Source: a virus. Taken from it: a DNA stretch of 23,590 nucleotides. The position numbers were made by a program, and so were the translations under genes. The stretch is from the IMG/VR virus record IMGVR_UViG_3300031898_000273, positions 1 to 23,590 of that record; one strand, written 5' to 3'. Shown piece by piece: positions 1 through 23,590 of the stretch (positions are counted from its first letter, which is position 1; each line of letters opens with the position of its first letter). The notes beneath the pieces were generated by a model that made no database searches, was not told the origin of the DNA, and saw only the letters and a list, made by a program, of their open reading frames with translations.

Positions 1-252
1 ATGCGGTACAAATGCCGAACTCACCATGAGGATGTTTCTTACGATGTTTTAGCAGAAAAATCTTCAGAGACGAGAATGTATAAGTTGCTAAGACTTTCGC
101 TTACTAAAACAAGCAATGAAGTGAGGAAAAAAATCTTAGATGATATTCTGCATGAGGAAAAAACAATTGGAACAATCGAGTGGTGGACGAGAGGCAGCAT
201 AGTTCATAAACCTAAAGCGAAGTTTGATATTGTAATAATCTCCAGAATGTGA
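1..252 (+). CDS. Small hypothetical protein, 83 aa
   Basis: An open frame of 83 codons starts with ATG at the first base of the window and ends in TGA. Nothing upstream is visible, so the true start could lie further left. The product is basic and mixed alpha/beta, with one Cys-x3-His-His near the N-terminus (C5, H8, H9) and a hydrophobic C-terminal strand. No family is recognised. It converges on the minus-strand gene ending at 332, and the 79 bases between them hold nothing recognisable. That the frame is coding is likely but not certain; no function can be assigned. Confidence 0.5.
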   Translation: MRYKCRTHHEDVSYDVLAEKSSETRMYKLLRLSLTKTSNEVRKKILDDILHEEKTIGTIEWWTRGSIVHKPKAKFDIVIISRM

Positions 253-331
253 CGGTTGCTTCAAAGTATTATGTTAATGTGCTCAAGAACTAAGAAAGGC
301 TCTTCTGTAGGCCAAGCCGAGGAAACTCAGT

Positions 332-523
332 TTAGAACGACTCCATTGGGTTGGTGCGAGAGATTTCAATGGTAATGCGTATTGGTGTGTCGTAAAAGTT
401 TCCCTGCAAATCAACCGTGTAGCCAGGTCCCAACTCATCCACCGCTTTCTCTACATAGTTCTTGAATACTTTGGCTATACGTTGCCTTTCGGGTGTTATG
501 AACCTTGGCTTTTCCACAGTCAT
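332..523 (-). CDS. Small hypothetical protein, 63 aa, downstream of RHH gene
   Basis: The frame is open further upstream, but the ATG at 523 is preferred. It sits directly behind AAAGGAGA, a strong ribosome-binding site, and lies seven bases past the stop codon of the upstream gene, giving a compact two-gene operon. The product has a basic helical N-terminal half and a C-terminal half rich in beta strand (a segment around ITIEIS). The family is not recognised. Co-transcription with the triple-RHH regulator suggests a regulatory or accessory role, which is inference only. Confidence 0.6.
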   Translation of the reverse strand: MTVEKPRFITPERQRIAKVFKNYVEKAVDELGPGYTVDLQGNFYDTPIRITIEISRTNPMESF

Positions 524-530
524 TTCTCCT

Positions 531-974
531 TTAGCCTCTTTTGCGTTGTCTTTTTTCGTGTTCTTCTTTTTCCTGAAGCCATGCATCGTATTTTTCCAAC
601 ACCTCGTCAACTTGTTTGTGGACAAAGTCTGAGGCACTGTGGTAAGGTGTGCTCATCTCTTTCACAGCAGCGTCAAGCCTCTCATACTTTTCTCTTGAAA
701 TTTCCACGTATTCAGACTCTTCATTCAGAAACTTGAGCCTCCATCTTGCTGCGTCGCGTATGAACTCCTCTCTCGTTGTGAAGCCCAGCTGCTTGTTCTC
801 TGCTATGAAGTTTTCAATCTGAGCCAGCAGTTCGGGCGGTAGTATAACTGATTGGTTTAGCATGGCTTCTATGGCGTCTTGGTATGTCTGCATCTTGCTC
901 GTCTGCGCCATCAACTCTCCAAGCATCGACGTGAGTTTCTGGTGGACATCATCCGATATTTTGAGCGTTTTCAT
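531..974 (-). CDS. Protein with three tandem ribbon-helix-helix-like units (putative repressor/antitoxin)
   Basis: The 147-residue product reads as three consecutive strand-helix-helix units. Unit 1 (about 1-42) begins KTLKISDDVHQKL, like VapB-type antitoxins. Unit 2 (about 43-83) begins VILPPELLAQIENF and continues with FTTREEFIRDAARWRL, the CopG-like signature. Unit 3 (about 90-135) begins YVEISREKYERLDA. RHH proteins bind DNA as dimers through the paired N-terminal strands. A single chain with three units is longer than the usual 45-90 residue family member. The C-terminus is highly charged and basic. A purine-rich ribosome-binding site (GGAAGGG) lies just upstream of the ATG. The gene diverges from the RHH gene at 1096 across a region with repeated sites, so autoregulation is plausible. 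It could be an antitoxin, but no adjacent toxin is recognised. Confidence 0.7.
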   Translation of the reverse strand: MKTLKISDDVHQKLTSMLGELMAQTSKMQTYQDAIEAMLNQSVILPPELLAQIENFIAENKQLGFTTREEFIRDAARWRLKFLNEESEYVEISREKYERLDAAVKEMSTPYHSASDFVHKQVDEVLEKYDAWLQEKEEHEKRQRKRG

Positions 975-990
975 AATGTTCCCTTCCTGT

Positions 991-1068
991 TTGGTACATC
1001 ATCTGTGTGGTATTACAAGTATGATTAGTGGGATTAGGTTTATAAAGTCTTCGTAGTATACCAAGTAT
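991..1068. promoter_or_regulatory. Divergent promoter/operator region with TATA box and repeated sites
   Basis: This lies between the minus-strand gene starting at 974 and the plus-strand RHH gene at 1096. A TATA-like box TTTATAAA sits at 1039-1046, about 50 bases before the plus-strand start. It is flanked by two near-identical 12-mers, TATTACAAGTAT at 1011-1022 and TATACCAAGTAT at 1057-1068 (10 of 12 identical, 46 bases apart). TTGGTA at 991-996 is the inverse of TACCAA at 1059-1064. Repeats around a TATA box are typical of archaeal repressor operators, and the flanking RHH proteins are the obvious candidate binders. Confidence 0.5.
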
Positions 1069-1095
1069 CCGCAGAACACTCAGGAGTTCAATAAC

Positions 1096-1269
1096 ATGAA
1101 GGTAAAAATTGGTTTTACCATCGAACCAGAGCTCTTGAAGGAAATTGACAGGCTTCGAGGTATAACAAAGCGGAGCACTTTCATGGAGCACATCATCAGG
1201 CTTGGGATAAAATCCTACAAGAAAGACAACCCACACGCCACGCCGGTCACAGTGCAAAAGGAGAAGTGA
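1096..1269 (+). CDS. Ribbon-helix-helix DNA-binding protein, 57 aa
   Basis: The 57-residue product has the complete RHH layout: an N-terminal strand KVKIGFTIEPELLKEID (residues 2-18), a turn, then helix 2 around STFMEHIIRLGIKSY (27-41), followed by a short polar tail. This is the CopG/Arc/MetJ class, which binds operators as a dimer with the strand in the major groove. The gene follows the TATA box at 1039-1046 and is the first gene of a tight plus-strand operon, ending four bases before the next start. It likely regulates this operon and possibly the divergent one. Confidence 0.8.
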   Translation: MKVKIGFTIEPELLKEIDRLRGITKRSTFMEHIIRLGIKSYKKDNPHATPVTVQKEK

Positions 1270-1273
1270 GTTT

Positions 1274-1915
1274 ATGGAAGTTGAAGAGCTGACTCTACCC
1301 AAAGAGCGAGCCGAAGCGGAATTCAACGCTTTAAGGCAGGCCCTCAAGCAAAACACAAAGTTACGAAAAGAGCAGATCTACAAGGACCAGCGTGCCGTTT
1401 ATGGGCATATGCGCTACGGAAAGAAAATCATCGACATATTCGAAAGCTTCCAAAAAGCGGGCATAAATAAGGACGGAGACCCAAGGCTCGCCATTTGCAG
1501 AGCAGACGCCAAACAATGCTACTGCTACAAATTCAAAGACGGAAGCGCAGTGTATGCTGACCAAAGATGGATTACGGTTCCAAGAAAAACATTCGCCGAC
1601 GTCAAACTCCCTCCAGCAACCTTCAAATGGATTGCCCTAAAACCTGAAATCCCATTAGACAATTGGCAAAACGACATCAAAGGCAACAAAAACATCCAAA
1701 CACTCGTTCCCATCATTCCAGCCAAAATCCTCGTCAACGAGGTCAATGTTCTGCTCAAGAACTATCACATACTCTGGGAAGTCGAAGAATGGAAGCCCGT
1801 TCCACCAAAAGACCCAATCCTGCTGAAGCAGCTAACACCAAACCTGTTCGGCGTTCTCGCAACATGGGACCTAACACCACTTGAAAGAGCAATAATCCGA
1901 GGGAGAATCCAATGA
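1274..1915 (+). CDS. Hypothetical protein, 213 aa
   Basis: Start ATG at 1274, with GGAG in the end of the preceding gene as ribosome-binding site; the stop overlaps the next start in an ATGA junction. The first 50 residues are charged and helical (ELTLPKERAEAEFNALRQAL and on). A middle region has C-rich beta segments (residues about 70-100, including CRADAKQCYCYKF). The C-terminal half has proline-rich strands. No family is recognised. Operon position after a repressor and before small unknown genes suggests a virus-specific early or accessory protein. Confidence 0.65.
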   Translation: MEVEELTLPKERAEAEFNALRQALKQNTKLRKEQIYKDQRAVYGHMRYGKKIIDIFESFQKAGINKDGDPRLAICRADAKQCYCYKFKDGSAVYADQRWITVPRKTFADVKLPPATFKWIALKPEIPLDNWQNDIKGNKNIQTLVPIIPAKILVNEVNVLLKNYHILWEVEEWKPVPPKDPILLKQLTPNLFGVLATWDLTPLERAIIRGRIQ

Positions 1916-2196
1916 AGGAAATCGTTTACGACATTAAAGAGTTTAAGGCAAAAGTGGATACCGCTAAACCAGTCCATCACTGCGCTATACGAAAATCAAT
2001 AGACCAACATGGAATCTTCTATCGGATTATCTTCCGCATCTATGGCGTGGACAAAAACAACGGGCACATCTTGATTTTTGAAGTTCAGAAAAGAACGACA
2101 GTTGCCGAGTTGGAGCAGCATCCGAAAGACTATCAGAAACTCGTGGAAGAGTTTGCCAAGCCTTTGGCTTCAACTGAAGGAATGTGGATACCATGA
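1912..2196 (+). CDS. Hypothetical protein, 94 aa
   Basis: The gene overlaps its upstream neighbour by four bases (ATGA), indicating translational coupling. The small alpha/beta product has a basic, beta-rich centre (residues 20-60) and a helical end containing ELEQHPKDYQKLVEEFAK. No motif or family is recognised, and the function is unknown. It belongs to the run of coupled genes from 1096 to 3198. Confidence 0.6.
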   Translation: MKEIVYDIKEFKAKVDTAKPVHHCAIRKSIDQHGIFYRIIFRIYGVDKNNGHILIFEVQKRTTVAELEQHPKDYQKLVEEFAKPLASTEGMWIP

Positions 2197-2462
2197 GTTT
2201 TAGGCTTTCGGGCGATATAAAGGATAAAGAGCTTTTCAAAAACATCATCGAGGTTGGCGTAAAAAACGGCGGCAGACTGTTCTATCGAGAAGACGCTAAC
2301 GGAAACATCGTTGAACTGGTTTATTTCAGCGGGGCGAAAAGGGTTAGCTACATAGGCGAAATAGACCAGCAGTTTGCAGGCATAGTCCGAGCTGAAGGAG
2401 CCAGGGTTAAACTCCTCATTTTCAACGAAAGTGAAGGCATTCTGAAAATCAGTCAGGAATAG
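2193..2462 (+). CDS. Hypothetical protein, 89 aa
   Basis: The ATG at 2193 overlaps the upstream stop (ATGA) and is preferred over an ATG nine bases earlier. The product has a lysine/acid-rich N-terminal helix (DIKDKELFKNIIEVGVKNGG) followed by alternating strands (LFYRE, IVELVYFSG, VSYIGEI, VKLLIF), suggesting a small beta-sheet fold. No family is recognised. It is translationally coupled within the operon; function unknown. Confidence 0.6.
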   Translation: MSFRLSGDIKDKELFKNIIEVGVKNGGRLFYREDANGNIVELVYFSGAKRVSYIGEIDQQFAGIVRAEGARVKLLIFNESEGILKISQE

Positions 2463-2465
2463 CCT

Positions 2466-2834
2466 TTGCGTTTAAAGGCGGTTGTGAGATTTTTGCGAAA
2501 AAACCAAATCTTTCATACGGGAGAAGCTAAAGTAGACCGCACCTTCAACAGCGACCAAGGGCAAGGCAAGTTTCAAGGCTTCCCAAAACAGTCAGTTGAA
2601 GCCTTATACAGAAAAGAAGACCCATGCGACGGAGAGGTCGCGGCGTGCATTTTCGAAGTTAGCACTGACGACCATTTCTTTCCAGACCGAAGATGGCTGA
2701 TATGGTTTCCAAAAGGACACGAGCTGAAGGCAATCTCGGAATCCATAGCAAAAACGGATGAAACAACCGAAGACATGCTTAAACGAGGATGGAAAGGACA
2801 CCCGATTTCGAAACTGCATAACCTGATTGGATAA
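2466..2834 (+). CDS. Hypothetical protein, 122 aa
   Basis: The gene starts with TTG three bases after the previous stop and overlaps the next frame by eight bases. The N-terminus is basic. The middle contains an aromatic-rich stretch (HFFPDRRWLIWFPKG) and the C-terminal third is helical. No family is recognised. The tight spacing supports a real gene; the TTG start is the only reasonable one because there is no upstream ATG in frame. Confidence 0.55.
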   Translation: MRLKAVVRFLRKNQIFHTGEAKVDRTFNSDQGQGKFQGFPKQSVEALYRKEDPCDGEVAACIFEVSTDDHFFPDRRWLIWFPKGHELKAISESIAKTDETTEDMLKRGWKGHPISKLHNLIG

Positions 2835-3198
2835 ACCCAGCTTGGAGTGGATGAGACAAATGGTAAGTAAGGCGTTTAAGAACTGCGTTGAACTTGTCGA
2901 GGAAATCCTCAGAGAAGGCTACCGACTGCAGATTCCCTCTACCCATGTTGAGAAACTTATTAAGGTTCACGTTGGAGCTGACAAGCGAACAATCCAGAAG
3001 TACATGAAGATGCTGACAGAAGACCTGGGATTTCTTGAAACTACAGCAAAGAATCCCTTAGGAATCTACATTTACAGAATAGACATCGCAACAATCGAAC
3101 AGTATCTCAGTGAACACATGAAAGAGAAGCTCAGACAACTGACGCTCTTTGACTTACGCTTGAGACAGGAAGAGGAGGTGAAAGCAGAAAACACTTAG
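2827..3198 (+). CDS. Winged-helix-like DNA-binding protein
   Basis: The segment from about residue 40 to 85 reads as a winged helix: helix (THVEKLIKVH), turn, recognition helix (DKRTIQKYMKMLTEDL), then a wing-like hairpin with NPLGIYIYRID. A charged C-terminal tail follows (LRLRQEEEVKAE). Such proteins act as transcription factors in archaeal viruses. The start is uncertain: TTG at 2827 overlaps the upstream gene, while ATG at 2851 and ATG at 2860 lie behind GGAG at 2844-2847. It is the last gene of the 1096-3198 operon, and its stop codon directly abuts the structured non-coding element. Confidence 0.65.
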   Translation: MDKPSLEWMRQMVSKAFKNCVELVEEILREGYRLQIPSTHVEKLIKVHVGADKRTIQKYMKMLTEDLGFLETTAKNPLGIYIYRIDIATIEQYLSEHMKEKLRQLTLFDLRLRQEEEVKAENT

Positions 3199-3372
3199 TG
3201 TGTGCGCGTGCAGAGAGATCAAACAGAGACTAATGAGACTCAAGAAGAGACGATGAATAACAGAGCGATTAGATAGCGGAGAGGCTATTATTCATCTTGA
3301 AAGAAGAAGCATGATTCTTAAAGAAACAGAGAGACTGTTAGAAGCGCGGAACATGCACACACACGCACACAC
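3198..3372 (+). ncRNA. Candidate structured RNA closed by a long-range GC-rich stem
   Basis: The ends of this non-coding stretch pair with each other: GTGTGTGCG (3198-3206) is the exact complement of CGCACACAC (3364-3372), and GTGCA (3208-3212) of TGCAC (3354-3358). Inside, GATGAATAA (3252-3260) pairs perfectly with TTATTCATC (3288-3296), enclosing TAGC/GCTA (3274-3277 with 3284-3287) and a GGAGAG loop. AACAG/CTGTT (3325-3329 with 3335-3339) forms another hairpin. The interior is strikingly purine-rich. The strand is assumed to follow the flanking genes. It could be a stable RNA, an untranslated leader of the gene at 3429, or a terminator; part of the right arm is a simple CA repeat, which weakens the case. 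Confidence 0.4.
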
Positions 3373-3428
3373 ACAAAAACCTTAACATATCTGCAAAACA
3401 AAAAATACAGACTACGGGTGAAGGAGAA

Positions 3429-4394
3429 ATGAGTGAACGTCTGCCAGAAGTTAAGTTTCACAGCTATACTGTCCTCGATGGATCAGAACAAGTTCTGGTC
3501 CAGAAAGTAGGAGACGGATCGATAATAAAGAGATTTGACAAGACGCCGATTCCCCAGAAACTGACAGACGTTGTATGTCCACATTTTCTGGAACTTAAAT
3601 GGGCTTACGGTTGTCCTTATGATTGTGCATGGTGCTTTCTTAAGGGAACACTAAGGCTTCTCAGTACAAGGACAAAGCCTATCGTCAAAGACTACTGTAA
3701 AATCCAGAAGCATTTGGAAAGTTTCTTCGAGAATGACGGACACTCAAGGGAGCTACTAAACACTGGAGAGCTGGCTGATTCTCTAATGACTGAAAGCACC
3801 AATAAACCATTTTCAAGATTCATCATACCCCTTTTTGAAGAACAAGAGCAACACAAAGTCCTATTCTTGACCAAATCAACCATCATAAAAAACCTTCTCG
3901 CAATGAAAAACCACAATCAAGTCATAGTTAGTTTTAGCCTAAATGCGCCATCCGTCGCAAGAAAATGGGAGAGAGCACCTTCTGTCGAAAAAAGACTGGA
4001 AGCTACAAAACTCTTGAGCGAAGCAGGCTACGAAACACGCATCCGTATTGATCCAATAGTTCCCGTTGAAAATTGGCAAAAACAATACCTAAGTATCATA
4101 GACTCGATATTCAGCACACTTGTTCCAGAAAGAATCACTCTGGGCTCTTTAAGAGGCCTTCAAAGCACCATCAATAATGCAAGAGATAAATCATGGACTA
4201 TGTTTATGACAGAAACTTCAAACTGGGGAAAGAAGATTGCTTTCAAGACCCGATTCTTAATCTACGAAACCATCTTGGAATATCTAAGATTCAAGTATAA
4301 CTACTCACGAGTTGCTCTTTGCAAAGAAACGATTGAAATGTGGACCAAACTTGGTTTGGACTACAAGAGTATTCAATGTAATTGTCTGCCTTAG
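3429..4394 (+). CDS. Three-Cys-motif radical-SAM-like protein (spore photolyase-like), paralog 1
   Basis: The 321-residue product carries a CxxxCxxC cluster motif, GCPYDCAWC, with C62, C66 and C69, the arrangement that binds the [4Fe-4S] cluster of radical SAM enzymes. The downstream blocks NTGELADSL, VSFSLNAPSVARKWE and ETRIRIDPIVP match the spore photolyase-like (COG1533-type) barrel. The family cleaves S-adenosylmethionine to make a radical; the substrate here is unknown. Further cysteines C50, C298, C317 and C319 are shared with the paralog at 4478. An AAGGAG ribosome-binding site precedes the ATG, and a TATA-like TTAACATAT lies about 45 bases upstream. Families of this type are encoded beside TcmP proteins, and one lies at 5585-6700. 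Base composition is more AT-rich than the virion genes, consistent with cargo. Confidence 0.85.
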   Translation: MSERLPEVKFHSYTVLDGSEQVLVQKVGDGSIIKRFDKTPIPQKLTDVVCPHFLELKWAYGCPYDCAWCFLKGTLRLLSTRTKPIVKDYCKIQKHLESFFENDGHSRELLNTGELADSLMTESTNKPFSRFIIPLFEEQEQHKVLFLTKSTIIKNLLAMKNHNQVIVSFSLNAPSVARKWERAPSVEKRLEATKLLSEAGYETRIRIDPIVPVENWQKQYLSIIDSIFSTLVPERITLGSLRGLQSTINNARDKSWTMFMTETSNWGKKIAFKTRFLIYETILEYLRFKYNYSRVALCKETIEMWTKLGLDYKSIQCNCLP

Positions 4395-4444
4395 TTGTTG
4401 CTATAGACAAAATCTCGAAATTCATTATCCCGATCAGTAAAATG

Positions 4445-4454
4445 TTAATTTATG
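4445..4454 (+). promoter_or_regulatory. TATA-like box for the second three-Cys gene
   Basis: TTAATTTATG is centred about 29 bases before the ATG at 4478. That spacing fits an archaeal TATA box driving a leaderless transcript, and there is no ribosome-binding site at a usable distance. The gene therefore probably has its own promoter rather than depending on readthrough from 3429. Confidence 0.4.
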
Positions 4455-4477
4455 TCACATAATATCTTACGTAGGAA

Positions 4478-5563
4478 ATGGATTCAGATATGAGTGCCGA
4501 GGACAAGAAAAAACATAGAGAAGCAGCATTAAAGGCATGGCGAACAATCAAGCGCCAGAAGAGAGAGAAAGCCACAAAAGACATGCAGAAGTTAACGGAG
4601 TTCATAAAGCCAGAAGCTATGCAAAAAATAAAACACCCCGAGATAAGCGAGTCTTATGAACTGATAGAGCCTGCGTGGAATGGAAACCGCATTGTTGTGC
4701 CTTTTCACAAAACTCCTGAAAGCATAGCATGCGGAATGTTTTGGGAATTAAGATGGGCCTATGGTTGCCCACTGGACTGCAGTTATTGCTATCTACGAGG
4801 AACCACTCGCGGCAAAATGCGACCTCAATACGTAAGGATTGACCATGTCCTGGAAGCCTTAGACGAGGCCTTCATCAAAATCCGATCACCATCAATTTTC
4901 AACGCAGGTGAGCTGTCGGACGCTCTCATGAACCCCCAAATGATGGCTCAAATAGTTGAAAGATTTGAGCAACAGAGCAAGCATAAGATCTATCTTCTGA
5001 CAAAGTTTGGAGCGAGAAATGTACAGTTTCTGTTAGACCAGCCAAGAAAGCAGGTGATATGCGGTTGGAGCATTAACGCTCCTGCAGTCGCCAAGCTTTG
5101 GGAGAAAGCGTCTCCTCCTCCGGAGAAAAGAATTGAGGCTGCCCGAGAGGTTAGCATCGCTGGATATGACACAAGGATACGAATAGACCCTATTTTTCCA
5201 ATACCTGACTGGCAGCTGCACTATGGTGAATTGGTTGATCAAGTACTGGCCAACCTCAATCCTAACCGAATTATTCTTGGCACGCCAAGAGGGCTCTGGA
5301 AAACAATAAAGTATGCGAAAGAGGCATGCACAGATATGTCGTGGACACGTTTTTTCAAAGAGGACACTGGTTGGGGCAAAAAGCTGTCTTTTGAGCAAAG
5401 GAAAGAGACATACGAGTTCTTCTACAAGAAACTGGATTCAGCAAACTTTCCTATGTCTCGAGTATCGATATGCAAAGAAACTGTGGAAATGTGGGATGCT
5501 TTAAGATTGCGTTACACGCCTGGAGTCTGTAGCTGTTATGGTAAGAGTGCCTTACAGATTTGA
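4478..5563 (+). CDS. Three-Cys-motif radical-SAM-like protein (spore photolyase-like), paralog 2
   Basis: The 361-residue paralog of the preceding gene has GCPLDCSYC (C97, C101, C104), NAGELSDALM, WSINAPAVAKLWE and DTRIRIDPIFP in the same order and spacing. It adds a lysine/arginine-rich N-terminal helix of about 45 residues (including HREAALKAWRTIKRQKRE), which is likely a nucleic-acid contact. C85 lies 12 residues before the first cluster cysteine, as in paralog 1. The C-terminal ICKETVEMW (C332) and VCSCY (C351, C353) also keep the paralog's spacing. Two diverged copies side by side suggest a heterodimer or two substrates. The gene converges on the TcmP-like gene with 21 bases between stops. 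Radical chemistry is inferred from the motif; the substrate is unknown. Confidence 0.85.
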   Translation: MDSDMSAEDKKKHREAALKAWRTIKRQKREKATKDMQKLTEFIKPEAMQKIKHPEISESYELIEPAWNGNRIVVPFHKTPESIACGMFWELRWAYGCPLDCSYCYLRGTTRGKMRPQYVRIDHVLEALDEAFIKIRSPSIFNAGELSDALMNPQMMAQIVERFEQQSKHKIYLLTKFGARNVQFLLDQPRKQVICGWSINAPAVAKLWEKASPPPEKRIEAAREVSIAGYDTRIRIDPIFPIPDWQLHYGELVDQVLANLNPNRIILGTPRGLWKTIKYAKEACTDMSWTRFFKEDTGWGKKLSFEQRKETYEFFYKKLDSANFPMSRVSICKETVEMWDALRLRYTPGVCSCYGKSALQI

Positions 5564-5584
5564 TGCCCTTCTTCTTCTAAAAAG

Positions 5585-6700
5585 CTATCTGCGAAATGTT
5601 ATGACGCATCCTTTAGGATAACTGAATCTCTTTTTCCTCTCAGTCACTTTGATTATCTTTGGTGGGCTATCTTTTTCTAAATACTCTAAAATAGACTTGC
5701 GATAAATGAATGGAGTGCTTGCAATCACGAACTGATGGACTGCATCTTCCGAAACCGATTTTCCTTTAAACTCATTATAGACCATCTCCGCTGCCTTAGG
5801 AATCCAATGAGGCTCTTCGGTGTAGTCTATCATGTACGTCTGATCAATATCCGTAAAATCGGAAAATGTGTAGGTTCCTCTCCTGTCCACTTTACACATT
5901 GCTTCTTTCATGACTTCAAGCCCTCTCAAATGCTTAGTTCCATAAACCAGATAATAGATAAGCTGATTTTGAGGCCCAATCATCCCGAAGCTTCTGACAT
6001 GCTTGGCCCCTCCAACATTCCTCAGTTGCCTTTCATACAAATCTAAAAGAAATCTTAGGCGCTTATCTGGATCACCGATATTACAAGCTTGCTTCCATTC
6101 TTCGGATGCAAACAATTCATTCAAAACAGGTGCACGTAACTCATCTAAGAAGCGTTTTACGAATCCTGCCATAAACGTGATCAGCACCTCACAACTGTCA
6201 TAGCTCATCATTCGTCCAATTAATTTCATAGGAAAACCTGAAAAACCAAATGGGTCCAGGAAAGCAAATGTTGGAGCAAGTTTCGCCTCTCGGTTTTCAA
6301 GTTCGTCTAACACCTGTTCAAGGGTTGGGGCAAATTCCGCGCCTTGGACTCGGTATATCATATTTTTCGGAAGGCGTGGAAAACGTTTCTTAAGAACCTC
6401 AGTGAGCATCTTGGCGCGATTAGGGTCTTTCTCGATAAAATAGAACACTATTTCCTTGAAGTGCATACGCAACGTATGCTCAACAGCCGTCTGTAATGCT
6501 ATAGCCGGAGATCCGTCTTCACCACCAGAGTAGATACCAGGTCCAGCGAAACCGTCCAAATAGATTATTCTGCCTGCCCAACTTGACAGAATCGGGAACC
6601 ACGCTTTTAGGTAGTTTCCTAATATCTCGTGCTTGGCTTGAGTATGAGCTTCGATGGTCCAAACGGTGGAGGATTCATTTGACAGACGGTTAACCTCCAA
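5585..6700 (-). CDS. tcmP: Three-Cys-motif partner protein (TcmP-like)
   Basis: The 371-residue product matches the TcmP family, named for being encoded next to three-Cys-motif radical-SAM-like proteins, as here. Visible motifs are WTIEAHTQAKHEILGNYL near the N-terminus, the glycine-rich loop DGFAGPG (49-55) like motif I of SAM-dependent methyltransferases, FIEKDPNRAKML (about 89-100) at the motif II position, and AFLDPFGFSG (147-156) at the catalytic DPPF/NPPY-like position. This suggests a Rossmann nucleotide- or SAM-binding core, though activity has not been shown for the copy here. The C-terminal part looks helical with a basic end. The start TTG lies in TTTTGGAGG and is uncertain. The gene is convergent with the three-Cys pair and has its own promoter region upstream of 6700. 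Confidence 0.8.
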   Translation of the reverse strand: MEVNRLSNESSTVWTIEAHTQAKHEILGNYLKAWFPILSSWAGRIIYLDGFAGPGIYSGGEDGSPAIALQTAVEHTLRMHFKEIVFYFIEKDPNRAKMLTEVLKKRFPRLPKNMIYRVQGAEFAPTLEQVLDELENREAKLAPTFAFLDPFGFSGFPMKLIGRMMSYDSCEVLITFMAGFVKRFLDELRAPVLNELFASEEWKQACNIGDPDKRLRFLLDLYERQLRNVGGAKHVRSFGMIGPQNQLIYYLVYGTKHLRGLEVMKEAMCKVDRRGTYTFSDFTDIDQTYMIDYTEEPHWIPKAAEMVYNEFKGKSVSEDAVHQFVIASTPFIYRKSILEYLEKDSPPKIIKVTERKKRFSYPKGCVITFRR

Positions 6701-6845
6701 AATACTGTCATAGTTAGTGGCTATTATTCTTACTGATTTTCATTCGTTCCTATATTCAGAAAGTCATTGTTTTAGTATGCCGTTGATTCATTTGGGTTGA
6801 CTTTATCTATGATGTCGCAGGTTGTATCTTTCAGGTAAGTAGATT

Positions 6846-7055
6846 ATGAGAAGGGTTCTGAGAATGCGTTGTCAAGGTTGTGGTCATTGGAACCGAGTTC
6901 CAGTAAACAAGATCATTGTTGAGCAAGACTCTCCTGAACCCAAGGTTAAGGTTTTCATTCCCATGTATGAACCGCTACAAATTTCTAAATGTGAGAAATG
7001 TGGCAGAATAATTGCTGAACCAAAAGAGCTTATCAGAATTATGAAGAAATCATAG
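6846..7055 (+). CDS. Small zinc-ribbon protein, 69 aa
   Basis: Two CxxC knuckles, MRCQGCGHWNRVP and KCEKCGRII, separated by about 36 residues, form a classical four-cysteine zinc ribbon. The linker is a beta-rich stretch with PEPKVKVFIP. The N- and C-termini are basic. The start may be ATG at 6846 or the ATG six codons later; no good ribosome-binding site is seen for either. Zinc ribbons of this size act as transcription or nucleic-acid adaptors in archaea, but the partner is unknown. It sits between the TcmP gene and the head genes and abuts the convergent RHH gene at 7058. Confidence 0.7.
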   Translation: MRRVLRMRCQGCGHWNRVPVNKIIVEQDSPEPKVKVFIPMYEPLQISKCEKCGRIIAEPKELIRIMKKS

Positions 7056-7057
7056 CG

Positions 7058-7222
7058 TTAGCTGTGAACCTTCTGCGTTACCAAACTCAGCTTCTCAGCA
7101 TATTGCAAAAACGCCATACGTAGGGTTTCGCTTTCGCTCTGCCCCAGCTTCTCACATATATGATCTAACAACTCCTTATGCTGTCGACTCAAAACAACCC
7201 TTACGATGTGTTTTCTTGCCAC
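7058..7222 (-). CDS. Ribbon-helix-helix protein, 54 aa
   Basis: Reading the minus strand from GTG at 7222 gives a 54-residue product: strand HIVRVVLSRQHKELLDHI, turn, then helix ESETLRMAFLQYAEKL. This is the RHH (CopG-like) layout with the usual glycine/serine turn (KLGQSESE). Ribosome-binding is weak, and TTATATCA near 7264-7271 (minus orientation) is a candidate TATA box. The gene diverges from the prohead protease, so it is a candidate repressor of the late head operon. Confidence 0.6.
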   Translation of the reverse strand: MARKHIVRVVLSRQHKELLDHICEKLGQSESETLRMAFLQYAEKLSLVTQKVHS

Positions 7223-7276
7223 TCTTTGACCAGCCTATTGTACAATTCAACTTATGTTTTGAATGATATAATCTTA

Positions 7277-8564
7277 ATGGGCAGAGTGCGTTAAAGGTTG
7301 GTACAAGCCTCTGCCATGGGAAGAAACTGATCAGTACATTCGTTCTGGGCATCGTAACTCCGAAGATTTTGAATCAGACAGCCTTCGCACTATCACGCTT
7401 TCTGAAGAGGAAGGAATCAAAGCCATAATCGGCAAGCCCAAGGGCAAGGACACAACCGAAGTTCAAAGTTACTTGTTTGACCGTTCTAAAACGTGGAATT
7501 TGGAGAAGGCCAAGGAATGGTTTGAGAAGCATCGTGAAGGCTTAAAACCCGTTAGAGAGCACGTTCAGGCTATTTTGCCTTTCAAGGTTTTAGAGAAGAT
7601 TGTCGACAAGCCTCTACGCATCAAAGGCATAGCCATAACCGCTGGCATGAGCAGAAACTTCAATCTCTATACGCCAGAAGAGCTACAGAGCTTCGCCAAC
7701 AAACTTGTTTCTGCACCCATCTACGTCGAGCATATTGCCGTCCCTAACGCCGTCGGAAAAGTCGTCAAAACCGAATGGGATGGACAAAACCTCTGGTATG
7801 AAGCAGAAGTCTACGACGACGAAGTTGCAGAAAAAATCCGTAAAGGCTTAATCCAGCATGTCAGTGTTGGAGCCGACTACGAAACCATAGACGTTCTGGA
7901 CGGTAAGGTTCCGCATGGACTGCACAACGCCGAGTTAAGCCTCGTGGCTGTGCCAGGCATACCTGAGACGAACATTAAGGTTTTGGAAAAGCTGATCCCT
8001 CCGAATGAAGAAGAATTGAAAAAGCTTGTTGAAACGCAGGTTAAGGCAATCCTTGAAGCCGAGCAAAGAAAACTGAAAGAAGCAGAATGGGATACAGCAT
8101 ACATAAACGACTTACCTGACTCCGCTTTCGCCGTGATCTCAAAAGGCGGAACAAAAGACGACCAAAACAAAACCGAGCCCAGAACACTTCGCCATCTCCC
8201 ACACCACAAAACTGATAGTTCACTTGATATTCCGCACTTGAGAAACGCTTTGGCAAGACTCTCACAAACTGATCTATCACCTGAGGAGCATACTGAAGCC
8301 AAACGCCACCTATGCGCCCACGCCAAAGAATCAAACATTGAAAGCGAGTTCTGCAAAGAAACGGAATCATGCTCAATTGCTGAAACTCTCATCAAGAAAC
8401 CAACCGAACCCATGATACCCGTAAGGCTTGTTGTTGAGAAGCTTGATTCTGTTATTCCGCCACCTCAAGTTGTCTTCAGCCATGGACAAACAAGCGGTTT
8501 CAAACGGCTTGTGGACAACATTCTGCGAATCAAAAGAGAACTCGAAACAGAGGCTAAATTATGA
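7277..8564 (+). CDS. Prohead maturation protease (HK97/U35-like) with C-terminal accessory domain; 5' end contains a frame break
   Basis: The protease core shows the family pattern: IYVEHIAVPNAVGKV with the catalytic-type His (codon at 7731), then LIQHVSVGADY with the Ser, then LSLVAVPGIPETNI. It cleaves scaffold and capsid proteins inside the prohead. A C-terminal module, RHLPHH and LRNALARLSQTDLSPEEH, is commonly fused to such proteases. The first canonical start in the long frame is TTG at 7473, but coding clearly extends upstream (WYKPLPWEETDQYIRSGH from 7299) to a stop at 7275-7277 with no ATG, GTG or TTG. An ATG at 7277 in another frame reads five codons to a TAA at 7292-7294. Skipping one T there gives MGRVRKGWYKPLPW. 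A programmed +1 shift, an indel or a non-standard start are all possible. Confidence 0.8.
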
Positions 8565-8695
8565 GCAAAAAGAAAACCGACATTCCAACAGCCAAGCCAG
8601 TAGCCTTAGAATGCCAAACTTGTGGTTTTTGGGACCCGACCCTGAAAGTCAGAGTCTGTCCAACATGCGGAGGTAAACTTGTTGAGGCTTACTGA
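8561..8695 (+). CDS. Small zinc-ribbon protein, 44 aa
   Basis: The ATG overlaps the protease stop (ATGA), indicating coupling. The 44-residue product contains LECQTCGFWDPTLKVRVCPTC: two CxxC knuckles about 12 residues apart, a rubredoxin-like or zinc-ribbon pair. Its basic N-terminus (MSKKKTD) suggests nucleic-acid contact. Its place between protease and decoration genes suggests a head or late-expression accessory. The 81 bases after its stop are apparently non-coding. Confidence 0.65.
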   Translation: MSKKKTDIPTAKPVALECQTCGFWDPTLKVRVCPTCGGKLVEAY

Positions 8696-8776
8696 CTCGC
8701 CTTTCGCAGTCACCTTTTCGACCGTGTGGCAGAACGAACTGACCCCACGCATACGAACCATATTGGAGCAAGATAA

Positions 8777-9241
8777 ATGGCGGATTTGTTCCCCGCCTTA
8801 GCACTCGGGGACGCCTTAGACGAAACCCAAGCACTAATCATCGACTTCAAAGCTCAAAACGCCATCACAAAAGGCCAAGCTGTCAAAATGAGCACGCACA
8901 CTTCTGGAGAGCTTGGCAGCGTTGACATTGCAGGCGCAGGAGACAAAGCAATCGGCGTCGCCTTAAAAACCGTCGTTGCTGGAGACCCAGTTCCAGTTCT
9001 TGTCAAAGGCGTTGGCAAAGTAACAGCCAGCGGCGCAATAACCATCGGCTCAGCCGTCAAAGCTGGAGCAAGCGGAGTCGTAGTCGCAGCAGTCAACACC
9101 GTAACTATACCCTCAGGCGCTACAACAGTAACCAGCACCTCAGCCAACCCAAGCATGACCGTCGAAGCAGGCATAGCCTTCGGCATTGCCCTTCAAACAT
9201 TCGCCAACGGCGACACAGGCTTGATTCTCGTCACGAATTAG
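8777..9241 (+). CDS. Capsid decoration-like protein (DUF2190-type beta barrel)
   Basis: The 154-residue product is rich in Ala, Gly, Val and Thr with repeated short strands. It contains the pattern AITKGQAVKMS followed by GAGDKAIGVALKT and VPVLVKGVGKVTASGAI, characteristic of small phage decoration proteins of the DUF2190 type. A second half with NTVTIPSGATTVTSTS ends in ALQTFANGDTGLILVT. Such proteins bind the outside of the expanded capsid. The gene lies immediately before the major capsid gene, the usual place. GGAG lies ten bases before the ATG. Confidence 0.75.
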   Translation: MADLFPALALGDALDETQALIIDFKAQNAITKGQAVKMSTHTSGELGSVDIAGAGDKAIGVALKTVVAGDPVPVLVKGVGKVTASGAITIGSAVKAGASGVVVAAVNTVTIPSGATTVTSTSANPSMTVEAGIAFGIALQTFANGDTGLILVTN

Positions 9242-9253
9242 GAGCAGCTAAAC

Positions 9254-10162
9254 ATGACTAACCACTTGCAGGAATCAATCCTAAAAGACCCAGAACTGGG
9301 ACAACGCCACTGGGACGAGTTAATTGCCAAAGCTCAACGCAACCCGTTCTTCGCCAAAGCCATAAAAGAAGGACTCTACAGCGACGTAGCCGGAGCCTTG
9401 GGCGCCGTTCAAGACACTGTTTGGGCAGCTGCACGCGCTGCAACCATAGGCAGAGAACTTTTGAAAGTCTTAGCAACCAAGAATGCGTTGGAACGCTTTC
9501 CATGCGAAGTCATCGCCTACGCTTTCGACGGAGAAGGCCCACCGAAAAAGACAGCTGCAAGGGCTTCAATGACAGACATTAAAGCAAACGTGGAGTTCAG
9601 CAGCGGCAAGGAATGGACTGAAAGCTTTTTGGAAGACGCAAGCTGGAACGTGCTGGAATGGCAGACTGAAGCCATCGGCTACGCTTTGGCAAAGAGAGAA
9701 ACAGAAAAGGTCGTAGCCTTATACAACGCCATTGCAGCCGCAGATTTGGCTAACGGTTCAGAATCAACCATTGCTTCGCCGATCACATGGGCAAACATCA
9801 CGGACAACCTTGGTTACGTTGAAGGTCAGGATTTCCATCCGAACGTTGTGGCTGTAAGCCCCACGGTTTACAGCGAACTGCTTCGATTAGACCAGTTCAT
9901 TCACGGCTTATACTTGGACCCCAGAAACATCAAGAAAGGCGTAATCCAGCACACCACCTTAGACGTCACATTCATCCGTAGTAGCCTCGTGACAAAGACA
10001 TTGTTCATTGACACAAACGCCGTTGGAGTTCTGCTGATACGCAGAGATTCAACCATAAAACCCTACGAAGACCCAGCCAGAAACGTGTACGGCGTAGTAG
10101 GCAGCCAACGCATCGGCTTAGGCATTCTCCGGTCTAAAGCGGTTCAAAGAGGCTCAAGGTAA
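9254..10162 (+). CDS. Major capsid protein, HK97 fold
   Basis: At 302 residues the protein has the size and layout of a compact HK97-fold major capsid protein. It has a helical N-terminal arm (1-60), an E-loop-like region with the polar FSSGKEWTESFLEDASWNV, a spine helix (EWQTEAIGYALAKRETEKVV), and the P/A-domain signature FHPNVVAVSPTVYSELLRLD. The C-terminus has strands VGVLLIRRDSTIKPYEDP. It is the building block of the icosahedral shell, processed or assembled with the upstream protease. Ribosome-binding site GGAG is 11 bases before the ATG. The family is clear from context and motif; exact cleavage sites are not visible. Confidence 0.85.
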   Translation: MTNHLQESILKDPELGQRHWDELIAKAQRNPFFAKAIKEGLYSDVAGALGAVQDTVWAAARAATIGRELLKVLATKNALERFPCEVIAYAFDGEGPPKKTAARASMTDIKANVEFSSGKEWTESFLEDASWNVLEWQTEAIGYALAKRETEKVVALYNAIAAADLANGSESTIASPITWANITDNLGYVEGQDFHPNVVAVSPTVYSELLRLDQFIHGLYLDPRNIKKGVIQHTTLDVTFIRSSLVTKTLFIDTNAVGVLLIRRDSTIKPYEDPARNVYGVVGSQRIGLGILRSKAVQRGSR

Positions 10163-10164
10163 AA

Positions 10165-10428
10165 TTGCTCAAACGAGGCTACGCTGTGGGCAAGTGCCCT
10201 CGATGTGGCAAAGTCTACAAGCGACCATTTCCACAGGATTCAGTTGTCTGCGACTGCTGGCGCTTCTGCCCAATATGCGGAGCCACAATGCAACCCTACA
10301 CGCCCGACCTAACGCCTGAAACTTACGGCAAAGACGGAAAACGCGACCTACAGATTCTAATGGTCTGCAACAACCATTCTCCGCCTTTCTATAGCACACA
10401 AGAACCCATGGAAGTTTCTTTATCATGA
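10165..10428 (+). CDS. Zinc-binding small protein, 87 aa
   Basis: Starts with TTG three bases after the capsid gene stop. The N-terminal half has GKCPRCGKVYKRP, then VVCDCWRFCPICG: two CxxC knuckles plus an extra CxC, giving a possible zinc ribbon. The C-terminal half contains LQILMVCNNHSPP and may form strands. No family is recognised. An ATGA overlap joins it to the next gene. Its location inside the head operon makes a structural or late-regulation role possible. Confidence 0.65.
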   Translation: MLKRGYAVGKCPRCGKVYKRPFPQDSVVCDCWRFCPICGATMQPYTPDLTPETYGKDGKRDLQILMVCNNHSPPFYSTQEPMEVSLS

Positions 10429-10673
10429 GAAGACTGTCCGAAAGATTGCAACTTGCGAGAATCGTTCTAACAGAGCTTAGGAGACAGCCTCTATGCCGAA
10501 CTGAGCTTGAGAAAAGAACCGTTAAGCGATGTGGCACCCACGGGACTTTTGAGAGCATATTCGATTTCCTCATCCAAAACGGCTACATAAGGAAAAGTGG
10601 AAAGGAACACCGCGCTCCTTACGAGATCACCGAGGAAGGCATCAAGTTTCTTGGCGGTTTGAAAAGTGAGTAA
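10425..10673 (+). CDS. Winged-helix-like regulator, 82 aa
   Basis: Starts with the ATG overlapping the previous stop. The product has a helix (LQLARIVLTELRRQP), a helix-turn-helix (CRTELEKRTVKRC and TFESIFDFLIQNGYIRK), and a wing-like end with YEITEEGIKFLGGL, the pattern of archaeal winged-helix regulators with the typical 'ITEEG' ending. It probably binds DNA and may control late genes. Its stop overlaps the portal start by eight bases. Confidence 0.7.
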   Translation: MRRLSERLQLARIVLTELRRQPLCRTELEKRTVKRCGTHGTFESIFDFLIQNGYIRKSGKEHRAPYEITEEGIKFLGGLKSE

Positions 10674-11877
10674 CATCGTCAAGAAGCTTATCGAGGCTTT
10701 CACCCGCCCAACACGATCTGGCACTGCTTACCCATCCACTCAAACGGTTACTGAAACTTCACCAGACATACCGCTTGCAGACATCATGAAGCTCTATGAA
10801 AGAGATCCAACTTGCAAAGCGTCAGTCGACCTACTTGCCTCTGCCACCGTTGGCATGGGCTTCTATACAACAGCAAACGAAAAATACCCTCAAATGGAGA
10901 AAGCCAAACAAGCAGTTGACGAGTTCAATGAAGAAACAAACCTTGACGCCTTGCTTAATGATATGGCACGGGTTCTCATCGCTTGTGGAAACGACTTTTG
11001 GCTTAGAATCACGCCTGAAAAACTTGCCAGCTTGCACAGACTTCCAATCGACGCCATTGAGAAGGTTAAGCAAGCCTACATAGGGGAAGGCTTGAAAATA
11101 CCATACAAGACCGAAGGATACAAGTTACGACACAACTACGCCGAAGCTGACAAGGAACTTGTCCCTGAAGCTATTATTCATTGGAGAATAAACAACACTG
11201 GCAATTCAGGCTTCGGAATAGGCATTCTACAAGTATTACTCCATACGCTCATTTTCAACTCAAACAGGAGACCCAGCTACGCTTGGATGAAAGCCAAAAT
11301 AGAGCGCATAATGCCAAGCATCTTCGAAAAATATGCAGGACCAGACGTTCTGGCACTGTTGGAAAACGCAAAGGACGAAGACATCAAAAAGTTTGAATCA
11401 GCCATAAGAAACCGTCCAGAAGAAGGAGCGTGGCTCTTCTACAGAGGCAAAGGCGACATAAAACCAGTAATGCTCGACCCAAGAGCCCGCTTCGAATACT
11501 ACATAGACCACATCATCAACCAATTTTACCTTGGCTGCGAAACACCTCTACCTCGTTTGTTTAGCACGCCTGGATTTACAGAAGCCTCAGCAAACGCAGC
11601 CTTAGACCTTCAAAACCTACTCATAAACCCAATACAACGCTACATCAAGAGACAAGTCGAAAGAGACATCTTCGATGCAGTTTTGACTCAATCAGGCTTC
11701 AGTCCAGCAGAAGCTAAGGTTCGCCTCAACTGGGGCAGCCCCGAAACTCCGGAGGTTGTTATGGCTGACCTCATAAAGGCTGCAGAGTTGGGTCTCATAC
11801 GCTCAGAAGAGTTCCGCAAGAACGCCACAAAATTCGGCTGGGAACTATGGCAAGAAACTGGAAAGGAGGTGAAATAG
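10666..11877 (+). CDS. Portal protein
   Basis: The 403-residue product matches a phage portal of the HK97 type. The N-terminal segment DIMKLYERDPTCKASVDLLA is typical. A core with LIACGNDFWLRITPEKLASL and the domain of PEAIIHWRINN and FGIGILQVLLHTL follows, then a long helical end with TEASANAALDLQNLLINPIQRYI. It forms the dodecameric ring through which DNA is packaged by terminase and to which the neck docks. The start GTG lies inside the end of the upstream gene. Unusually, the portal follows the major capsid gene rather than preceding the protease. Confidence 0.85.
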   Translation: MSNIVKKLIEAFTRPTRSGTAYPSTQTVTETSPDIPLADIMKLYERDPTCKASVDLLASATVGMGFYTTANEKYPQMEKAKQAVDEFNEETNLDALLNDMARVLIACGNDFWLRITPEKLASLHRLPIDAIEKVKQAYIGEGLKIPYKTEGYKLRHNYAEADKELVPEAIIHWRINNTGNSGFGIGILQVLLHTLIFNSNRRPSYAWMKAKIERIMPSIFEKYAGPDVLALLENAKDEDIKKFESAIRNRPEEGAWLFYRGKGDIKPVMLDPRARFEYYIDHIINQFYLGCETPLPRLFSTPGFTEASANAALDLQNLLINPIQRYIKRQVERDIFDAVLTQSGFSPAEAKVRLNWGSPETPEVVMADLIKAAELGLIRSEEFRKNATKFGWELWQETGKEVK

Positions 11878-12050
11878 TGGGATTCCAATTCAAGCCAAAG
11901 CTGGCTGCGGTTCTGGCTGTGCTCAACGGCGCTTCAGTGGGTTTAGCCTACATAGTCAGCCAAGGCGACATAACAGTAACCATCGTGTGGTTCGCAATTA
12001 CGACAGGCGTAACAGCAGGACTAAGCTACTACAAAGAACAGCAACAATAA
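11877..12050 (+). CDS. Small two-helix membrane protein (holin-like), 57 aa
   Basis: A full Shine-Dalgarno AAAGGAGGTGA four bases before GTG at 11877 makes this the start; an in-frame ATG 30 bases upstream lies inside the portal gene and lacks such a signal. The GTG overlaps the portal stop (TAGTG). The 57-residue product has two probable membrane segments, about 9-28 (LAAVLAVLNGASVGLAYIV) and 34-50 (ITVTIVWFAITTGVTAG), then a polar tail. The size and layout resemble holins, but a head-associated membrane protein is also possible. Confidence 0.65.
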   Translation: MGFQFKPKLAAVLAVLNGASVGLAYIVSQGDITVTIVWFAITTGVTAGLSYYKEQQQ

Positions 12051-12147
12051 AGCCGGCTTCAAATGCTGGGGACCTTTTGATTTCACTCAAGCGTTAGACC
12101 CTCACCCAGAAATCTTAAAGAGCAATGAGCAACTAAGTCTATTAATT

Positions 12148-13050
12148 ATGCAAGATGAAACTCCAAAAGAACAATGGAAGAAAGTTGTACATGATGAATT
12201 TCCTCATTTCAAAGAAATCTACAGTTCAGAAGATGAAATGTTAAGTTATGGTTTAAAATTCCAACACATATACGAAAAATATCAGAAAGCATTTGTGGAG
12301 TTTTTCAGCATTTCCGAGTTTTTCCGTGCAATACAATTTTTGACAAAGAATAAAAGTGAAGGTAAAAAGGATTCCTCGGCTTATCAATATGAAAAACGCG
12401 AAGATGTGCTCAGCCTCATCATGGTAATATCCTTAATTGAGAAACTATGTTCTAAGGAGGATTTTGTCCCTTTTCCTAAATGGACTAAGGAAAGAGGTTT
12501 GAATTGCGGAAATGTGAGAAAGATATACAATGAATACAACGAAAATTTCGGGTGCAGCCACAAATTTAGGAATTTCTTTGCAAGTCAGGAATATTTGGAG
12601 ATAGAAGAACAATTAAATCTCTTAAGGTCTGTTTGCTATTTTGTCAAAGATAAGGATAACAAAATTTCATCTGTGCCTATGTTCTGTTATGATGAAGCAA
12701 GATGTGGCAAAAGGGAACATTGCTGTACATTTGATAATGAAAATTGTCCTGCATTCTCAAATGAAAAGGTACGTAAGGATGGGTTAAAAGAATTTGCAAA
12801 TTTCTTATACGAGTTACGAAATAGGTTTGTTCATAGCGCTCATATGTTTAGGCTGTCAGAAGAATCTGCTCGACTGGGAAAATCATACGTAGGCGATTAT
12901 TTTTCTTATGAGTTTCATTACATTAAGAAGCCACTTTATGAGGGTGGAGCGATGCTAAACTTGAGTCCTCTTGACCTTAAGAGAATTCTTGACAAGAATT
13001 TCAAAAAATTGCTGGACAACTATATCGCAGCAAGAACAAAAACCTCATAA
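12148..13050 (+). CDS. Accessory protein with HEPN-type RxxxxH motif and Cys cluster
   Basis: The 300-residue product is mostly helical. Near the C-terminus LYELRNRFVHSAHM contains R224-x4-H229, the RNase-type motif of HEPN domains, set in a long helix as expected. A cysteine cluster (C180, C186, C192, C193, C200) may bind zinc. HEPN proteins often act in antiviral abortive responses, cutting RNA. The gene is much more AT-rich than the flanking virion genes, and the next gene is on the opposite strand. This marks an insertion between portal and connector genes, a moron-like site. TCTTAAAG about 31 bases before the ATG could be a TATA box for a leaderless transcript. Function is inferred from one motif only. 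Confidence 0.55.
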   Translation: MQDETPKEQWKKVVHDEFPHFKEIYSSEDEMLSYGLKFQHIYEKYQKAFVEFFSISEFFRAIQFLTKNKSEGKKDSSAYQYEKREDVLSLIMVISLIEKLCSKEDFVPFPKWTKERGLNCGNVRKIYNEYNENFGCSHKFRNFFASQEYLEIEEQLNLLRSVCYFVKDKDNKISSVPMFCYDEARCGKREHCCTFDNENCPAFSNEKVRKDGLKEFANFLYELRNRFVHSAHMFRLSEESARLGKSYVGDYFSYEFHYIKKPLYEGGAMLNLSPLDLKRILDKNFKKLLDNYIAARTKTS

Positions 13051-13124
13051 TGTTTTTTGCATCTTTCTGATAAACTCTTGAGATTCTTCTCTCTTTGTCT
13101 TTTATAAAACCCGTGTTTCTCAGT

Positions 13125-13748
13125 CTAAAGGGAAGAAATCAATGCCCAACCAATAAACACTAAGACAAATGACCAAATTATGCCAAAAACAAGCAAGCCA
13201 AACGCCATATCTTCATCTCTGTCTTTTGTTCCAACGTAGCCAATTATTCCTCCAATTAATCCAAAAAGAAACGGAACCAAATACCATGCTCCTGACGGTT
13301 TTCCAACTAAATCATCTTCATCATCATTAAGTCGAGAAGGGCGTTGCTGTGAGTCAAACGCTTCTGGGTTTTTCTTGAGTTCTTTTAAGTCGTTTATCTT
13401 GCTTTCAAGACTCCTTACGGACCGTAGATAAGACTCCTCGCTAATTTTACCTTCAGCGAAAAAAACGGACAATTTTTCAATGCTTTTCTTGTACTTGGTT
13501 ATTTCATGGTTGATTCTTGTTATCTGACTTATTTTTCTCGGCTCTTGCTTGTTTTCAGAGCTAAGATAATTACAACTGATTTCGCATATTTCTTGATTGG
13601 GGCACGTATAGCAACAAGAATTCCACATTTCGTTTACACAAGATTCATCTCTTAATGCTCTGCCCTCTGGATTCTTCATTATCGCTTTGCATGAACCGTC
13701 GTCAGAGAAATATTCACATTTTATTCGTACAATATCATCTTCTTCCAT
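13125..13748 (-). CDS. Membrane protein with Cys-rich N-terminus, coiled coil and two C-terminal membrane helices
   Basis: Starting from ATG at 13748 (a TTG three codons upstream is the alternative), the 207-residue product has eight cysteines in its first 60 residues (11, 20, 37, 45, 46, 49, 55, 59), likely zinc-binding. A coiled coil follows from about 70-130, including FFAEGKISEESYLRSVRSLE, like SHOCT-type oligomerisation segments. Two membrane helices lie at about 155-173 and 181-204. It is convergent with the HEPN-motif gene and AT-rich like it, so the two probably came in together. A membrane sensor or superinfection-exclusion role is possible but unproven. Confidence 0.65.
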   Translation of the reverse strand: MEEDDIVRIKCEYFSDDGSCKAIMKNPEGRALRDESCVNEMWNSCCYTCPNQEICEISCNYLSSENKQEPRKISQITRINHEITKYKKSIEKLSVFFAEGKISEESYLRSVRSLESKINDLKELKKNPEAFDSQQRPSRLNDDEDDLVGKPSGAWYLVPFLFGLIGGIIGYVGTKDRDEDMAFGLLVFGIIWSFVLVFIGWALISSL

Positions 13749-14013
13749 TTCTGGCAATTTTAATCACTGTCTGTGTATGTTCCCCCGATATTTGTTCAAA
13801 TCTAATAGAGCATGCTCTTCAAAATTACCTTTGTGAATTCAAAATACAGAATACCCCTCTCGGATTTTTTCGTTTTGTTTTCAGCATACGCTTCGTTTTT
13901 TCCTTTTTAAATATTATACGTGAGTCCACCTATTCCAGAAATTAGATTTGAAATCTGTTTTTTCTTCGTGGAAATTGCTTAATTTTTGCTTCTTTCTTGA
14001 TTTATAGGCAGAA
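13749..14013. promoter_or_regulatory. AT-rich divergent intergenic region with two palindromes
   Basis: This gap lies between the minus-strand membrane-protein gene and the plus-strand connector gene. It has runs of T, a TATA-like stretch around TTTTTAAATATTATACG (about 13902-13918), and two perfect inverted repeats: AGAGCATGCTCT at 13807-13818 and AGATTT-g-AAATCT at 13944-13956. ACAAATATCG in minus orientation (about 13783-13792) could be the TATA box for the minus-strand gene. The palindromes are candidate operators, one nearer each start. Confidence 0.4.
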
Positions 14014-14382
14014 ATGGAGCCAGATGTCTTGGCAAGTGCAAGCGTTGATGATGTTCGAGATGTAATAAACATTAGCTCAGCGGAGGTTCCAGACGCTAAA
14101 ATCTTGAAGATGCTGAAGCGTGCCGAGGTTACGTTGGAGCTTGAGCTTGGAAAGGAAATTGACTATCAAAACTGCACAGACGCAGAAAAAGAGTTCATCA
14201 CGGTTCTTGCAGCCATCTACTCAATCTGCTACCTGACTGGCGGATCAGCAGTCGGCTTAAGCTTCTCCGTTGGAGACCAAAACGTCTCCGCGCTAAGCAA
14301 CGCTCCGCCTCTGGATGTTTTGCGGTCTGAACTTCAGCGCATGCTTGAGCGTTTGAAGGGAAATTACGTGGGAAGGGTCTAA
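14014..14382 (+). CDS. Head-tail connector (gp6-like adaptor)
   Basis: The 122-residue, mostly helical product has the layout of a gp6/gp15-type connector: SVDDVRDVINISSAEVPDAK, where a short segment predicts a helix-turn-helix entry, then IKMLKRAEVTLELELG-like helices, a hydrophobic helix (FITVLAAIYSICYLTGGSA) and a C-terminal helix LDVLRSELQRMLERLKG. It would sit under the portal and start the neck. The neighbours are the stopper and tail-completion genes, matching the usual neck order. Homology is inferred from size, position and pattern. Confidence 0.65.
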   Translation: MEPDVLASASVDDVRDVINISSAEVPDAKILKMLKRAEVTLELELGKEIDYQNCTDAEKEFITVLAAIYSICYLTGGSAVGLSFSVGDQNVSALSNAPPLDVLRSELQRMLERLKGNYVGRV

Positions 14383-14385
14383 AAC

Positions 14386-15777
14386 TTGGGAACAGTACCA
14401 GACGCCTACTACCAATTCGTCATGGACTATGCACCATACGTTTATGTCATTCCTGGTTCTGGTCCTGATTTGACTTGGGGCAGAGCTGCTTTTGCAGCGG
14501 CTTTCGCCACAGACTTCCTTCATGAAGCCTATCACGATTCACAGTTTGCCAGCAAGCAAACAGACATTTACAACAAGATTGTCTCTCTTGCAGACTGGAT
14601 TCTGACGCAACAGTGCACAGACCCAGCAAAGAAGGCTTATGGCGGATTCAAAAGCAACGAAACAAGCACGTACTATTACAGCGTCGACGCATGCCGAGTC
14701 ATTCCATCCCTCTTGAGGGCCTACGACTTAACAGGCACAGTGGGATACCTCAATGCTGCCAAGCTCGCCGGAGCCACGTTCCTAAAAACCATGCAGGATA
14801 AGCAAACCTACGGCGGTTTTGCCCGAGCAGTCACCATAGCAGATGCTTGGCTTCTCCAAATGGATATAGAATGCTTCTACGGACTCGTTGGCTTGAAAAT
14901 GCTTGCAGAAAAATTCGACACCGCCAACGCCAACACATACCAAGACATAATGTCAAAGGCTCTCGGTTTCCTTCGAGAAGGCTTTGAAAATCTCTGGCTC
15001 TACTACGACCCTGCCGATTCAAATTGGCATAGAGTCGGCGCAAATGAAAACGAGATTTACGATGACCCGTTCGCCTACGCTCTTCTTGGAGTGTATGATT
15101 ACGAAGGCTGGAGCATAACCGCCCAAAAGGTTTACAACATCATCAACACAATCAGAGCCAGCCCGCAGTATCCCGCGTATAACCCCGCTATCTGTTGGGC
15201 AGGCTACATAGACATTGTCAGCCGTTTCCCAGCATGCGACTATTACGATGTAGTCACAAGCGGAATCCTGCGGAAAATCCGCAAAAACCACGACAAACCA
15301 AGCTTCCAATTCAGCATGAAAATCATCGACAAACATCAAAGCGCGTTCATGTTCTGGGGCGCAAAACACACCGACTACAGCTACGAGGAAAACAAACAAG
15401 CAATGGCAACAGTCGCTTGGCTGTCACTACTCTACCTAAACTACGAGGACCCACTAACCCGATTCACACAGATTCTCAAGTCGAAAGGCGAAAACGTAAC
15501 CCTATGCCCGATACGAGAAGCATCTGAAACAGTTTCATACGGCGAAGGCATCGACATCAAAGCCATCGTCAGCCCAGCAAGGATTGAAGAAGTCTTAATC
15601 GAACCTGGCTACATAATCAACGATTACCTCACCATTCATGTTTTTGCTCCCTTAAGACAGCATGACAAAATCCGCAGAAAAGGCGTCGACTACGAGGTTT
15701 TCGACATCCAAGAATTCGACTTTCAAGGCGAAACGGTCCACCGCAAGGCAGTTTGCAGGAGGCTTCTCGGACAGTGA
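14386..15777 (+). CDS. Head-closure (stopper) protein fused to an alpha/alpha-toroid glycosidase-like domain
   Basis: The product of 463 residues has two parts. Residues 1 to about 352 alternate long helices with YGGF-type loops (AYGGFKSNETS, TYGGFARAVTIAD, DDPFAYALLGVYDYEG), the pattern of (alpha/alpha)6 toroids such as six-hairpin glycosidases and lyases. Residues about 355-463 look like a gp16/gpFII-type head-closure protein: FTQILKSKGENVTL, then IDIKAIVSPARIEEVLIEPG, DYLTIHVFAPLRQHDKI and VDYEVFDIQEFDF. Stoppers are normally about 100 residues, so the enzyme-like domain is an extra N-terminal module. The start is TTG, three bases after the connector stop. The stop overlaps the next start (GTGA). 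Catalytic residues cannot be identified with confidence. Confidence 0.7.
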   Translation: MGTVPDAYYQFVMDYAPYVYVIPGSGPDLTWGRAAFAAAFATDFLHEAYHDSQFASKQTDIYNKIVSLADWILTQQCTDPAKKAYGGFKSNETSTYYYSVDACRVIPSLLRAYDLTGTVGYLNAAKLAGATFLKTMQDKQTYGGFARAVTIADAWLLQMDIECFYGLVGLKMLAEKFDTANANTYQDIMSKALGFLREGFENLWLYYDPADSNWHRVGANENEIYDDPFAYALLGVYDYEGWSITAQKVYNIINTIRASPQYPAYNPAICWAGYIDIVSRFPACDYYDVVTSGILRKIRKNHDKPSFQFSMKIIDKHQSAFMFWGAKHTDYSYEENKQAMATVAWLSLLYLNYEDPLTRFTQILKSKGENVTLCPIREASETVSYGEGIDIKAIVSPARIEEVLIEPGYIINDYLTIHVFAPLRQHDKIRRKGVDYEVFDIQEFDFQGETVHRKAVCRRLLGQ

Positions 15778-16754
15778 GCCAAGTCGAAGATCCAATTTTG
15801 ACATTGACACGCTTGCTCAAGCGATACCTTTGGGTTGTGAAAGACGATGGTTCACTCGCCAACATTTATGTTAGCCAAGAATGGTACGACCGTGAACTCT
15901 TCAAAAACTATGATGGACAAATAACCGTTGGCTTAGATCGCACAGAGGATAACAAACTCAGCTTTGACGGCAATCTCAGACGCAGACTAATCTTTGCACG
16001 CATCAACGTCTGGGTCGTAGACAAACCTGAACAAGGCATCATCGGAAGAACCATGAGAGACAAAATACGAGCTGACGTCAACAGGGTAATCCGAGAGAAA
16101 CGCAACCACCCCAATGACATGGACTACTATTTCCGAGGTATCGGACGCTCCTCAGGAACGCACAAAGCCTATCATTCAGCTTCGGCAACAGAACCTTCAC
16201 CCAGCGATTCTGGATGGACAGAGCTGACCGACATTGAATACCAAAAAATCTGGTACAGCGACAACGATCGCTTCAACAAATCCACTTTGGAAAATGGAAA
16301 ATACGCCCTCATGCTTTTCCGCTTCAAAATAGACGCCGACGAAGACGTCTTGAAAAAGATAGTTCTGAAGTTTGAGGGCTACGGCACAGCCCCAGCAGGA
16401 AATGGCGCCACAATAAAAGTTTGGAATCATGTTGCGAGTACATGGCAGAACCCTACCCTTGGCACTGGCGGAAGCGACGAAGTTCTGACAATAACCTTGT
16501 CGTCTAACTTACCAGACTATGTCGATGCAAATGGCTATGTCTATTTACTGGCTAAGACGACAAACCCAAGCGACGGCGTAACACCCACTGTTCTTTACTG
16601 CGATTACGCGGAGATAGTGTTCACGGTCAATGGCATAAGCTATGCCGACATCGTCAGCTTCCGTAACATGGACGATGTGCAAGTTAAACCCTTCTTATGG
16701 CGAACCGAGTTCGCCGTCAAATCATGGTTGTTTGAAAACGTTCTAACCACTTAG
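15774..16754 (+). CDS. Tail-completion/neck protein with inserted beta-sandwich domain
   Basis: GTG at 15774 overlaps the upstream stop and follows AGGAGG, so it is chosen over the TTG at 15753. The first 115 residues and the last 35 resemble a gp17-type tail-completion protein: LTRLLKRYLWVVKDDG, FARINVWVVDKPEQG, and C-terminal VQVKPFLWRTEFAVKSWLFE. Between them (about 117-290) lies a long all-beta segment with YALMLFRFKIDADEDV, GATIKVWNHVASTWQNP and PTVLYCDYAEIVF, the pattern of jelly-roll or carbohydrate-binding domains. The family is typically about 130 residues, so this is an insertion. It probably projects from the neck. Confidence 0.65.
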   Translation: MSQVEDPILTLTRLLKRYLWVVKDDGSLANIYVSQEWYDRELFKNYDGQITVGLDRTEDNKLSFDGNLRRRLIFARINVWVVDKPEQGIIGRTMRDKIRADVNRVIREKRNHPNDMDYYFRGIGRSSGTHKAYHSASATEPSPSDSGWTELTDIEYQKIWYSDNDRFNKSTLENGKYALMLFRFKIDADEDVLKKIVLKFEGYGTAPAGNGATIKVWNHVASTWQNPTLGTGGSDEVLTITLSSNLPDYVDANGYVYLLAKTTNPSDGVTPTVLYCDYAEIVFTVNGISYADIVSFRNMDDVQVKPFLWRTEFAVKSWLFENVLTT

Positions 16755-16769
16755 GAGGAATGAAAAGAA

Positions 16770-17624
16770 ATGAGCATGCCCTATGGAGCACATGAAGCAA
16801 AAATCTACTACGTACAAGAAACCAACTACGGAGAAACACCAACTAACCCTTCAATGCTCGGCATCAAAGCAGAAGACGTTGAACCTTCCCTGAATCCGAG
16901 CCTAATCAAAGTGCGCGGAATCGGAAGCCGAGACCTACAAACCATCAAAAAGGGACTAAGAGACGTCAGCCTAAAAGTCGCTTATCCGCTGCCAAGCGAC
17001 GCCCCAATAAACTTTCTGCAGCAAACAACAACATTGAACTCCTTAAGCATCGAAGCCTTCTACGAAAAAGCCTCAGGAATCATCGACTTACTACACAAAG
17101 GATGCCGAATAGACAAGGCTACTGTAGAATGTGGTATCGAAGAGGTTGTCAAGGCAACCGTAGAACTGATCGGACAAAACATTGTCGTTGGCACATCAAA
17201 AATAACAGGAGCCAGCTACGCCGACTATTCAGGTGCGGTTCCCTACAACGAAAGCTATGTTCAACGAGGCGCAGGAGACGGCTCAGGCTTAACAACCATA
17301 GAAAGAGCAACAGACTGGAAATTCACTATCGAAAACAACCTCAAACGAGTGCCCGTAATCCGCTCAACAAGCGGAGAACTACTCAAATACCTTGCAGCAC
17401 GCCACCGCAACCTAACAGGCGAATTAGTCTTCGAGTTTGAAAGCAAACAAGAATACGACGACATAATCAACGACACTGAATTCAGCCTAAAATTCGGCTT
17501 AGGCGGAGCCAACAGCGCCCTATTCAAATACTGCAAGTGGGAAAAAGCCAGCACACCCACCAAAATTGAAGACCTCGTGAGCCTGAAGGCGAGCTTCGTT
17601 GCAAGAGACGTCTGGATAAGCTGA
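16770..17624 (+). CDS. Major tail (tube) protein
   Basis: At 284 residues and beta-rich, the protein lies between the tail-completion and tail-chaperone genes, the classical tube position. It opens with AHEAKIYYVQETNYGETPT, followed by GIGSRDLQTIKKGLRDVSLK, the pattern of tail-tube proteins of long-tailed viruses. Later segments include ATDWKFTIENNLKRV and LTGELVFEFESKQEYDDI, consistent with a two-domain tube subunit. AGGAGG is 11 bases before the ATG; a second ATG follows two codons later. The product would polymerise into the tail tube around the tape measure. Confidence 0.75.
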   Translation: MSMPYGAHEAKIYYVQETNYGETPTNPSMLGIKAEDVEPSLNPSLIKVRGIGSRDLQTIKKGLRDVSLKVAYPLPSDAPINFLQQTTTLNSLSIEAFYEKASGIIDLLHKGCRIDKATVECGIEEVVKATVELIGQNIVVGTSKITGASYADYSGAVPYNESYVQRGAGDGSGLTTIERATDWKFTIENNLKRVPVIRSTSGELLKYLAARHRNLTGELVFEFESKQEYDDIINDTEFSLKFGLGGANSALFKYCKWEKASTPTKIEDLVSLKASFVARDVWIS

Positions 17625-17635
17625 GGTGGACAAAG

Positions 17636-17842
17636 TTGGCTGTTGAAGTCAAAGTTCTGGAGAATTTTGGTCGAGAGGCTACCCTCCGAAAGAAATGGCT
17701 GAAAATGTGGGAAACGCTCGGCGTTCGGATTCTCAAGCTTCCCAAGTGGATGCAAGACATCGTGCTTGAAGACGTTAACACAGCCATCAGAAACAGAATA
17801 GCCACCATGGAGATGATTCAAAACGCAAAAAGAAGAGGTTGA
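17636..17842 (+). CDS. Small protein, 68 aa, possibly the N-terminal part of the tail assembly chaperone
   Basis: TTG start with GAGGTGG just upstream. The helical, basic product includes LRKKWLKMWETLGVRIL and IVLEDVNTAIRNRIATMEM. It may be an independent protein or the N-terminal segment of the chaperone, because the next coding frame has no ATG, GTG or TTG at its beginning and is entered by a +1 shift within the A5 run at 17827-17831. If the ribosome slipped from AAA to AAA, the sequence MIQNAKEEVEIDNRYG would result. Its own stop is TGA at 17840-17842. Confidence 0.5.
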   Translation: MAVEVKVLENFGREATLRKKWLKMWETLGVRILKLPKWMQDIVLEDVNTAIRNRIATMEMIQNAKRRG

Positions 17843-17843
17843 A

Positions 17844-18281
17844 ATAGACAACCGCTACGGAGAACAATACGCAGGTCGCTACCTTTTCCAAGAAATCACT
17901 TGGGCAAAACGAAGCCGAATAATCCAGAAACACACCAAATACCACCCAGTATCAGGCCACATCATAAGCAGCGACTTCATAGGCATACAAGCCGAAACAA
18001 TCTGGGCAAGCCTAAAGGAACAACCACCGCAGAAGCCCATAACACTCGAAAAACTGTTGAGCGAAGAAGACGGCATCCCAATAGGCTTGGGAGAACTCTT
18101 CAGCCAAATCGCCAACAAACTAAACAATGTCAGCCTTGAAGAATCTGCTTTTTTATCCGAGCCATCCGACGACAACAACCGAACCCAGACCTCACAGAAT
18201 TCCGACTCTGCCAAGAATTCAAAAAACTGCCCTCAGAGATCAGAAGAGAACCAGCAAAAACAGTCCAGAAATTCATCGTGA
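17844..18281 (+). CDS. Tail assembly chaperone, short (gpG-like) product; no canonical start
   Basis: The frame is open from 17817 and clearly coding: ITWAKRSRIIQKHTKYHP, DFIGIQAETIWASLKEQ, and PIGLGELFSQIANKLNNVS are ordered segments like those of tail chaperones. It sits between tube and tape-measure genes, exactly where gpG/gpGT is expected. There is no ATG, GTG or TTG until 18057. An ATA at 17844 lies behind AGAGGTTGA and would give a 145-residue product starting (M)DNRYGEQY. The last 40 zero-frame codons encode a low-complexity Ser/Asn/Gln tail, as expected where the sequence mainly encodes the overlapping -1 extension. Start is unresolved: ATA initiation, +1 shift from 17636, or an indel. 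Confidence 0.6.
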   Translation: MDNRYGEQYAGRYLFQEITWAKRSRIIQKHTKYHPVSGHIISSDFIGIQAETIWASLKEQPPQKPITLEKLLSEEDGIPIGLGELFSQIANKLNNVSLEESAFLSEPSDDNNRTQTSQNSDSAKNSKNCPQRSEENQQKQSRNSS

Positions 18282-18352
18282 TCCTGAACGAGATGGACAG
18301 AGAGGCAGAAGAAGAGCGTAAAAAGATGGAGCGCGAAACAAAACGTCGATAG
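18140..18352 (+). CDS. Tail assembly chaperone C-terminal extension, reached by -1 frameshift
   Basis: The -1 frame opens after TGA at 18137-18139 and ends at TAG 18350-18352. From the slippery site on it reads as an ordered, charged helical protein: FFIRAIRRQQPNPDLTEF, then FKKLPSEIRREPAKTVQKFI, then EMDREAEEERKKMERETKRR. It has no start codon near its beginning and is joined to the short product by slippage at 18149-18155. The fusion would be about 169 residues if the ATA at 17844 is used. Both products chaperone tape-measure and tube assembly in the known lambda-like systems; the T-region binds the tape measure. Confidence 0.7.
   Translation, partial: RICFFIRAIRRQQPNPDLTEFRLCQEFKKLPSEIRREPAKTVQKFIVILNEMDREAEEERKKMERETKRR
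18149..18155 (+). promoter_or_regulatory. Slippery heptamer T_TTT_TTA for -1 programmed frameshifting
   Basis: In the zero frame the sequence reads GCT TTT TTA, which is exactly the X_XXY_YYZ form of the heptamer used by HIV-1 gag-pol. Slippage by -1 continues with ATC CGA GCC in the conserved extension. No strong stem-loop or pseudoknot is obvious just downstream by eye, so efficiency and stimulator are unknown. Confidence 0.65.
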
Positions 18353-18711
18353 AAATATCATGCGATGTCCAAGGTCTGGAAGAGTTCCAAGCGGCAATGC
18401 AAAGCTTTGACTCCGCAATGCAACGAGAAGTCTACAGATACTTGCACAGTTGGGCTTCTGACGTCAAGGCTTTAGCCAAGCAGCTTGTGCCGGTGCGAAC
18501 AGGCTATCTGCGAAGCACAATCTATGCGAAGATTCAGGAATGGGTTGCCGAGATAGGCGCTGAAGCTGCTTACGCCTTGTTCGTTGAACTTGGAACCAGA
18601 CACATGCGAGCACAGCCATATCTCTACCCCGCTATTCAAGAGTATCTTCCTCAGCTCCAAGACATCATTTGTGCAGCTATCGACGCAGCCAAAACGGAGG
18701 CTGGCTTATGA
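18349..18711 (+). CDS. HK97 gp10-like tail/neck protein
   Basis: The product contains the family signature: VQGLEEFQAAMQSF, a long helix REVYRYLHSWASDVKALAKQ, then LVPVRTGYLRSTIYA, AAYALFVELGTRHMRAQPYL and a closing helix. This is the HK97-gp10-like family, a minor tail or neck component. The conservative start is ATG at 18397 (104 residues), but the family-typical start IEISCDVQGLEEF lies upstream in the same frame with no ATG, GTG or TTG. ATA at 18349 overlaps the chaperone stop (ATAG), just as ATGA junctions do elsewhere, and would give 120 residues. The end overlaps the tape-measure start (ATGA). Confidence 0.75.
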   Translation: MEISCDVQGLEEFQAAMQSFDSAMQREVYRYLHSWASDVKALAKQLVPVRTGYLRSTIYAKIQEWVAEIGAEAAYALFVELGTRHMRAQPYLYPAIQEYLPQLQDIICAAIDAAKTEAGL

Positions 18712-19259
18712 GTTTCCGAGAAATCGCCGTCACTATCCGCGCCGTCAATCGTGCAAGCCACGAGTTTGCCAGAATCCAAAGCGATGCTGAAGCACTGAGT
18801 GTGCGAATCAAGAGCTTAGGCGCAGCTATTGCTGGATTGGGAGCAACTGGCGTCGCTATCGGACACATAGCTCACGAGTTCGGCTTGCTTAATGATCAGC
18901 AAGCTCGGGTTTTCAACTCTGCCATGATGGTGATAACCGTTATGGGCATGTTTATGAGAACAAGCTGGGGCGTAGCCGTTGCCCAGAAAGTCTATGCCGC
19001 TGCCTGCTGGATCGCCACTGCAGCTCAGAACGCTCTAAACATCAGCTATGCCACATTTCTGGCTTTAACAGGTGTTGGCATCGCGGTTATCGTTGCAGCA
19101 GCGGCAGCCATGTGGTATTTCACCAGCCAAATGAACGCAGCTACTGCAAGTGTAAACCAATTCAACGAAGCAACCAGCGCCATGCAGAGCCCCTCAACCT
19201 ATCAAGGACGCAACATCCTCAGAAAAGGCGAAGAGGACATCTACGCCAAGGGAGATTAG
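18708..19259 (+). CDS. Short tail tape-measure protein, 183 aa
   Basis: ATG at 18708 overlaps the gp10-like stop and is preferred over an upstream in-frame start. The opening FREIAVTIRAVNRASHEFAR and the following alternation of helices with RIKSLGAAIAGLGATGV match the N-terminus of tape-measure proteins. Three hydrophobic segments follow (AMMVITVMGMFM, ACWIATAAQNAL, VGIAVIVAAAAAMWYF), typical of the membrane-inserting part. At 183 residues it is far shorter than most; at about 0.15 nm per residue the tail would be under 30 nm. No frameshift or second fragment is visible before the next gene. Confidence 0.7.
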   Translation: MSFREIAVTIRAVNRASHEFARIQSDAEALSVRIKSLGAAIAGLGATGVAIGHIAHEFGLLNDQQARVFNSAMMVITVMGMFMRTSWGVAVAQKVYAAACWIATAAQNALNISYATFLALTGVGIAVIVAAAAAMWYFTSQMNAATASVNQFNEATSAMQSPSTYQGRNILRKGEEDIYAKGD

Positions 19260-19262
19260 GCT

Positions 19263-21209
19263 ATGAGTGTAGACATCCCAAAAATGGCACTCGCCTTCGG
19301 CACAATTGCGCCTCCTCAAGGTGACGTTTTAGAAGCGAGAATCACCTTGGCATGCACAGAGGAAGCCAGCAGATTCGAGGTTCTTCTGCAAAACTGGGAC
19401 AAGAAATACTCTCCAGGCGAGACCAATGCCATAAATGTAGGCATTGATGGTCACATTGACGTAGGCAGAGGCACTAACTGTCCGCAACTGATCACCTGCA
19501 AGGTCGAAGAAGTCAAATTCATGTCTGACGCGATTGCACACTACGTTAAGGTTTCTGGGCGTGGCTGGGACGAACGGCTTTTCCGAGCTCTGGTCACTAA
19601 AACCTACATCAGTCAGAAAGGAGAAGCCATAGTCAAAGACCTCATGAACACGTACGCTGGACTAAGCCACAATAGAGGCGGGACCGAGCTCGTAGAGGAT
19701 ACTGACACGACGTATCAGCTGCTAAAGTATGAAGACACGCCAGTGATGGACATTCTGCAATTCATCGCTGGAAGCGCAGACAAGGCAGGCGTCATCGGCT
19801 ATGACTTCAGAGTGGCTCCTGATGGCAAGTTTGAGTTTTTCCAGCGTGGCACAAAGACAAGCCCCGTTAGTCTCAGCGAAGTCATAGAGAGCATGGAGTA
19901 TGACAAGGACATTCACAGCGTCAGAAACAAGATCACGGTCTATGGCGCCCAAGATTACAAGCTGCCAACCGATGGTGATGGCTGGTCAGACGGTCAAGCT
20001 GACTGGCTCATGAATGACGACGCTGAAGACGCGCACACTAACACAGCCTATCAACTCGTAGGCCAAGTTACATATGACCCCAGCCCAATAGCCAAAATCA
20101 TCATTGACGTCGTAGAGCTTCAATGCAAGATGAGCGCAGGCTCGGGCAAATATAAGATCACCTATCAGAAGGAAGGCGGATCTGAAACCGTCATAGTCAC
20201 TGATCAAGCTTTCAGCAACACAAGTTATGAGCTGAAGCAACATGTCCTCACCGGCGCCAACCGAATAATCGGAGACGTAGGCAAGGACGTGACCATAAGG
20301 CACTACACACTCACTGATAACGCTGCTAACACAATCTACTCAAAGAACCACAGAGCAGTCGGAGACATCATCTATGGAGATTGGCAAGCCACTGAAGGTA
20401 AACTCTATTTTGAGACCACAACGAAACTGGTTGGCAATGGCAGCATCAGATGCAATTGCACTGGCGTCTATAACTGGGGAATCCTCTATCTGAACCTTCC
20501 ACAAGAGGCTGACTGCACTGGTTTCGCTTATTTGGACTTCGGGCTATATCTTGGTCCAAGTCGAACCGCAAGTCTCAATCTGCTCTTGTATGATTACTCT
20601 GGAAAATTCGCCTTCAGATACATGACCGCTGTCAAAGAGCAGTTTGAGCAGAAACATATTCCATGCAACCAAGCCAATGCCAATGAATGGGCTGTCCAGT
20701 CGGGCTTTGACTGGTCAAGAGTTGCAGCAGTCAAGTTTTGGACTTATGGAAGCGCGGCAGACGACTTCTACATTGATGGCGTCAACTTCAACGGAGCGTT
20801 CTTCAAACACACAGAGGAAGACGCAGCCAGTCAAACAGCCTACGGCAAACGAGAAAAAGCTGAACATGATGAGGAACTCTTCAGCAACAATGAATGTGAG
20901 TTACGCGCCAAGGCTCTACTTGCTTACTTCAAGGACCCGATTGAATACATAACGCTGGTCTCCCGCGTCATAGACTACGGAACCACTCCTATTCTTCCGG
21001 GTGACAAGATACACGTCACAATGCCAAACGAGAACATAAATGCTGACTGGATTGTGCTCAGCGCGGTCTATTACGTTGACGCCAAAGAGCAGTATCTTGA
21101 GATAACACTGAACCTTGGGCGTCAGAAGCCATTGCTGGCTGACTATCTATTTGCAGCACGCAGAAAAACCGACCACCTGAGTCGACATAAGCAGCCGAGG
21201 ATGATTTGA
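19263..21209 (+). CDS. Tail hub/baseplate protein with inserted carbohydrate-binding-like domain
   Basis: The 648-residue product is laid out as follows. Residues 1-230 are a gp27/gp44-like hub barrel (ARITLACTEEASRFEVLLQN, KVEEVKFMSDAIAHYVKVS, TPVMDILQFIAGSADKAG). Residues about 230-360 are a beta-rich insertion. Residues about 365-512 are a jelly-roll resembling CBM-type modules (GDWQATEGKLYFETTTK, then ending VKFWTYGSAADDFYIDGVNF). The rest is the hub C-terminus with YGKREKAEHDEELF and YGTTPILPGDKIHVTMP. Hubs cap the tail tube and carry receptor-binding parts. The insertion suggests surface-glycan binding. It starts three bases after the tape-measure stop. Confidence 0.75.
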   Translation: MSVDIPKMALAFGTIAPPQGDVLEARITLACTEEASRFEVLLQNWDKKYSPGETNAINVGIDGHIDVGRGTNCPQLITCKVEEVKFMSDAIAHYVKVSGRGWDERLFRALVTKTYISQKGEAIVKDLMNTYAGLSHNRGGTELVEDTDTTYQLLKYEDTPVMDILQFIAGSADKAGVIGYDFRVAPDGKFEFFQRGTKTSPVSLSEVIESMEYDKDIHSVRNKITVYGAQDYKLPTDGDGWSDGQADWLMNDDAEDAHTNTAYQLVGQVTYDPSPIAKIIIDVVELQCKMSAGSGKYKITYQKEGGSETVIVTDQAFSNTSYELKQHVLTGANRIIGDVGKDVTIRHYTLTDNAANTIYSKNHRAVGDIIYGDWQATEGKLYFETTTKLVGNGSIRCNCTGVYNWGILYLNLPQEADCTGFAYLDFGLYLGPSRTASLNLLLYDYSGKFAFRYMTAVKEQFEQKHIPCNQANANEWAVQSGFDWSRVAAVKFWTYGSAADDFYIDGVNFNGAFFKHTEEDAASQTAYGKREKAEHDEELFSNNECELRAKALLAYFKDPIEYITLVSRVIDYGTTPILPGDKIHVTMPNENINADWIVLSAVYYVDAKEQYLEITLNLGRQKPLLADYLFAARRKTDHLSRHKQPRMI

Positions 21210-21607
21210 TGAACAAGCAGGTTTTGAAACAGTTAAGAGAACTCCGCTCAGGAGCACTTGTCAAGGTCGAATGGACAGACGCCAGCATAGGCAAAAGCCT
21301 AAGCGGAGGATTATCCGGCATAGATGTCCCCGTCGCAAGCTGGGGAATTTTCATCGGCTTGCTGGGCGAGAAAAGTAAACACATCATCCTTGGTCAGAAC
21401 AATTTCCGCTACGCAGACGGGCTTTACGACATCGACTACACAGCTATCCCTCTAAGCTGGACAGTCAACATTCATGTGATTCAAGAGCAGCACATTCCAG
21501 AAAACGAAGCCAAACAACTGCTAAGCAGCTTCCTCATGGGCGGAAGACGCATGTTCCCACAACGCACGAAACAGCAGAGGATAGTGAACCATGAGAAGCC
21601 TGATTAA
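21209..21607 (+). CDS. Hypothetical tail-end protein, 132 aa
   Basis: The ATG at 21209 overlaps the hub stop (TGATG) and is preferred over the TTG one codon upstream. A helical N-terminus (NKQVLKQLRELRSG) is followed by a beta-rich region: ALVKVEWTDASIGKSL, ASWGIFIGLLGEKSKHIILG and IPLSWTVNIHVI, possibly an SH3-like barrel. The C-terminus is basic. The family is not recognised. Its position after the hub and overlap with the next gene suggest a tail tip or lysis-associated role. Confidence 0.55.
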   Translation: MNKQVLKQLRELRSGALVKVEWTDASIGKSLSGGLSGIDVPVASWGIFIGLLGEKSKHIILGQNNFRYADGLYDIDYTAIPLSWTVNIHVIQEQHIPENEAKQLLSSFLMGGRRMFPQRTKQQRIVNHEKPD

Positions 21608-21848
21608 GAAGGCATTAACCCGCACAATCGCCCGCAAAGGACCAAGAGGCAAACAGCAAACAATAGAGATTCCACCAAGCCAGAAACTTCTATACGCCGT
21701 TTATTTCAGCCTCGGCATGGTCGCATGCCTAACAGCTCTCGAAGCGGTGCACCTAATCGTTTTGGGCTCTTGGAACTCCGAAATCTTCGCCGTGATCTCT
21801 GCTTTGATAGGCAACATAACAGGCATTTTCTTAACGCAAAAAACGTAG
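21591..21848 (+). CDS. Small two-helix membrane protein (holin-like), 85 aa
   Basis: The ATG lies inside the end of the upstream gene (17-base overlap). The product has a basic N-terminal tail (KKALTRTIARKGPRGK), then two probable membrane helices, about 33-54 (LLYAVYFSLGMVACLTALEA) and 61-82 (SEIFAVISALIGNITGIFLT). The layout fits a holin or a membrane anchor. A second small membrane protein lies at 11877, so the virus encodes at least two; which, if either, is a holin cannot be told from sequence. Confidence 0.6.
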   Translation: MRSLIKKALTRTIARKGPRGKQQTIEIPPSQKLLYAVYFSLGMVACLTALEAVHLIVLGSWNSEIFAVISALIGNITGIFLTQKT

Positions 21849-21921
21849 GGGGGTCTACAAAACGATAGGGAGGTATCGCTTAGGAGGCTTTCTTCGCAAG
21901 GCTCGAAGCGTAAAGAATCAA

Positions 21922-22185
21922 GTGAAGAAAGACACTCAGGAGCTTAGGCACAAATTACTTGCTGAACTGGAAGCAATGTTTGACATTGCCAAGAAAGCTG
22001 CGACTGACCCTCAGACGAAGCCTAAGCAGGCTCAGATTTGGGTTCGCATCATGGGCTACCTCGGTCAAGTTATGAACAGCATTTCTGAAAGCTTCGACGA
22101 GGCTAAGGCTTTAGAGTATTTTGAAAACTTGGAGCGCATGATCCGTGAAGCTAAAGGAGATTCTGAAGAAAGCCAAAAACCTTGA
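21922..22185 (+). CDS. Putative small terminase subunit or terminase-linked helical protein
   Basis: The 87-residue all-helical product (DTQELRHKLLAELEAMFDIA, then QIWVRIMGYLGQVMNSIS) immediately precedes and overlaps the large terminase gene by 41 bases, the usual place of the small subunit that recognises packaging sites. GTG at 21922 is the canonical start. However the frame is open and coding-like upstream to an ATA at 21865, reading (M)GRYRLGGFLRKARSVKNQ, which would add a basic N-terminal segment suited to DNA binding. A run AGGGGGGT lies 11 bases before that ATA. Confidence 0.5.
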   Translation: MKKDTQELRHKLLAELEAMFDIAKKAATDPQTKPKQAQIWVRIMGYLGQVMNSISESFDEAKALEYFENLERMIREAKGDSEESQKP

Positions 22186-23590
22186 AAATGATTGGCTCGA
22201 ACAGCAGAAGGCCAAAGACACAGAAATTCCACAAGACTTCATTTCTTTCTGCCAAAAAATGCTTGGCTTAACCCTAACAAAGTATCAGATTGAAGCCACA
22301 AAACTCTTGGAAGACTACAATGATGTGGCACTCCGCTGGTGCAGACAAAGCGGCAAGACTCACCTGATTGCTGCTTGGCTTCTCCATTATGCTTTGCTCA
22401 ATCCAGCCTCACACATAGCCATCGTAGGCCCAAGCTGGCGACAAACAATGATTCCCATAACAAAAATGAACTACTTCAGAACACGACTCCCATCCGGACT
22501 ATTCTACAAGCCCCAGCGAACAATTGTGCGCTTGAAAAACGGAAGCATAATTCAAGCCTTCCCGAACAATCCCAACAACCTCAGAGGCTTCACGTTAAAA
22601 ATCATATACTGCGACGAAATGGCATTCATCGGAAATGACGAAGCCCTCTTTGACGCCGTGAGCTTCTGTCTCGCCACCACTGCAGGCAAATTCATAGCCA
22701 GCAGCACGCCTTGGAGAACAGACAGCATCTTTTGGAAAATATGCAATGAAGAAGCCTTCAAACACTTCGGAAAAAGCCACGTCACCTGGCAACAAGCACT
22801 ACAACCAAATGGTCCCTTAACACAGGATTGGCTTGAAAAGAAAAAACGAGAATATGAAGGCGACCCGTGGCGATGGCGTCGAGAAATGGAAGCCGAATGG
22901 GCAGAAGACGAAAGCGTATGGCTCTCCCAAGCCTTAATCACAAGCTGCATCGACCACACACTCGAATACTACGACTTTGAAAAAGCTGCCACAGGCGAGT
23001 TCTTCGCAGGCTTAGACCTCGGCAAATACCAAGACTACAGCGTATTGGTAGTTGTGGAGATAGAGGATACCTCTATAAAATTAATTCACTTGCATCGCTT
23101 TCCATTACAGACCCCCTACGCAAGCGTAATCGGCTATGTCAAGACCATCTGCGACCGCTGGCAAACAATAAACAAAGTCTTAGTCGACATGTCAGGCGTA
23201 GGCGACTACATCACCGAAGACATGGTTAACGCTGGCATAAGCGGAACCGAAGGCGTCAAATTCACACAAGAAGCCAAAGAGAAAATGGCTCAGTGGCTCA
23301 AGCAATGCATGGTCGAAAAAAGGCTGAAAATACCCTATGACAGCGACCTAATCGCAGAACTAAACATTGAACGTTTTGAATTGACAAAAGACGGAAAAAT
23401 CAGATTCAGCCATCCCGAAGGCACAAACGATGACCGCTTCTGGAGCTTAGCCTTAGCATGCTACTCAACGAGAGCAGAACCTTCACCTAAGCTCTGGGTA
23501 GTGCCACGTATCGCATCTCTGGGAAAGGTGAAGCTCAAGCAACTGCGCAAGAAGCTTCTAAAACACCAAACTACAGGCGTAACAAGATGA
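22145..23590 (+). CDS. terL: Terminase large subunit (ATPase and nuclease)
   Basis: The 481-residue product shows both catalytic halves. The ATPase has Walker A CRQSGKTH (66-73), Walker B IIYCDE (153-158) and the coupling motif SSTP (186-189). The RNase H-like nuclease has AGLDLGKYQDYS with D291, VLVDMSGVGD with D348, and a final acidic DDRFW at 429-433. The enzyme translocates DNA into the prohead through the portal and cuts the concatemer. The GTG start lies inside the previous gene, with GGAG about ten bases before. The gene is complete at the right edge, ending TGA at 23588-23590. Its place after the tail genes, not before the portal, is unusual. Confidence 0.9.
   Translation: MKLKEILKKAKNLENDWLEQQKAKDTEIPQDFISFCQKMLGLTLTKYQIEATKLLEDYNDVALRWCRQSGKTHLIAAWLLHYALLNPASHIAIVGPSWRQTMIPITKMNYFRTRLPSGLFYKPQRTIVRLKNGSIIQAFPNNPNNLRGFTLKIIYCDEMAFIGNDEALFDAVSFCLATTAGKFIASSTPWRTDSIFWKICNEEAFKHFGKSHVTWQQALQPNGPLTQDWLEKKKREYEGDPWRWRREMEAEWAEDESVWLSQALITSCIDHTLEYYDFEKAATGEFFAGLDLGKYQDYSVLVVVEIEDTSIKLIHLHRFPLQTPYASVIGYVKTICDRWQTINKVLVDMSGVGDYITEDMVNAGISGTEGVKFTQEAKEKMAQWLKQCMVEKRLKIPYDSDLIAELNIERFELTKDGKIRFSHPEGTNDDRFWSLALACYSTRAEPSPKLWVVPRIASLGKVKLKQLRKKLLKHQTTGVTR

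Follow-up and report, generated by a model that had tools for sequence, protein, structure and literature searches.

Two SPL-like radical-SAM paralogues and a TcmP protein in a virus of Bathyarchaeota may form a nucleic-acid-modifying enzyme

A set of three genes in a virus of Bathyarchaeota, encoding two radical-SAM (rSAM) paralogues, here called A and B, and the methyltransferase-like protein TcmP, may specify one multi-subunit nucleic-acid-modifying enzyme carried by the virus for virus-host conflict. We give this reading a probability of about 0.5. The genes lie in a window of 23,590 nucleotides, the whole stretch of DNA analysed (IMG/VR record IMGVR_UViG_3300031898_000273), and the positions of their features are given in Table 1. 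More generally, TcmP-rSAM pairs are a widespread family of mobile gene pairs, frequently neighbours of restriction enzymes and phage-lysogeny genes, and most likely modify DNA or RNA in conflicts between viruses and cells.

Table 1. Features of the A, B and TcmP genes (positions in the window)
Feature	Position	Strand	Remarks
rSAM A, SPL-like radical-SAM protein	3429-4394	+	321 aa; profile matches; main single-copy clade of rSAM tree
CxxxCxxC radical-SAM motif of A, CPYDCAWC	3612-3635	+	alignment
rSAM B, second SPL-like radical-SAM paralogue	4478-5563	+	361 aa; archaeal B clade, own branch of rSAM tree, support 99
N-terminal basic motif of B, KKKHREAALKAWRTIK	4505-4552	+	AA.KAW.TIR/K in 9/9 B-clade proteins
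CxxxCxxC radical-SAM motif of B, CPLDCSYC	4766-4789	+	alignment
NAGELSD motif of B	4901-4921	+	Glu145 at position of SPL catalytic Cys140/141
CKE...CxC, C-terminal, B	5471-5536	+	Cys332, 351, 353; with Cys85 putative second metal site
TcmP, class I SAM methyltransferase-like	5585-6700	-	371 aa; TIGR04474 E 1.4e-57; AlphaFold pLDDT 88.5
Winged-helix-like C-terminal domain of TcmP, residues 296-371	5588-5815	-	secondary structure in model H-E-H-H-E-E
TcmP motif IV, DPFG	6245-6256	-	Asp149 aligned to RlmJ Asp164 (IDPPY)
TcmP motif I, DGFAGPG	6536-6556	-	aligns with RlmJ motif I

A preliminary description had proposed an SPL-like tandem of A and B converging on a TcmP protein with DGFAGPG and DPFG motifs, and this arrangement is borne out by the open reading frames and profile matches; the stop codons of B and TcmP are 21 bp apart. 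All three genes also occur in related Bathyarchaeota viruses, where dN/dS values of 0.07-0.10 between viruses indicate purifying selection on each of them; thus, the module is not a product of chance. The flanking structured RNA and zinc ribbon that had been suggested as further parts were not retained. Zero structured RNA matches were obtained in the Rfam gathering search, intergenic folds were no better than those of shuffled sequences (z -1.4 to +1.2), and a search for a terminator-like site found none. ORF 6846-7055 carries CxxC pairs, but no homologue is present at the same place in the relatives L002, L003, L018 and L019, and the zinc ribbon was therefore rejected as a component. Structural genes adjoin the module in the source virus, and a lysogeny-module setting is not seen there.

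A and B are intact paralogues with 41% identity. Both match PF20903 (SPL/Radical_SAM; E 9e-15 for A and 3e-18 for B) and TIGR04070 (E 3e-20 and 1.5e-21), although the TIGR04070 scores of 72.3 and 76.7 bits are far under the 400-bit cut-off of that model. The description of the two proteins as a three-Cys radical-SAM pair stands in that each has CxxxCxxC, but they are not the usual DUF5131/Gp37-Gp68 'three-Cys' partner of TcmP. True DUF5131 partners score about 350-410 bits against the PDC-M30B profile, whereas A and B have no match to it at E 0.1, and the DUF5131 identity was rejected on this ground. Judged by sequence, A and B make up an SPL-like family separate from DUF5131/Gp37-Gp68.

SPL (SplB) shares the radical-SAM core and CxxxCxxC with A and B and is their best fold match, as computed on a homologous TcmP-rSAM fusion (L026). 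SPL, however, has a catalytic Cys, C141 in Bs and C140 in Gt (PMC3742179), at a position where, by alignment to SPL, B has Glu145, and this Glu is invariant in 82 of 82 rSAMs. Moreover, Cys85, Cys332, Cys351 and Cys353 are additional to the SPL pattern and are each present in 81/81 ungapped sequences of the 82; together they may form a second metal site. An SPL identity was rejected on these two grounds. SPL is the best match in both sequence and fold, and this could still suggest DNA repair, with A and B acting as photoproduct-lyase-like enzymes and TcmP as their lesion-binding partner. Repair is very improbable, since an invariant Glu stands in for the catalytic Cys, the four extra Cys are invariant too, and a methylase partner and restriction-modification (RM) operons are ill-suited to it. 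Where a heteromeric complex for modification, repair or anti-defence had been envisaged, modification and association are supported by fold and fusions, while SPL-type repair is disfavoured.

The two paralogues differ in lineage. A belongs to the canonical TcmP-associated lineage. Modules with two rSAMs are recurrent, and in them B has a clade of its own; strict members of this clade were found only in modules with a second rSAM, even when, as at L115, that rSAM comes from another lineage. At L102, a longer stretch of sequence shows a PA0069-like rSAM next door. The basic N-terminal extension previously ascribed to one of the two proteins was confirmed, on B, and its motif was also found in a PA0069-like rSAM near the TcmP gene at L116. 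Redundancy of A and B, each pairing separately with TcmP and forming no heteromer, would agree with the single rSAM of most modules and with the order rSAM-TcmP-rSAM-TcmP at the Bathyarchaeota locus L023; it appears unlikely, however, given the separate clade of B, its private motif and its restriction to modules with a second rSAM. It is unsafe to regard two-rSAM modules as purely archaeal: at L081, a locus from Phycisphaerae, a DUF5131 gene accompanies a TcmP-rSAM fusion that is frameshifted in the assembly.

The recurrence of the TcmP-rSAM pairing, also claimed earlier, holds widely. In a survey of 114 loci from four phyla that was queried with TcmP alone, a three-Cys rSAM was adjacent or fused to TcmP in 100, and an rSAM adjoins TcmP in 12 of 14 further viral contigs. 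The pairing is close to obligatory. Paired genes abut with a median gap of 6 bp, and none of 46 pairs is divergent. The TcmP tree contains at least 15 partner switches among the SPL-like, DUF5131 and PA0069-like rSAM lineages, and TcmP is known as a fusion with all three, which supports physical association. A model of the natural fusion L026 has confident domains and a pTM of 0.56, at which the domain arrangement and interface are not fixed. Peptides are the substrates of many rSAM-methylase pairs, and a RiPP-like modification of a peptide or protein might be imagined from this general precedent. It is the least probable of the readings weighed here, since no conserved small ORF was seen beside TcmP-rSAM pairs and TcmP resembles nucleic-acid methylases. 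A search of the open literature, with most subscription journals and preprints outside its scope, yielded no work on the function of TcmP or DUF5131 pairs.

TcmP scores 195.6 bits against TIGR04474, for which the cut-off is 53. The closest folds to its model are those of RlmJ (Z 16.8), the RlmJ homologue LPL1258 (16.2) and Trm1 (14.6), with Trm5a also among them; a BFVD search gave generic methylases only. RlmJ is likewise the best PDB sequence match (E 0.0075; hhalign E 1.8e-6). With RlmJ, the 23S rRNA m6A2030 methylase, and Trm1, which forms tRNA m2,2G26, TcmP has the methylase fold, motif I and the motif IV Asp in common; it differs in its DPFG instead of DPPY, the latter being the motif of m6A enzymes, in an added C-terminal domain and in an identity of only 16%. 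Asp149 is invariant in the TcmP alignment (A5). The nearly invariant K23-H24 resembles K18-H19 of RlmJ, although the profile alignment begins downstream of it; catalysis by RlmJ requires K18 and D164 (PMC3814359). The model thus points to an RlmJ/Trm1-type SAM-dependent nucleic-acid methyltransferase, with a C-terminal domain that is winged-helix-like in our reading of its topology.

RlmJ and Trm1 act on RNA, and RNA is a live alternative to DNA. The module might modify tRNA or rRNA, for instance protecting or poisoning translation during infection. This would fit the rRNA and tRNA methylases among the closest folds and the inactivity of RlmJ on single-stranded DNA of its own site (PMC3814359). 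We consider an RNA target rather unlikely, since Type IIG, I and III restriction operons suit DNA, winged helices are more often DNA-binding, and the active site of RlmJ has been described as nearer to those of DNA m6A enzymes (PMC3814359).

In about eight loci (a raw count, and a minority), the TcmP-rSAM pair shares an operon with RM genes of Type IIG, I or III, and DUF1156/Hma, GmrSD and YhcG genes lie near such loci. Copies in phages and prophages are located between repressor and integrase. In S. meliloti, a list of putative operons under common regulation includes both the TcmP gene SMa2243 and hna, a gene for phage defence (PMC12445080). These RM neighbours, together with the methyltransferase fold and winged helix, support a nucleic-acid-modifying conflict system. 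TcmP also matches PDC-M30A (E 1.1e-60), and TcmP with DUF5131 is the PADLOC candidate PDC-M30. In a set of 100 P. aeruginosa strains, PDC-M30 was predicted in 32, and 68.8% of these were resistant, a correlation only (PMC10855318). A stand-alone PDC-M30-like antiviral effector, serving superinfection exclusion by modification as attack and not as self-marking, is suggested by these matches and by the repressor-integrase setting of prophage copies. It is possible, if doubtful: PDC systems are mostly unvalidated (PMC12988326), and the module has no nuclease or toxin. Such an effector is, moreover, compatible with the multi-subunit enzyme preferred here and differs from it only in direction.

Similar arrangements can be observed in several known systems. 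Like the TcmP and DUF5131/Gp37-Gp68 pair (PDC-M30/M41), the viral module combines a clear member of the TcmP family with a three-Cys rSAM, and Gordonia phage and Rhodococcus plasmid loci of this kind have the same convergent layout; in the virus, by contrast, the partners are SPL-like and are two. Haloarchaeal plasmid modules (Halopiger, Haloarcula, Natribaculum) follow the same plan of TcmP with two related rSAM paralogues, but these are PA0069-like, and in the longer of the two an N-terminal extension rich in Cys takes the place of the KAW motif. The radical SAM mobile pair A/B (TIGR04471/TIGR04470) also consists of two rSAMs whose genes lie together on mobile DNA. These models are matched by DUF5131 and PA0069-like partners, whereas A (28.2 bits) and B (16.2 bits) are well under the TIGR04470/TIGR04471 cut-offs of 410/355 bits.

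We infer that, in the source virus, A, B and TcmP would form a heteromeric enzyme in which TcmP binds a nucleic acid that is probably DNA; at the exocyclic amine of a base, TcmP would either act itself or present that base. With a [4Fe-4S] cluster and SAM, the rSAM subunits would then direct radical chemistry at this base or at a methyl installed by TcmP. TYW1 performs radical chemistry on the m1G made by Trm5, and by analogy TcmP may act before the rSAM. A would act as the canonical partner of TcmP; B, with its conserved basic motif, would be a specialised paralogue. The module may let the virus mark its genome as protection from host restriction, or act on the nucleic acid of competitors or of the host. 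Against this reading stand the place of the module beside structural genes, the DPFG in TcmP where m6A enzymes have DPPY, the minority of loci with RM genes, the RNA targets of RlmJ and Trm1, and the unfixed domain arrangement in the fusion model. More speculatively, the pairs could constitute a new enzyme class for the hypermodification of nucleic acids, in which a methyltransferase with interchangeable rSAMs makes a radical-derived base modification that serves as a self/non-self mark; archaeal viruses would have a three-subunit version with division of labour between its rSAMs.

The TcmP family, annotated but unstudied, gains a fold-level identity as an RlmJ-type methylase with a winged helix, and a rule: it nearly always occurs with a three-Cys rSAM from one of several swappable lineages. 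Its setting now includes RM operons, prophage lysogeny modules and an archaeal virus, with repeated fusions, and the fused forms permit testing on a single protein. If its product is indeed a radical-derived base modification, this chemistry would be new to virus-host conflict, and the spread of the family across bacteria, archaea and their viruses would be accounted for.

The radical-SAM (rSAM) proteins A and B of the module are 41% identical to each other and have spore photoproduct lyase (SPL) as their nearest family among radical-SAM proteins. The gene convergent with B encodes TcmP, which also matches PDC-M30A of the PADLOC candidate system PDC-M30. The usual TcmP partner is another rSAM family, DUF5131/Gp37-Gp68 (PDC-M30B), which adjoins TcmP on plasmids of Rhodococcus, Mycolicibacterium, Streptomyces, Micromonospora, and Hymenobacter and, as an unannotated gene, in two Gordonia phages. 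Assignment of A and B to DUF5131 was ruled out, as neither matches it. On one Rhodococcus plasmid, two different TcmP genes accompany a single DUF5131 gene (L007, 2406-5808).

In the rSAM-side search of 72 genome contigs, 44 had TcmP next to the rSAM gene and 8 had the two fused; neighboring pairs were separated by a median of 6 bp, 35 of them in tandem and 11 convergent, with no divergent pair. To escape the bias of this search, a second survey was queried with the TcmP family alone. TcmP-positive genomes were found in samples of Thermoproteota (23/398), Asgard archaea (26/227), the phylum of Methanoperedens, which we take to be Halobacteriota (28/294), and Chloroflexota (57/251). The preliminary description had called the pairing recurrent, and the neighborhoods bear this out: an rSAM, scored when one of three profiles matched within about 1.5 kb or when fused to TcmP, occurred in 100 of 114 fetched loci, a set in which a few genes are counted twice and weak or truncated hits are overrepresented among the loci without rSAM. 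Among 14 further viral TcmP loci in IMG/VR, 12 had an rSAM neighbor (11 DUF5131, 1 SPL-like). The TcmP tree implies at least 15 changes of partner lineage and no fewer than 4 origins of fusion; the fused rSAM can be SPL-like (7 complete or nearly complete), DUF5131 (L104), or PA0069-like (L137, L171). Thus, TcmP retains a three-Cys rSAM partner yet exchanges its lineage.

In the rSAM tree, A lies within the main single-copy clade, and B in an archaeal clade of its own (support 99) with members from Bathyarchaeota, Asgard, and Thermoproteota genomes. A (K/R)-rich N-terminal AA.KAW.TI(R/K) opens 9/9 B-clade proteins. Strict members all belong to two-rSAM modules, the second rSAM being A-type in the viruses compared here and in L019-L023, and PA0069-like in L115. 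The AA.KAW.TIR N-terminal motif of B also occurs in a PA0069-like rSAM 3.7 kb from another TcmP (L116, 9966-10985). TcmP with two PA0069-like rSAMs is present on haloarchaeal plasmids and in one further genome. From these modules (A with B, B with PA0069-like, two PA0069-like), it follows that the three-protein plan arose with different rSAM combinations. In one haloarchaeal module (L011, 1353-2699), the longer rSAM is extended at its N terminus by a Cys-rich segment resembling a zinc ribbon, which may be the counterpart of the extension in B. A bathyarchaeotal contig carries rSAM-TcmP-rSAM-TcmP in one run right behind a ParB-like gene (L023, 4006-8046), and in L024 and L025, too, the module follows a ParB-like gene.

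An alignment of 82 proteins of the A/B type shows no substitution, gaps aside, in the radical-SAM cysteines, N142-x-G-E145, D148, K176, C85, C332-K-E, C351, or C353. A second metal site may be formed by the four additional cysteines (C85, C332, C351, and C353). In the alignment to SPL of G. thermodenitrificans, E145 stands at the position of Cys140, a residue that SPL cannot do without (PMC3742179); because of this replacement, the family is not SPL.

The predicted TcmP structure (pLDDT 88.5) matched RlmJ (Z 16.8), the RlmJ homologue LPL1258 (16.2), and Trm1 (14.6) best; since the ordinary methylases below them reach 12.9-14.3, RlmJ leads by about 2 in Z. The best PDB sequence match is again RlmJ (E 0.0075), and hhalign (E 1.8e-6) aligned motif I, GSP(L)IA, an acidic residue, and motif IV, with TcmP D149 at RlmJ D164. 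K23-H24, outside that alignment, is similar to the catalytic K18-H19 of RlmJ. The secondary structure of the model at residues 296-369 resembles that of a winged helix. The modeled fusion L026 has the same two domains and an SPL-matching rSAM half, these folds being read domain by domain. The nearest characterized methylases act on RNA, which makes RNA a serious rival to DNA as the substrate.

DNA is favored because of the restriction-modification (RM) operons. The commonest unrelated neighbor was an RM gene of the Type IIG or a related N6-methylase kind (10/72 loci, raw count), abutting TcmP or the rSAM at <100 bp in 6 of those 10. In loci lacking TcmP, the rSAM may directly follow Type I hsdM-hsdS (L027) or Type III mod-res (L030), or be flanked by GmrSD and YhcG nuclease genes (L031). 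The B-type module of L115 adjoins GmrSD, with an N4/N6 methylase nearby. In temperate phages, the pair has a repressor gene on one side and an integrase or recombinase gene on the other. The S. meliloti TcmP gene SMa2243 and the phage-defence gene hna are listed among jointly up-regulated putative operons (PMC12445080). In L036 (5655-8459), an rSAM gene separates the complete mnmE/trmE from a duplicate of its 5' part, which suggests a mobile element inserted at mnmE.

The entire virus record (23,590 bases), possibly a fragment of the genome, encodes an HK97-type head, portal, and terminase. Its host is very likely a bathyarchaeote, because contig L018 of Bathyarchaeota archaeon A05DMB-2, found in the B-rSAM scan of genome contigs (93% identity to B), has the neighbors of the module in the same order. 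Two more viral contigs carry all three module genes at 93-95% protein identity. The dN/dS of A, B, and TcmP against relatives (0.07-0.10) is similar to that of the portal gene (0.05-0.06 against those relatives), and the module is intact and maintained. In the same two contigs, the major capsid (35%) and cement (44%) proteins diverge between flanking genes of mostly 87-96% identity, a head-module swap. The zinc ribbon earlier described beside the module exists as a small ORF, but only in this virus among the set compared.

Features of the viral record and its module
Feature	Position	Strand	Remark
rSAM A	3429-4394	+	
rSAM B	4478-5563	+	
TcmP	5585-6700	-	
Zinc-ribbon ORF	6846-7055		between TcmP and gene 7473-8564
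Gene	7473-8564		probably at the place of the prohead protease; matches no family
Cement and major capsid genes	8777-10162		swapped head module
A+T-rich region	12000-14000		GC 0.36 vs 0.41-0.51 elsewhere; probable recent insert
Unmatched ORFs	12148-13050, 13125-13757		absent from related contigs
Structural-region gene	14386-15777		weak D-glucuronyl C5-epimerase C-terminus match (E 0.003, short of the cut-off); may be a virion protein acting on carbohydrate

The module consists of ordinary parts in an unusual but recurrent combination. The TcmP-rSAM pair as such was recognized earlier by database curators; to the extent that the tools reveal, no earlier description exists of the partner switching, of fusions across several lineages, of the non-SPL rSAM family, or of a B clade dedicated to two-rSAM modules. 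We propose that TcmP and the rSAM chains would form a complex. In it, TcmP would use its methylase domain and winged helix to bind a nucleic acid and would act on an exocyclic amine; the rSAM chains would carry out radical chemistry either on that base or on the methyl group newly added to it. The data show the pairing, the fusions, the fold, and the gene context, and from there the substrate, reaction order, and role are inferred. The virus might use such a module to mark itself and so escape restriction, or to attack its competitors.

Follow-up and report, generated by a model that had tools for sequence, protein, structure and literature searches.

A probable programmed −1 frameshift at a conserved heptamer in the tail assembly chaperone of a Bathyarchaeia tailed virus

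Introduction

In phage lambda, the gpG/gpGT locus follows the tail tube gene, precedes that of the tape measure and yields two products by a −1 slip at a heptamer of the form X_XXY_YYZ near the end of G. Frameshifted tail assembly chaperones are also known from tailed viruses of haloarchaea, namely HVTV-1, HCTV-1, HCTV-2, HCTV-5 and Hardycor1. The heptamer of HCTV-2 is A_AAA_AAC and the other sites given are G_GGA_AAC, G_GGA_AAG and G_GGA_AAT (PMC5009743, PMC7911831); T_TTT_TTA is not among the sites reported in these papers. In the Bacillus phages Jayan and Riggi, which together with Finn carry a T domain of the family PHROG_9001, the T part is −1 to the upstream ORF with an in-phase A_AAA_AAG, and the database records annotate two separate genes. 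Documented archaeal frameshifting is sparse; it comprises a Sulfolobus fucosidase and a handful of chaperones from haloarchaeal viruses, with magnesium chelatases as suspected cases (PMC8211752, PMC5009743). The main text of two papers on Bathyarchaeia viruses makes no mention of frameshifting (PMC10848311, PMC11705971).

Here, we describe a locus in a viral sequence from IMG/VR that is 23,590 bases long (the whole stretch analysed, referred to as the window). The sequence belongs to a tailed Bathyarchaeia virus, and its tail assembly chaperone gene very probably undergoes programmed −1 ribosomal frameshifting of the lambda gpG/gpGT kind. The locus resembles lambda in gene order, in its two predicted products and in the position and type of slip, and differs in its heptamer (T_TTT_TTA or A_AAA_AAC), in the HK97-gp10-like gene between chaperone and tape measure, in its archaeal host and in a G part that lacks a detectable sequence match to a known chaperone family. 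The haloarchaeal systems are likewise −1 frameshifts in chaperone genes of archaeal tailed viruses; the HCTV-2 site is that of the A-type relatives described below and the HCTV-1 chaperone is a fold match to our G part, but the hosts there are Halobacteria rather than Bathyarchaeia. With Jayan, Riggi and Finn the locus shares a homologous T domain, whereas the G part is not recognisably similar by sequence and the hosts of those phages are bacterial. HIV-1 gag-pol has the identical heptamer, T_TTT_TTA, with the same expected tandem slip; the resemblance is confined to the site, as the genes and host are unrelated and no conserved 3′ stem-loop was found here.

Results

The tail gene features described below lie on the + strand of the window. 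A tail tube protein gene at 16770–17624 (PF18906 Phage_tube_2, E = 8.6e-18; PHROG_290, E = 3.3e-20) is followed by a 68-aa ORF with no clear family match (17636–17842), which shares 20 nt with the 5′ end of the gpG-like gene. Downstream of the gpG-like gene are an HK97-gp10-like/Neck1-type tail completion gene (approx. 18343–18711; PF04883, E = 3.3e-6; PHROG_5, E = 5.2e-17) and a short candidate tape measure gene of approximately 183 aa (18708–19259), assigned on its position, its hydrophobic make-up and a weak PHROG tape-measure match (E = 0.11). The first-pass annotation of this DNA had placed the locus between tube and tape measure genes. This is correct for the overall order but not for direct adjacency, given the 68-aa ORF upstream and the HK97-gp10-like gene downstream, and the tape measure match is itself weak. 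The tape measure candidate is equally short in relatives. A tape measure spans about 1.5 Å of tail per residue, and one of approximately 183 aa would mean a tail of less than 30 nm. In one related contig (L055, 10318–10900), the −1 frame continues without a stop into the HK97-gp10-like protein, leaving T fused with the next gene.

The zero frame of the gpG-like gene is open from 17817, and the ORF (17823–18281) would encode 152 aa if the ACG at 17823–17825 initiates. The first-pass annotation had started the feature at 17844, where the codon is ATA; relatives start at a codon aligned with the ACG. A conserved domain extends to approximately 18155 and gives way to a 41-codon tail rich in Ser, Asn and Gln, which ends at the TGA at 18279–18281, the end of the unshifted product. 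At the junction, the zero frame reads GCT TTT TTA (18147–18155), with the slippery heptamer T_TTT_TTA in phase at 18149–18155. The −1 frame opens only at 18140, and its T-like extension (18155–18352) comprises 65 codons after the slip, up to the TAG at 18350–18352, for a predicted G–T fusion of approximately 176 aa versus approximately 152 aa for unshifted G. Heptamer, low-complexity tail and −1 frame had all been read in this way at first pass, and the extension proved to be conserved among relatives. As a string, TTTTTTA is no evidence, because it occurs three times in the window where about nine occurrences are expected by chance. The evidence for a frameshift comes instead from related sequences, not from the heptamer alone. 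A second in-phase heptamer, AAAAAAC at 18221–18227 in the zero-frame tail of the window, was considered and rejected; it is confined to near relatives and not conserved.

Relatives were collected with a query in which the zero frame up to the heptamer was joined to the −1 frame. It yielded 86 relatives among viral contigs, 80 of which were kept; a similar query yielded 20 among GTDB genome contigs. With the window, these make a first set of 101 loci. Searching again with only the −1 part gave 344 stretches, and those kept included 61 new loci. The combined set of 162 loci (the window, 141 viral contigs and 20 genome contigs, the latter nearly all Bathyarchaeota) shares common descent and contains some near-identical members, so that counts are not numbers of independent events. 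By their titles, 19 of the 20 genome contigs are Bathyarchaeota and one is Bipolaricaulis. Several are 0.2–2.2 Mb in length and the tail tube gene is also present in five of the genomes tested that carry relatives, and the genome-contig relatives are therefore proviruses of Bathyarchaeia or near kin. The archaeal assignment made at first pass is thus borne out by relatives in chromosome-scale contigs of Bathyarchaeota.

A −1 offset with an in-phase canonical heptamer was found in 100 of the 101 loci of the first set (TTTTTTA in 69, AAAAAAC in 25, AAAAAAT in five and AAAAAAA in one) and in all 61 new loci of the second (TTTTTTA in 56, TTTTTTG in five). Across the combined set, the junction carries TTTTTTA in 125 loci, TTTTTTG in five, AAAAAAC in 26, AAAAAAT in five and AAAAAAA in one, with offset and phase retained in 161 of 162. 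The single exception, L071, has AAAAAAC and a 1-nt indel just upstream; another apparent exception, L068, carries the heptamer too. Homologues without the heptamer and with both segments in one frame, which the first-pass annotation had named as evidence against a frameshift, were not encountered: the heptamer is present at 162/162 loci and the two parts share a frame at 0/162. For a finding made on a single contig from uncultured material, in a gene that also lacks a standard start codon, a broken gene or an error in sequencing or assembly might be suspected. This reading is refuted by the comparison across loci and we give it practically no credence: the same offset and heptamer recur in 161 of 162 loci drawn from many metagenomes and genome bins, and each frame is under purifying selection in its own stretch, as set out below.

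Constraint on the heptamer was assessed in 61 non-redundant T-type sequences (those with a T6 run), whose median pairwise identity is 68%. All seven heptamer bases are invariant, including 3/3 third codon positions, compared with 0/100 third positions upstream. In T-type genes, Phe is encoded by TTT in 34% of cases and Leu by TTA in 14%, and 18.5% of third bases are T; xxT TTT TTA would be expected in approximately 0.0086 of sequences (approx. 0.9%) even with the residues fixed; it is universal in the T-type. Ala, Arg, Thr, Val, Asn or Ser may precede the slip, yet the last base of that codon is always T.

In A-type relatives, the heptamer is positioned one codon further upstream than in the T-type and the same product alignment fits. 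On a quick tree of 100 loci, in which many branches are weakly supported, at least four changes between the T and A types are needed, and the heptamer type has changed between T6 and A6 within the family. These changes bear on transcriptional slippage, whereby RNA polymerase would lengthen the T6 or A6 run by one base and part of the mRNA would encode the fusion by ordinary translation. Every site is indeed a run of at least six identical bases, and DNA alone cannot separate this mechanism from ribosomal frameshifting. However, six bases make a short run for polymerase slippage, and the run always occupies the one of three phases needed for tandem tRNA slippage, even after a T6/A6 change that displaces it by one codon. 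We therefore regard transcriptional slippage as improbable and ribosomal frameshifting as the reading to be preferred.

Ahead of the heptamer, the third positions of the zero frame are the most variable (1.50 bits); immediately behind it, the peak moves to zero-frame second positions, which are the third positions of the −1 frame (1.03–1.28 bits). The median pN/pS of the zero frame before the slip is 0.14. Where the two frames overlap, the zero frame has a median of 0.94 and the −1 frame one of 0.23; beyond the zero-frame stop the −1 frame has a value of 0.13. A comparison of selection on both frames had been proposed at first pass as a check on the −1 extension, which on these values is under purifying selection. 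From the heptamer, the zero-frame tail measures 30–48 codons in the T-type and mostly 2–6 codons in the A-type (24/31). A functional role for the Ser/Asn/Gln tail was rejected: because of its pN/pS of 0.94 and its reduction to 2–6 codons in those 24 A-type relatives, the tail appears to be largely a by-product, or shadow, of the −1 frame. Synonymous change in the −1 frame is lower within the overlap (0.41) than past the zero-frame stop (0.70), which suggests that some zero-frame or RNA constraint remains. Just after the heptamer, at 18155–18176, −1 third positions vary less (0.46–1.25 bits) than further on (approx. 1.2), and A-type sequences hold GGGCGATG nearly fixed there. A constraint of one or the other kind, zero-frame or RNA, probably acts on this short stretch.

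The −1 ORF could in principle be a separate gene, translated from an internal start with no fusion made. The −1 frame offers an ATG, GTG or TTG close to or ahead of the start of the conserved T core in 31/31 A-type relatives and in 12/69 of the T-type. Such a start is lacking from the remaining 57 of 69 T-type loci. The window is one of them: its −1 frame contains no ATG, GTG or TTG ahead of the conserved part. Two separate genes would also leave unexplained the conserved frame offset and the seven invariant bases, third positions included, at the heptamer. This arrangement is very unlikely, and we return to a fusion made by frameshifting.

The −1 part of the window matches the tail assembly chaperone family PHROG_9001 (E = 1.3e-11), as do 56/56 of the −1-part sequences tested (best E = 4.1e-16). 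For the G part, no sequence family was found, and searches of PDB sequences with G and T profiles gave no meaningful match. An AlphaFold model of the G part (17832–18155) was predicted with a pLDDT of 90.8. Several chaperones of viral tail assembly matched it in fold (E = 3e-3 to 4e-2, probability 0.84–1.00), including those of Siphoviridae sp. ctsDY37, Bacillus phage Gemini, Haloarcula californiae tailed virus 1 (HCTV-1) and Haloarcula hispanica tailed virus 2 (HHTV-2); the match to the solved YqbN structure (PDB 3klu) was weak (E = 0.4, probability 0.72). The T model matched Bacillus phage Finn and a Bacillus phage chaperone. The zero-frame part is thus predicted to fold like known tail assembly chaperones.

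The canonical frameshift cassette has a stem-loop or pseudoknot 5–9 nt after the heptamer. No conserved nested RNA structure was detected 3′ of the heptamer in either the T-type or the A-type set. For the T-type, RNAalifold values were at or near zero with z-scores of about 0, and single-sequence z-scores averaged −0.28. A conserved downstream hairpin was rejected as a candidate; none was found in any of the six segments folded for the T-type, and the best A-type segment reached a z-score of only −2.2. Upstream, a Shine–Dalgarno-like duplex starting 12 nt before the heptamer has a T-type mean of approximately −4.2 kcal/mol, against a background of −0.06 (s.d. 2.2). GAG is enriched upstream of the heptamer in the T-type (34/55 Glu codons versus 33% in the gene), and many T-type relatives have an internal GAGGA a few bases ahead of the heptamer, where the window has a weak GAAGAA.

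At its 5′ end, the gpG-like gene has no in-frame ATG, GTG or TTG before 18057. Relatives mostly have ATG, GTG or TTG at the codon aligned with the ACG at 17823–17825, which is shared with seven other contigs (L002, L003, L004, L007, L011, L012 and L015); further loci have ATA (L052, L056, L100, L165, L167, L169 and L178) or ATT (L174). A Shine–Dalgarno-like GGAGATGAT at 17809–17817 precedes the ACG with a 5-nt spacer, and relatives have the same context ahead of ATG. In all eight ACG loci, the best duplex with the archaeal anti-Shine–Dalgarno sequence is −8.8 kcal/mol. In the upstream ORF that overlaps this position, the change from ATG to ACG is synonymous, turning AAT into AAC. Near-cognate initiation at ACG is the simplest reading of these sequences. 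The HK97-gp10-like gene has an ACG at its aligned and apparent start (18343–18345) in the window and at L002, L003, L004 and L098, which include its three nearest relatives, and two tail genes of one virus are thus both without a standard start. Elsewhere in the window, upstream of the head genes, a conserved ORF (7278–8561) has its first standard start at codon 66. Several relatives start at codon 12, where the window has CTG, and in the near relatives L002 and L003 the ORF is open only from about codon 71–76.

Discussion

The proposal of a programmed −1 frameshift in a lambda gpG/gpGT-like tail chaperone is supported by the −1 offset in 161/162 loci, the assignment of the T part to PHROG_9001 in 56/56 sequences and the chaperone-like fold of G. 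What we infer is the slippage of the ribosome itself, together with its rate and the binding partners of both products. Most ribosomes would read T_TTT_TTA in the zero frame and make the gpG-like protein of approximately 152 aa. In a minority, the tRNAs on TTT and TTA would shift back by one base and pair with TTT TTT, after which translation in the −1 frame would give the fusion of approximately 176 aa with its C-terminal T-like domain. By analogy with lambda, G would bind the tape measure protein and T would recruit tail tube subunits, the ratio of G to G–T being set by the efficiency of the slip. We also put forward, as a tentative and rather doubtful extension, that chaperone expression is recoded at both ends. 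Initiation at a non-standard ACG (AUA or AUU in others) would be placed by a strong Shine–Dalgarno sequence and coupled to the overlapping upstream ORF; the −1 slip would then take place at a bare U6A heptamer with no 3′ RNA structure, mainly due to the heptamer itself and perhaps helped by a weak internal Shine–Dalgarno contact.

The first-pass remark that few frameshifts are documented in archaeal viruses holds, in that such cases are sparse but already known (PMC5009743, PMC8211752, PMC7911831). Frameshifted chaperones of haloarchaeal viruses belong to what is known; new here are the host group, the use of T_TTT_TTA and the turnover of the site within one family. For annotation, the finding corrects a gene that has no standard start codon in the clade of the window and whose C-terminal domain ordinary gene callers can easily overlook. 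It adds a large and deeply conserved set of probable frameshift sites in viruses of Bathyarchaeia. Within one gene family and at one site, these viruses provide a natural series of heptamers, T_TTT_TTA, T_TTT_TTG, A_AAA_AAC, A_AAA_AAT and A_AAA_AAA. Since this series comes with no conserved nested stimulator structure, it would make the slip requirements of archaeal ribosomes directly testable.
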